From contig NZ_JACZEP010000001.1 in assembly GCF_014863355.1 (NCBI RefSeq), positions 1,364,001 through 1,428,000 of the forward strand: a stretch of 64,000 nucleotides of DNA, given 5' to 3'. Of the stretch, positions 1-64,000 are shown in pieces. The stretch comes from Aminobacter carboxidus (GTDB lineage Bacteria; Pseudomonadota; Alphaproteobacteria; Rhizobiales; Rhizobiaceae). Below the pieces are notes generated by a model that was not told the DNA's origin, did not search any database, and saw only the letters and a program-made list of their open reading frames with translations. A program made the position numbers and the translations under genes. Every line of letters begins with the position of its first letter. Positions within the stretch are counted from its first letter, which is position 1.

Positions 1-2145
<2,145 letters not shown>

Positions 2146-2157
2146 GCACTAAAGGCG

Positions 2158-2224
2158 CGCCGCGGGATTTTCCCGCGGCGTCGCCGCTGAGCACGATCCC
2201 CAGGCTTGGGTACTGATCGTGCTC
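2158..2224 (+). other. two consecutive hairpins in the rpoB-rpoC spacer
   Basis: The 180-base spacer holds two clear inverted repeats. The first has perfect 10-base arms at 2158-2167 and 2171-2180 around a TTT loop. The second has perfect 9-base arms at 2189-2197 and 2216-2224, with an inner CCCA/TGGG pair inside its loop. Neither is followed by a T run, so they do not look like intrinsic terminators. They could be mRNA processing or stability structures that tune the rpoB to rpoC ratio; that role is inference. Confidence 0.7.
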
Positions 2225-2325
2225 GTTCGATGAGAATTTTTCGGCGACGGCCGACACAGCAGGCGGGCGCTCTGGCCCGCACAAGATGAAAAGGGGCTTT
2301 CGTGGGCCCCGAAAAGGAGAACGGC

Positions 2326-6522
<4,197 letters not shown>

Positions 6523-6545
6523 GGGCGTCGTACGAAAGAACTGGG

Positions 6546-6569
6546 AAAGGGGGCTTCGGCCCCCTTTTT
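6546..6569 (+). terminator. intrinsic terminator after rpoC
   Basis: A 9-base stem (arms 6546-6554 and 6559-6567) closes on a TTCG tetraloop, and the T run begins within the 3' arm (6565-6569). It lies 23 bases after the rpoC stop and fits the end of the rpoBC transcript. Confidence 0.92.
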
Positions 6570-6655
6570 CATTTGGGTGACACTTCGGCTTCATGTCGCT
6601 GTCAAATGCCGACGCTAGCAATACGGGTTCAACACGCATTGCAGGTGACCGCACC

Positions 6656-7750
6656 ATGAAGTTTGTTCTCTCCACTATCGCTGCAGGTCTGGCTTCGTCG
6701 GTGATCAGCGCCCATGCGCAGGATCCCGCGCCGTTCAAGGCGACGCTGCTCGGCCAGGTCGTCTTGCCGACCGGACTGAAGATTGCGGGAACCGAGTTCG
6801 GCGGCATCTCCGGCCTCGACTTTGATGCGGCCAGCGGGCTGTTCTACGCCATTTCGGATGACCGCTCGGAACGTGCGCCGGCGCGGCTTTACACGCTCAA
6901 GCTCGCGATCGACGGCAAGGGCGTTCACGGCGTCGACATCGTTTCGAGCGCAGAATTGCGCAACGCCGAAGGTGCTGCCTTCGCCAAGAAGGACATCGAC
7001 CCGGAGTCGATCCGTTTCGACTCTGCGGCAAACCGCATCTTTTGGTCGAGCGAGGGTGATGCTGCTGGCCGGCCGGCGATCTATGAAGCCAAACCCGACG
7101 GCAGCCACGTCAGGAGCTTCGCCATTCCCGAGGCCTATCTGCCCAATGCCGACAAGACGCGCGGTGTGCGCGGCAACCTGTCGTTCGAAAGCCTCGACAT
7201 TTCACCCGACGGCAAGACCCTTTGGGCGGGAACCGAAAACGCGCTGGCGCAGGACGGCGACAAGGCGACGCTGGAGGCTGGCAGCCCATCGCGCGTCATT
7301 GGCTTCGACATCGCCAGCGGCACTGTCGCTGCCGAACACGTCTATGACAACGGGCCGATCTTCACCAAGGCGACCCAGGACCCGTATTACAATGACAACG
7401 GCCTCTCCGAATTCCTGCTCTTTGGCCCCGACGAGCTTCTGACGATCGAACGTGCTTTCGCGCTTGGCATCGGCAGCGAGATCAACTTCTATCTGGCCAG
7501 TTTCTCCGGTGCGACCGACGTCAAGGATGTTGCCTCGATCAAGGACGTTACGGCAAAGCCGATGTCGAAGCGCAAGGTGCTGAAGATCGGCGAGGGTGAT
7601 TTCGGGCTCGACATTGACAACATCGAGTCGGTGACGTGGGGCCCCGAAATAGACGGCCGGCGCACGTTGGTCATTGCCTCCGACAACAACTTCAACCCGG
7701 AGCAGTTCACGCAATTCGTCGTGCTGAAACTTGACGCCGCCACGAATTGA
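6656..7750 (+). CDS. secreted esterase-like activity of phytase family protein
   Basis: The 364-residue product starts at ATG 6656; the frame is open further upstream, but only this start gives a signal peptide (MKFVLSTIAAGLASSVISAHAQ, cleavage expected after AHA). The mature protein is rich in Asp and Gly and has beta-propeller-like repeats (GGISGLDFDAASGLFYAISDDR near the N-terminus; NDNGLSEFLLFGPDELLTIER further on), which matches the family called esterase-like activity of phytase. The substrate is unknown; an organophosphate or lipid ester is possible. It stands alone between the rpoC terminator and a hairpin of its own, so it is probably a single-gene transcript. Confidence 0.82.
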   Translation: MKFVLSTIAAGLASSVISAHAQDPAPFKATLLGQVVLPTGLKIAGTEFGGISGLDFDAASGLFYAISDDRSERAPARLYTLKLAIDGKGVHGVDIVSSAELRNAEGAAFAKKDIDPESIRFDSAANRIFWSSEGDAAGRPAIYEAKPDGSHVRSFAIPEAYLPNADKTRGVRGNLSFESLDISPDGKTLWAGTENALAQDGDKATLEAGSPSRVIGFDIASGTVAAEHVYDNGPIFTKATQDPYYNDNGLSEFLLFGPDELLTIERAFALGIGSEINFYLASFSGATDVKDVASIKDVTAKPMSKRKVLKIGEGDFGLDIDNIESVTWGPEIDGRRTLVIASDNNFNPEQFTQFVVLKLDAATN

Positions 7751-7799
7751 TCTGGCCGCGGCGCTGTTGGCCGCAAAATGCATGGTCCCATGTAGCAAA

Positions 7800-7830
7800 G
7801 CCGCCGGAGCGATCCGGCGGCATTTCTTTG
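7800..7830 (+). terminator. probable terminator after the phytase-like gene
   Basis: A perfect 9-base GC-rich stem (7800-7808 with 7813-7821) has a GCGA loop and is followed by ATTTCTTTG. The T run is imperfect but the position, 50 bases past the stop, fits. Confidence 0.75.
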
Positions 7831-7905
7831 CGATGCCGTGGCCTGGCGCGGGTTTGGCGGGTCTGCACCGCTTTCCGCAAGGTAAGTCTAATGTATTTGC
7901 GCCGT

Positions 7906-7934
7906 TTGACATCGTGAACTTACGAAAATAGCCT
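7906..7934 (+). promoter_or_regulatory. possible promoter of the APC permease gene
   Basis: A perfect TTGACA at 7906-7911 is followed after 17 bases by TAGCCT at 7929-7934, which is only a weak -10. The permease start codon is 38 bases further on. Confidence 0.3.
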
Positions 7935-7971
7935 TCTGCTTGAAGTGCATCAGCCTTGAGAGGAGTGCCCG

Positions 7972-9393
7972 ATGACCGACGTCCCCTCCGATGCGAAAGG
8001 ACAGGGGGTATCGGTAGAGCCGAGCCTCCATCGCGTGATGGGCCCCTGGCTGCTTTTGCTCTTCATCGTCGGTGATATTCTCGGCACCGGCATCTACGCG
8101 CTGACGGGTCAAGTGGCCAAGCAGGTCGGCGGCGTGGTCTGGCTACCGTTTCTCGTCGCCTTCATCGTCGCTGTCATCACCGCCTTCAGCTATCTCGAAC
8201 TGGTCACCAAATATCCAAAGGCCGCCGGTGCCGCCCTTTACGCTCACAAGGCGTTCGGCATCCATTTCATCACCTTCATCGTCGCTTTCGCAGTGATGTG
8301 CTCGGGCATCACCTCGGCGTCGACGGCCTCGCGCGCCTTTGCCGCCAATCTGTCGGGCGCGTTCGATCTCGGCCTCAGCGGGACCTACGGCATCACGCTC
8401 ATCGGCCTGGCGTTCATGGCGGTTGTCGCTGCAGTGAACTTCCGCGGTGTCGGCGAAAGCGTCAAAGCCAATGTCGTACTGACCTGCGTCGAGTTCACCG
8501 GCCTGATGATCATCATTGTCATCGGTCTGTGGGCTATTGGAGCAGGTGAGGGCGATGTCTCCAGGGTGATGGAGTTCCACTCGGCGCCGGACCGCAGCGC
8601 CTTCTGGTCGGTGATCGCGGCAACCACGCTTGCGTTCTTCGCCATGGTCGGCTTCGAGGATTCGGTCAACATGGCCGAGGAGTGCAAGGACCCGACGCGC
8701 ATCTTCCCGAAAGTGCTGCTGACCGGCTTGCTGATCACCGGCGTCATCTATGTGCTGGTGTCGATCTCTGCGATCACACTGGTGCCACCGGAACAGCTGG
8801 GCGAGGGCGAGACGCCGCTGCTCAAGGTGGTCCAGGCCGGCGCTCCCAACTTCCCGGTCGAGATCTTCGGTTTCATCACCATGTTCGCGGTCGCCAACAG
8901 CGCGCTCATCAACATGTTGATGGCGAGCCGGCTGGTCTATGGCATGAGCCGCGAACGCGTGTTGCCGGAAGTGCTCGGCAAGGTTCACGCCTCGCGTCGC
9001 ACGCCCTACATCGCGATCGGCTTCACCACCTTGCTCGCTTTCGCGCTGATCAGCTTCGTTGGCGAGGTTCCGGCACTGGGAGGCACAACGGCGCTGCTGC
9101 TGCTGTGCGTGTTCACCGTGGTCAACATTGCCGTGCTGGTGTTGCGCAAGGATACTGTCGGCCACGGTCACTTCCGGACGCCGACGCTGCTGCCGATCGT
9201 GGGGGCCGTGGCTTGCGCCTTCTTCGCCGGACCGTGGACCGGGCGCGATCCTGTTCAATACAAGATCGCCGGTATCCTGATCGGCATCGGGGTGCTGTTG
9301 TGGTTCGTGACCGTGCTGGTCAACCGCGCCACCGGGCAGAAGCCCGCCGAACCTGAGATGGCTGACATTGGCGGGGCAGGGCCGGTGAACTGA
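7972..9393 (+). CDS. APC-family amino acid permease
   Basis: The 473-residue product is dominated by about 12 hydrophobic segments. Near its N-terminus is the first-helix glycine motif of the amino acid-polyamine-organocation superfamily (IVGDILGTGIYALTG, about residues 32-46), where the substrate carboxylate is bound. A second family signature, the ATTLAFFAMVGFEDSVNMAEE stretch, sits near residue 225. GAGAGG-like purines lie just upstream of the ATG. It likely imports an amino acid across the inner membrane, but the specific substrate cannot be read. It is not in an obvious operon. Confidence 0.88.
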   Translation: MTDVPSDAKGQGVSVEPSLHRVMGPWLLLLFIVGDILGTGIYALTGQVAKQVGGVVWLPFLVAFIVAVITAFSYLELVTKYPKAAGAALYAHKAFGIHFITFIVAFAVMCSGITSASTASRAFAANLSGAFDLGLSGTYGITLIGLAFMAVVAAVNFRGVGESVKANVVLTCVEFTGLMIIIVIGLWAIGAGEGDVSRVMEFHSAPDRSAFWSVIAATTLAFFAMVGFEDSVNMAEECKDPTRIFPKVLLTGLLITGVIYVLVSISAITLVPPEQLGEGETPLLKVVQAGAPNFPVEIFGFITMFAVANSALINMLMASRLVYGMSRERVLPEVLGKVHASRRTPYIAIGFTTLLAFALISFVGEVPALGGTTALLLLCVFTVVNIAVLVLRKDTVGHGHFRTPTLLPIVGAVACAFFAGPWTGRDPVQYKIAGILIGIGVLLWFVTVLVNRATGQKPAEPEMADIGGAGPVN

Positions 9394-9421
9394 ACGCAGT
9401 GCATCCGGATGGGATGCGGGG

Positions 9422-9703
9422 TCAGAACGGCTCGTTGAAGGTAACGATCGAGACTTCGCCTTCGAGCGCACCTTGGTAGGCGGAGATGTGCGGCTCGTCG
9501 TCAGGTTCGCCCTGCATGTCGCCGATCTGGTCGAGCTCGGCTTCGGCGTAACCTTCCTTGGCCAGCGCGTCGAGCGCCATGCGAACGGCGGTATCGTCGT
9601 CTGGTGCGACGAGCATGATATGCGCGCCTTCGGGCTTGCCGCCCTTCTTGCGCCAGACTCGGCCGGTGATGATCGTCACTGGCCGTTCGTCGTTGTCGTT
9701 CAT
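9422..9703 (-). CDS. conserved small hypothetical protein
   Basis: A 93-residue, strongly acidic protein (for example DDDTAVRMALDALAKEGYAEAELDQIGDMQGEPDDE) with no signal peptide or membrane segment. Codon use matches the flanking genes. It converges on the permease gene with only 28 bases between stop codons, where a short GCATCC/GGATGC hairpin could serve both. I do not recognise a family. Confidence 0.65.
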   Translation of the reverse strand: MNDNDERPVTIITGRVWRKKGGKPEGAHIMLVAPDDDTAVRMALDALAKEGYAEAELDQIGDMQGEPDDEPHISAYQGALEGEVSIVTFNEPF

Positions 9704-9901
9704 GATGATTCCCTGCAGTTAGATTCGTTTGAGGGGGGATTCGCCCCGGTTTCAACGATTTTCGCATGAAGAGCGGATGCGAGACAGGCCAAACAGTGTC
9801 ACAAATCGGCGTTGGTACTATGTTGCGGCGCAATAAAGTTGCTCTAAGCCTCTTAGACCGCCCGAAGCCCCGGTTTCGTTAAGGTTTTTAAGGGGACGGG
9901 C

Positions 9902-9930
9902 TTGACGGTTCGCGGTCATGCGAGTAGATA
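9902..9930 (+). promoter_or_regulatory. promoter of the ribosomal protein cluster
   Basis: TTGACG (9902-9907) and TAGATA (9925-9930) are separated by exactly 17 bases, and the -35 is preceded by C to give CTTGACG, the form often seen at strong alphaproteobacterial stable-RNA and ribosomal promoters. It lies in a 475-base non-coding stretch (9704-10178) upstream of rpsL and implies an untranslated leader of about 240 bases. I see no other gene in that stretch. Confidence 0.6.
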
Positions 9931-10178
9931 CCGCCTCGTCTGAGCCGATGTGAGGTTGGCTTTTCCGAAGCGACATGCTTTGGAGTTCACCTCAAACAGG
10001 GTTCGTTTTTTACGAGCGAGAAGACATTTCCGGCGTGCATGAAGCGGATTCGCTTCCTCTGCCTTTGTTCGGGCAAGACCGCAAGTCGCGGTTTGGGGCC
10101 CGAATTCGCGTATGGATTTTGCGCTTGAAGCCGCCCCGAACGGGCTTGAGACACGGAATTGAGAGACAAGAGGGTTTA

Positions 10179-10550
10179 ATGCCTACCGTCAACCAGCTGA
10201 TCCGCAAGCCGCGCATTGCGCCGGTGAAGCGCAACAAGGTTCCGGCCATGCAGGCCAACCCGCAGAAGCGGGGCGTTTGCACGCGCGTCTACACGACGAC
10301 GCCGAAGAAGCCGAACTCGGCTCTGCGTAAGGTCGCGAAGATCCGCCTGACCAACGGTTTTGAAGTCATCGGTTACATCCCCGGCGAAGGTCACAACCTT
10401 CAGGAGCACTCCGTGGTTATGATCCGCGGCGGCCGTGTGAAGGATCTTCCGGGTGTGCGTTATCACATCATCCGCGGCGTGCTCGACACGCAGGGCGTGA
10501 AGAACCGCAAGCAGCGCCGTTCGAAGTACGGTGCGAAGCGTCCGAAGTAA
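10179..10550 (+). CDS. rpsL: 30S ribosomal protein S12
   Basis: The product has 123 residues. The start is the ATG at 10179, preceded by GAGGG; the frame is open upstream but only this start gives [11 protein letters not shown]12 sits at the decoding centre. Lysines 43 and 88, the classical streptomycin-resistance positions, are both wild type ([10 protein letters not shown] and GGRVKDLPG). It is the first gene of the str operon and follows the long leader. Confidence 0.98.
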
Positions 10551-10615
10551 TTCGGGTTCTGCAATTTAGGCGCTGCGCGAGGTTCTCCGCGTAATAGAGC
10601 GTCGGCCAAGTTTGA

Positions 10616-11098
<483 letters not shown>

Positions 11099-11130
11099 TA
11101 GCGCGACCGAACGACTGAGAGGCACCTCCC

Positions 11131-13221
11131 ATGGCCCGCGAATACAAGATCGAAGACTACCGCAATTTCGGTATCATGGCGCATATCGACGCCGGCAAGA
11201 CCACGACCACCGAGCGCATCCTTTATTACACGGGCAAGTCGCACAAGATCGGCGAAGTCCATGACGGCGCTGCCACCATGGACTGGATGGAGCAGGAGCA
11301 GGAACGCGGCATCACGATCACGTCCGCTGCGACCACGACTTTCTGGAAGGGCCGTGACGGCCAGCAGCGCCGCTTCAACATCATCGACACCCCCGGCCAC
11401 GTCGACTTCACCATTGAAGTCGAGCGTTCGCTGCGCGTTCTCGACGGCGCCATCGCGCTGCTCGATGCCAACGCCGGTGTCGAACCGCAGACCGAGACCG
11501 TGTGGCGTCAGGCGGACAAGTATCATGTCCCGCGCATGATCTTCTGCAACAAGATGGACAAGATCGGGGCCGACTTCTATCGCTCGTACGATATGATCAA
11601 GTCGCGCCTCGGCGCCACTGCCGTTGCCGTCCAGCTGCCGATTGGCGCTGAATCGGAGTTCAAGGGCGTTGTCGATCTGATCGAGATGAACGCGCTGGTT
11701 TGGCGCGACGAGAGCCTGGGCGCTGCCTGGGACGTCGTCGAGATCCCGGACGACCTCAAGGAAAAGGCCGCCGAGTTCCGCGACAAGATGATCGAGTCCG
11801 CCGTCGAAATGGACGAGACGGCTCTTGAGAACTACCTCGAAGGCAAGATGCCGACGAACGACGAACTGCGTGCGCTGATCCGCAAGGGCACCATCGCCGT
11901 CAAGTTCTTCCCGATGTTCTGTGGCTCGGCCTTCAAGAACAAGGGCGTGCAGCCGCTTCTCGACGGCGTCGTTGAGTTCCTGCCGTCGCCGCTCGATGTT
12001 CCTGCGATCAAGGGCATCGATGCCAAGACCGAAGCCGAGATCGAGCGTCATGCCGACGACAGCGAACCGCTGTCGATGCTGGCCTTCAAGATCATGAACG
12101 ATCCGTTTGTCGGTTCGCTGACCTTCTGCCGCATCTACTCGGGCAAGGTGGTCAAGGGCGCTTCGCTCGAAAACACCGTCAAGGGCAAGAAAGAGCGTCT
12201 CGGCCGTATGCTGCAGATGCACTCGAACTCGCGCTCCGACATCGAAGAGGCTTTCGCTGGCGACATCGTCGCTCTGGCCGGCCTCAAGGAAACGACCACC
12301 GGCGACACGCTCTGCGATCCGCTGCACCCGGTCATCCTCGAGCGCATGGAATTCCCCGAGCCGGTCATCCAGATCGCCATCGAGCCGAAGACCAAGGGCG
12401 ACCAGGAAAAGATGGGCCTCGCGCTCAACCGCCTGGCTGCTGAAGATCCTTCGTTCCGCGTCAAGTCGGATGAAGAGTCGGGTCAGACCATCATCTCCGG
12501 CATGGGCGAGCTGCATCTCGACATCATCGTCGACCGCATGCGTCGCGAGTTCAAGGTCGAGGCGAACGTCGGCGCTCCGCAGGTTGCGTATCGCGAGACG
12601 ATCACCCGCACCCACGAGCAGGACTACACCCATAAGAAGCAGTCGGGTGGTACCGGTCAGTTCGCACGCATCAAGATCGTGTTCGAACCGAACCCCGAGG
12701 GCGAAGAGTTCGTGTTCGAATCGAAGATCGTTGGTGGCGCGGTTCCGAAGGAATACATCCCCGGCGTCGACAAGGGTCTCCGCAGCGTTCTGTCTTCGGG
12801 TCCGTTCGCGGGCTTCCCGATGATCGGCGTCAAGGCGACGCTGATCGACGGCGCTTACCACGATGTCGACTCCTCGGTACTGGCCTTCGAAATCGCCGGT
12901 CGCGCCGCCCTTCGCGAAGCCGCTCCGAAGCTGGGTGTCCAGCTGCTCGAGCCGATCATGAAGGTCGAAGTCGTGACGCCGGAAGACTATGTCGGCAACG
13001 TCATTGGCGACTTGAACAGCCGTCGTGGCCAGATCCAGGGCCAGGAAAGCCGCGGTATTGCCGTCGTCGTCAACGCGATGGTGCCGCTGGCCAACATGTT
13101 CAAGTACGTGGACAGCTTGCGCTCGATGTCACAGGGCCGCGCCCAGTACACGATGCAGTTCGACCACTACGAGGCGGTCCCGACCGCGGTTGCTCAGGAA
13201 GTTCAAAAGAAATACGCGTAA
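11131..13221 (+). CDS. fusA: elongation factor G
   Basis: The 696-residue GTPase drives translocation on the ribosome. The P-loop AHIDAGKTT is at residues 17-25, the G3 motif DTPGH and the G4 motif NKMDK follow, and domains II to V are complete. Length is normal for the family. GAGAGGC precedes the start. Confidence 0.98.
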
Positions 13222-13288
13222 TTCCAACGAATTGCAGCGTTTTATTAATTCAACGCCCTTATCGGGCTAGCAAGAATGGAGACCTCAC

Positions 13289-14464
<1,176 letters not shown>

Positions 14465-14482
14465 TCCGAATTAACGATCTGT

Positions 14483-14504
14483 CGCGGGCGGGAATACGCC
14501 CGCG
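14483..14504 (+). other. hairpin between tuf and rpsJ
   Basis: Perfect 8-base GC-only arms (14483-14490 and 14497-14504) surround a 6-base loop at the junction of the str and S10 groups. There is no T run, so read-through is expected; it may mark an RNA processing or stabilising point. Confidence 0.55.
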
Positions 14505-14528
14505 CCGCGCCAGAACAAGGAAGTGACC

Positions 14529-14837
14529 ATGAACGGACAGAATATCCGCATCCGCCTCAAGGCGTTTGACCACCGGGTTCTCGACGCTTCGACGCGTGAG
14601 ATCGTGTCGACCGCGAAGCGCACCGGCGCCAATGTTCGCGGCCCGATCCCGCTGCCGACGCGGATCGAGAAGTTCACGGTGAACCGCTCGCCGCACGTCG
14701 ACAAGAAGAGCCGCGAGCAGTTCGAAATGCGCACGCACAAGCGTCTGCTGGACATCGTCGACCCGACCCCGCAGACCGTTGATGCGCTGATGAAGCTCGA
14801 CCTCGCAGCAGGCGTCGACGTCGAAATCAAGCTCTAA
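14529..14837 (+). CDS. rpsJ: 30S ribosomal protein S10
   Basis: 102 residues starting [15 protein letters not shown]. An in-frame GTG two codons upstream is possible, but ATG 14529 gives the family length and has AAGGAAGTG before it. S10 is a head protein and the transcription antitermination partner NusE. It opens the S10 gene group. Confidence 0.97.
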
Positions 14838-14895
14838 GAGCTAACATGAGCCGCGCGAGCAGATCCAAACGGCTCCTCTGAAGGAAAACGAACCG

Positions 14896-15606
14896 ATGCG
14901 TTCAGGTGTAATTGCACAGAAGGTGGGAATGACCCGCGTCTATAATGACGCTGGCGAACACGTTCCCGTCACCGTTCTCCGCATGGAGAACTGCCAGGTG
15001 GTGGCACAGCTGACCAAAGAGAAGAATGGCTACACCGCCGTTCAGCTCGGCGTTGGCCTGGCCAAGGTCAAGAATACGACGAAGGCGTTGCGCGGTCACT
15101 TCGCTGCCGCTTCCGTCGAGCCGAAGTCGAAGGTTGCTGAGTTCCGCGTCTCCGCCGACAACATGCTGGATGTCGGCTCCGAGATCACCGTCGAGCATTT
15201 CGTCCCCGGCCAGAAGGTCGACGTGACGGGCACGACGATCGGTAAGGGCTTCCAGGGCGTCATCAAGCGTCACCACTTCGGTGGTGGTCGTGCGACCCAC
15301 GGTAACTCGGTTTCGCACCGTACCCACGGTTCGACTGGTCAGCGCCAGGATCCGGGCAAGGTGTTCAAGGGCAAGAAGATGGCCGGACACATGGGCGACG
15401 TTCGCGTCACGACCCAGAATGTCGAGGTTGTTTCGACCGACACCGATCGTGGTCTCATCCTGATCCGCGGTGCGGTTCCGGGTTCGAAGGGTGCATGGAT
15501 CCTGGTTCGCGACGCCGCAAAGGTTGCGCTTCCTGAGAACGCGCCGAAGCCGGCCGCGATCCGCGCTGCCAGCAACAAGGCTGCGGCCAATGAGGGAGCG
15601 GAATAA
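14896..15606 (+). CDS. rplC: 50S ribosomal protein L3
   Basis: 236 residues, starting [16 protein letters not shown]. The central segment [17 protein letters not shown] reaches the peptidyl-transferase region and contains the glutamine (TGQRQDPGK) methylated in many bacteria. The C-terminal tail is Ala/Lys rich. Its stop overlaps the rplD start by one base (TAATG). Confidence 0.98.
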
Positions 15607-16226
15607 TGGACCTCAAGATTACAACCCTCGCAGGCAAAGATGCCGGCAAGGTTGAGCTCTCGGAAGAGATTTTCGGCCTGGACCCGCGCGAAGACGTTCT
15701 CCAGCGCGTCGTGCGCTGGCAGCTCGCCAAGAAGCAGCAGGGCACGCACAAGGCCAAGGGTCGCGCAGAAATCGCACGCACCGGCGCCAAGATGTACAAG
15801 CAGAAGGGGACGGGCCGCGCTCGTCACCATTCGGCACGCGCTCCGCAGTTCCGCGGCGGCGGCAAGGCCCACGGCCCGGTCGTTCGCAGCCACGAGCATG
15901 ATCTTCCTAAGAAGGTCCGCGCTCTCGGTCTGAAGCACGCCCTGTCGGCCAAGGCCAAGGCATCGAACCTGATCATCGTCGACGAGCTGACGCTCGCCGA
16001 GGGCAAGACCAAGGCGTTGCTCGCGAATTTCGCGACGCTGGGCCTGACCAACGCCCTGGTGATCGGCGGCGCCGAGCTTGACGTCAACTTCAAGCGCGCA
16101 GCGACCAACATCCCGAACATCGATGTCCTGCCGATCCAGGGCATCAACGTTTACGACATTCTGCGCCGCGGCACGCTGGTCCTTTCGAAGGCCGCCGTCG
16201 AGGCTCTCGAGGAGCGCTTCAAATGA
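15606..16226 (+). CDS. rplD: 50S ribosomal protein L4
   Basis: 206 residues with the L4 loop that lines the exit tunnel ([20 protein letters not shown]). It is coupled to rplC by a one-base overlap and to rplW by ATGA. In enterobacteria L4 represses the S10 operon through its leader; no such leader hairpin is recognisable upstream of rpsJ here. Confidence 0.98.
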
Positions 16227-16516
16227 TGGATCTCCGCCACTATGACGTGATCGTCTCGCCGGCGATCACCGAAAAGTCGACCATGGCTTCTGAAAATAAC
16301 CAGGTCGTCTTCAATGTCGCCAAGAAGGCGAGCAAGCCCGAGATCAAGGCTGCCGTCGAAGCGCTGTTCGGCGTGAAGGTGACTGCTGTGAACACCCTGG
16401 TCCGCAAGGGCAAGGTGAAGCGCTTCCGCGGCACGATCGGCCGCCAGAGCGACGTCAAGAAGGCGGTAGTGACGCTGGCCGACGGCCAGTCGATCGACGT
16501 CGCGACGGGTCTCTGA
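16223..16516 (+). CDS. rplW: 50S ribosomal protein L23
   Basis: 97 residues; two consecutive ATG codons at 16223 and 16226 could start it. It begins (M)[18 protein letters not shown], typical of L23, which forms the docking site for SRP and trigger factor at the exit tunnel. It overlaps the rplD stop. Confidence 0.97.
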
Positions 16517-16538
16517 GCTAGGCTGAGAGGACAGGACA

Positions 16539-17372
16539 ATGGCACTTAAGAAATTCAAGCCAGTAACGCCGAGCACGCGCCAGCTGGTCATCGTCGACCG
16601 CTCGGGTCTGCACAAGGGCAAGCCCGTCAAGGGTCTGACCGAAGGCCTGACCAAGTCGGGCGGCCGTAACAACTACGGTCGTATCACGGCTCGCTTCATC
16701 GGCGGCGGTCACAAGCGTTCGTACCGCATCATCGACTTCAAGCGTCGTAAGTTCGACGTCGTCGGTACGGTCGAGCGTCTGGAATACGATCCGAACCGCA
16801 CCGCCTTCATCGCGCTGATCAAGTACGACGACGGCGAGCTGAGCTACATCATTGCTCCGCAGCGTCTGCAGGCTGGCGACAAAATCATCGCTGGTGAGCA
16901 GGTCGACGTGAAGCCAGGCAATGCAATGCCGCTCGCTTCGATGCCGGTCGGCACGATCGTGCACAACATCGAGCTGAAGCCCGGCAAGGGCGGCCAGGTC
17001 GCTCGTTCGGCTGGTGCTTACGCCCAGCTCGTCGGCCGCGACCAGGGCATGGCGATCCTTCGCCTCAACTCGGGTGAACAGCGCGTCGTCAGCGGTCTCT
17101 GCATCGCCACCGTCGGTGCCGTGTCCAACCCGGACCACGGCAACATCAACGACGGCAAGGCAGGCCGCACGGTCTGGCGTGGCAAGCGCCCGCACAACCG
17201 CGGCGTGACCATGAACCCGGTCGACCATCCGCACGGCGGTGGTGAAGGCCGCACCTCGGGCGGACGCCATCCGGTGAGTCCGTGGGGCAAGCCCACCAAG
17301 GGCAAGAAGACGCGGTCCAACAAGGCGACCGACAAGTTCATCCTGCGCTCGCGCCATCAGCGCAAGAGCTAA
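16539..17372 (+). CDS. rplB: 50S ribosomal protein L2
   Basis: 277 residues, full length. The highly conserved C-terminal loop [11 protein letters not shown], with the histidine near the peptidyl-transferase centre, is intact, followed by [26 protein letters not shown] lies before the start. Confidence 0.98.
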
Positions 17373-17387
17373 GAAGAGGTAACGCCA

Positions 17388-17666
17388 GTGACTCGTTCAG
17401 TCTGGAAAGGCCCGTTCATTGACGGCTATCTGCTCAAGAAGGCAGAGAAGGTTCGTGAAGGTGGTCGCAATGAGGTGATCAAGATGTGGAGCCGTCGCTC
17501 CACCGTCCTGCCGCAGTTTGTCGGCCTCACCTTCGGTGTCTACAACGGCCAGAAGCACGTCCCGGTCTCGGTGAACGAGGACATGGTCGGCCACAAGTTC
17601 GGTGAGTTCGCTCCCACCAGGACCTACTACGGTCACGGCGCGGACAAGAAGGCAAAGAGGAAGTAA
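17388..17666 (+). CDS. rpsS: 30S ribosomal protein S19
   Basis: 92 residues from a GTG start, set by the conserved beginning (M)[17 protein letters not shown] and by GAAGAGGT upstream. S19 binds the 16S head with S13. It is separated from rplV by one base. Confidence 0.97.
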
Positions 17667-17667
17667 C

Positions 17668-18057
17668 ATGGGCAAGGCCAAAGCTCCGCGCAGGCTTGCT
17701 GACAACGAGGCACGTGCGGTCCTCCGCACGATCCGGGTCAGCCCGCAGAAGCTCAACCTCGTTGCCGCGCTTATCCGCGGCAAGAAGGTAGCGACCGCGC
17801 TTTCGGATCTGGAATTTTCGCGCAAGCGCATCGCCGGAACGGTTAAAAAGACCCTCGAATCGGCTATCGCCAACGCGGAAAACAATCACGACCTCGATGT
17901 CGATGCACTGGTGGTGGCGGAAGCCTTTGTCGGTAAGTCGATCGTCATGAAGCGTTTCCACGCTCGTGGCCGTGGTCGCGCCAGCCGCATTGAGAAGCCG
18001 TTTTCGCACCTCACGATCGTCGTTCGTGAAGTCGAAGAGAAAGGGGAGGCCGCATAA
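17668..18057 (+). CDS. rplV: 50S ribosomal protein L22
   Basis: 129 residues from ATG 17668 ([18 protein letters not shown]); the open frame extends upstream into rpsS but AAGAGGAAG is positioned for this ATG. The beta-hairpin that reaches into the exit tunnel ([15 protein letters not shown]) is intact. It overlaps rpsC by one base. Confidence 0.97.
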
Positions 18058-18776
18058 TGGGCCAGAAAATCAATCCTATTGGTCTCCGCCTCGGCATCAA
18101 CCGCACCTGGGACTCGCGCTGGTATGCAAACACCGGCGAGTACGGCCAGCTGCTTCACGAAGACATCAAGATCCGCAAGTATCTTGAAGCCGAACTGAAG
18201 CAGGCCGCGATCTCCAAGGTCGTGATCGAGCGTCCGCACAAGAAGTGCCGCGTGACCATTCACGCTGCACGTCCGGGCCTGATCATCGGCAAGAAGGGCG
18301 CCGACATCGAAAAGCTTCGCAAGAAGCTGATGGAGATGACGAAGTCCGAGACGCACCTCAACATCGTCGAGGTCCGCAAGCCGGAGACCGACGCTACGCT
18401 GGTCGCTCAGTCGATCGCGCAGCAGCTCGAGCGCCGCATCGCCTTCCGTCGCGCCATGAAGCGCGCGGTGCAGTCGGCCATGCGCCTCGGCGCAGAGGGC
18501 ATTCGTATCAACTGCTCGGGCCGTCTCGGCGGCGCCGAAATCGCTCGTATGGAGTGGTATCGCGAAGGTCGCGTTCCGCTGCACACCCTGCGCGCTGACG
18601 TCGACTACGGCACTGCCGAGGCAAAGACCGCCTACGGCATCTGCGGCGTCAAGGTCTGGGTGTTCAAGGGCGAGATCCTCGAGCACGATCCGATGGCTTC
18701 CGAGCGTCGCGCAACCGAAGGCGAGCATTCGCATGCTGGCGAGCGCCCTGAGCGCCGCCGTCGCGAAAACGCCTGA
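18057..18776 (+). CDS. rpsC: 30S ribosomal protein S3
   Basis: 239 residues. The KH domain with [20 protein letters not shown] lies in the N-terminal half, and the C-terminal tail is Glu/Arg rich, as in alphaproteobacteria. S3 helps form the mRNA entry channel. Confidence 0.98.
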
Positions 18777-18803
18777 CACGCATAGGAATTTGGAGTTAGA
18801 ACG

Positions 18804-19217
18804 ATGCTGCAGCCAAAGCGCACAAAGTTCCGTAAGCAGTTCAAGGGCCGCATCCACGGTACCGCGAAGGGTGGCACCAACCTGGATTTCGGCGGCTTCG
18901 GACTGAAGGCGCTTGAGCCAAACCGCGTCACCGCGCGTGAGATCGAGGCGGCTCGCCGCGCGATCACCCGCGAAATGAAACGTCAGGGCCGCGTCTGGAT
19001 CCGTATTTTCCCAGACGTTCCGGTCACGTCGAAGCCGACCGAAGTCCGCATGGGTAAGGGCAAGGGCGCCGTCGACTACTGGGCATGCCGCATTAAGCCA
19101 GGTCGCGTGATGTTCGAGATCGATGGCGTCTCCGAGGAAGTGGCGCGTGAAGCGCTGCGTCTCGGCGCTGCCAAGCTCTCGGTCAGGACGCGCTTCGTTC
19201 AGCGCATCGCAGAATAA
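18804..19217 (+). CDS. rplP: 50S ribosomal protein L16
   Basis: 137 residues starting [16 protein letters not shown], with the tRNA-contacting region [20 protein letters not shown]. Normal length. Purines TTGGAG precede the start. Confidence 0.97.
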
Positions 19218-19230
19218 GGAAGGGCTGATC

Positions 19231-19431
19231 ATGAAAGCCTCGGACATCAGGACGAAGACCCAGGACCAGCTCACCGACGAGCTCGCCAGCCTCAAGAAGG
19301 AGCAGTTCAACCTGCGCTTCCAGAAGGCGACTGGTCAGCTGGAAAAGACGGCGCGCGTTAAGCAAGTTCGTAAGGACATCGCGCGTATCAAGACCATCGC
19401 CGCCGAAAAATCGGCCGGCAAGAAGGCTTAA
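19231..19431 (+). CDS. rpmC: 50S ribosomal protein L29
   Basis: 66 residues from ATG 19231 ([14 protein letters not shown]). The frame is open further upstream inside rplP, but AAGGAAGGG is placed for this start and the length fits. L29 lies beside L23 at the tunnel exit. Confidence 0.96.
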
Positions 19432-19442
19432 GGACGAAAACC

Positions 19443-19682
19443 ATGCCAAAGCGCATCCTGCAGGGTACGGTCGTCAGCGACAAGAACGAGAAGACGGTCG
19501 TCGTCAAGGTCGAGCGTCGCTTCACGCACCCGGTGATGAAGAAGACCGTGCGTATGTCGAAGAACTACAAGGCGCATGACGAAAACAACGCCCACAAGGT
19601 AGGCGATCAGGTGGCTATCCAGGAATCGAAGCCGATTTCCAAGGATAAGCGCTGGGTCGTCATTACCCCGGACCAGGCGTAA
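19443..19682 (+). CDS. rpsQ: 30S ribosomal protein S17
   Basis: 79 residues beginning [21 protein letters not shown], an OB-fold primary 16S-binding protein. It is followed by a 68-base spacer, wider than its neighbours, before rplN. Confidence 0.97.
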
Positions 19683-19750
19683 CAACGAATTTTGGACAAG
19701 CCGGGGAGGGCGGTAGCCCATCCCGTTAGAGAAGAAGAAGGCGGCCAGTC

Positions 19751-20119
19751 ATGATTCAGATGCAAACAAACCTCGACGTCGCGGATAATTCCGGCGCCCG
19801 TCGTGTCATGTGCATCAAGGTGCTGGGCGGCTCGAAGCGGAAGTATGCTTCTGTTGGCGACATCATCGTGGTGTCGATCAAGGAAGCCATTCCGCGCGGC
19901 CGCGTAAAGAAGGGTGATGTGATGAAGGCGGTCGTCGTTCGTACGGCCAAGGACATTCGTCGCCCGGACGGCAGCGTGATCCGTTTCGACAAGAACGCGG
20001 CCGTTCTTGTCGATAACAAGAAAGAACCTATCGGCACGCGTATCTTCGGGCCGGTTCCGCGCGAGCTTCGCGCCAAGAACCACATGAAGATCATCTCGCT
20101 CGCGCCCGAAGTGCTGTAA
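19751..20119 (+). CDS. rplN: 50S ribosomal protein L14
   Basis: 122 residues, [18 protein letters not shown] at the N-terminus, which is the family hallmark. L14 forms an intersubunit bridge with 16S rRNA. In the enterobacterial scheme it begins the spc operon. Confidence 0.97.
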
Positions 20120-20131
20120 GGAGCCGGAACA

Positions 20132-20446
20132 ATGCAGAAGATCCGTAAAGGCGACAAGGTTGTCGTTCTGGCCGGCAAGGACAAGGGCCGCACCGGCGAG
20201 GTGCTGTCTGTCCAGCCGAAGGAAGACAAGGCACTTGTCCGCGGCGTGAACATGATCCGCCGCCACCAGAAGCAGTCCCAGACCCAAGAGGGCGGGATCA
20301 TTACCAAGGAAGCGCCGATCCATCTGTCGAACCTCGCGCTTGCCGACCCCAAGGACGGAAAGGCGACCCGCGTCGGCTTCCAGATCCAGAAGGACGGCAC
20401 GAAGGTCCGTGTCGCGAAGCGCTCGGGAGAAGTCATCAATGGCTAA
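20132..20446 (+). CDS. rplX: 50S ribosomal protein L24
   Basis: 104 residues with a KOW motif near the start ([20 protein letters not shown]). L24 initiates 50S assembly. Its end overlaps the start of rplE by 8 bases, implying coupled translation. Confidence 0.97.
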
Positions 20447-20996
20447 CGCAACCAACGCTCCGCGTCTGAAGACGGTCTACAACGAGACCATCCGCCAGGC
20501 GATGCAGGAACAGTTCAAGTACGACAACGTCATGCAGATTCCGCGCATCGACAAGATCGTGCTCAACATGGGTGTCGGCGAAGCCACTGCGGACTCGAAG
20601 AAGCCCGCCGTTGCCGCTGAAGACCTGGCAATGATCGCCGGCCAGAAGCCGGTCATCACTCGTGCCCGCAAGTCGATCGCCGGCTTCAAGGTTCGCGAGC
20701 AGATGCCGATCGGCGCAAAGGTCACGCTTCGCCAGGAGCGCATGTACGAGTTTCTGGACCGTCTCGTGAACATCGCACTGCCGCGCGTTCGCGATTTTCG
20801 TGGCCTGAACCCGAAAAGCTTTGACGGCCGCGGAAATTACGCTATGGGCCTCAAGGAACACATCGTGTTCCCCGAGATCAACTACGACAAGGTTGATCAG
20901 ATGTGGGGCATGGACATCATCGTTTGCACGACCGCCAAGACGGACGAAGAGGCCCGGGCTCTGCTCAAGGCTTTCAACTTCCCCTTCCGGCAGTAA
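20439..20996 (+). CDS. rplE: 50S ribosomal protein L5
   Basis: 185 residues from ATG 20439 ([18 protein letters not shown]), chosen over longer upstream starts because GGGAGAAG precedes it and the length matches. It carries the 5S-binding core ([18 protein letters not shown]). It overlaps rplX by 8 bases. Confidence 0.97.
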
Positions 20997-21023
20997 CGGC
21001 AGCGAGAAAAGGAAAAATCTGAA

Positions 21024-21329
21024 ATGGCAAAGACCAGCTCAGTCGAGAAGAACAATCGGCGCCGCAAGCTTGTGGACCAGTACGCTGCCAAGCGTAAGGC
21101 CCTCAAGGACGTCGTCATGGATCAGTCCAAGCCGATCGAGGAACGCTTCCGCGCGCAGCTCAAGCTCGCCGCGCTTCCGCGCAACTCGGCCAAGATCCGT
21201 ATCCGTAATCGTTGCGAAGTGACCGGCCGCCCGCGCGCCTACTATCGCAAGCTTAAGATGTCGCGTATCGCGCTTCGCGACCTGGGCTCGATCGGGGCGA
21301 TCCCCGGTCTGGTCAAGTCGAGCTGGTAA
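21024..21329 (+). CDS. rpsN: 30S ribosomal protein S14, zinc-independent long form
   Basis: 101 residues starting [17 protein letters not shown]. The core [13 protein letters not shown] has a single Cys and no CxxC pairs, so this is the long form that does not bind zinc. It follows rplE by 27 bases. Confidence 0.97.
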
Positions 21330-21341
21330 GGAGCATTTGAC

Positions 21342-21740
21342 ATGTCTTTGAGTGATCCTCTCGGCGATATGCTGACCCGCATCCGCAATGCCTATGGCCG
21401 CAAGAAGTCGACAGTGTCGACCCCTGCGTCCAGGCTGCGCGCCCGTGTTCTCGACGTGCTGAAGGCGGAAGGCTATATCCGCGACTACAGCCAGACCGAC
21501 TTCGAAAACGGCAAGTCCGAGATTGAAATCGAGCTGAAGTACTTCGACGGCCAGCCGGTTATCCGCGAAATCGCCCGCGTCTCCAAGCCGGGCCGCCGCG
21601 TCTACGTCTCGTCCAAGTCGATTCCGCCTGTTGCCAATGGCCTCGGCATCTCGATCCTTTCGACCCCGAAGGGCGTGATGGCCGACCACGAAGCGCGCGA
21701 ACAGAACGTCGGCGGGGAAATCCTCTGCCAGATCTTCTGA
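21342..21740 (+). CDS. rpsH: 30S ribosomal protein S8
   Basis: 132 residues with the start [17 protein letters not shown] and the C-terminal RNA-binding motif [20 protein letters not shown]. In enterobacteria S8 represses the spc operon translationally. Confidence 0.97.
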
Positions 21741-21775
21741 TCTGCGTAGGCTGAAACAAGAAAGGCACGAGGACT

Positions 21776-22309
21776 ATGTCTCGTATTGGCAAGAAACCCG
21801 TTCAGCTTCCGCAGGGCGTAACCGCCGCCGTTGATGGTCAGACCGTCACGGCGAAGGGCCCCAAGGGCGAGCTGAAGTTCGTGGTCAACAACGAAGTTCT
21901 GGTCACGATGGAAAATGGCGAGATCGCTGTTCAGCCGCGCGACCAGTCGAAGGACTCCCGCTCCAAGTGGGGCATGTCGCGGACGCAGATCGTCAACATC
22001 CTGACGGGTGTTAAGGACGGCTTCGAAAAGAAGCTCGAGATCACCGGCGTCGGTTACCGTGCAGCGCTCCAGGGCAAGAACCTGCAGCTCGCACTCGGCT
22101 TCAGCCATGACGTCGTCTACCAGACGCCGGAAGGCATCACCATCACGGTGCCGAAGCCGACCGAAATCGTGATCAACGGCATCAACAAGCAGCAGGTCGG
22201 CCAGGTTGCCGCCGAGATCCGCGAATATCGTGGTCCCGAGCCCTACAAGGGCAAGGGCGTGCGCTATGCAGGCGAGAAGATCGTCCGCAAAGAAGGCAAG
22301 AAGAAGTAA
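21776..22309 (+). CDS. rplF: 50S ribosomal protein L6
   Basis: 177 residues, starting [15 protein letters not shown] and ending in the conserved [18 protein letters not shown] region. It lies near the factor-binding site. The spacer to rplR is 87 bases. Confidence 0.97.
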
Positions 22310-22396
22310 CAACAACGCCGCGGTGCGCGGTCGCGGGAAGCATTTTGGCTTACCGCAGATGGCCGCGCCCGTTTCAGAAGGCAAGGAACCACTATT

Positions 22397-22756
22397 ATGG
22401 CTTCGAAAGAAACCACTCTGCGCCGTTCGGCGCGCATCCGCCGCCAGATCAAGAAGGTCGCCAACGGCCGTCCGCGCCTGTCGGTTCACCGTACGTCGAA
22501 GAACATCTACGTCCAGGTCATCGACGACGCCAACGGCCGTACGCTCGCTGCCGCTTCGACCCTCGAGAAGGATCTCAAGGGCTCGCTGAAGACCGGCGCT
22601 GACACTGCTGCTGCGACCGCGGTTGGCAAGCTGATCGCCGAGCGCGCTTCGAAGGCTGGCGTCAAGGACGTCGTTTTCGACCGTGGCGCCTACATCTATC
22701 ACGGCCGCATCAAGGCACTTGCCGAAGCTGCGCGTGAAGGTGGCCTCAACTTCTGA
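22397..22756 (+). CDS. rplR: 50S ribosomal protein L18
   Basis: 119 residues with an Arg/Lys-rich start ([20 protein letters not shown]) and the C-terminal signature [19 protein letters not shown]. It binds 5S rRNA with L5. AAGGAA lies 11 bases before the ATG. Confidence 0.97.
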
Positions 22757-22810
22757 TGCAGTTTACGGCGTAGCGCGCGGCGCTGCGCCGCATCACTGAT
22801 CAGTTGCAAT

Positions 22811-22847
22811 AAATCCGGCGACGCAATAGACGCCGGATTTGGTTTTT
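22811..22847 (+). terminator. terminator-like hairpin inside the spc genes (rplR-rpsE)
   Basis: Perfect 10-base arms (22811-22820 and 22831-22840) enclose a 10-base loop and are followed by GGTTTTT. A smaller 6-base GC hairpin precedes it at 22777-22791. As the flanking ribosomal genes need similar expression, this is probably an attenuator with much read-through, or rpsE has its own promoter that I cannot identify. Confidence 0.6.
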
Positions 22848-22884
22848 AACCCCCGTGCTTCCGGAAAAAAATAAGGATAGGAAT

Positions 22885-23454
22885 ATGGCACAAGAACGTA
22901 GGGAAGGTGGTCGCGACCGTAGCCGTGACCGCGAAGAGCGCGACAGCGAATTCGTCGATAAGCTCGTACACATCAACCGCGTTGCCAAGGTCGTCAAAGG
23001 CGGCCGGCGTTTCGGTTTTGCAGCACTCGTCGTAGTCGGCGACCAGAAGGGCCGCGTTGGCTTTGGTCACGGCAAGGCGCGCGAAGTGCCGGAAGCGATC
23101 CGCAAGGCAACCGAATCGGCCAAGCGCGACATGATTTTCGTGCCGCTCCGCTCGGGCCGTACGCTGCACCACGATGTTGAAGGCCGTTGGGGCGCTGGTC
23201 GCGTTCTGCTGCGCTCTGCCAAGCAGGGTACCGGCATCATCGCCGGCGGTCCTATGCGCGCTGTCTTCGAGACGCTCGGCATGCACGACGTCGTCGCCAA
23301 GTCGATGGGTTCGTCGAACCCATACAACATGGTTCGCGCGACCTTCGATGCGTTGAAGAGCCAGATGCATCCCAAGGATGTGGCTGCACAGCGCGGCATC
23401 AAGTATTCGACGCTTCAAGCCCGCCGCGGCACCGCCGTAGCGGCTGAAGAATAG
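22885..23454 (+). CDS. rpsE: 30S ribosomal protein S5
   Basis: 189 residues from ATG 22885 ([19 protein letters not shown]). An upstream in-frame ATG at 22855 lies inside the hairpin tail and is unlikely; ATAAGGATAGGA provides the ribosome site. The core [19 protein letters not shown] and the glycine-rich [16 protein letters not shown] are visible. Confidence 0.97.
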
Positions 23455-23482
23455 TCGCTCGAGCTGACCAGGGACAATGACC

Positions 23483-23680
23483 ATGGCCAAGAAAGTAACC
23501 AAGACTGTCACCGTCGAGCAGATCGGTAGCCCGATCCGCCGGCCGAAGGAGCAGCGTGCCACGCTGGTCGGCCTCGGCCTCAACAAGATGCATCGCAAGC
23601 GCACCCTGGAAGATACGCCTTCCGTGCGCGGCATGATCGCAGCTGTCCAGCATCTCGTCCGCGTTGTGGACGAGGCGTAG
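23483..23680 (+). CDS. rpmD: 50S ribosomal protein L30
   Basis: 65 residues from ATG 23483 ([18 protein letters not shown]), the short bacterial form. An in-frame ATG two codons upstream is less well placed. It lies between rpsE and rplO in the standard order. Confidence 0.96.
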
Positions 23681-23701
23681 GCCGATCGCAGGAGATAGAA
23701 G

Positions 23702-24175
23702 ATGAAACTCAACGATCTGCGTGACAACGCCGGCGCGACCCACTCCAAGAAGCGTCTTGGCCGTGGCATCGGTTCCGGCACCGGCAAGACCGGCGGCCGC
23801 GGCGTCAAGGGCCAGAAGGCTCGTTCGGGCGTCGCGATCAACGGCTTCGAGGGTGGCCAGATGCCGCTCTATCGTCGCCTGCCGAAGCGCGGCTTCACCA
23901 ACATTTTCGCCAAGAGCTACAACACCGTTTCGCTGGCCCGTATCCAGGTCGCGATCGATGCCAAGAAGCTCGACGCGAAAGAGACCGTGACGGCGGAAGC
24001 CCTCGTCAAGGCCGGCGTGATTCGCCGCGTCAAGGACGGCGTCCGCATCCTCGGCGACGGCGAACTCAAGGCCAAGGTGGCCTTCGACGTTGCCGGCGCT
24101 TCCAAGCCGGCGATCGAGAAGATCGAAAAGGCTGGAGGATCGGTGAAGCTGCCTGAAGTGGCAGCCGCCGAGTAA
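23702..24175 (+). CDS. rplO: 50S ribosomal protein L15
   Basis: 157 residues starting [20 protein letters not shown], with the glycine-rich [20 protein letters not shown] extension typical of L15. It closes the ribosomal part of the spc group before secY. Confidence 0.97.
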
Positions 24176-24190
24176 AAGGCTTTGCAAAGT

Positions 24191-24216
24191 AAGCGGCGGT
24201 AGAGATACCGCCGCTT
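24191..24216 (+). other. strong hairpin between rplO and secY
   Basis: Perfect 11-base arms (24191-24201 and 24206-24216) close on GAGA, a stable GNRA-type loop. It is followed by GCATGTTTG, too weak a T run for a certain terminator. It lies 15 bases after rplO in a 133-base spacer and may set apart secY-adk expression. Confidence 0.6.
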
Positions 24217-24308
24217 GCATGTTTGCCGTCCGGAGCCTATCTCGTGGCTTCGGTGACACGCGCCGCGCCCATCGCGGCATTTCGGCGTGACCAAGCGGAG
24301 TACCCTGA

Positions 24309-25649
24309 ATGGCATCGGCTGCTGAACAACTAGCATCCAATCTGAATTTCGCAGCCTTCGCCAAGGCCGAAGATCTCAAGAAGCGTATCTGGTTCACGCT
24401 TGGCGCGCTTTTGGTCTACCGCCTCGGTACCTACATCCCACTCCCTGGCATCAATCCCGACGCATTCGCGCAGGCTTTCACCCAGCAGAGCCGCGGCGTC
24501 CTCGGCATCTTCAACATGTTTGCCGGTGGTGCGGTCGAGCGCATGGCGCTTTTTGCGCTCGGCATCATGCCCTACATCTCCGCCTCCATCATCATGCAGC
24601 TCATGACGTCGGTCGTTCCGTCGCTTGAAGCGCTGAAGAAGGAAGGCGAGCAGGGCCGCAAGGTCATCAACCAGTACACCCGCTATGGCACCGTGCTTCT
24701 TGCGGTCGTCCAGGCCTACGGCATCTCGGCCGGTCTTGAGGGCGGCAACGGTATCGTCACCGATCCGGGCATGTTCTTCCGCGCCTCGACGGTTATTACG
24801 CTTGTCGGCGGCACCATGTTCCTGATGTGGCTTGGCGAGCAGATCACCGCCCGCGGCATCGGCAACGGCATTTCGCTGATCATCTTCGCCGGCATCGTCG
24901 CAGGCCTTCCAAGTGCCATCAGCGGCACGCTGGAACTCGGCCGTACCGGCGCTCTGTCGACTGGCCTGATTCTCGCGATCATCGTGCTTGCGGTCGTCGT
25001 CATCGCCCTGATCGTCTTCTTCGAGCGTGCCCAGCGCCGCCTTCTGATCCAGTATCCGAAGCGCCAGGTAGGCAACCGCATGTTCCAGGGCGATACGTCG
25101 CACCTGCCGCTGAAGCTCAACACCGCCGGCGTCATTCCTCCGATCTTCGCGTCGTCGCTGCTGCTGCTGCCGGCAACCGTCGCGGGCTTCTCGAATACCG
25201 CCACGCTGCCCGGATGGGTCAGCACCATGATGGCAGCTCTCGGCCATGGCCAACCGCTGTACATGCTGCTCTACGCCGCGATGATCGTCTTCTTCGCCTT
25301 CTTCTACACGGCGATCGTGTTCAATCCGAAGGACACTGCCGACCAGCTGAAGAAGCATTCGGGCTTCATCCCTGGCTATCGTCCCGGCGAGCGCACGGCG
25401 GAATATATCGACTACGTGCTGACGCGCGTCACGGTCATCGGCGCTGCCTATCTCGTCTTTGTCTGCTTGATGCCCGAGTTCCTGATTTCGGCAACCGGCG
25501 TTCCGTTCTACCTTGGTGGTACTTCGCTTCTGATCGTGGTCAATGTAACCCTTGATACCGTGGCGCAGATTCAGGGGCACCTGATCGCCCACCAGTATGA
25601 GGGGCTGATCAAGAAGTCGAAGCTCCGTGGAGGTAAGAGGGGAAGATGA
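24309..25649 (+). CDS. secY: preprotein translocase subunit SecY
   Basis: 446 residues with about ten hydrophobic segments, the channel of the Sec translocon in the inner membrane. The N-terminal segment [23 protein letters not shown] and cytoplasmic loop [17 protein letters not shown] are characteristic. Its TGA overlaps the adk ATG (ATGA), giving translational coupling. Confidence 0.98.
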
Positions 25650-26236
25650 AGCTGATTTTGCTTGGGCCGCCTGGAGCGGGCAAGGGGACGCAAGCGCAAC
25701 GACTGGTCGAAAAGCACGGCATCCCGCAATTGTCGACTGGCGACATGCTGCGGGCCGCGGTGAAGGCCGAGACGGATGTCGGCAAGCGCGCCAAGGCCGT
25801 CATGGACGCTGGTGAGCTGGTTTCGGACGAGATCGTCAATGCGATCGTTGCCGAACGAATCGACCAGGACGACTGCGCCAAGGGGTTCATCCTCGACGGT
25901 TACCCACGCACTCTGGCGCAGGCCGACGCGGTTGCCGACATGCTGGCCGAACGCGGTTTGCACCTCGACGTCGTTATCGAACTCGTCGTCGACGACAAGG
26001 CACTTGTTGGCCGCATCCTGAAGCGGGCCGAGGAAGCCCATGCTGCTGGCCAGCCGGTTCGCAAGGACGACAACGCCGAGGTGTTCGAGGAACGGCTGCG
26101 CGAGTACTACAAGAAGACCGCGCCGCTGATCGGCTACTACTACGCCAACGACCTGCTCAAGCAGGTCGACGGCATGGCCGATATGGACGACGTTACCGCG
26201 CAGATCGAAGCTGTTGTCGCTGAGGTCACGCACTAA
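25646..26236 (+). CDS. adk: adenylate kinase
   Basis: 196 residues. It interconverts ATP plus AMP and two ADP. The P-loop GPPGAGKGT is at residues 7-15, the NMP-binding GDMLRAAV follows, and the LID region is the short, zinc-free type ([17 protein letters not shown]). It overlaps secY by 4 bases, the usual secY-adk arrangement. Confidence 0.97.
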
Positions 26237-26251
26237 AAATAGCTGCCATGC

Positions 26252-26288
26252 TTGACTGACGGGCCGTACTGGAGTATGGCGGCCCGTC
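26252..26288 (+). promoter_or_regulatory. hairpin and possible promoter before rpsM
   Basis: Two readings overlap here. TTGACT (26252-26257) and TATGGC (26275-26280) are 17 bases apart and could drive rpsM-rpsK-rpoA-rplQ. The same bases hold perfect 9-base arms (26258-26266 and 26280-26288), which could end the adk transcript. There is no strong T run. The 188-base spacer has no gene. Confidence 0.4.
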
Positions 26289-26424
26289 TTCCATTCAGAC
26301 ATGATGTTGTGTGCCCACTAGGGTACAAAGTCATATTGATACGGAAAACCCGCATGGGCCGGCCTCCACCGGACGCGGGGCAACTTGAAGCGCCGGCATT
26401 GTCCGGCCCAAATGGAGTGAAGAG

Positions 26425-26793
26425 ATGGCTCGTATAGCCGGCGTTAATATTCCGACCAACAAGCGCGTTGTGATTGCGCTTCAGTACATTCATGGCATTG
26501 GCAAGAAGTTCGCAGCTGAGATCGTCGAGAAGGTCGGCATCCCGGCCGAGCGTCGCGTCAACCAGTTGACCGATGCTGAAGTTCTGGCGATCCGCGAAAC
26601 CATCGACCGCGACTATCAGGTCGAAGGCGATCTGCGCCGCGAAGTTTCGATCAACATCAAGCGCCTGATGGACCTCGGCTGCTACCGCGGCCTGCGTCAC
26701 CGTCGTTCGCTTCCGGTTCGTGGCCAGCGCACGCATACCAATGCGCGCACCCGTAAGGGTCCGGCCAAGGCAATTGCCGGCAAGAAGAAGTAA
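26425..26793 (+). CDS. rpsM: 30S ribosomal protein S13
   Basis: 122 residues starting [15 protein letters not shown], with the C-terminal [21 protein letters not shown] tail that contacts P-site tRNA ([10 protein letters not shown]). It starts the alpha group. Confidence 0.97.
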
Positions 26794-26801
26794 TTTCATT
26801 C

Positions 26802-26836
26802 CCGGCGGGTTTCGGCCCGCCGGTTTCGCCTTTTAT
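26802..26836 (+). terminator. terminator-like hairpin between rpsM and rpsK
   Basis: Perfect 8-base GC arms (26802-26809 and 26816-26823) follow the rpsM stop by 8 bases; the downstream TTTCGCCTTTTAT is T rich. It is probably partial, since rpsK and rpoA follow on the same strand. Confidence 0.55.
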
Positions 26837-26923
26837 GGGCGGGTGTTCGGCCTGACACCTTAAACGCAGGCTGGTGTAGCCGCTGGTATTACGGCGGTGA
26901 AGAGATCAACTGAAAGGACTACC

Positions 26924-27313
26924 ATGGCTAAGGAAGCCGGCCGCGTTCGCCGTCGCGAACGTAAGAACATCTCGTCGGGCGTTGCCCACGTGAATTCGAC
27001 CTTCAACAACACCATGATCACCATCTCCGATGCACAGGGCAACACGATTGCCTGGTCGTCGGCTGGTGCGCAGGGCTTCAAGGGTTCGCGTAAGTCGACT
27101 CCGTTCGCTGCCCAGATGGCTGCTGAAGACGTTGCCAAGAAGGCACAGGAACACGGCATGCGTATGCTGGAAGTCGAAGTTTGCGGTCCCGGTTCGGGTC
27201 GCGAGTCGGCTCTGCGCGCGCTTCAGGCTGCGGGCTTCACCATCACGTCGATCCGCGACGTGACGCCGATCCCGCACAACGGCTGCCGCCCGCGCAAGAA
27301 GCGCCGCGTCTAA
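26924..27313 (+). CDS. rpsK: 30S ribosomal protein S11
   Basis: 129 residues from ATG 26924 ([15 protein letters not shown]); GAAAGGACT precedes it. The signature [14 protein letters not shown] and the C-terminal [18 protein letters not shown] are present. S11 forms the platform near the E site. Confidence 0.97.
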
Positions 27314-27327
27314 TATTTCACCCCGCG

Positions 27328-27355
27328 CGAGCGCCTTGGGCGCTCGTTTGCGGTT
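27328..27355 (+). terminator. terminator-like hairpin between rpsK and rpoA
   Basis: Perfect 8-base arms (27328-27335 and 27339-27346) with a TTG loop are followed by TTTGCGGTTT. It lies 14 bases after the rpsK stop. Read-through to rpoA is expected. Confidence 0.5.
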
Positions 27356-27408
27356 TCCAGGTCGCCCGTCACGATTGGATGGTGGCGGGGCTACGGAAGG
27401 AAGCGAAT

Positions 27409-28419
27409 ATGATCCAGAAAAACTGGCAGGAACTGATCAAGCCAAACAAGATCGAGTTCTCGTCCAAGAAGAAGACGCTGACCACGCTCGTCGCCGAGCC
27501 GCTCGAGCGTGGCTTCGGCCTGACGCTCGGCAACGCGCTTCGCCGCGTGCTGCTGTCGTCGCTTCGCGGCGCTGCCGTCACTGCCGTGCAGATCGACGGC
27601 GTGCTGCATGAGTTCTCGTCCATCGGCGGCGTTCGTGAGGACGTTACCGACATCGTGCTCAACATCAAGGAAATCGCCATCCGCATGGAAGGCGACGGCC
27701 CGAAGCGCATGGTCGTTCGCAAGCAGGGCCCCGGTGCCGTGCTCGCCGGCGACATCCAGACTGTTGGCGACGTCGAGATCCTGAACCCCGATCACGTCAT
27801 CTGCACGCTCGACGAGGGCGCGGAGATTCGTATGGAGTTCACGGTCGACACCGGCAAGGGTTACGTGCCGGCTGAACGCAACCGTGCTGAAGACGCTCCG
27901 ATCGGCCTCATTCCGGTCGACAGCCTCTACTCCCCGGTCAAGAAGGTTTCGTACAAGGTCGAGAACACCCGCGAGGGTCAGGTTCTGGACTACGACAAGC
28001 TGACCATGACCATCGAGACCGACGGTTCGATCACCGGTGAGGACGCAGTGGCATTTGCTGCTCGCATCCTGCAGGACCAGCTTGCACTGTTCGTCAACTT
28101 CGACGAGCCGCAGAAGGAAGTTGCAGCCGAGGCCGTTACCGAGCTCGCCTTCAACCCGGCGCTGCTCAAGAAGGTCGACGAGCTGGAGCTTTCGGTCCGT
28201 TCGGCCAACTGCCTCAAGAACGACAACATCGTTTACATCGGCGACCTGATCCAGAAGACGGAAGCCGAGATGCTGCGGACCCCGAATTTTGGCCGCAAGT
28301 CGCTCAACGAGATCAAGGAAGTTCTGGCCGCGATGGGTCTGCACCTCGGTATGGAAGTGCAGGACTGGCCGCCGGAAAACATCGAAGACCTCGCCAAGCG
28401 ATACGAAGACCAGTACTAA
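27409..28419 (+). CDS. rpoA: DNA-directed RNA polymerase subunit alpha
   Basis: 336 residues from ATG 27409 ([17 protein letters not shown]), the normal length; longer in-frame starts run into rpsK and GGAAGGAAG fits this ATG. The N-terminal assembly domain ([19 protein letters not shown]) and the C-terminal DNA-binding domain ([19 protein letters not shown], with the arginine that binds UP elements) are intact. Confidence 0.98.
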
Positions 28420-28445
28420 GAAGACCTAGTCGAGCATGGTTCCGA

Positions 28446-28502
28446 GGACCGGATATTCCGGTCCGACGGCCTTGCGGAAAACCATCAGAGGCCGTGGCCT
28501 CT
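28446..28502 (+). other. two small hairpins between rpoA and rplQ
   Basis: The 109-base spacer holds an 8-base stem (28446-28453 with 28457-28464) and a 7-base stem (28487-28493 with 28496-28502). No T run follows either. Confidence 0.45.
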
Positions 28503-28528
28503 TGAACAAATGAAGAAGGAAAAGAGTC

Positions 28529-28957
28529 ATGCGCCACGGTTTCAAAGGCCGTCGCTTCGCCCGCAGCGTAAGCCACCGCAAGTCCATGTTCGCCAACCTC
28601 TCCGTCTCGCTGCTCGAACACGAGCAGATCGTGACCACGCTCGAAAAGGCAAAGGACCTGCGTCCGATCGTCGAGAAGCTGGTGACGCTCGGCAAGCGCG
28701 GCGACCTGCATGCCCGCCGCCAGGTGATCGCTCAAATCGGCAACGAGAACGTCGTGAAGCGGCTGTTCGACGTCGTTGCGCCGCGTTACGCCACCCGCAA
28801 CGGCGGCTACCTGCGCATCATGAAGGCTGGCTTCCGCCGCGGTGACAACGCCGCGATGGCTGTCATCGAGTTCGTCGATCGCGACACCTCGGCCAAGGGC
28901 GCAGGCGATCGCGTTCGCCTCGAAGCCGAAGCCGCCAACGAAGCTGACGCTGCATAA
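28529..28957 (+). CDS. rplQ: 50S ribosomal protein L17
   Basis: 142 residues starting [18 protein letters not shown], with the core [11 protein letters not shown]-like segment (here [20 protein letters not shown]). The acidic C-terminal extension is usual in Rhizobiales. AAGAAGGAAAAG precedes it. It is the last gene of the ribosomal cluster. Confidence 0.97.
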
Positions 28958-28983
28958 GCTGTCTGCACCGTTGTTTTGAACCG

Positions 28984-29011
28984 AAGGGGCCCTCGTGGCC
29001 CCTTTTGTTTT
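28984..29011 (+). terminator. intrinsic terminator of the ribosomal cluster
   Basis: An 8-base stem (28984-28991 with 28997-29004) has a CTCGT loop and the tail TTGTTTT. It lies 27 bases after rplQ. Confidence 0.9.
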
Positions 29012-29152
29012 GGGCGATTGCCTCAAGGCTGCAGCGGTTCTTGCGCATCTCGCGCCAACTATGCGGAAATAACCGCTTTCGCGCGTATACAGCCTTTCAA
29101 TTTGCACAATCGTCACGACAATGGCGCCGACTTAGACGTTGGAGGATTCGCA

Positions 29153-30634
<1,482 letters not shown>

Positions 30635-30692
30635 GCACCGGCACGATGCTGAAAGTCGCGGCATGTAACTGGATCGCGGGGAGGGCCATTCC

Positions 30693-32003
30693 TTGAGCTC
30701 TCTTTTCGACGAGGTCGTTCCGCGCCCGCTGGCCGAGACATTGCGCCCGCAAAGCCTGAGCGAGGTCATCGGGCAGGACCATATTCTCGGGCCTGACGGG
30801 CCGATCGGGCGTATGGTCAAGTCCAAGAAGGCTTCGTCGTTCATCCTGTGGGGGCCACCAGGCGTCGGCAAGACGACGATTGCCCGGCTGGTGGCCAGGG
30901 AAATCGGCCTCGATTTCGTCCAGCTCTCGGCTGTCCTCTCCGGCGTTGCTGATCTGCGGAAGGTCGTCGAAGCCGCCAAACAGCTCCGCAGCGGAGCAGG
31001 GCGGCAGACCGTGGTGTTCGTCGACGAACTCCACCGCTTCAACAGGACCACCCAGGACGCGCTGCTGCCCCATGTCGAGGACGGCACCATCGTCCTGATA
31101 GGTGCCACGACGGAGAATCCGAGCTTCAGCCTGGTCGCGGCACTGCTGTCACGTGCCAAGGTCTACACGCTCAAGCGCTTCGAAAAACCTGATCTTGCCG
31201 TCCTCGCCGAGCGCGCGGAAGCGCATGCCGGCAGGAAGCTGCCGCTGGACGCCGACGCGCGCGACGCGCTCTTGACCATGGCGGATGGCGACGGACGTTA
31301 TCTGATCGGCCTCTGCGAGGAGTTGCTGGCGCTGCCTTCCGGCGAGGTGCTCGACGTCGCCGGCCTTGCCGAAACGGTGCAGAAGCGTGCACCGGTCTAC
31401 GACAAGGGACAGGAGGAGCACTACAACCTGCTCAGCTGCTTCCATAAGAGCCTGCGTGGCAGCGACGTGCAGGCAGCGCTCTACTGGGCAGCGCGCATGG
31501 TTGTCGGCGGCGAATCTCCTGCCACGATCTTCCGCCGCCTGGCTTGCGCGGCGTCCGAAGACGTCGGCATGGCCGATCCGCAGGCGATGCCGCAGGTCAT
31601 TGCAGCCTGGACGGCATTCGAGCGGGTAGGGTGGCCGGAAGGGCGTCTGTTCATGGCCCAGGCGATTACCTATGTGGCGACGGCGCCAAAGTCGAACGCC
31701 TCCTATATGGGTTTCAACCAGGCGATAGCTCTGGCCCAGCAGACCGGCTCGCTGGCGCCGCCCAAGCACATCCTCAACGCGCCGACAAAGCTGATGAAAG
31801 AACTCGGCTACCACGAGGGCTACCGCTACGACCACGACTATCCCGATGCGTTTTCGGGGCAGGAATTCATGCCGGATGAACTTGCGGGCTCCAATCGTCC
31901 GGAGTTTTATGCGCCGAACGAGCGCGGCTTCGAGCGCGACATCAAGAAACGGCTTGAGTTCTGGGCGCGCAACAAGGCCAACCGCGGCCAGCCCGGCGAC
32001 TAA
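30693..32003 (+). CDS. rarA: replication-associated recombination protein A
   Basis: 436 residues from a TTG start (GGGGAGGG lies about 10 bases upstream). It is an AAA+ ATPase related to clamp loaders, acting at stalled forks. The N-terminal RPxxxxE-type segment RPLAETLRPQSLSEVIGQDH, the Walker A motif GPPGVGKT (residues 54-61) and Walker B VVFVDELHRF are present, as is the C-terminal tetramerisation region (SFHKSLRGSD-type: CFHKSLRGSDVQAALYW). Known also as MgsA or WHIP homologue. Confidence 0.95.
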   Translation: MSSLFDEVVPRPLAETLRPQSLSEVIGQDHILGPDGPIGRMVKSKKASSFILWGPPGVGKTTIARLVAREIGLDFVQLSAVLSGVADLRKVVEAAKQLRSGAGRQTVVFVDELHRFNRTTQDALLPHVEDGTIVLIGATTENPSFSLVAALLSRAKVYTLKRFEKPDLAVLAERAEAHAGRKLPLDADARDALLTMADGDGRYLIGLCEELLALPSGEVLDVAGLAETVQKRAPVYDKGQEEHYNLLSCFHKSLRGSDVQAALYWAARMVVGGESPATIFRRLACAASEDVGMADPQAMPQVIAAWTAFERVGWPEGRLFMAQAITYVATAPKSNASYMGFNQAIALAQQTGSLAPPKHILNAPTKLMKELGYHEGYRYDHDYPDAFSGQEFMPDELAGSNRPEFYAPNERGFERDIKKRLEFWARNKANRGQPGD

Positions 32004-32111
32004 CTCTCGGCAATCTGTCCGCCGATTATTCTCGACCACCGATCAATTTCTGACGTGACAAACGTACTGTCGCACAGTCGCTTCGACAGCGTTAATCAAC
32101 TGCGGATTATC

Positions 32112-32138
32112 GATTGCAAAAAAACGCAATCATATATA
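32112..32138 (+). promoter_or_regulatory. candidate operator and promoter of the ArsR-YeeE module
   Basis: GATTGC (32112-32117) and GCAATC (32126-32131) form a perfect inverted repeat around eight bases (AAAAAAAC), directly followed by TATATA (32133-32138), a good -10. The AT richness contrasts with the flanks. A second inverted repeat TAATC-N7-GATTA lies just upstream at 32093-32109. BigR/SqrR-type repressors bind such AT-rich palindromes over their own promoters, so self-repression is inferred. Confidence 0.5.
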
Positions 32139-32239
32139 CGTAACTATTGAAACTACCGCGTTTGCGGTGAGTGTCGTGAAGCCACGCGCCTGACCTGGTG
32201 GGATCCGGACAGGCGTGCTCCCGAACCAAGGTTGACGTC

Positions 32240-32593
32240 GTGAATCTCGAACCCGACAGGGCGCTGTCTGAACTGCTTGAACGGGCAGGGGAAGCATCCG
32301 AGCTTCTGAAGAAACTCGCCAATCCCAACCGTCTGATGATCGTCTGTGCCCTTGTCGACGGCGAACGTTCGGTGCGCAACCTCGAAGACAGTCTCGGCAT
32401 CCGCCAGCCGGGCCTGTCGCAGCAGATCGCCGAGTTGCGCGACGCCGGATTGATCGCCGGGCGCAAGGAATCGAAGTCGGTCTTCTATCGCCTTGCAGAC
32501 GAGCGGGTCGCTGCGATCGTTGCGCTGCTCTACCGCATGTTCTGCGCGCCGAAGGCTGTGGCAATTCCAAACGAAAGCAGGAATGATGACTGA
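32240..32593 (+). CDS. ArsR-family repressor with BigR/SqrR-type thiol switch
   Basis: 117 residues from GTG 32240; an earlier GTG at 32198 would add 14 residues with no family similarity. The winged helix-turn-helix is clear ([29 protein letters not shown]). Two cysteines, Cys36 (LMIVCAL) and Cys102 (YRMFCAP), are 66 residues apart, the same spacing as Cys41/Cys107 of SqrR and Cys42/Cys108 of BigR, which sense persulfides through an internal polysulfide bridge. The gene overlaps the downstream yeeE-like gene by 8 bases, so it almost certainly controls that pair. Metal-binding ArsR motifs (CVC) are absent. Confidence 0.85.
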
Positions 32594-33014
32594 ATTCACG
32601 TCCATCGCCTCCACAGTAGGTGGCATCCTGATCGGCCTCTCGGCCGTGCTGCTGATGGCCTGGGAAGGGCGCATTGCCGGTATCAGCGGCATCGCCAGCC
32701 GCCTGTTGCCGCCTTATGGCGATCATGCCTTACAGTCGCGCCTCGGCTTCGTTCTTGGCCTGGTCGCAGCACCGCTGATCTATCTGCTGGTGACCGGCAA
32801 CGAGGTGCTTCAGACCGTTTCATCCAATCTGCCGCTGATGGCGATGGCCGGTTTGCTCGTCGGATTCGGCTCGGTCTACGGCAATGGCTGCACAAGCGGC
32901 CACGGTGTCTGCGGCCTGTCCAGGCTGTCTGTCCGCTCGCTGGCGGCGACGCTCATCTTCATGACCACGGCCTTCACCACTGTTTTCATCGTTCGGCATG
33001 TGTGGGGAAGCTGA
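32586..33014 (+). CDS. YeeE/YedE half-channel protein, first subunit
   Basis: 142 residues with four hydrophobic segments. An ATG at 32583 or 32586 starts it, inside the end of the repressor gene. The signature [15 protein letters not shown] carries the two cysteines characteristic of this sulfur-compound transporter family; full-length YeeE members take up thiosulfate. This half-size member pairs with the next gene, each supplying one half of the channel. In Rhizobiales similar pairs sit in the BigR operon. Confidence 0.88.
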
Positions 33015-33016
33015 CC

Positions 33017-33445
33017 ATGTCATTTGCAGTCAATCTCGCGCTTGGCCTGCTGTTCGGGGTCGGCCTCATCGTTTCAGGCATGTCCGATCCGGCCAAGGTA
33101 TTGAATTTCCTTGATCTTTTCGGCAATTGGGATCCGTCGTTGGCCTTCGTTATGGGCGGAGCCGTCATCGCGGCGTTTTTCGGCTACCGACTTGTGCTCA
33201 AGCGTGAAAACCCGGTCGCTGCCGCCTCGTTCCAACTGCCCGCCAGCAAGGCGATCGATAGCCGGGTCTTGATCGGCCCGGCCATTTTCGGCGTCGGCTG
33301 GGGCCTTGGTGGTTTTTGCCCAGGGCCGGCACTGACGGCAGCCATGCTGGGATCGGCCGGCACCTATGCCTTCCTGCCGATGATGTTTGTCGGCATGTGG
33401 TTGGCCAGGACACTTGCAGCCAGGCGCGTTGCGGCGCCAGCGTGA
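33017..33445 (+). CDS. YeeE/YedE half-channel protein, second subunit
   Basis: 142 residues from ATG 33017, two bases after the previous gene. It has four hydrophobic segments and the second family motif GLGGFCPGPAL with its conserved cysteine. Together with the first subunit it should form an inner-membrane path for a sulfur species such as thiosulfate or sulfide-derived sulfur; the substrate is inferred from the family and the thiol-switch regulator. Confidence 0.88.
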   Translation: MSFAVNLALGLLFGVGLIVSGMSDPAKVLNFLDLFGNWDPSLAFVMGGAVIAAFFGYRLVLKRENPVAAASFQLPASKAIDSRVLIGPAIFGVGWGLGGFCPGPALTAAMLGSAGTYAFLPMMFVGMWLARTLAARRVAAPA

Positions 33446-33496
33446 TGCAGCACATCAGGCGCTCCAGAGGCAGCTAATATACGGGTAGGGTGGTCG

Positions 33497-34117
33497 TCAG
33501 CCCCGTTTGCGTAACGTGCTGAACTGGAACAGCTGCACACTGTCCCACGGCGTCTTGTGTTCGTGACGGCGCGTGTCGGCCAACTCGAAGCCGTCGCCTA
33601 GCAGCTTGCCGATGCTGTCGGCATCGTGCCTGACGATCGGCAGACCGCTGCATTTCTCAGGCCCTTCAGGCGCGAATGTACCGATGATCGCATGGCCGCC
33701 TGGCTTGAGCGCCCGCGTCAAGACCGTGGCATAGGCGGCCTGGTCGGCAGCGTCGGTCAGGAAGTGGAACGCAGCGCGGTCATGCCAGATGTCATAGCTG
33801 CGGCTTGGCTGCCAGGCTGTCACGTCGCTGCAGACCCAGCGGATGCGATTTGCTTCCGCTCCGAGACGCGTGCGGTCGGCCTCGAGTGCTGCCTGCGAGA
33901 TATCGAGCACGGTGACGTCGACAAAACCTTGGCCAATCAATGCGTCGACGAGATGCGAGGCGCCGGCGCCGATGTCGACGATTGCCGTGTCAGGCGTGGC
34001 ACCGGCAAGGCCGAGCAGCATCAACGACGGTTCGGGTGTCTGCTGGAACCAACTGACCTGATCTGCCGCTTTGGTCTGGTAGATGGATTCCCAATGCGCG
34101 GTCCGGTCGTTGCTCAT
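33497..34117 (-). CDS. class I SAM-dependent methyltransferase
   Basis: 206 residues from ATG at 34117 (MSNDRTAHWESIYQ); the frame is open much further upstream but GGAGCT fits this start and the length. Motif I AIVDIGAGASHLVDAL (about residues 45-60) binds SAM, and DIWHDRAAFHFLTD forms the next acidic strand region. The substrate is unknown; the overall pattern resembles small-molecule thiol or acid methyltransferases. It faces the YeeE genes convergently with 51 bases between. Confidence 0.85.
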   Translation of the reverse strand: MSNDRTAHWESIYQTKAADQVSWFQQTPEPSLMLLGLAGATPDTAIVDIGAGASHLVDALIGQGFVDVTVLDISQAALEADRTRLGAEANRIRWVCSDVTAWQPSRSYDIWHDRAAFHFLTDAADQAAYATVLTRALKPGGHAIIGTFAPEGPEKCSGLPIVRHDADSIGKLLGDGFELADTRRHEHKTPWDSVQLFQFSTLRKRG

Positions 34118-34445
34118 GACAAAGCTCCAATCATCCTTGCACGTCCAACGGTTACGGCTCGGACGCGTCAAAGGGGACATGGTTTTGTGTCCGCTGGCAA
34201 GCACGCCCATAAGTCGCATAAGATAGATTATGGAACTTGCACGATGTGCCACAGAGCTGTTTGGCTGCAGTTCTTCTGCTCTGGCCGTCGGCAAGCTGGC
34301 CAACGGCCCATTTGCCTGTGCTTCTATGGCATCTGCACGGTTGAAGCCAGCATGGCACGAGCTGGCGGCCACAAGACACGACACAAACCCGTCAGCGCCG
34401 CGGAGACGAGAATTGACGCCTGACTTGCATCAAGCAGCTTCCTTA
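34118..34445. other. non-coding stretch between methyltransferase and MBL hydrolase
   Basis: About 330 bases with no convincing gene on either strand. It should contain the promoter of the methyltransferase. A short CATAA/TTATG inverted repeat lies near 34215-34230. Nothing else recognisable. Confidence 0.5.
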
Positions 34446-35261
34446 TCAGTCTGACGGATAAGACATTTCGATGATCATGCCGTCATAGGCTGGTTCGACA
34501 TGCGCCGGCGTGGCGTCCATCACGGCGGCATAGTCCAGCGGCACATGCATATGCGTCAGCACGGCCTTGATCGGTTTCAGCCTGTCGATCCAGTCCAGGG
34601 CTTCCGGCAGCGACAGATGGCTGACATGCGGCCTGTGCTGCAGCGCGTCGACGACCAGCAGCTCAAGGCCGGTCATCAGTGCCGCCGTAGCTTCAGGAAA
34701 GTCGCTGACATCGGAACAATAGGCCAGCGGACCGACGCGGAAGCCGAGCGAAATGATGTCGCCATGGATCTGCGGCAGCGGCAGAAAGGTGAGGGCACCC
34801 CCCTCTCCCGTTATGACAAACGGCTGATCGTGCTCGATGATGTGTGGCCGCACGATCGGCGGATACGAGCTTCCCGGCGGCGTTTCGATGCAATAGCCGA
34901 AGGCCTGCGTCAGGCGTCCCAGCGTGAACTGGTCGGCGTGGATGCCGATCAGGCTGCCGCGCTCGAGCACATAGCCCCTGAGGTCGTCGATGCCGTGGAT
35001 ATGGTCGGCGTGAGGGTGCGTGTAGACAACCGCGTCGATGTGCCGGACGCCCGCAGTCAGCATCTGGGTGCGAAAATCCGGACCCGTGTCGATGATGACG
35101 CGCGTGACGCCGTTATTGGAAATGCGCTCGACCATGGCGGCCGCGCGGGTGCGCCTGTTCCTCGGATTCTCGGGGTCACAAGCACCCCAGTCGCCGGTAA
35201 TGCGCGGTGTGCCTGGCGACGAACCGCAGCCCAGAATGGTGAGGCGCAGCACATCGGCCAT
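34446..35261 (-). CDS. metallo-beta-lactamase fold hydrolase, PhnP-like
   Basis: 271 residues from ATG at 35261 (MADVLRLTILGCGSSPGTPR). The metal-binding motif THPHADHIHGIDDLRG is intact, with the further histidines in PQIHGD and LTHMHVPLDY, and the aspartate in YCSDVSDF. The family includes PhnP cyclic phosphodiesterases and coenzyme-biosynthesis relatives; the substrate cannot be read. It begins 4 bases after the tatD stop, so it is the last gene of the operon with metG and tatD. Confidence 0.88.
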   Translation of the reverse strand: MADVLRLTILGCGSSPGTPRITGDWGACDPENPRNRRTRAAAMVERISNNGVTRVIIDTGPDFRTQMLTAGVRHIDAVVYTHPHADHIHGIDDLRGYVLERGSLIGIHADQFTLGRLTQAFGYCIETPPGSSYPPIVRPHIIEHDQPFVITGEGGALTFLPLPQIHGDIISLGFRVGPLAYCSDVSDFPEATAALMTGLELLVVDALQHRPHVSHLSLPEALDWIDRLKPIKAVLTHMHVPLDYAAVMDATPAHVEPAYDGMIIEMSYPSD

Positions 35262-35265
35262 GGCG

Positions 35266-36048
35266 TCAGGCTGGCCTCGGCATCTTGGTGAACAGCCGGA
35301 AGAAGTTGGCCGTGGTGATCTCGGCGATTTCGGCAGCACTTACGCCGATCGTTTCGGCAAGCACGGCAGCGGTGTGCGCCACGAAAGCCGGTTCGTTGCG
35401 CTGGCCGCGATGCGGCGGCGGCGCAAGGTACGGCGCATCTGTTTCGACCAGCAGCCGGTCACGCGGCACATCCTTGGCGACCTCGCGCAGCTCGGCCGAG
35501 TTCTTGAACGTCAAAATGCCTGAGAATGAGACATAGCCGCCAAGCTCGACGCCGATGCGTGCCAGCTCGGCCCCTGACGAGAAGCAGTGCAGGATGAAGG
35601 GGAATGCGCCCTTCCCCATTTCGTCCCTGAGGATAGCAGCCATGTCATCGTCGGCGTTGCGGGCGTGGATGACCAGCGGCAATCCGGTTTCTCGGGACGC
35701 TGCGATATGGACGCGCAGGCCCTGCGCCTGTGCGTCACGCGGCGCCTTGTCGTAGAAATAGTCGAGGCCGGCCTCGCCGATCGCCACCACTTTCGGATGC
35801 GCTGACAGCTTGACCAGATCCGCCGTGGTGACGTCCAGCTCTTCGGCGGCGTTGTGCGGATGCGTGCCGACGGAGCAATAGACTTCGTCGTATTCCTCAG
35901 CAATCGCAAGGATTTGCTCGAAGCGCTTCACGCGCGTCGAGATCGTGACCATGCGCTCGACCCCTGCCGCCTTGGCGCGCGCGATGATATCAGCGCGCTC
36001 CTCAGTGAAGTCAGGAAAGTCGAGATGGCAATGACTGTCGACCAACAT
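35266..36048 (-). CDS. tatD: TatD-family metal-dependent DNase
   Basis: 260 residues from ATG at 36048 (MLVDSHCHLDFPDF), the normal length. Metal ligands are seen in SHCHLDF, GEAGLDYF, LVIHARN, ILHCFSSG and VETDAPYLAPPPHRG. TatD members are 3' to 5' exonucleases or D-aminoacyl-tRNA deacylase-like hydrolases. It lies 11 bases downstream of metG, a widely conserved pairing. Confidence 0.93.
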   Translation of the reverse strand: MLVDSHCHLDFPDFTEERADIIARAKAAGVERMVTISTRVKRFEQILAIAEEYDEVYCSVGTHPHNAAEELDVTTADLVKLSAHPKVVAIGEAGLDYFYDKAPRDAQAQGLRVHIAASRETGLPLVIHARNADDDMAAILRDEMGKGAFPFILHCFSSGAELARIGVELGGYVSFSGILTFKNSAELREVAKDVPRDRLLVETDAPYLAPPPHRGQRNEPAFVAHTAAVLAETIGVSAAEIAEITTANFFRLFTKMPRPA

Positions 36049-36059
36049 TTCTGCCGGCC

Positions 36060-37601
36060 TCAGCTTTCTGTCGCCTGTTCGACATAGCGTGGGAACACCG
36101 GCTGGGGAGCCGGCAGAGTAGCACCCGGCACCAGTGCATGCGCGGCATCGACATGAACGAAGTCCCGGTCGGTGATGCCAAGCAGGTCGAGCAGCTTCGC
36201 CGCCGAGGCCGGAATGAATGGCTGGCACAGGATGCCGACACGGCGGATCACCTCTGCCGTGGTCCACAGCACCGTTTCCATACGTGCCGGATCGGTCTTC
36301 TTCAGCGCCCAGGGCTCCTGTGCGGCGAAGTAGCGGTTGGCCTCGGCAACAACGGCGAAGATCGCGGTAAGGGCGTGATGGATACCCTGCTCCGCCATCG
36401 CCTTGCGCGCCGTTGCCAGTGCGGCCACGGCCTGGTCGAGGATCGCCTTGTCGGCATCAGCCAGTTCGCCGCGCTGCGGCACCATGCCATTGCAGTTCTT
36501 GGCGATCATTGACAGCGAACGCTGCGCCAGGTTGCCGAGATCGTTGGCGAGGTCGGCATTGGTGCGGTTGACGATCGCCTCATGGCTGTAGCTGCCGTCC
36601 TGGCCGAACGGCACCTCGCGCAGCAGGAAATAGCGCACCTGGTCGAGGCCGTAATGCTCGACCATGGTGAAGGGATCGACCACATTGCCGAGCGACTTCG
36701 ACATCTTCTCGCCGCGGTTGAACAGGAAGCCGTGGCCGAACACCCGCTTCGGCAATTCGATGCCGGCGGACATCAGGAACGCCGGCCAGTAGACCGCGTG
36801 GAAGCGCACGATGTCCTTGCCGATGATGTGCACGGCAGGCCAGTAGGCCCATTTCTCGGCGCTTGTATCGGGATAGCCGAGTGCGGTGATGTAGTTGGTC
36901 AGCGCGTCGACCCAGACATACATCACGTGTTTGTCGTCGCCGGGCACCGGCACGCCCCAGTCAAAGGTCGTGCGCGAGATCGACAGGTCCTTCAGGCCCG
37001 AGCGAACGAAGCTCGCAACCTCGTTGCGTCGCTCGTTGGGGCCGATGAAGTCGGGCTGGTTGTCATACAGCGCCAGCAGCTTGTCCTGATAGGCTGACAG
37101 GCGGAAGAAATAGCTCTCTTCCTCGACCCATTCGACTGGCGTGCCCTGTGGGCCGTAGCGAATGTTGTCGGGACGGACCTCGGTTTCTTCCTCACCATAA
37201 TAGGCTTCGTCGCGCACCGAGTACCAGCCGGCATAGCTGCTCTTGTAGATGTCGCCCTTCTCCGCCATCGCCTTCCAGATCGCCTGGGAGGCGGCGTAGT
37301 GGCGCTCTTCGGTGGTGCGGATGAAATCGTCATTCGACGCATTCAGAAGCGTCGCCATCTTCTTGAATTCATTCGAATTGCGGTCAGCCAGTTCGCGCGC
37401 GGAAATGCCTTCGCGGTTGGCCGTCTGCAGCATCTTGATGCCGTGCTCGTCGGTGCCGGTAAGGAAAAACACATCCCTGCCGTCATGGCGCTGGAAGCGG
37501 GCGAGCGCGTCGGTGGCGATCAGCTCGTAGGCATGGCCGATATGCGGCTTGCCGTTCGGATAAGAGATCGCGGTCGTGATGTAGAATTTTTCGCGGGACA
37601 T
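36060..37601 (-). CDS. metG: methionine--tRNA ligase
   Basis: 513 residues. The class I signatures HIGH (residues 20-23) and KMSKS ([11 protein letters not shown]) are intact. The connective peptide has no CxxC pairs, so it is the zinc-free form, and there is no C-terminal EMAP-II tRNA-binding domain, both usual for alphaproteobacteria. It charges initiator and elongator tRNA-Met. It follows holB by 86 bases. Confidence 0.96.
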
Positions 37602-37687
37602 GGATGGGCCGTCATGAATGTCGGATTGAAAGGGTCGCGGTCAGATAACGCATCGGCATGGCGATAGCCATCCGGTTCGGACGAGCG

Positions 37688-38740
37688 TCACATTCGCAAT
37701 GCGGCATTCAAGCGGTCGATCATGGCCAGGACGTGTTGTTTCTTGTCGAGATTGTAGGTCTCGGTCTCGGATATCGCGTTTTGCGCGTCGTGCCAAGCAT
37801 CGGACAGGACGTTGGCCCGCGAAAGATCCGAGTTGCGTGCGGCCTCCGTTGCCGTATCCGACAGCAGGTCGAGCGCGCGGCGGTTGAAGACGTCGAACTG
37901 GATCGCGCTGTCCCTGCCCGCCACCGCATCGGCAAGCTTGTACGCGGCGGCAATGTCGTTGCGTCCCGACTGCACGATCTTGTCCAGCGCTTCGGCGATC
38001 TCCAGCCCGCCATACTGGGTAAGCAGGATCGCGGCACGTGCGCTTCCCCCTGCCCGCTGTACCAGCGCCGCACGCGCCTCAGGCTCATCGGGCGCCGGCT
38101 GATCGGTGCCGGCAAGGGCAGCCAGCAACGCGTCGTCGTCGAGTGGCGTCAACCGGATCGTCTGGCAGCGCGAACGGATCGTCGGCAGCAGACTGCCTGG
38201 CGCATGCACGATCAGGATGAACAGCGTGCGCGCCGGCGGCTCCTCGAGATTCTTGAGCAGCGCATTGGCCGCGTTGGTGTTCATGTCGTCGGCCGGATCG
38301 ACGATGACGACACGGTAGGCGCCATCATGCGAGGTCATCGACAGAAAACGCGATACCTTACGGATCTCGTCGACGGTGACGACAGACTTGAAGCCCTTGG
38401 TCTTGTCGTTCTGTGGCCGCGTCAGATGCAGCACCGAAGGGTGCGCGCCGGTGGCGACCTGGCGGAACAGGCCAGACTTCGGATCCGGATCGGCCAGTTC
38501 TTCGGGTGCGTTGCGATGGTCGGGATAACGCAAGAGATGATGGGCGAGATGGAAGGCGAGCGTCGCCTTGCCGATGCCGACCGGTCCGGCGAGGATCAAA
38601 GCGTGCGGCAGCTTGCCCGAGCGATAGGCTGCGGTCAGCATCACGATCGCCTGTTCGTGGCCAAACAGGCGCGGATTTTCGGCCGGCTCAGGCACGCCGT
38701 CGAGCGTATCGTGCTGTTCGGGGGCGAGGCGTTCGAACAT
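37688..38740 (-). CDS. holB: DNA polymerase III subunit delta'
   Basis: 350 residues. It is an AAA+ clamp-loader subunit with GPVGIGKATLAFHLAHHLL in the P-loop position and a sensor-like LFILIVHAPGSLLPTIRSRCQ segment. The four zinc cysteines of the E. coli protein are not present, as in other Rhizobiales. It overlaps tmk by one base (TGATG), and both belong to the replication part of the operon. Confidence 0.94.
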   Translation of the reverse strand: MFERLAPEQHDTLDGVPEPAENPRLFGHEQAIVMLTAAYRSGKLPHALILAGPVGIGKATLAFHLAHHLLRYPDHRNAPEELADPDPKSGLFRQVATGAHPSVLHLTRPQNDKTKGFKSVVTVDEIRKVSRFLSMTSHDGAYRVVIVDPADDMNTNAANALLKNLEEPPARTLFILIVHAPGSLLPTIRSRCQTIRLTPLDDDALLAALAGTDQPAPDEPEARAALVQRAGGSARAAILLTQYGGLEIAEALDKIVQSGRNDIAAAYKLADAVAGRDSAIQFDVFNRRALDLLSDTATEAARNSDLSRANVLSDAWHDAQNAISETETYNLDKKQHVLAMIDRLNAALRM

Positions 38741-39435
38741 CAGGCGTCGGCCCTCGCCCGGCTGCCCGCCGTGGCGCGCGCTTCAAGGGCTGCGAACACA
38801 GCGTCGGTGATGGAATGCTCGACCTCTTCGGGGGCCTTCGACGCGTCGATCAGCACGCAGCGGTCGGGCTCGTTCTCGGCGATCGCCAGATAAGCCTCGC
38901 GTCGGCGCTGGTGGATGTCGACCGTCTCCTTTTCGAAGCGGTCGGCGACATCCTGTCCGCGCCTGGCGGTGGCGCGCCGCAAGCCTTCGGTCGGATCGAG
39001 ATCGAGGATCAGCGTCATGTCAGGCATCATGCCATTGATCGCCACGCGCTCGACCGCCGCCATGAAGTCGGGATCGAGATCGCCTGTAACCCCTTGGTAG
39101 ACGCGCGACGAATCAAGAAAGCGATCGCACAAAACGATGGCGCCGCGTTCGACAGCCGGTCGGATCACTTGTTCGACATGGTCGGAACGTGCGGCGGCAA
39201 ACAGCAACGCTTCCATTTCTGGCCCGAAAGGCTCGGCTGCGCCCGACAACAGCACATGCCGCACCGCTTCCGCACCGGGCGATCCGCCGGGTTCGCGCGT
39301 CACGACGATGTCGTAGCGCTTGTCGCGAAGCTTGCTGGCCAGGCGCTCGATCTGTGTCGACTTGCCTGCCCCCTCGCCGCCTTCGAATGTGATGAAGAAG
39401 CCGCGCGCCAATCCAATGCCTTTCTGTCCGTGCAT
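38740..39435 (-). CDS. tmk: thymidylate kinase
   Basis: 231 residues, phosphorylating dTMP to dTDP. The P-loop [11 protein letters not shown] (about residues 17-27), the DRF motif (LCDRFLDSS) and the LID region ([15 protein letters not shown]) are present. The N-terminus is about 10 residues longer than E. coli Tmk. It lies 89 bases downstream of the carboxypeptidase-like gene. Confidence 0.96.
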
Positions 39436-39524
39436 CGCAAGTTACGCCGTCCGAACGGCCTCACGGCATATCTTTATGTAGGTGCCGAAGCTCTAGCGTC
39501 GAGAGCCGCAAAGGTCCACCTGAA

Positions 39525-40691
39525 CTATCTGAGCCAGCCGACCGCGAGTTCCTTGACCGCGTCGAGGGCGCGGCTTTGCAGTGAACCGACTTCGATAGAC
39601 TCTGCGGCATAGAGCGGGGTTTCCTGGCTCAGCGTGTCGCCGATCCAGACTTTGAGCGAGCCGATCGGCGTTCCCTTGGCAATCGGTGCTGCCACCGGGC
39701 CGTCATAGACGATGCGTGCCACGAGCCGCTCGCGATTGGTCATCGGCAAAAACAGCGAGATCGGCTTCTGGGCCACCAGGGCGACATGCGACTTGGTGCC
39801 GCCGAACACCTGCGCCTCGCCCACCGGCTCGTTGGCGGTGAAGATCTCCGACTTTTCGAAGGAGCGCATGCCCCAGTCAAGCAGCTTGCGTGCTTCTTCC
39901 GAGCGCTCGCGGTCACTGGCAAGCCCCGCCATCGCGGCAAACAGCCGCCTGCCCTCGCGGTTGACCGAGCCGACGATGGCAAAGCCTTCGCCTTCGGTGA
40001 AGCCGGCAGCCATGCCGTCGGCGCCGATGTCCATGGTGATGAGCGGGTTGCGGTTGCGCTGCAGGATCTTGTTCCAGTTGAACTCCGGCAGGCTGTAGTA
40101 GCGGTAGAACTCGGGATAGGTGCGCCAGATGTGCAGGCCGAGCGTGGCGAGCTCACGCACAGTGGTGGTCTGGCCAGGCGCCGGCAAACCGGTCGAATTG
40201 ACGAATGTCGACTTCTCCAGGCCGATCTCGCGGGCGCGTTCGGTCATCTGCAGGGCGAAATTGGCCTCGGAGCCGGCCATGCCTTCGGCAAGCACGATGC
40301 AGCCGTCATTGGCCAACTGTACGGTGACGCCCTGGATCAGGTCTTCGATGCGGATCTGCGACTTGACCGCGGCAAACATCGTTGACGCCCGCGATGCCGC
40401 ACCACCGGTGCGCCAGGCGTTTTCACTCACCGCGAAGGTGTCGTCGAGCTTGTAGCGGCCGGACTTGATGGCGTTGAACACCACCTCCATGGTCATCAGC
40501 TTGGCCAGCGAGGCCGGCGCCATTGCCTTGTCGGGCTCTTTCGAAAACAGCACCGTGCCGGTTTCGGCATCGATCATGTAGGCTTGTGTTGCCTTGGTTT
40601 CGAACAGCTGCGCCTCAGCCTGCCCGACAAAGGCAAGCGCCGCTAGCAGTCCGATCAAGAGCTTGAGCGGTGTCGATAGTCTGGAAATCAT
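39525..40691 (-). CDS. D-alanyl-D-alanine carboxypeptidase-like protein with degenerate active site
   Basis: 388 residues from ATG at 40691 (a GTG at 40700 is possible), with a signal peptide ending QAEAQ near residue 28. It is a peptidase S11 (PBP5/6-type) protein with the C-terminal beta domain. The nucleophile motif SLAK (61-64) is intact, but the second motif, normally SxN, reads LAN (126-128), and the third, normally KTG, reads AAG (228-230, in DGMAAGFTEGEG). It may therefore bind but not efficiently cleave peptidoglycan stem peptides. The upstream neighbour rlpA also acts on peptidoglycan. Confidence 0.88.
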   Translation of the reverse strand: MISRLSTPLKLLIGLLAALAFVGQAEAQLFETKATQAYMIDAETGTVLFSKEPDKAMAPASLAKLMTMEVVFNAIKSGRYKLDDTFAVSENAWRTGGAASRASTMFAAVKSQIRIEDLIQGVTVQLANDGCIVLAEGMAGSEANFALQMTERAREIGLEKSTFVNSTGLPAPGQTTTVRELATLGLHIWRTYPEFYRYYSLPEFNWNKILQRNRNPLITMDIGADGMAAGFTEGEGFAIVGSVNREGRRLFAAMAGLASDRERSEEARKLLDWGMRSFEKSEIFTANEPVGEAQVFGGTKSHVALVAQKPISLFLPMTNRERLVARIVYDGPVAAPIAKGTPIGSLKVWIGDTLSQETPLYAAESIEVGSLQSRALDAVKELAVGWLR

Positions 40692-40812
40692 GGAAAGCAC
40701 TGCCCCGTTCGGCCCCGTTCCGGTCGAGCGTCTTGAACCTATCAGTCTTCAAGCGACCGGATCAACCGTGGCCGGGCAGATAGCCACAGCTCCTCGTTCG
40801 CGAAATCGTGCT

Positions 40813-42108
40813 TCAGTCGTGAACCGCAAAGGCGTCGGGCGCACCATGCGACCATGCTGCCTTCAGCATGGCGTCGATCGAAGTCTTGCCGTCCGGGTAG
40901 AGGTCGACCGAATACCAGGTCTTGCCTTCGATATCGGACTGCTCGACCAGGGTGCGGCCATAGGCAGAAAGCGCCTTGGCGACGCGCTGGGCTTCCGCGC
41001 CGTCCTCGAAAGTGCCGGCGGCGACATAGGTGTCGAGCTTCTGTTCGGCGCGCGGGCCCGGATTGAGGCGCTTCCAGGAATCGACGATGTCGCTTGACGT
41101 CATCGCCTTGCGTTCCAGTGCGGCGAAAGCCCTGGTCGCTCCGCTTGCGGTCTCGCTGGCGTAACCCATGGTGGCAAGCGCCACGCGGGTCTGCGGAACC
41201 ATCATGCCGTCAGGACGTTCCGGCGCGATCGGCCCGAAATCCGGCAGCACCACGTCTATCATTCCCTGTCCCTGTGCCGCCATGGCTGGCTGCTCGAACT
41301 GGACCGCCTGAGCCGCAAGGCTGTTGGCCGGAGCACTGGCCAGTTGGACAGCGGCCGGTGCTGTATCGGTCATCGTGCCTGGAAACGCCGCCGCCTGCCC
41401 GACGCCAATGTTCGGCGTCGGTCCGTTCATGGCAATCATCACGCCTGCTGGCAGGCCGTCATTGCTCGGATCGGCCATGCCCTTGCCCGGGCGGTAGGAT
41501 GCAAGCAGGTACCGGTCGTCGCGGCCGTCGAGCGGTGCACGGCCGACATATTCGACCTTCACCTTGGCCGTGCCGCTATGGGCATAGTCGAGCATCTCGG
41601 CGGCGCGCTTGGACAGGTCGATGACACGGTCGTTCGAATAAGGCCCGCGATCGTTGATGCGCACGATCACCGAACTGCCGTTCTTGGTGTTGGTGACGCG
41701 GGCATAGCTCGGCAGCGGCATCGTCGGGTGCGCTGCGGTCAGATGCGTCATGTCGTAGATTTCGCCATTGGCGGTCAGCCGGCCATGGAAGGCGTCACCG
41801 TACCATGAGGCTCGACCCATTGCGGCGTAGTTCTTGTCTTCCTTGGGATAGTACCACTTGCCGCGCACCTTGTAGGGCTTGCCGGTCTGGTCGCGGCCGC
41901 CGCCGCGCGGCAGGTTCGACATCGCCGTCGTCACGCGCGGACTTGCCTTCACGCCATATTCGGACTCGGCGAAATATTCCTTGGAGCGCTTCTTGCTGGC
42001 GACGGAAGTCGGCTTCTGGGAGGCGCAGCCGGCAATGAACACAGCGGTCGCTGCGAGAATGCTGATCGTGGCTGCGCGCCCAAGGCGCGTCCGCGTCGAG
42101 TTCTGCAT
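40813..42108 (-). CDS. rlpA: RlpA-like septal ring lipoprotein with SPOR domain
   Basis: 431 residues from ATG at 42108; the longer frame would bury the lipoprotein signal. The lipobox IAGC places the lipidated Cys at residue 28. The double-psi beta-barrel domain (GRASWYGDAFHGRLTANGE through RINDRGPYSNDRVIDLS) carries the catalytic His and Asp of RlpA lytic transglycosylases. A C-terminal SPOR domain (about 355-430) should bind denuded peptidoglycan at the septum. It heads the minus-strand operon. Confidence 0.92.
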   Translation of the reverse strand: MQNSTRTRLGRAATISILAATAVFIAGCASQKPTSVASKKRSKEYFAESEYGVKASPRVTTAMSNLPRGGGRDQTGKPYKVRGKWYYPKEDKNYAAMGRASWYGDAFHGRLTANGEIYDMTHLTAAHPTMPLPSYARVTNTKNGSSVIVRINDRGPYSNDRVIDLSKRAAEMLDYAHSGTAKVKVEYVGRAPLDGRDDRYLLASYRPGKGMADPSNDGLPAGVMIAMNGPTPNIGVGQAAAFPGTMTDTAPAAVQLASAPANSLAAQAVQFEQPAMAAQGQGMIDVVLPDFGPIAPERPDGMMVPQTRVALATMGYASETASGATRAFAALERKAMTSSDIVDSWKRLNPGPRAEQKLDTYVAAGTFEDGAEAQRVAKALSAYGRTLVEQSDIEGKTWYSVDLYPDGKTSIDAMLKAAWSHGAPDAFAVHD

Positions 42109-42410
42109 TGTCGTGAAGTCCCCTGCCAGTCTACTCCGGCACCGCCAAACGATCGCAGTGCCGTCACGCATAAAATGGAGTTAGCTCGCGCACCTATCCC
42201 CAGTCCCCTATCTGCGCAGCTAATGCTTGCCAGCCTATTAATCGACTGTGGTCCGAAACAGGCAGGATTATGGCGTAATTGAGGCAAAGACCACCGCGCC
42301 TGGCCCGCAGCCCCCCCCTCGGCTTTCGATAGGTGGACGCGGCTGCTTTCAATCAGCCTGTTGCTCGGCGCCAGCGGCGTCGATTGCGCGGAAAGATGTC
42401 TCGGGCGCCG

Positions 42411-42438
42411 TTGACGCCGCGCCAAGGACAGCTATAAA
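42411..42438 (+). promoter_or_regulatory. promoter of the tRNA-Ser gene
   Basis: TTGACG (42411-42416) and TATAAA (42433-42438) with a 16-base spacer form one of the best sigma-70-type promoters in the window, about 90 bases before the tRNA. The 420-base stretch between rlpA and the tRNA shows no gene and must also hold the rlpA promoter. Confidence 0.65.
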
Positions 42439-42530
42439 CGCGGCACTCGTGACCAGATGGTTGCAAGCCCCGTGCGCCTGCCGTCCCGACCATGTCGGCG
42501 CAGGCAAATGGCGAAGGGGTGCAATGGTTT

Positions 42531-42618
42531 GGAGGGATGGCCGAGCGGTTTAAGGCACCGGTCTTGAAAACCGGCGTGGGGCAACTCACCGTGGGTTCGA
42601 ATCCCACTCCCTCCGCCA
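42531..42618 (+). tRNA. tRNA-Ser (anticodon UGA)
   Basis: The 88 bases fold as a class II tRNA. The acceptor stem pairs GGAGGGA with TCCCTCC, the anticodon stem CCGGT/ACCGG encloses loop CTTGAAA with anticodon TGA at 42565-42567, the variable arm is long, and the T loop is GTTCGAATC. CCA is encoded (42616-42618). It reads UCA and related serine codons. Its 3' end is a typical integration site, and an integrase remnant lies just downstream. Confidence 0.97.
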
Positions 42619-42707
42619 CCTCTCACTCTGCCAAAGATTACCGAAGGCATTGGAAAATATGCAGTAAATGGCCGAGTACGCCCGGCCATCCAGTCGCCGC
42701 GCCCTTC

Positions 42708-42743
42708 TTTTGCTAACATTTTGCTCTGTATTTTGCTTACATT
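42708..42743 (+). repeat. tandem TTTTGCT repeats, possible integrase arm sites
   Basis: The heptamer TTTTGCT occurs three times, at 42708, 42719 and 42731, spaced 11 and 12 bases, about one helical turn. The outer two extend to 13-base near-identical copies (42708-42720 and 42731-42743, one mismatch). They lie between the tRNA and the integrase remnant, where arm-type binding sites are expected. Confidence 0.65.
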
Positions 42744-42789
42744 CGCCGCCTCTTTGATGGAGTAGTCGCGCCGTCAACGGGGTAGCGTC

Positions 42790-43587
42790 ATGGGTAAGGC
42801 AATCACCATTCGGAAGCGCCGCGACACGTATCACATCGCCAAGCGCGTTCCGGTTCGTTACGCCGAGGTCGAGCCGAAGGCGTAAGTATGGATCAGCTTG
42901 AAGACCGACTGTGCCGAGATCGCGCAACAGAAGGCGGCTCGGGTCTGGAACGATCTCATCAACGCATGGGACGCCAAGCTGGCCGAGGACGCCGAGAGGG
43001 CATTCGCAGCGGCGTATAATTTGGCTCAGGCCCGTGGCTTCCGGTGGCTCTCCGCCGAGAAGGTCGCCACCCTGCCCCGCGCCGAGCTTCTGGAACGCAT
43101 AGAAGCTGTCACCAAGCGCGAACGGCACTCCTGACCTGAAAGAGGCCGCTGCCACCCTCGGCGGGGCCGTGCAGCCCGCCATCCCAAGACACGGAATTCG
43201 AAGCGGGACATTCCATTGGTGGGGATCAGTCTGGAGGCGTTCAGGGCGTTCCCGGAAGGCTTCCCGACCTATCGGTTTAAGGACAAGATCAGCGACACCG
43301 TGAACAAGTTCCTGCGCGAGAACGGCCTTCTGGAGACCCAGCGACATACCCTTTACGGCCTACGTCATTCATTCGAGGACCGGATGTTAAAGGCCGGGAT
43401 TGATGAGCGAGTGCGCCGCGATCTCATGGGCCATGGCATTGGAGGACGGCAACGGTATGGCGACGGTGCCTCACTGGAGACCGCCAGCGAACTTCTGGCC
43501 GCAATTGCCCCATTGATTGTGCTTGTGCGGTCACGCAGTAATGGGAGCGGTGGAGAATCGCAGCGATCATGGAGCGCAGCACTTTAA
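42790..43587 (+). pseudogene. tyrosine-type integrase, broken
   Basis: The N-terminal part starts MGKAITIRKRRDTYHIAKRVP at 42790, is stopped in frame by TAA at 42883-42885, then continues in the same frame to 43134 (LKTDCAEIAQQKAARVWNDL). A second piece in another frame, 43216-43587, is the C-terminal catalytic region: YGLRHSFEDRML, LMGHG and the nucleophile tyrosine region RYGDG. The central part with the first catalytic arginine is missing. The protein is therefore dead by a nonsense codon, a frame change and a deletion. Its location beside tRNA-Ser marks a former integrated element. Confidence 0.85.
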
Positions 43588-44009
43588 CAGCTTGGTCTCT
43601 TCGGATTGCCGGTTTCATCGTCGGGGCCGGGATAGTCGTCGCACTTGAATTCGTGCTCGTAATGATTGCTCACAACATGGGCTACCGGCTCGTGCCTCGT
43701 GGTCTGGGCTGGATCGCGCTTCCAATTGGCGTCGGTGTTCTCGTTAGCCAGATTGCAGCCTCAATGAAGGCCATTGATGTGGATCGTATTTTCGGCGGAT
43801 CGATCATCGTCAAGCAATGCGTTGCTGTCGCGGTTGGCTGGCAGCTAGTTGTCTTTGCCTACATATTTATGGCCGACCCGTTTGGCGGGTATATCTCTAG
43901 CAGAGAGTGGCCGACAATCTACAAGTGGATGCTTATGCCTCCAGCGGTCGCAGTCGTCTTGCTATTGCTGTACCAATGGGCCTTTCGAAAGCCGCCAAGC
44001 CGCACCTGA
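43569..44009 (+). CDS. small membrane protein of unknown function
   Basis: 146 residues with about four hydrophobic segments (for example GFIVGAGIVVALEFVLVMIA near residue 15 and AVAVVLLLLYQWAF near the end). The start at 43569 overlaps the end of the integrase remnant. Base composition is slightly less GC rich than in the housekeeping genes, consistent with cargo of the former element. I do not recognise a family. Confidence 0.55.
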   Translation: MERSTLTAWSLRIAGFIVGAGIVVALEFVLVMIAHNMGYRLVPRGLGWIALPIGVGVLVSQIAASMKAIDVDRIFGGSIIVKQCVAVAVGWQLVVFAYIFMADPFGGYISSREWPTIYKWMLMPPAVAVVLLLLYQWAFRKPPSRT

Positions 44010-44016
44010 GAACTGG

Positions 44017-44232
44017 TTAGAGTGGCCGGACAGCCTTCCGCGCCGCCACGATCGCCCTCGCGCAGGCGACAGGATCATTGACGATCAGTTTGGTTTCCTC
44101 GGTTGCAATCTCGGATTCCAGTCTGTCGAAGATCGGCGCATATACATCGTCGTGGATGACCAGCAAGGCCACGGTGGCATGGGTCGAAAACAGCCGGTCA
44201 AGTGTCCGCGTGTTGACAGCTCTATCCGCCAC
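44017..44232 (-). CDS. possible small protein of unknown function
   Basis: 71 residues (ending EETKLIVNDPVACARAIVAARKAVRPL), with GC-rich third codon positions and a protein-like composition, so it may be real. It converges with the membrane protein gene, 7 bases apart. No known domain. A shifted frame (44085-44291) on the same strand is less protein-like. Confidence 0.45.
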   Translation of the reverse strand: MADRAVNTRTLDRLFSTHATVALLVIHDDVYAPIFDRLESEIATEETKLIVNDPVACARAIVAARKAVRPL

Positions 44233-44442
44233 TTCCCGTAGTGCCCGTAGTATCCGGAATGCTGCTGTTGGGTCAGGTGCCTGAAACGCATTGACGATTT
44301 TGCGCCAGCCCCATTAGCGCTCCCTTAACCATAACACTTCGTAACTGTGGGTGCGCAGTCGCAACTCCTGTCTCCGCACACCTCGCTCAGATATGCCGGA
44401 GGTAATCGGATTCTTGAGGCAGACTCTCGGCTGCGGGGGCGA

Positions 44443-45234
44443 ATGTTAAGCAAGCTTAGTGCATTGAAAAACGGCAAATGGGTTCAGGTTGCGCTTCTGA
44501 CTCTGGCCGGTACTTTTGCCTTCGTACTCATTTCGCTCGGCTTGCAATTTCCGATCTTCGAACAAGTGGACGCCGGAATGTTTTGGCGCGAGGCGTTCGG
44601 CACTCTCGTTGTTTCGATCATATTTGTCGCGCCGCTGCTTGTCTTGCTCGGCTCGAAACTGATCGAAAATACCTCGCTGAAACAGAAATATGCCCAGGAA
44701 CTGGCTCATGACAGCCTGACGTCATGCCTGACCGGCCCGCTGTATACGGCGGCGATCGACGTCATCGCCACTGCCTCGGTGTCCGGGCGGAGAACGGGCG
44801 CGCTGCTGGTGATCGACATCGATCATCTCAGGCGGCTCAACGAGCAAATCGGGTACGGCGCGGGCAACCAGGCGCTCAGCGCCATTGCCGAAATCATACG
44901 CGCCTCGGTGCGAAGCGGCGATCTGGTCGGGCGCATCGGCGGCGACGTCTTTTCCGTCTACCTGCCCGGGGCGACCAAGGCGAATGCCGAGAAGGTTGCC
45001 GAGCGCATCCGGCATGCGGTTGCCGAAGCGAGCTTCGAACCCGTCGCAGGCGGATTGACCTGGCCTTTGACCGTCAGTGTCGGTGCCGTCCTGTTTGAAA
45101 CGGAAGCGAGCGCCGACGATCTCCTTGTCGCCGCCGACCACCAGATGCGGGCAGCCAAGGAAAACGGGCGTAATCGCATTGAATACACCCATCTCCGGCA
45201 AGGGCCCTCGCCGTCCCATCCCTCGCTGCATTGA
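44443..45234 (+). CDS. membrane protein with degenerate GGDEF domain and intact I-site
   Basis: 263 residues from ATG 44443, with two membrane segments (about 12-34 and 50-70) and a cytoplasmic GGDEF domain from about residue 88. The active-site signature reads GGDVF (166-170), and the guanine-binding segment is altered (LNEQIGYGAGNQAL instead of the usual ND...GHxxGD). The inhibitory-site motif RSGD (157-160) is intact and five residues before the signature, the canonical RxxD spacing. This suggests a c-di-GMP receptor rather than a cyclase; that is inference. The 210 bases upstream hold no clear gene. Confidence 0.85.
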   Translation: MLSKLSALKNGKWVQVALLTLAGTFAFVLISLGLQFPIFEQVDAGMFWREAFGTLVVSIIFVAPLLVLLGSKLIENTSLKQKYAQELAHDSLTSCLTGPLYTAAIDVIATASVSGRRTGALLVIDIDHLRRLNEQIGYGAGNQALSAIAEIIRASVRSGDLVGRIGGDVFSVYLPGATKANAEKVAERIRHAVAEASFEPVAGGLTWPLTVSVGAVLFETEASADDLLVAADHQMRAAKENGRNRIEYTHLRQGPSPSHPSLH

Positions 45235-45458
45235 GCACGGTGCGATCTCGCCTGAGGCCAACTCTGGCTCAGGGTCCGTCGCCGTCGATTGCGAGCGTCA
45301 GCTCGCCGGTTTTCGCCTCGTCCACCACCAGCAGGTCCTTGCGGCGGGTCTGAATGCTCACTTGCCAGCAGCATCATCTCGGCCTCGCATTTTTGACGGA
45401 ATCGCGAGACTACTTCTGCTTTGTCGCGCATAGGGCGACAAGCAATCCGAGGACAACC

Positions 45459-45737
45459 ATGCCGAAATCAACCGCAGCAGTCGAAACCGAACACGCCAGC
45501 CGCTACCTGCAGCAGTTGTGCAAGCACTGGAGCCACAAGTTCGCTGTCGATTTTTCACCCACTGAAGGACGCATCGACCTCGGCGAGGGCCGCGTCGTCG
45601 ATCTGCGCGCCAACGACCGCACCCTGACCGTCGATGTCGAGGCCGATGACCTGCCACGCATGGAACAGGTCGTGGTCGATCATATCGTGCGTTTCGCCTT
45701 CCGCGAGGAGCTGAAATTCGACTGGCACAAAGTCTGA
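45459..45737 (+). CDS. DUF2218 family protein
   Basis: 92 residues from ATG 45459 (MPKSTAAVETEHASRYLQQL), with GAGGACA just before it. The pattern ASRYLQQLCKHWSHKF and the C-terminal FREELKFDWHKV fit the DUF2218 family of small alpha/beta proteins, often near iron-siderophore genes, of unknown function. No such neighbours here. The 224 bases between this gene and the GGDEF gene show no coding. Confidence 0.8.
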   Translation: MPKSTAAVETEHASRYLQQLCKHWSHKFAVDFSPTEGRIDLGEGRVVDLRANDRTLTVDVEADDLPRMEQVVVDHIVRFAFREELKFDWHKV

Positions 45738-45811
45738 GCGGTCCGGCGCCGGTTCACTTCACCGGACGCGGTGTAAGCGCATGGGACTCGTCGTGAGCAG
45801 CTGCGAGCCGC

Positions 45812-46582
45812 CTATTTCGTGCTGATCCACACCGGTGCGTGGTCGCTTGCCTCGTCGCGGCCGCGTACGTCGCGATCCACACCCGCACCAGTCAGGCGCC
45901 TGGCCATCTTCTTGCTGAGCAAAAGATGGTCGAGACGCATGCCGGCGTCGCGTGGCCAGCGGTTTCGCCGATAGTCCCAGAAGCTGTAGACGGTGTCGGT
46001 GGGGAGTTTCTTGCGGATGGCGTCGGTCCAGCCCTGTTCGAGCAATTGCCGGAAGGCATCGCGGCTCGCCGGCTGGACGAGTGCATTGTCGTCGTAGGAC
46101 TTCGTGGCGTAGACATCACGAGCTTCGGGCGCGACGTTGAAGTCGCCCGCAAGGACAGCCGGAACATCAGCGGCGATCAGCGCTGCCGCATGTGTGTTGA
46201 GCCGTGCGTGCCAGTCGAGCTTGTAGTCGAACTTCGGCCCGGGCTGCGGATTGCCGTTCGGTGCATAGAGCGAGGCGATCAGCACGCCATTCACCGCCGC
46301 CTCGACATAGCGGCTCTGGCCGTCGTCGGGATCGCCGGGCAGCTCCCATCGTGTCACCATCGGCTCGGCATCGCGGGCGAGGATCGCCACGCCGTTCCAG
46401 GTCGACTGGCCGCGCCAGACCGCGCCATAGCCGGCCTGCTCGATCGCCGAGCGCGGCAGCTGCGTGTCAGCCGCCTTCAGCTCCTGCAGGCACACAACGT
46501 CGGGTTTTGCCTCCTTCAGCCACGCCAGCAGGTTTTCGAGCCGGCGGTTGACGTTATTGACGTTGAAGGTGGCGATCTTCAT
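45812..46582 (-). CDS. xth: exodeoxyribonuclease III family AP endonuclease
   Basis: 256 residues, the full endonuclease/exonuclease/phosphatase fold. Catalytic residues are visible: Asn7 (FNVNN), Glu34 (CLQELKA), the GDFNVAP motif, and the C-terminal LDHLLLS and SDHAPVW. It cuts at abasic sites and trims 3' ends. It lies 9 bases after the alpha/beta hydrolase gene and is the last gene of the ligD-ku operon, so it may process ends for joining. Confidence 0.93.
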   Translation of the reverse strand: MKIATFNVNNVNRRLENLLAWLKEAKPDVVCLQELKAADTQLPRSAIEQAGYGAVWRGQSTWNGVAILARDAEPMVTRWELPGDPDDGQSRYVEAAVNGVLIASLYAPNGNPQPGPKFDYKLDWHARLNTHAAALIAADVPAVLAGDFNVAPEARDVYATKSYDDNALVQPASRDAFRQLLEQGWTDAIRKKLPTDTVYSFWDYRRNRWPRDAGMRLDHLLLSKKMARRLTGAGVDRDVRGRDEASDHAPVWISTK

Positions 46583-46591
46583 GCGACGCTG

Positions 46592-47230
46592 TCAGGTGAG
46601 CCGGGCCGACCAGGCCGCGACCGCGTCGCCCAACGTTTTCAGGTGGGCGGCGGCGGAGAAGCCGGAAATGCTCTTGCGCGGCTTGAGATCATGATCGCCA
46701 TCTTCGAGCCACAGGACTTCAATGCGGTCCGACAGTTCGTAGTTGGGCACCTCCTCGACAGTGCCGAACTCGTCGCGCGTACCTTGCACGATCAGAGTTG
46801 GCGTCCTGAGCGCGGCAAGATGTTTGGTGCGTAGCTGTGTCGGCTTGGCTGGTGGGTGAAAGGGATAGCCGAGGCACAAAAGGCCGACGATCGTTCCTGA
46901 CCCATACAACTCGTCAGCGATCATGCTGGCGACACGCCCGCCCATCGACTTGCCGCCAATGATCAGGGGGCCTTTTGCGCCAAGCTGCGCGACGGCGGCC
47001 TTGTACTCCGGGTTCAGCGTTTCCGCCCTTGGCGGCGGCTTGCGCCCGGCTTCGCCGCGCCGCCCCGCCATGTAGCCGAATTCGAACCGCGCGACGCGAA
47101 GACCGGCCAAGGCAAGCGCGTTCGCCGCCCCCGTCATCGAGGCCGAATCCATCGGCGCGCCCGCGCCATGGGCCAAAAGCACGGTGATGTCAGCATCTTC
47201 CGGCCCATCGAAAAGGAAGTTCACCGCCAT
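46592..47230 (-). CDS. alpha/beta hydrolase, KANL3/Tex30 type
   Basis: 212 residues. The nucleophile elbow GKSMGGR places Ser95; the aspartate (VQGTRDEFG) and histidine (EDGDHDLKPRK) complete the triad, and HGAGAPMDS forms the oxyanion region. This small dienelactone-hydrolase-like family has no settled substrate. Its start codon directly follows the stop of the BRCT-TPR gene. Confidence 0.85.
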   Translation of the reverse strand: MAVNFLFDGPEDADITVLLAHGAGAPMDSASMTGAANALALAGLRVARFEFGYMAGRRGEAGRKPPPRAETLNPEYKAAVAQLGAKGPLIIGGKSMGGRVASMIADELYGSGTIVGLLCLGYPFHPPAKPTQLRTKHLAALRTPTLIVQGTRDEFGTVEEVPNYELSDRIEVLWLEDGDHDLKPRKSISGFSAAAHLKTLGDAVAAWSARLT

Positions 47231-48319
47231 CTAGCTTGCCGTCCGTTCCCTGAGATGCAGATCGACATACTGGATGCCCTTGGCCGCGGTCCTGGCCCAT
47301 TCGGACGTGCCGTCGAGTTTGAGATAGAGCGACCACCAGCGCCTGGCTTCGGCCAGCTCGCCGGCCTCATATTCGAGGTTTGCGAGGTTGAATATCGCGT
47401 CGGCATAGGATGGGTCGAGCGCCACCGCCTTCTTGAGGTGGCGCCGTGCCGTATGCACCTTGCCTTCGGCGGCAGACAAGCCGGCGAGGTTGAACCAGGC
47501 TTCGACGAATTTCGGGTCGAGCTTGATCGCCCTGAGATAGGTCTGCATCGCCTCCTGGCTGTGGCCGGCGGCGCGCAGGCTGTTCGCCCGGTTGAATGCG
47601 GCAACGCTGTCGTTCGGGTCGGCCGCCAGGCAGCGCGCGTAAAGCGTTGCCGCCTCGGTGAAGCGGCCGCCCTCCTCCGCCTCCTCTGCGCGGCCGAACA
47701 TATCCTCCAACTCGGCATCGCTGGTTCGTTCGAGCGGCAACAGCCGCTGGCCGTCAAGCTCGGCGAAATCAGCGCCAAGGCGGGCGTAGATCGCATCCTT
47801 GCCGTCGGCATGAAGCGACATCGCGCTCAGCGACGCCACCGCGCCCGATCGGCGAACCGACCTGGCAATGGCGCTCCAGGTCGCGCCGCCGGCCAAAAGG
47901 CCGGCATACTTCCTGGCCAGGATCAGGTCGCGGAACGCATAAGGCTCGCTATCGCTTTCGAAGGCGTCGAACAGCGACAGGAAGTCGAAGGCCATGGGAG
48001 CAATACGTGACTGCTCGACCAGCGACTGCCGGGTCATTTCCGCGCCATCGACCCGGTCCAGCAGGCCGAGCGCTCGGAGAAACCCGTTCTCGCTGAGCAC
48101 CGGACGGCCCGAGGCAAGCACCACGTTGAGCCGCGCTTCCAGTTGCGCCTCGTCGAGCTTGGAGAACAACATCCGCCCGACCACGACGTCAGTCGTTCGC
48201 CGCGTCACGCCATGCTGCAGTTCGCCGCCCTGGCGCGCGACCTCGCGCACGGCGAGCCGCCTGGGAAACGCGGCAAGCGCTCCGACCAGGCCGAATATCC
48301 TGCCCGAAAGTGCAGTCAC
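47231..48319 (-). CDS. BRCT - MerR-like HTH - TPR protein linked to Ku
   Basis: 362 residues. Residues 5-85 resemble a BRCT domain (SGRIFGLVGALAAFPRR, then GGELQHGVTRRTTDVVVG, then SGRPVLSENGFLRAL). Residues 112-160 resemble a MerR-type helix-turn-helix (PYAFRDLILARKYAGLLAGG). Residues 201-340 hold four TPR units (such as VEAWFNLAGLSAAEGKVHTA). The gene overlaps the ku stop by 4 bases (ATGA), so it is translated with Ku. BRCT domains bind phosphopeptides or DNA ends, so a scaffold role in end joining is plausible. Domain assignments are by eye; BRCT and TPR are more certain than the HTH. Confidence 0.8.
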   Translation of the reverse strand: MTALSGRIFGLVGALAAFPRRLAVREVARQGGELQHGVTRRTTDVVVGRMLFSKLDEAQLEARLNVVLASGRPVLSENGFLRALGLLDRVDGAEMTRQSLVEQSRIAPMAFDFLSLFDAFESDSEPYAFRDLILARKYAGLLAGGATWSAIARSVRRSGAVASLSAMSLHADGKDAIYARLGADFAELDGQRLLPLERTSDAELEDMFGRAEEAEEGGRFTEAATLYARCLAADPNDSVAAFNRANSLRAAGHSQEAMQTYLRAIKLDPKFVEAWFNLAGLSAAEGKVHTARRHLKKAVALDPSYADAIFNLANLEYEAGELAEARRWWSLYLKLDGTSEWARTAAKGIQYVDLHLRERTAS

Positions 48320-49188
48320 TTCTTGCCTTTCGTCGCCTTGCCACCGCCAACTGCCGCCACCTTGGCCGCTGGCTTCTCGGCCGGTTCGGCCTTGGTTTTG
48401 CTCTTGGCCGGCGGTTTGGCCTGGCCGAGGCTGGCCTTCAGCGCATCCATCAGGTTGATCACGTTGCCGCGCTCGGGAGCGGCAGCGATGATCGGCTTGT
48501 GGCCCTTCAGCTTCTCCTTGATCATCTTCATCAAGGCGATCTCGTAGCGATCCTCGTAGTTCTTCGGATCAAACGTCGTCAGCTTCTGCTTGATCAGCGC
48601 TTCGGCAAGTTCAAGCATTTCGGGATCGGGATTGCCGGCAGGGATATTGCCGAAATATTCCGATGTTCCGCGCACTTCGCTCGGATTGCGCAAGGTACAC
48701 ACGAACATGCCGTTCTCGCGCGAGCCAATGGTCACGACGCGTTCGCGGCTTGACAGCACGAGGCGGGCAATGGCGAGCTTACCCGACTTGCGCAGCGCCT
48801 CGCGCAGCACGGCGAAGGTTTCCTCGGCCATTGCGCCATCGGGCGCCAGATAATAGGGCGCATCCTGGTAGATCACATCGACGGAATCTTCGTCGACGAA
48901 GGCCTCGATGTTCATCGTGTGGTTGGATTCGATCTTGACGCTGTCGATGTCGGCTTCGTCGATGACGACATATCTTTTGTCTTCGTACTCGTAGCCTTTG
49001 ACGAGGTCGGAGCGCTCGACAAGGCCGAGTTCCGGATCGACTGGTTTCATGTTGATCCGGTTATGCGTGTCCTTGTGCAGCTGATTGAAGCTGATGCGCT
49101 CGCTCGTGCTGGTCGCCGGGTACAGACGTACCGGGCAGCTGACCAGGCTGAGTTTCAGATACCCCTTCCAACTTGCCCTTGGTGCCAT
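48316..49188 (-). CDS. ku: non-homologous end joining protein Ku
   Basis: 290 residues beginning MAPRASWKGYLKLSLVSCPVRLYPA, the hallmark of bacterial Ku. The central ring-forming region (ISFNQLHKDTHNRI; YYLAPDGAMAEETFAVLREA) is complete, and the C-terminal tail is Lys/Ala rich (AKPPAKSKTKAEP), which in other bacteria binds DNA and recruits LigD. It lies 40 bases after ligD and overlaps the next gene by 4. Confidence 0.95.
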   Translation of the reverse strand: MAPRASWKGYLKLSLVSCPVRLYPATSTSERISFNQLHKDTHNRINMKPVDPELGLVERSDLVKGYEYEDKRYVVIDEADIDSVKIESNHTMNIEAFVDEDSVDVIYQDAPYYLAPDGAMAEETFAVLREALRKSGKLAIARLVLSSRERVVTIGSRENGMFVCTLRNPSEVRGTSEYFGNIPAGNPDPEMLELAEALIKQKLTTFDPKNYEDRYEIALMKMIKEKLKGHKPIIAAAPERGNVINLMDALKASLGQAKPPAKSKTKAEPAEKPAAKVAAVGGGKATKGKK

Positions 49189-49211
49189 GCTTGTCTCCTA
49201 CACGATACAAT

Positions 49212-49245
49212 TCAAGACATACTCTTGGTCAAGACTTACTCTTGG
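49212..49245 (-). repeat. 17-base tandem duplication across the ligD stop
   Basis: Two adjacent 17-base units (49212-49228 and 49229-49245) differ at one base. The first base triplet of the second unit is the ligD stop codon. The duplication therefore spans the end of ligD and the ligD-ku spacer. Confidence 0.85.
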
Positions 49246-51688
49246 CGATGACCTCGGCCGGCAAGTCCTTGGCATGATCTGATATCTCAGCCCAAGGATC
49301 GCCCGACCTGGCCACAAGTCCGGGAAGCGAAGAATAGTTCAAATCGGCGGGAGCGTCGATGGACTCGAGATCCGGCCAACTAAGCGGGGTCGACGCCGGC
49401 ATGTTGGTGCGGGCGCGAAGACTGTAAGGGGCGGCCGCAGTGGCGCTGCGCGCGTTGCGGTGGAAGTCGATGAAGATGCGCTTCTTGCGGTTGTCCTTGC
49501 CCATCACAGTCGTGAATGTGTCGGGCGCGGTCCTGGCGATCCGCGACGAGATTTCGCTGCTTGCCTGATGGAACTGCTTCCAGCCGAGCTTTCCGGTCGT
49601 TGGCACGACGACGTGGATGCCGCTGCCGCCCGAGGTCTTTACGAAAGGCACGAGTCCCATCTTCGTTAGCTCGTCGCGGACATGCACGGCCGCCTCGACG
49701 ACCTCGCGCCAAGCGATGCCCTCGCCTGGATCGAGGTCGAAGACGACACGGTCGGGCTTGTCCAGACGCTTGCGTTGCGCGCCCCAGACGTGGAACTCGA
49801 CGACGCCGAACTGCGCCAGCGCGAGATAGCCCTTGGCGTCCTCGACCGAAATGTAGGTCTTGCTCTCGTCCTCGGAGTTCTTGGTCTCGAAGGACGCGAT
49901 CGTCGCCGGCATTCCGGTAAAGGCGTGACGTTGGAAGAAGCAATCCTTGTGCTGGCCGGTCGGACACCTGAACAGCGACACCGGCCGCCCCATGATGTGC
50001 GGCAGCATGAAATCGCCGACGGCCGCGTAATAGACGGCGATGTCGAGCTTGGTTGGACCGGACTTGCCGAGCATCCGGCGTTCCGGGTTGGTGATCGTGA
50101 CGGCGGCAAGATCGGCGTCGTTGATCAGCCTTTTGCGAGGCGCCTGGGGAGTTTCAGACAGCTCCGCCTCGCGTAGCCCCTTGAACACCGCGTGACGCAA
50201 CGCATTGTCGGTGGTGCGATTGGCAAAGTGGATATGGGCTTTGAGCACGGGTCGCACTGAGATGATCTCCTTCGGCGCGCCGTCGAGCTTCACCGCACCC
50301 TCGCGCAGGCTTTCCAGCCGGTGCAGCAAAGACTGCAACGTCTCGGCGTCGAAGCCGGTTCCAACCTTGCCGCGATACTGCAACTCGCCATCGACCCATT
50401 CGCCGAGCGCTAGGGCGGCCAGCCCCTCGGCAGCTTGCGAAGTTGTGTAGCCGGCGATGTAGAAATCGCCCTTCTTCTGCGCCTTGGTCTTGGACCAGCT
50501 GTGCGAACGCCCGGAGTTGTAGTGCGCCGTGGCCCGTTTCGACACCACGCCCTCGAGCCCCATCTCGGTCGCCTGTTCGTACAGCGCCTGCCCGTCGCCC
50601 TCGACGTGCCCACTGAGCTGAAGCGCCGACTGGGCGTGGACATGGCCGGCAAGCAGCGTCTCCAGCAGGCCCTTGCGCTTCGCAAGCGCCGTACCCGTCA
50701 GGTCCCAGCCGTTGAGATGGACAAGGTCGAAGGCATAAAACACCAGAAGCTCGTCGTGTCTGCTGGCCAGCGCGTCCTGCAGTGCGGCGAACCGGCTGAT
50801 GCCCTTGTCGTCGAGCACGACGATCTCGCCGTCGATGACGGCGTCGCTGCATGGCAGGTCGCGAAAGGCCGAAGCCAGCTTGCCATAGCGTTTTGTCCAG
50901 TCGATGCCGCTGCGGGTGATCAACTTCGCAGTGCCGCCCTCGAGATGCACCATGGTGCGGTAGCCGTCGAACTTGATCTCGTGCAGCCATCCGTCGCCCG
51001 ACGGCGGCTTCGGCGCAGGGCTCGCCAACTGCGGTTCGATCCGTGCCGGCATCGGCGCCTTCACCGCGCCTGAAATCTTGCCGGGCTTGAGGTCACCGGG
51101 TTTCGATGGCGAGGTCTTCGGCGGCCCGGCCAGTTCCTCGATGCGCCGCCCCGACTTCACGCTTTCGGGCCGGGTTTCGAGAATGTCCGTCGTCTCGTCG
51201 ACCGCCGGATCGTGTTCCTTGAACAGCAGCCAGTTGCGCTTGTCTTCGCCTGACTTCGGCTTCAGCCGCGCCAGCATCCAGCCGCCTTTGAGCTTTTCGC
51301 CCCACAGCCGGAACTTGAACGCGCCTTTCTCAAGCGACGTCCGTGCATCCTCCATCGGTGCCCACACGCCCGCGTCCCAGACGATCATCGGCCCGCCGCC
51401 ATACTCGCCTTCCGGGATCAGTCCTTCGAAGTCGATGTAGTCGAGCGGGTGGTCCTCGGTCTCCACCGCAAGGCGCTTGTCGGCCGGATTGAGCGAGGGA
51501 CCACGCGGCACGGCCCAGCTCTTGAGCACGCCGTCGAGTTCGAGGCGAAGATCGTAGTGGTCGGCGGTGGCATGATGCTTGTGCACGACAAAGCGGTTGC
51601 CCTCGCTCGCCTGCTCGACGCCGCGCGGCTCGCGCGTCTTCGAGAAATCGCGCTTTTGCCGGTAGGTGCGAAGCTTTTCCGCTGCCAT
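49229..51688 (-). CDS. ligD: multifunctional ATP-dependent DNA ligase LigD
   Basis: 819 residues in the order phosphoesterase, ligase, polymerase. The phosphoesterase has HKHHATADHYDLRLELDG (about 37-53) and IPEGEYGGG. The ligase nucleophile is Lys239 in EIKFDGYR. The polymerase/primase domain (about 530-810) has VFDLDPGEG with the two metal aspartates and the SGGSGIHV motif. It seals double-strand breaks brought together by Ku. It begins 5 bases after a small gene and is followed by ku. Confidence 0.96.
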   Translation of the reverse strand: MAAEKLRTYRQKRDFSKTREPRGVEQASEGNRFVVHKHHATADHYDLRLELDGVLKSWAVPRGPSLNPADKRLAVETEDHPLDYIDFEGLIPEGEYGGGPMIVWDAGVWAPMEDARTSLEKGAFKFRLWGEKLKGGWMLARLKPKSGEDKRNWLLFKEHDPAVDETTDILETRPESVKSGRRIEELAGPPKTSPSKPGDLKPGKISGAVKAPMPARIEPQLASPAPKPPSGDGWLHEIKFDGYRTMVHLEGGTAKLITRSGIDWTKRYGKLASAFRDLPCSDAVIDGEIVVLDDKGISRFAALQDALASRHDELLVFYAFDLVHLNGWDLTGTALAKRKGLLETLLAGHVHAQSALQLSGHVEGDGQALYEQATEMGLEGVVSKRATAHYNSGRSHSWSKTKAQKKGDFYIAGYTTSQAAEGLAALALGEWVDGELQYRGKVGTGFDAETLQSLLHRLESLREGAVKLDGAPKEIISVRPVLKAHIHFANRTTDNALRHAVFKGLREAELSETPQAPRKRLINDADLAAVTITNPERRMLGKSGPTKLDIAVYYAAVGDFMLPHIMGRPVSLFRCPTGQHKDCFFQRHAFTGMPATIASFETKNSEDESKTYISVEDAKGYLALAQFGVVEFHVWGAQRKRLDKPDRVVFDLDPGEGIAWREVVEAAVHVRDELTKMGLVPFVKTSGGSGIHVVVPTTGKLGWKQFHQASSEISSRIARTAPDTFTTVMGKDNRKKRIFIDFHRNARSATAAAPYSLRARTNMPASTPLSWPDLESIDAPADLNYSSLPGLVARSGDPWAEISDHAKDLPAEVIAKSKS

Positions 51689-51693
51689 CCGGC

Positions 51694-51930
51694 CTAGCGC
51701 GCCGCGTCTTCCGGGGCGGGTTCCAGTTCCAGCTCCCTGGGGGTGGCACCCGCCATCAGCCGGCCGAGCAAGGCGTCGTTGACGTCATAATACTGGCCCG
51801 AAACCAGCACCCGCGAAACGGTCTGACCATCACCGCGGAACAGTCTGGAACTGACGAATACCTTGTGGCGGCCGAGCGCGTCGGAGACGGCCCTGCGCTT
51901 CCTGATCTGGCTGGCAACCGGTGTACGCAT
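51694..51930 (-). CDS. small protein preceding LigD, unknown function
   Basis: 78 residues starting MRTPVASQIRKRRAVSDALGRHK, Arg rich in the first half and acidic at the end (ELELEPAPEDAAR). It ends 5 bases before ligD, so it is likely the first gene of the end-joining operon. I do not recognise a family. The codon pattern supports coding. Confidence 0.6.
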   Translation of the reverse strand: MRTPVASQIRKRRAVSDALGRHKVFVSSRLFRGDGQTVSRVLVSGQYYDVNDALLGRLMAGATPRELELEPAPEDAAR

Positions 51931-51959
51931 ACGCCCAAGGCTCCTGAACCAACGGGCCG

Positions 51960-51988
51960 ACTATCTCTTAAAGTCGATCCTTGATCAA
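51960..51988 (-). promoter_or_regulatory. possible promoter of the end-joining operon
   Basis: Read on the minus strand, TTGATC (51988-51983) and GATAGT (51965-51960) are 17 bases apart, and the small gene starts 30 bases further on. The match to consensus is moderate. Confidence 0.35.
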
Positions 51989-52034
51989 TGCGGGCGTTGT
52001 TGGTCCACCACGAGGCATGTTGTTATGGCCCAAC

Positions 52035-52946
52035 TCAGATCGGTTTGGTAAGCACGCCGTCACCGACAAGTCGCTCTTTCAACATGGCGATGAACATCAA
52101 TATCGGCCTGGAAAGCGGCGCTTCGCGAAGCGTGGCGATACCGTAGTCGCTCCACAGCGGCGGCGCGAATGGCCGCATGACAACGCGATCGGACTTCAGC
52201 AGGCTGCCGATCAGCGCCGGGATGATCGAAACGCCGATGCCCTCGGCTACGAGAGCGACACTTGCCTCCACCGAATGCGCTTCGACCCGGCAACGGACCG
52301 CGCCCTGGGCACGCCGCAGCCGCTCTTCGATGTCCTCGCGGCTCGATCTCAGTCGCCCGAGCAGCACCAGATCGGTGCCTGCAAGATCGTCGGCGCTGAT
52401 GGTTTCGCGCGCAGCCAGCGGATGACCGGCCGGCAAAACACACAGCTGCCCGCTCGACACCAGCGGCATCGTCACGAGGCCACGATCTTCGGTCGGCAGC
52501 CGGACAAAGCCGAAATCGACGCTGCGGCCCATGACCGCGCGTTCGATCATATCGTAGGGGCCGGCCACCAGCTCGATACTGACCTGATCCTGCGTCGCCA
52601 GAAAATCGGCGACAAGCTTCGGCAACAGCGTCGTGGTCAGCGAGTGCGGAAACCCCATCTTGATCAGCGTCCGGCCCGAGCGCCCGGCACTGAGTTCGTC
52701 GGTCCGGCGCTTCAGCCGTGCCAAGACGTCCGAGAGTTCGCCGACCTCCTGGAGCAGTGCGGTTGCCTCAGGCTTTGGAACCAGCCTGCCCTTCTCACGA
52801 CGAAACAGCTCAAAACCGATCTCTTCCTCCAGGCTCGTGAGCTGGCGGCTGATTGCCGACTGTGACAAGGCGAGCACGCCCGATGCGCCGATCGTCGATC
52901 CGGTCTGCATCACCGCGCGAAACACGTCCAACTGCTTCAGGTTCAT
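52035..52946 (-). CDS. LysR-family transcriptional regulator
   Basis: 303 residues. The N-terminal winged HTH (MNLKQLDVFRAVMQTGSTIGA, then LSQSAISRQLTSLEEEIG) covers about 1-60, and the rest is the effector-binding domain. It is divergent from the ABC importer operon and likely controls it in response to a transported ligand, as LysR regulators commonly do; this is inferred from position. Confidence 0.92.
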   Translation of the reverse strand: MNLKQLDVFRAVMQTGSTIGASGVLALSQSAISRQLTSLEEEIGFELFRREKGRLVPKPEATALLQEVGELSDVLARLKRRTDELSAGRSGRTLIKMGFPHSLTTTLLPKLVADFLATQDQVSIELVAGPYDMIERAVMGRSVDFGFVRLPTEDRGLVTMPLVSSGQLCVLPAGHPLAARETISADDLAGTDLVLLGRLRSSREDIEERLRRAQGAVRCRVEAHSVEASVALVAEGIGVSIIPALIGSLLKSDRVVMRPFAPPLWSDYGIATLREAPLSRPILMFIAMLKERLVGDGVLTKPI

Positions 52947-52990
52947 TCAGCTTTCAGTTCCCCACGCTGCTGCACGGCCCTTTTCGCATC

Positions 52991-53008
52991 GAGTAATGCA
53001 CAAAACTC
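52991..53008 (+). promoter_or_regulatory. possible LysR operator
   Basis: GAGT-N10-ACTC is an interrupted palindrome in the 199-base divergent spacer between the LysR gene and the ABC operon, in an AT-rich stretch. LysR boxes are usually loose palindromes of this size. No confident promoter was found. Confidence 0.25.
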
Positions 53009-53145
53009 ATAAGATTGCGCGCCTGCCGCCCTCGCTGTTACGTCGCACGACAACAGGCAGTCGGCAACCGACGCCGGGAGGAGAGCATTCACGTGATGAC
53101 CGGGTGCAGCCCATTCAGGCAAGTCATGCAAGGAGCGCAACCGCG

Positions 53146-54120
53146 ATGACGATTTTCATCATCCGCCGCTTCAGCCAGAGCCTGTTTGTCGTATTCCTGA
53201 CGTCGCTTCTGGTTTTTGTCGGCGTCTACGCCATCGGCAATCCAGTCGACATCCTGATCCCCGCTGACGCCAGCTTCGCCGAGCGCGAGGCGGCGATCCG
53301 CGCGCTTGGGCTCGACCGCTCGCTGGTCGCGCAATACGGCACCTTCCTCGTCAACGCGCTGCACGGTGATTTCGGCCGCTCCTTCGTCTTCAACCAGCCG
53401 GCCATCAGCCTCATCTTTCAGCGGCTGCCGGCCACACTCGAACTCGCTTTCGTAGCACTCACCATCGCGCTCATGCTCGGCATTCCCCTCGGCCTGATCG
53501 CGGGGCTCAAGCCGCGTTCGGTGACGGACGAAACCATCATGACCGGTTCGATTCTCGGTTTCAGCCTGCCAAATTTCTGGCAGGGTATGATGCTGATCAT
53601 GATTTTTTCGGTCTGGCTCGGTTGGCTGCCGTCATCCGGGCGCGGCGAAACCGGCGAGATCTTCGGCATCGCAACGTCCCTGGCTAGCTGGGACGGGCTT
53701 GCTCATCTCATCTTGCCGGCGACCAACCTTGCGTTGTTCCAGCTGTCGCTTGTCATCCGGCTGACCCGCACCGGCGTGCGCGAAACGATGCCGCTCGACT
53801 TCATCAAGTTCGCCCGTGCCAAGGGCCTGTCCGAACGCCGCATCATTTCCGTCCATGTGATGAAGAACATCCTGATCCCGATCGTCACCGTGGTCGGCAT
53901 GGAATTCGGTTCGCTGATCGCCTTTGCGGTGGTGACCGAGACCATCTTCGCGTGGCCCGGCATCGGCAAGCTCCTGATCGATTCCATCACCGTGCTCGAC
54001 CGGCCCGTGGTCGTTGCCTACCTGCTGGTCGTCGTCACCATGTTCATCTTCATCAATCTTGCCGTCGACATCGTCTACTCGATGCTCGATCCGCGCATCC
54101 GGCTGAGTGAAACGCAATGA
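53146..54120 (+). CDS. peptide-type ABC transporter permease 1 (DppB-like)
   Basis: 324 residues from ATG 53146 (MTIFIIRRFSQSLFVVFLTSLL); longer in-frame starts overlap the regulator gene and lack the typical N-terminus. Six membrane segments and the cytoplasmic EAA loop (ETMPLDFIKFARAKGLSERRI) define a DppB/OppB-type permease. AAGGAGC lies before the start. The stop overlaps the next permease (ATGA). Confidence 0.93.
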   Translation: MTIFIIRRFSQSLFVVFLTSLLVFVGVYAIGNPVDILIPADASFAEREAAIRALGLDRSLVAQYGTFLVNALHGDFGRSFVFNQPAISLIFQRLPATLELAFVALTIALMLGIPLGLIAGLKPRSVTDETIMTGSILGFSLPNFWQGMMLIMIFSVWLGWLPSSGRGETGEIFGIATSLASWDGLAHLILPATNLALFQLSLVIRLTRTGVRETMPLDFIKFARAKGLSERRIISVHVMKNILIPIVTVVGMEFGSLIAFAVVTETIFAWPGIGKLLIDSITVLDRPVVVAYLLVVVTMFIFINLAVDIVYSMLDPRIRLSETQ

Positions 54121-55022
54121 CAGCGCTCACCCACCGTTTCCAGGAAAGCCAGTCGTTCTGGGCGCGTTCGCTGCGCGGCATTCTCGGCAGCCCCAAGGCG
54201 ACGATCGCGCTCGCGATCTGCCTGATCTTGATCGCCACGGCCATTTTCGGCCCCTCGCTGGTGCCGCAGAACCCGTATGATCTCGCAGCGATCGACTTCT
54301 TCGACGCGCGCCTGCCACCGATGTCCAACAGCATGTCGGGCACGACCTATTGGCTCGGAACCGACGGCCAGGGCCGCGACATGTTCTCGGCGATGGTCTA
54401 CGGCCTGCGGACCTCGATGGGCGTCGGCCTGTTCTCCGGAGTCATCGCTCTTGCTGTCGGCACGGCACTTGGCCTCACCGCAGCCTATTATGGCGGTCGC
54501 ATCGACACGCTGATCATGCGCCTTGTCGACCTGATGCTCGGCTTCCCCACCATCCTGGTGGCATTGATGCTGTTGGCGTTGCTTGGCCAGGGCGTGTGGA
54601 AGGTGGTGCTGGCATTGGTCATCGTACAGTGGGCGCAGTTTGCCCGCGCGGTGCGTGCAGCAGCTCTGATCGAGCGCGGCAAGGAGTATGTCGAAGCCGC
54701 CGCATCGCTGGGGCTTTCCAAGCCGCGCATCCTGTTCGGCCACATGCTGCCCAACTGTCTGCCGCCGATCATCGTCATCGGAACGCTTCAGGTGGCCAAC
54801 GCCATTTCAGCCGAAGCAACGCTGTCCTTCCTTGGTATCGGGCTGCCGATCACCGAGCCGTCGCTCGGCCTGTTGATCGCCAATGGTTACCAGACGCTGT
54901 TGTCGGGCCAATACTGGATATCGGTCTATCCCGGCCTTCTGCTGCTGGCGCTGGTCTTCAGCATCAACATCGTCGGCGACCGTCTCCGTGAAGTGCTCAA
55001 CCCCCGACTTTCGGAGCGATGA
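54117..55022 (+). CDS. peptide-type ABC transporter permease 2 (DppC-like)
   Basis: 301 residues with an N-terminal helix, a periplasmic stretch (LGTDGQGRDMFSAMVYGLRTS, typical of DppC), further membrane segments and the EAA loop (GKEYVEAAASLGLSKPRILFGHMLPN). It partners permease 1, whose gene it overlaps by 4 bases. Confidence 0.94.
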   Translation: MTALTHRFQESQSFWARSLRGILGSPKATIALAICLILIATAIFGPSLVPQNPYDLAAIDFFDARLPPMSNSMSGTTYWLGTDGQGRDMFSAMVYGLRTSMGVGLFSGVIALAVGTALGLTAAYYGGRIDTLIMRLVDLMLGFPTILVALMLLALLGQGVWKVVLALVIVQWAQFARAVRAAALIERGKEYVEAAASLGLSKPRILFGHMLPNCLPPIIVIGTLQVANAISAEATLSFLGIGLPITEPSLGLLIANGYQTLLSGQYWISVYPGLLLLALVFSINIVGDRLREVLNPRLSER

Positions 55023-55023
55023 G

Positions 55024-55989
55024 ATGACGCTGAAGGTCGAAAATCTCTGCACCTATTTCTTCACCCGAGCCGGCGTGGCCAAGGCGGTGGACGGCGTGTC
55101 GTTCGAGGTTGGCCGTGGCGAAATCCTCGGCCTGGTCGGCGAGTCCGGTTCCGGCAAATCGATCACCGGCTTTTCAGTTCTGGGCCTTGTCGATCCGCCG
55201 GGACGTATCGCCGGCGGCAGAATCCTGTTTCACGGCGAAGACCTTGTCGGCCGCTCGCAGGGCGAGATGCGGTCACTCAGGGGCAAGAAGATCGCCATGA
55301 TCTTCCAGGACCCGATGATGACACTCAACCCGGTGCTGTCGATCGAGACCCAGATGGTCGAGACGGTGCGCGCCCATGACCGCGTCTCCAAGGCCGAGGC
55401 GCGGGCTCGCGCCGTCGAAGCGCTCGGTCTCGTCGGCATCCCCTCGCCCGATGAACGGCTTGCCGCCTATCCGCATCAGTTTTCCGGCGGCATGCGCCAG
55501 CGTGTCGCCATCGCCATGGCACTGCTACACCGACCGGAGCTCATCATCGCCGATGAGCCGACGACAGCGCTCGACGTCACCATCCAGTCGCAGATCCTGG
55601 CGGTAATCCAGGGACTGAGCCGCGACTTCGGCATGTCGCTGATCTGGATCAGCCATGATCTTGGCGTTGTCGCCGGCCTCGCCCACCGGATTGCGGTGAT
55701 GTATGCCGGCAGGATCGTCGAGACCGGCGAAACCGACACCGTGCTCGACAATCCGGTCCATCCCTACACGATCGGCCTGATGCGTTCGGTTCCAGCCAAT
55801 CTCGAACGGGGCGAACCGCTGACGCCCATCCCCGGCATGGCGCCGCCACCGCTTGGGCGACCTGCGGGCTGTCCGTTCCGCCTGCGCTGCTTTGCGGCCA
55901 CAGCAGCCTGCAAAACCGAACCAGAAGAAACCGCAGCCGACGGCCACCGCTGGCGCTGCTTCCACCCGCAGATCGCGAGGGCAGCATGA
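55024..55989 (+). CDS. peptide-type ABC transporter ATPase 1 (DppD-like)
   Basis: 321 residues. Walker A GESGSGKS (39-46), signature FSGGMRQR, Walker B LIIADEPT and the switch histidine (WISHDLG) are intact. The C-terminal oligopeptide/dipeptide extension has the cysteine cluster [17 protein letters not shown]. It starts one base after the permease 2 stop and overlaps the next gene by 4 bases. Confidence 0.95.
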
Positions 55990-57023
55990 CGCCTCTTGTC
56001 GAAGCCACATCGATCTCTCGACGCTTCACGCGCGGGCTCGATTACGCCGAACGCCTTGCGCGCTTTCTTGGCGCCAATATAGAGGAGCGCGTCGTTCATG
56101 CCGTCGACGGCGTCTCGCTAACGATCAACCCCGGCGAAGTCGTCGGGCTCGTCGGCGAGTCCGGCTGCGGCAAATCCACGCTCGGCCGCATCATGGCTGG
56201 CATCCTGCCCCAGTCCGATGGCGTGATGAATTGGCAAGGCAAGGATATGTCGGCGCTGCCCCGTGCCGAGGCAAAGGCTGCGCGGCTTGCCTCGCAGATG
56301 ATCTTCCAGGACCCGATGTCTTCGCTCAATCCGCGCAAGACGATACGCGACATCATCGGCGAAGCGCCAGTCGCCCATGGCATGGTGGCGCGGCGTGATG
56401 CTGCCGAAATGGTGACCGCGCTGATGCAGCGTGTCGGCCTCGACCCGTCCTATCTCAACCGTTACCCGCATCAGTTCTCTGGTGGCCAGCGCCAGCGCAT
56501 CGGCATCGCGCGTGCGCTGGCAGTGAATCCACGCTTCATAATCTGCGATGAATCGGTGTCGGCGCTCGACGTCTCGATCCAGGCGCAGATCCTCAACCTG
56601 TTCATGGAGCTCAGGCAGGAACTTGGCCTGACCTACCTGTTCATCAGCCACGACCTTGGCGTGGTCAAGCATATCTCCGACCGTGTTGCGATCATGTATC
56701 TCGGCCGCATCGTCGAAAGCGCTCCGGCGGACGCCTTCTTCGCCGCGCCCAATCATCCCTACACGATCGCACTCCTTTCCGAAGTGCCGACGATCAAGCA
56801 GCGCAAACGCCAGTTCAATCCGGTGAAAGGCGAGATTCCCTCGCCGCTTCATCCGCCTTCGGGCTGCCATTTCCATCCGCGCTGCCCGCACGCCTTCGAC
56901 CGTTGCCGCATCGAGCGGCCGATCTTGCGTGAGATCGCGGCGGGCCACGTCAGCGCCTGCCATCTCAACGAGATGCCGGGCAAGGCGGCCTCGCCCGCCA
57001 TCCCCACAACCGCAATTGCATGA
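55986..57023 (+). CDS. peptide-type ABC transporter ATPase 2 (DppF-like)
   Basis: 345 residues. Walker A GESGCGKS (57-64), signature FSGGQRQR, Walker B FIICDESVSALD and FISHDLG are intact; the Walker B region has DES where DEP is usual, a common variant in DppF. The C-terminal cluster CHFHPRCPHAFDRC is present. It forms the ATPase pair with the preceding protein. Confidence 0.95.
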   Translation: MTPLVEATSISRRFTRGLDYAERLARFLGANIEERVVHAVDGVSLTINPGEVVGLVGESGCGKSTLGRIMAGILPQSDGVMNWQGKDMSALPRAEAKAARLASQMIFQDPMSSLNPRKTIRDIIGEAPVAHGMVARRDAAEMVTALMQRVGLDPSYLNRYPHQFSGGQRQRIGIARALAVNPRFIICDESVSALDVSIQAQILNLFMELRQELGLTYLFISHDLGVVKHISDRVAIMYLGRIVESAPADAFFAAPNHPYTIALLSEVPTIKQRKRQFNPVKGEIPSPLHPPSGCHFHPRCPHAFDRCRIERPILREIAAGHVSACHLNEMPGKAASPAIPTTAIA

Positions 57024-57043
57024 ACAGAAAAGGGAACACGACC

Positions 57044-58618
57044 ATGCAGATCATCCGTTCGTCTTTCGCAGCTTTGCTTTTGGCCAGCAGCTTTTCCATG
57101 GCGGCATCTGCCGCCGACCTTACCGTGGGCATTTCCGCCGAACCTTCGGCGATCGACCCGCAATTCTCGCGCACCGGCAACAACCAGAATGCCGCCCAGC
57201 ATATTTTCGGGCGGCTGGTTGAGCAGGACGAAAACCTTCAGATCAAACCGAACCTGGCCGAATCCTGGAAGAATACCGATCCGCTTACCTGGGAAGTGAA
57301 GCTGCGCCAGGGCGTCAAGTTCCACGACGGATCACCGCTGAGCGCTGAGGACGTCGTCTATTCGCTCGAACGCGTGTCGACGATCGAAAACAGCCCGGCA
57401 CCGTTCACTGCCAATGTCGGCTCCATCGCAAAGATGGAGATCGTCGATCCTGCTACCATCCGCTTCACCACCAAGAAGCCGACGCCGCAGTTCATGGAAC
57501 TGGCCGGCATGGTCTACATCGTTTCCAGGAAGGCCTCCGAAGGCAAAGGTATCGCGGACTTCAACAGTGGCGCGGCGACCATCGGCACCGGCCCCTACAA
57601 ATTTGTCGAATGGGTGCCGGGCGACCGCCTCGTGCTTCAGCGCAACGACGATTTCTGGGGCGACAAGCCGGAATTCGAAAAGGTCACTTTCCGCACGATC
57701 TCCAACAACGCCGCGCGCGTGGCGGCGCTTCGTTCCGGCGCTGTCGATCTGATCGACGCCGTGCCGCCGGCAGATGTTGCAACCCTGAAGAGCGTCGAGG
57801 GCATCGCACTGCATTCCACGCCCTCGGCACGGATTATCTATCTGGCACTCGACAGCGCGCGCGACGAGAGCCCGTTCGTCACCGACAAGGCGGGCGCCAA
57901 GCTGGCGCCGAGCCCGCTCAAGGACGTTCGCGTGCGCCAGGCGATGTCGAAGATGGTCGATCGCCAGCTTCTGATCGACCGCATCCTGTCGGGGGCAGGT
58001 GCGGCCGCCGGCCAACTCGTGCCTGAAGGCATCGGCGGCCACTCGGCCAATCTCAAGCCGGAAGCGATCGATCTCGCCGGCGCCAAGGCTTTGCTTGCCG
58101 AGGCGGGTTATCCCGACGGTTTCGGCATCACAGTGCATTCGTCCAACGACCGCTTTGCCGGCGACGCCGATGTCGGCCAGGCACTCGGCCAGTTGTTTGC
58201 GCGTGGTGGACTCAAGGTCAACGGTGTCGTCACCCAGCCCTACAGCGTCTATGTCGCGGCGGCCGGCAAGCAGGAATTCTCGGCCTTCGTATTCTCCTTC
58301 GGCACAACCACCCCGTCTGCGGCGCCTGGCATGACCAACGTGCTGATGACGTTCGACAAGGAAGCTGGCACCGGCTCCTTCAATCGGGCGCGTTATTCCA
58401 ATCCCGCCTACGATGCCAAGATGAAGGAGGCGCTGGCCGAATTCGACGTCGACAAGCGCAACGCGCTGTTGGCCGAAGCTGCCGAGATCGCCTTCGGCGA
58501 CGTCGCCATCATGCCGCTCTACTGGCCGGTGGTCACCTGGGCGAGCCGCGACAGCATCGCCTTCACCCCTTCCAAGGGCGAAGACACGCTCGCCACCTTT
58601 GCCCATACGACGAAGTAA
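57044..58618 (+). CDS. ABC transporter substrate-binding protein, family 5
   Basis: 524 residues from ATG 57044, chosen over the ATG at 57020 because AAAAGGGAA precedes it and the signal peptide (MQIIRSSFAALLLASSF to ASA, about 1-23) then starts properly. The family 5 pattern is clear: AEPSAIDPQFSRTGNN, then WEVKLRQGVKFHDGSPLSAEDVVYSLER, and further on YKFVEWVPGDRLVLQRND. It captures a peptide-like or other oligomeric solute in the periplasm for the importer. Confidence 0.94.
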   Translation: MQIIRSSFAALLLASSFSMAASAADLTVGISAEPSAIDPQFSRTGNNQNAAQHIFGRLVEQDENLQIKPNLAESWKNTDPLTWEVKLRQGVKFHDGSPLSAEDVVYSLERVSTIENSPAPFTANVGSIAKMEIVDPATIRFTTKKPTPQFMELAGMVYIVSRKASEGKGIADFNSGAATIGTGPYKFVEWVPGDRLVLQRNDDFWGDKPEFEKVTFRTISNNAARVAALRSGAVDLIDAVPPADVATLKSVEGIALHSTPSARIIYLALDSARDESPFVTDKAGAKLAPSPLKDVRVRQAMSKMVDRQLLIDRILSGAGAAAGQLVPEGIGGHSANLKPEAIDLAGAKALLAEAGYPDGFGITVHSSNDRFAGDADVGQALGQLFARGGLKVNGVVTQPYSVYVAAAGKQEFSAFVFSFGTTTPSAAPGMTNVLMTFDKEAGTGSFNRARYSNPAYDAKMKEALAEFDVDKRNALLAEAAEIAFGDVAIMPLYWPVVTWASRDSIAFTPSKGEDTLATFAHTTK

Positions 58619-58625
58619 GGCAGTC

Positions 58626-60563
58626 ATGAAAGCAGTAGCCGAAACGATGGGCGTCGCGTCCTTGCCCGCACTCGAGCCGGTGAGCCCCGGCGTCATGGTC
58701 CACCGTGATGTGATGGTGGCGATGCGCGACGGTGTCCGGCTCGCGGCCGACATCTATCGTCCGGCAAATGACGGCAGGGTGTTGGAAGACGCCCTGCCCG
58801 TCATCGTGGAACGTACCGCCTACGGCAAGGATGAGCGCTCGCGCTCGGAAATCGAACTCGGCATGACAAGGCCGATGACGCGGGCCGAAGTCGCAAGCCA
58901 CTTCGTCGGCCACGGCTATATCGTGATCTATCAGGATTGCCGCGGTCGACATGGTTCGGAAGGCGCGTTCACCAAGTACCTCGCCGAAGGCCCTGACGGT
59001 TACGACACGCTTGCCTGGATCGTCGAGCAACCCTGGTCGAATGGCAAGATCGGCACGATGGGGCTTTCATATGCCGCGCATACCCAGATGGCGCTGGCCT
59101 GTCTAAACCCGCCCGGTCTTGCTGCGATGGTCATGGACTCCGGTGGGTTCTCGAATGCCTTTACCTGCGGCATTCGCCAGGGCGGCGCGTTTGAATTGAA
59201 GCAGGCAACCTGGGCGTACAACAATGCCCGCGAGAGCACCGCGGCCAAACACGACCCCAACCTGCTGCGCGCACTGGAAGCGGAGGATGTCAAAAGCTGG
59301 TTCAACGCCATGCCCTGGTCCGAGGGGCGCTCACCGGTGCGTTGGGTCCCCGAATACGAGGACTATCTGCTCGAACAGTGGCGTCACGGCACCTTCGACG
59401 ACTACTGGAAGCAGCCCGGCATCTATGCTGCCGAAAGCTACGATACCTTCCCGAACGTGCCGGTCGCGCTGTTGTCGAGCTGGTACGATGCCTATGTGAA
59501 AACCACCTTCGAGAATTACGAAGGACTGGCGCGTGACCGGGATCGTCCGATGGCGCTCATCATGGGCCCCAATCTGCACGGCAACCGCAACGCCACCTTC
59601 GCTGGCGATGTCGAGTTCGGTGCTGCCGCCCCCTTGGGCGGCAATGTCAGCGAAAGCTGGCTGGAGTTTCGCCGCCGCTGGTTCGACCGCTGGATGAAGA
59701 ACGCAGACAATGACGTCGACAAAGAACCCCGCGCGCGGCTGTTCGTCATGGGCGGTGGGTCGGGCCGCAAGACTCCACAAGGCCGCCTCGACCATGGTGG
59801 GCGCTGGATCGCCGCGCCCGATTGGCCGGTACCGACCGCCGAGGAAACGGTGCTGCACCTCCACGAAGACGGCCGCCTGTCGACCGAAGCCCCTGCCCGG
59901 ACGGCAGCTCCGTTCGTCTACGACTTCGATCCGAAGCACCCCGTGCCGACCATCGGCGGCGCGCTGACCAGCGGCCAACCGGTGTTCGAGGGCGGCGGCT
60001 TCGATCAGCGCGAGCAGGCGCGGTTCTTCGGCTGTGACAACACCAATTTGCCGCTTTCGGCTCGGCTGGACGTTCTCTCGTTCGAAACCGAGCCATTTGC
60101 CGAAGACATTGCCGTCGTCGGTCCGGTGATCGTTGAGCTATTCGCTTCCACTGACGGACCCGATACCGACTTCACCGCAAAGCTGATCGACGTTTATCCA
60201 CCAAGCGAGGACTATCCCACCGGCTTCGCCATGATCCTGACGGACGGCATATTCCGCTGCCGATACCGCGATGGCTTCGATGCGCCGAAACCCTGCGTCC
60301 CAGGCGAGGTAATGAGCATCACCATCGAACCCTTTGCCACGGCCAATCTGTTCAAGAAGGGCCATCGGCTTCGGCTCGACATATCCTCGAGCAATTTTCC
60401 CAAGTTCGACGTCAATCCCAACACCGGCGCACCGGAAGGCCGCGGCCGCGCCAAGCGTGTCGCCCGCAATATGGTCTATTGCGACCAGGAACGCGCCTCC
60501 CGCATCAGGTTGAGGACGCTGTCGGCGGCCGCATTGCAGGATATCTCCCGGGTTTCGGACTAA
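58626..60563 (+). CDS. CocE/NonD-family hydrolase (peptidase S15-like)
   Basis: 645 residues; a second Met at residue 8 could also start it. The alpha/beta hydrolase part has the nucleophile Ser148 in GTMGLSYAAH, the oxyanion tyrosine region YQDCRGRHGSEG, and a later MGPNLHGN histidine region; the C-terminal half is the jelly-roll domain of X-Pro dipeptidyl peptidases and alpha-amino acid ester hydrolases. No signal peptide, so it acts in the cytoplasm. It is 7 bases after the binding-protein gene and probably cleaves the imported ester or peptide. Confidence 0.9.
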   Translation: MKAVAETMGVASLPALEPVSPGVMVHRDVMVAMRDGVRLAADIYRPANDGRVLEDALPVIVERTAYGKDERSRSEIELGMTRPMTRAEVASHFVGHGYIVIYQDCRGRHGSEGAFTKYLAEGPDGYDTLAWIVEQPWSNGKIGTMGLSYAAHTQMALACLNPPGLAAMVMDSGGFSNAFTCGIRQGGAFELKQATWAYNNARESTAAKHDPNLLRALEAEDVKSWFNAMPWSEGRSPVRWVPEYEDYLLEQWRHGTFDDYWKQPGIYAAESYDTFPNVPVALLSSWYDAYVKTTFENYEGLARDRDRPMALIMGPNLHGNRNATFAGDVEFGAAAPLGGNVSESWLEFRRRWFDRWMKNADNDVDKEPRARLFVMGGGSGRKTPQGRLDHGGRWIAAPDWPVPTAEETVLHLHEDGRLSTEAPARTAAPFVYDFDPKHPVPTIGGALTSGQPVFEGGGFDQREQARFFGCDNTNLPLSARLDVLSFETEPFAEDIAVVGPVIVELFASTDGPDTDFTAKLIDVYPPSEDYPTGFAMILTDGIFRCRYRDGFDAPKPCVPGEVMSITIEPFATANLFKKGHRLRLDISSSNFPKFDVNPNTGAPEGRGRAKRVARNMVYCDQERASRIRLRTLSAAALQDISRVSD

Positions 60564-60607
60564 GGCCTGTCCTGGCGAATTGACCGCAGACCGCGTCGAA
60601 TGTCCCG

Positions 60608-60649
60608 ATGCCGGATGCCACCGCTCGACTATGGCGGTGGCATCGGCAT
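60608..60649 (+). terminator. long hairpin after the importer operon
   Basis: A perfect 11-base stem (60614-60624 with 60634-60644) extends outward by ATGCC/GGCAT (60608-60612 with 60645-60649) with one bulged base. It has no T run, so termination is uncertain, but it is 45 bases past the stop. Confidence 0.55.
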
Positions 60650-60736
60650 GATGTCCCGAATGATTCGACGCACACCTGGCCAGCGCCAGCGACGAGGCAC
60701 AGCGTTGGCCCAGCGTTAATGTGGTGAGAAAACCTG

Positions 60737-61405
60737 TTGCTCGAGACGGCACTCTACAGCCCGGTAAAACGCTTCCTCGAAGGCCTCGGTTTCGAGGTCA
60801 AGGGCGAGATCGGCGGCTGCGACCTGCTGGCGCTGAGCAACGACGCGCCGCCTATCGTCATCGTGTGCGAACTGAAGCTGCAGTTCAATCTCGAGCTGAT
60901 CCTGCAAGGTGTCGACCGTGCCGCCGCCGCCGACGAGATCTGGCTCGCCGCGCGCATGTCGCCACGTGGCAAGGGCCGCGAGAGCGACAAGCGCTTTCGC
61001 AATTTGTGCCGGCGGCTGGGTTTTGGGCTGCTTGGCATCTTCGACGACGATCGGGTCGAAGTGTTGCTCAGCCCGGTGGCGCCCACGCCCCGGCGCGACC
61101 CCAAGCGGCGCTCCCGCCTCGTTGCTGAACATCGCCGCCGGCAGGGCGACCCGGTTGTCGGCGGCGGCTCGCGCGCGCCGATCATGACCGCCTATCGCCA
61201 GGACGCGCTGAAATGTGCCGTGGCACTGCTCGACGGCCCCAAGCGGCCGCGCGACCTTAGCCAGGCTGTGGGGCGCGCGCCAAAAATCCTGCTCGACAAT
61301 GTCTATGGCTGGTTCGTGCGCGTCGATCGGGGCATCTACGATCTGACGGAGGCGGGACGAGAAGCGCTGCAGCGTTGGCCGCAGGCCGTGACCGTAGTGA
61401 GCTGA
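60737..61405 (+). CDS. DUF2161 family, putative PD-(D/E)XK phosphodiesterase
   Basis: 222 residues from a TTG start. The N-terminal half has a nuclease-like core: D29 (GGCDLLAL) followed by the E45-x-K47 motif (VCELKLQF), matching PD-(D/E)XK. The C-terminal part looks like a winged helix (PRDLSQAVGRAPKILLDNVYGWFVRVDRGIYDLT). The family is common in Rhizobiales and Rhodobacterales but its substrate is unknown. It converges on the kinase gene, 13 bases apart. Confidence 0.82.
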   Translation: MLETALYSPVKRFLEGLGFEVKGEIGGCDLLALSNDAPPIVIVCELKLQFNLELILQGVDRAAAADEIWLAARMSPRGKGRESDKRFRNLCRRLGFGLLGIFDDDRVEVLLSPVAPTPRRDPKRRSRLVAEHRRRQGDPVVGGGSRAPIMTAYRQDALKCAVALLDGPKRPRDLSQAVGRAPKILLDNVYGWFVRVDRGIYDLTEAGREALQRWPQAVTVVS

Positions 61406-61418
61406 ACGCTTGCCAGCT

Positions 61419-63464
61419 TCAGCGGTCGAACAGGAAGTAGCCGAAGGCGACGCCGGCGGCATTCGGCTGTGCTTCGATTTCCGTGCGGATTTTCGGAAAC
61501 AGGTCCGAGGCCAGCTCGGGATCCTTGATGTCGGCTGCCTTGATGCCGTTGTCGCTCGCCAGCGCCACGATAAGATGCGGTTCCGGAGCCGTGGCCTCCT
61601 GGTCGTTGAGGGGGAACAGCTTCATGCTGAAGCTGGACTGGTCGGGCCCGGATTTCTTGAGCAGGCTGGCGAAATTGTAGACGACGCCGTCCTTGCCGAT
61701 CAGTAGCAGGTTGACGTCGCGGCTGCCGGTCTTGCTCAGCGTGCCCTGCAGCGAATCCCCGACCTTGAGGTTGTCCTTGTTCAATTGCAGCGTTGGGGCC
61801 TGGCCTTTATCAGGATGTACTGCCTCCAGGAAATCGGCGACCGGGCACTGCTCCCGTTCGATCATCCTGGGATTGACCTTGGGGCCGCTGCCGAAGGCCG
61901 ATGCAAAGTCGCGGGCGAGCTTGTCGAACGGCGCTTTCGAGGTCGCAAGCCCCTCCACTTCGGGGCTCGGCGCCGATGCGTCGGCCACCGAAGCGTAGAA
62001 GCAAGGGCCGCCATCGAAGGACTGGAACCAGTCGGCAGCGCTGACCGCAGCCTTCGGCGGCGCCGGCAGGGCCACCGGCTTGACCGGCTCGGCCGGTTTA
62101 GGTGTCACGATCTCCGTCGGCGTCGGCGCCCTGGCCTCTGTTACGGGTGGAGGCTCTGGCAAGGGCAACGGCGTCACCGGCGTCTGGGCCGTCTGCTTGG
62201 GTGCCGGCGGCGCAGGCGTGAGTTTGCCGCCTGCGGTTTCTTCACCCGAGGTGACCTTGGTATCTCCCGGCAGGAAATCGTCCAACAGTCCGGAAAAATA
62301 GGCGCCACCGCCCAGCGCTGCGACAGTGGCAAGCAAGACCGTGCCGACCAACGCGCCACGCCGGGATTTGGGCGCGGTCGCGGCAGGTGCTGCCTTGGGA
62401 GCTGTCTTCTGCCTGATGTCAGGCATTGGCCTGCCGGTCGTGCCGGCGCTGCGCCACGGCGCGTCGCGCGGCAGCACCGCCTCCGGCGGCATCGGCTTTT
62501 GCCCGCTCGATGGCGATCCTGGTGGCCGCCAGGCGAGTTCGGACGGCTTGCGCTGCTCCGGGTCGTGCGGGGGTACGCCGGGCAGCGTAACCGGCGGCGC
62601 CGTCGCCCCGCTGGTCTCGCGCAGCCATTCGACGATTGCCGCGGCACTTTCCGGGCGATCCCTCGGGTCGGGCTGAAGCATGGATTGCAGCAGCGGCAAA
62701 AGGTCCGGGTCGATGCCCGACAGGTCAGGCACGGTCCGGCGCTTCTCGATCACCTCGACCGGCGATCCGCCCATGTCGAGCTGCTTGCCGCGCAAGGCAG
62801 CTGCCAGCACCAGGCCGAGGCTATAGATGTCGGACTGGTCGGTAATTTCACCGCCGAACAGCCCAAGCTGCTCGGGCGAAACAAAGCTGTATTTGCCGGC
62901 GAAACTGCCGCCGAGCAGCGTGCCGCCGCCGACATTGGCCGAGCGCGCGATGCCGAAATCGATGATCTTGGTCTTTTCCACTTTGCCGCCAGGCAACACG
63001 ATGTTGTCAGGCGACAGGTCGCGGTGGATGACGCCGGCCTCATGCGCCACCGACAGGCCTGAGGCGACCCGGGCCAGCATCTTGCGCGCCTCGCGCGTAT
63101 CGAGCGGGCCGCTGCGGATGCGCTCGCCCAGCGACTGGCCGTCGACGAACTCCATGGCAAGATACGGCCGGCCGATCGTCGGGTCGATGGTAAAGACGTG
63201 GTAGCGCACGATGGCGTCGTTGGAGAGGTGGTTGAGGATAGATGCTTCTTTGCGAAACAGCGCCAGGATGCCCTGGTCACGGGCGAATTCGCGCAGCACC
63301 ACCTTGATCGCAACCGGGTCGCCGGTCTGGATGTTGTGGCCGCGATAAACCTCGCCCATGCCGCCCGTGGCGATATGCTCGTCGATCTCATAGATGCCGT
63401 TGAGCTGTACGCCCTGATGGACACCCGTATCGGGCGCGATACGTGTCTTGTCCTCCGGCGTCAT
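61419..63464 (-). CDS. transmembrane Ser/Thr protein kinase
   Basis: 681 residues. The N-terminal kinase domain (about 24-285) has the glycine loop GGMGEVYRG, Lys54 (VAIKVV), HRDLSPDN (147-154; Ser replaces the usual Lys after HRDL), DFGIARS (169-175) and SPEQ. A Pro-rich linker, one membrane helix (about 370-390), another Pro-rich stretch and a C-terminal extracytoplasmic domain follow (from about 480), with a DUF4384-like core (GDSLQGTLSKTG...DGVVYNFASL). It is divergent from a caspase-family gene. Confidence 0.92.
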   Translation of the reverse strand: MTPEDKTRIAPDTGVHQGVQLNGIYEIDEHIATGGMGEVYRGHNIQTGDPVAIKVVLREFARDQGILALFRKEASILNHLSNDAIVRYHVFTIDPTIGRPYLAMEFVDGQSLGERIRSGPLDTREARKMLARVASGLSVAHEAGVIHRDLSPDNIVLPGGKVEKTKIIDFGIARSANVGGGTLLGGSFAGKYSFVSPEQLGLFGGEITDQSDIYSLGLVLAAALRGKQLDMGGSPVEVIEKRRTVPDLSGIDPDLLPLLQSMLQPDPRDRPESAAAIVEWLRETSGATAPPVTLPGVPPHDPEQRKPSELAWRPPGSPSSGQKPMPPEAVLPRDAPWRSAGTTGRPMPDIRQKTAPKAAPAATAPKSRRGALVGTVLLATVAALGGGAYFSGLLDDFLPGDTKVTSGEETAGGKLTPAPPAPKQTAQTPVTPLPLPEPPPVTEARAPTPTEIVTPKPAEPVKPVALPAPPKAAVSAADWFQSFDGGPCFYASVADASAPSPEVEGLATSKAPFDKLARDFASAFGSGPKVNPRMIEREQCPVADFLEAVHPDKGQAPTLQLNKDNLKVGDSLQGTLSKTGSRDVNLLLIGKDGVVYNFASLLKKSGPDQSSFSMKLFPLNDQEATAPEPHLIVALASDNGIKAADIKDPELASDLFPKIRTEIEAQPNAAGVAFGYFLFDR

Positions 63465-63720
63465 GACCTGGTTCCATCCATGCGTGAGCGCCGTTCGGCC
63501 ATTGCTTCACACCTGCGATTTTTCGATCACCCGACTGACAATAACACGGATTTTCGCGATGGGGACTTTTGCTCGCAGGTCCTTTGCATGGGTGGGGCAA
63601 TAGACCGTTTGATCTATGTCGACCACGTTGACACCGGTCGGCGTGAGGAGGATGCTTCAGCGCTAATAGATGCAAGCCGTGCCAAGCCTGTAAAGACTGC
63701 GCGTCCGAAAGGAGCAGTTC

Positions 63721-64000
63721 ATGGTATGCGAAGGCTGCTTGCCTGCTCGCAATGCTGGCATTTTCCCGCGCCTGACCGGTGCATTGGCCGCCGGCGCTTT
63801 CATTTTGCTCCTTGCCTTGAGCACGGCCTTTGCGGCTGACGGTGTGTCCGGCCGCCGCGCAGCACTGGTCATCGGCAACAGCGCCTACCAGCACCTTGCC
63901 CAGCTGCCCAATGCCGCCAACGACGCCGATCGCATCCGCGAGGTGCTGGAGCGCGCCAATTTCGAGGTCACGCTCGGCAAGGACCTCGACAAGCAGGGGC
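63721..64000 (+). CDS. caspase-family (peptidase C14) protein, 5' part
   Basis: The frame is open from ATG 63721 to the window end (93 codons), with GAAAGGAGC upstream. After a hydrophobic export segment (about residues 19-38, ending AFAA), the caspase p20 start is clear: RRAALVIGNSAYQHL, then NAANDADRIREVLERANFEV, as in bacterial orthocaspases. The catalytic His and Cys lie beyond the window. It is divergent from the kinase, with a 256-base spacer in which I find no convincing promoter. Confidence 0.85.
   Translation, partial: MVCEGCLPARNAGIFPRLTGALAAGAFILLLALSTAFAADGVSGRRAALVIGNSAYQHLAQLPNAANDADRIREVLERANFEVTLGKDLDKQG

Follow-up and report, generated by a model that had tools for sequence, protein, structure and literature searches.

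A BRCT-HTH-TPR protein encoded directly after ku, a probable third partner of Ku and LigD in Alphaproteobacteria

In the genome of Aminobacter carboxidus (6.29 Mb in 31 contigs), of which a stretch of 64,000 nucleotides, hereafter the window, was analyzed, the gene downstream of ku specifies a protein of 362 aa with a predicted N-terminal BRCT domain, a probable MerR-like helix-turn-helix (HTH) and four tetratricopeptide repeats (TPRs). The gene is found beside ku in each relative examined, which makes its product a probable third partner in the joining of broken DNA, one that has been overlooked. Its link to non-homologous end joining (NHEJ) is well supported, and its function in that pathway is putative, most likely that of an accessory scaffold. 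As described in part of PMC10932983, bacterial NHEJ consists of break recognition by Ku, and of processing and joining by LigD; the gene described here is encoded together with both, and adds to them a third protein, built of BRCT, HTH and TPR parts. If true, this would give the two-protein machine a third partner, and could help to explain the several Ku sets of some rhizobia.

The window carries, in this order on the minus strand, ligD, ku, the BRCT-HTH-TPR gene, an alpha/beta hydrolase gene and an exonuclease III-like gene (Table 1). The nearest named relatives of the locus are found in six Aminobacter records, where the counterparts of the BRCT-HTH-TPR protein are 79–93% identical. A preliminary description, made from the window sequence, had the gene overlap ku by ATGA, and the overlap is indeed present, four bases long and with the start codon inside the stop codon of ku, but its sequence is GTGA; the ATGA form occurs in three relatives (L030, L031 and L033). 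Across the 21 loci L021–L041, the 4-nt overlap is kept in 14, the start lies 6–36 nt past the ku stop in six, and in L041 it lies about 103 nt past it. Judged by sequence, the gene would be co-translated with ku and its product would act in end joining. The two genes that follow are conserved neighbors, the hydrolase gene in 18 and the exonuclease III-like gene in 16 of the same 21 loci; both are also present in S. meliloti 1021, and the latter is annotated xth in S. meliloti ml59. Their position after the BRCT-HTH-TPR gene suggests an end-cleaning activity linked to NHEJ.

Table 1. Features of the ligD-ku locus (positions are those of the window)
Feature	Position	Strand	Basis or remark
Exonuclease III-like gene	45812..46582	-	PF03372, 8e-32
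Alpha/beta hydrolase gene	46592..47230	-	PF20408, 1.2e-68 (Abhydrolase_11); ATG directly after the stop of the BRCT-HTH-TPR gene
BRCT-HTH-TPR protein gene	47231..48319	-	362 aa, GTG start at 48319-48317; full-length relatives exist
Four TPRs and C-terminal capping helix, residues 201-361	47237..47719	-	Pfam TPR matches, AF2 helices
Conserved segment of unknown fold, residues 160-197	47729..47842	-	Gly190-Gln191 nearly invariant
Probable MerR-like HTH, about residues 95-157	47849..48037	-	hhalign; MerR_1 in 2/25
Predicted N-terminal BRCT domain, residues 1-90	48050..48319	-	PDB profile matches to LigA/RFC1 BRCT; hhalign
Overlap of ku stop and BRCT-HTH-TPR gene start, GTGA, 4 bases	48316..48319	-	Window sequence
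ku	48316..49188	-	PF02735, 5.5e-44; stop TGA at 48318-48316
ligD (phosphoesterase-ligase-polymerase)	49229..51688	-	PF13298, PF01068, PF04679, PF21686

Relatives of the protein were searched for in overlapping draws from the order (297 genomes), the phylum (398) and the class (385), as well as in GTDB species contigs and plasmids. This gave 37 placed members: the window, six Aminobacter (GTDB species contigs), S. meliloti 1021, and a further 15, two and 12 from the order, phylum and class draws, respectively. Those outside Aminobacter and S. meliloti 1021 span 14 family codes of Alphaproteobacteria. The preliminary description had envisaged a family located mostly away from ku and ligD as the case against its proposal, and the opposite was found, since the gene directly follows ku on the same strand in all 37 members, so that a TPR protein lying near ku by coincidence can be ruled out. 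A ligD gene was present in the fetched stretch for 36 of the 37 (partial in L040, L086, L092, L093 and L095), the exception being L088. Three gene arrangements were seen: ligD-ku-gene, ku-gene-ligD (L041, L089 and L090), and a divergent ligD accompanied by ku-gene (L092 and L093). None of the 37 placed members is a full-length protein encoded away from ku, and no full-length member from outside Alphaproteobacteria was found among the 398 genomes of the phylum draw; rarer or more distant forms of the family may exist outside the survey.

Among plasmids, 87 records matched, and two of these were opened. In S. meliloti 1021 the gene lies on pSymB (L083), next to ku and ligD, and in strain ml59 it is annotated 'tetratricopeptide repeat protein' and directly follows a gene annotated 'Ku protein'. 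With the L084 protein as the query, the same 87 Sinorhizobium/Ensifer/Pararhizobium records were retrieved, and with that of L041 no plasmid matched. None of the 39 pattern matches in a scan of viral_contigs encodes a relative, and the phage records searched gave no match to the family.

Matches confined to the BRCT part were omitted from the family, and involved 16 of 26 genomes in the phylum draw, 3 of 16 in the class draw and 2 of 18 in the order draw. Of the 16 in the phylum draw, 15 lie in open frames of 669–861 aa, and their length and position led us to read them as LigA; L101 and L102 were opened out of these 16 loci. L096–L098 and L102 show a C-terminal BRCT in frames of 283–335 aa, which we take to be polymerase III epsilon-like proteins. 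L042 (G108), a BRCT-only match with no ku nearby, was dropped. A wider family profile (A7) matched 55 of 275 genomes; 11 of these hold members, all already known, and in the other 44 the matches do not extend past profile position 105. A further search returned members in 3 of 10 genomes, again all already known.

Three loci are unusual. In L095, a relative with BRCT and TPRs and no HTH match (1484-2146, plus strand) comes after a short ku match. Since this ku match is only 173 aa long and the ku frame overlaps the BRCT-TPR gene, the locus may carry a frame error. L086 has a single frame of 714 aa (6764-8908, minus strand) in which LigD phosphoesterase and ligase domains are followed by Ku, which may be a true gene fusion of LigD and Ku or may result from misassembly. 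In L088, Ku lies within a 642-aa open frame (7094-9022, minus strand), the approximately 350 residues before the Ku domain have no Pfam match, and no ligD is present in the stretch.

No Pfam or NCBIfam match spans the whole BRCT-HTH-TPR architecture, and PADLOC gave no match for the window and one weak Cas11e match among 22 family members. Comparison with seven relatives shows purifying selection on each of the three domains (dN/dS 0.07–0.28 by domain), with values of 0.11–0.24 for the whole protein as against 0.01–0.07 for Ku. A full-length AF2 model, built on seven sequences (that of the window and those of six Aminobacter relatives), is reliable in the TPRs only.

Taken by itself, the window sequence gave no Pfam BRCT match with the full-length protein or a 198-aa query, and with a 90-aa query matched Pfam BRCT (PF00533) at E=0.22, below the cut-off; NCBIfam matches, likewise below cut-off, were to two models, polymerase III epsilon (0.0043) and LigA (0.0086), in their BRCT parts. 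Family profiles were more informative. A 22-member profile searched against the PDB matched the BRCT domains of LigA (NAD-dependent DNA ligase; 8.8e-5) and RFC1 (2.1e-4), and with 26 members the LigA and RFC1 matches ranged from 2.5e-7 to 3.4e-6, led by LigA 9vse (2.5e-7), RFC1 2ebu (1.2e-6) and LigA 2owo (1.6e-6). The 2owo match covers nearly the whole BRCT domain, and XRCC1 appears lower in the same list; centrin and other non-BRCT chains were matched only at E values of at least 0.1 with the 26-member profile and at least 0.03 with the 22-member profile. When the family was aligned by hhalign to 21 LigA BRCT domains, located with Pfam's own model, the probability was 97% and the score 57.7 over 75 columns at 27% identity (2 of 23 BRCT loci, being partial matches, were omitted from the profile), compared with a best score of 17.6 among 200 column-shuffled controls. 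These controls and the PDB matches rule out a chance resemblance. PF00533 itself is matched at E<=1 by 13 of 26 members (best 3.9e-5), and the BRCT of L095 lies above the Pfam cut-off (21.5 vs 21.3 bits). Residues 1 to about 90 are accordingly predicted to be a BRCT domain of the LigA/RFC1 type, in line with the preliminary description, to which the first 85 residues had looked like a BRCT domain. The AlphaFold check that it had proposed lent no support to this fold and was too poor to refute it: a model of residues 1–94, from seven close sequences, was all-helical and of low confidence (mean pLDDT 62), and in the full-length model the N-terminus was mostly helical, with block means of 26–53 over residues 1–90. 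As only seven close sequences went into them, the models of the N-terminus are counted as uninformative.

By profile, the LigA BRCT is the closest domain, and residues common to both are Gly13, Thr42, Val46, Gly48 and Glu77. In contrast to LigA, the family BRCT is N-terminal, is not attached to a ligase, is more basic, and has Ile or Val in place of the pocket Thr. BRCT domains that bind phosphate have a Ser or Thr before the Gly of the first loop, along with basic partners, a pattern that the family does not show: at position 12, Ile (16/37) or Val (15/37) is found instead of the Thr present in all 21 LigA BRCTs, Gly13 is kept in 34/37, Arg20 in 21/37, and position 54 is Lys in 17/37 and Arg in 6/37. 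Because the Thr is replaced in 31 of 37 members, and Arg20 occurs in just 21, a canonical site for a 5'-phosphate or phosphopeptide is doubtful, and a classical phosphate pocket is unlikely to be present. The Trp of the last helix of the LigA BRCT is Phe or Leu in 36 of 37 members. Net charge over the whole domain has a median of +8, compared with 0 for LigA BRCTs, the contrast being small when only the first 60 residues are counted (+6 vs +4). In RFC1, a Thr and an Arg have roles in the phosphate groove; these are not kept as a pair in the family, which also lacks an AAA+ part. According to part of PMC9293009, the RFC1 BRCT binds DNA with a preference for a 5' phosphate, and grips the phosphate backbone through charged and polar residues. 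By analogy, a basic, DNA-contacting face on the family BRCT is plausible.

Residues 95 to 157, approximately, probably form a MerR-like HTH, which is less certain than either of the other two domains. Alignment by hhalign of the family HTH with ten MerR HTHs (L095 and three of 13 MerR loci, the latter partial matches, being omitted) scored 27.1, above the best of 200 shuffles (16.4), at a probability of just 54%. MerR_1 (PF13411) was matched by 2 of 25 members (best E 0.0011), and a PDB search with the HTH profile reached the MerR-family protein TnrA only at E=0.58, behind better-scoring unrelated chains. The HTH of the preliminary description thus stands above the shuffled controls, but its support is weaker than that for the BRCT domain. 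MerR regulators have a dimerization coiled coil and an effector domain after the HTH, where the family protein has its TPRs.

A MerR-like HTH encoded so close to ligD and ku raises the alternative of a local transcription regulator, whose HTH would bind the promoter of the operon and whose TPRs or BRCT would sense a damage signal. Regulators with TPRs are common, and the gene is closely linked to those it would control. On the other hand, it is co-directional with ku, which it overlaps or closely follows, and BRCT is, to our knowledge, not a usual sensor domain. The alternative further depends on the least certain domain, and is weakened by L095, which shows no HTH match and retains BRCT, TPRs and a position directly behind ku, with the caution that this locus may carry a frame error. 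We regard a regulator as rather unlikely.

Between the HTH and the TPRs lies a conserved segment, absent from the preliminary description, in which Gly190 is found in 34 and Gln191 in 36 of 37 rows. The four TPRs noticed from the window sequence are clear both by Pfam (TPR_17, 3.1e-20; TPR_2, 1.1e-19) and in the AF2 model, which has four helix pairs and block pLDDT values of 80–96 over residues 201–360; the repeats span residues 201–335 and are followed by a capping helix. Asn243, Asn277 and Asn311 occur once per repeat, exactly 34 residues apart, and are present in 36, 36 and 34 of 37 rows. In the TPRs of O-GlcNAc transferase, a ladder of Asn residues holds peptide backbones.

In the order draw, 121 of 297 genomes were Ku-positive, and these included all 16 that bear the gene. 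The remaining 105 of the 121 Ku-positive genomes are without it, and the gene is therefore not needed for NHEJ in general. Each of the 16 has a single copy, even where there are several Ku genes, and the further Ku loci that were opened (L043 of the window genome, and L150–L155) are all without a BRCT-HTH-TPR gene. L043 is the second NHEJ cluster of the window genome (5335-9591, contig C27), and has the order ku, ligD, ku; its Ku proteins belong to two other clades of the Ku tree. This was a quick tree of 88 proteins, 37 linked to the gene and 51 unlinked, with the unlinked rows all from the order. One clade (SH-aLRT 99) holds 31 of the 37 linked Ku proteins, including that of the window, and the other six lie elsewhere; the linked or unlinked label changes four times on the tree, compared with 28.4–28.5 times in shuffles. 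The gene has been inherited mostly with one Ku clade.

The reading that we favor, with reasonable though far from complete confidence, is a dedicated accessory factor of one alphaproteobacterial NHEJ lineage, produced along with a Ku and a LigD of its own. Its basic BRCT, perhaps aided by the HTH, would bind DNA at or next to a Ku-loaded end, and the TPR superhelix, with its nearly invariant Asn ladder, would hold an extended peptide, for example the Lys/Pro-rich Ku tail or some segment of LigD. In this way the protein would keep Ku and LigD, and perhaps also the co-encoded exonuclease III, assembled at the break, a role like that of XRCC1 in the repair of single-strand breaks in eukaryotes. 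Ku tails are Lys/Pro/Ala-rich in the gene-linked lineage, and so are many unlinked tails (14 of each compared); as the two look alike, the tail gives no special support to a scaffold. More tentatively, the protein could possibly be a third core NHEJ protein in Alphaproteobacteria, a scaffold at Ku-bound ends that holds LigD and end-cleaning enzymes. In that case no bacterial BRCT devoted to the joining of double-strand breaks would have been known before it, and the BRCT scaffolds of eukaryotic end joining would have an independent counterpart in bacteria.

The same parts could instead form a repair scaffold centered on the co-encoded exonuclease III, acting in base excision or end cleaning, and traveling with NHEJ because the substrates overlap. 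The frequency of the exonuclease III-like gene at loci L021–L041 fits this view, as does the scaffold XRCC1, which binds DNA via its central BRCT (PMC6334254, in part). In the 12 loci outside the order (L084–L095), however, a blastp search with the window exonuclease at 1e-5 found no such neighbor (the stretches of L087, L092 and L095 being short), whereas ku is present in 12/12, and we consider a scaffold of this kind improbable. A further explanation, of low probability, is that the gene is carried along in a conserved block and serves some housekeeping purpose that has nothing to do with end joining: the block with hydrolase and exonuclease is conserved in much of the order and the NHEJ function is read from sequence, but the link to ku holds in all 37 loci though other neighbors change, and is kept through the three gene arrangements and with more than one Ku lineage.

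The BRCT scaffolds of eukaryotes (ligase IV, Pol lambda/mu and XRCC1) share with the favored reading the scaffold idea and a BRCT in a protein that serves a ligase/Ku or ligase pathway; they have nothing beyond the BRCT in common with the family protein, which consists of a single BRCT, a MerR-like HTH and TPRs. Another ligD-linked accessory gene, for a noncanonical PolX beside LigD in Alphaproteobacteria, is described in part of PMC9226535; PolX is an exonuclease of another family, and is distinct from the BRCT-HTH-TPR protein. Neither 'BRCT' nor 'tetratricopeptide' occurs in the main text of a 2020 survey of bacterial NHEJ (PMC7719229) or of a 2025 history of Ku, and the open-access matches listed, a scope that does not include two papers on NHEJ in S. 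meliloti (Kobayashi 2008; Dupuy 2019), contained no description of the protein in their titles, abstract openings or passages. As the literature searched holds no description of it, the protein is rated as a new component of a known system.

Some minor features of the window lie outside the five genes. The general stress-response promoter pattern, in the form we assume for it, occurs at six sites in the window vs 5.55 expected, none directly upstream of ligD. Directly upstream of ligD is an ORF of 78 aa (51694-51930, minus strand), without a Pfam match, for which tblastn found matches upstream of ligD in 14 of 82 loci, with identities of 74–99% in Aminobacter and 43–49% in other loci; it is possibly another small member of the operon. 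An ORF at 43216-43587 on the plus strand resembles by eye what we take to be the C-terminal end of a phage-type integrase, and the gene block may border an integration site.
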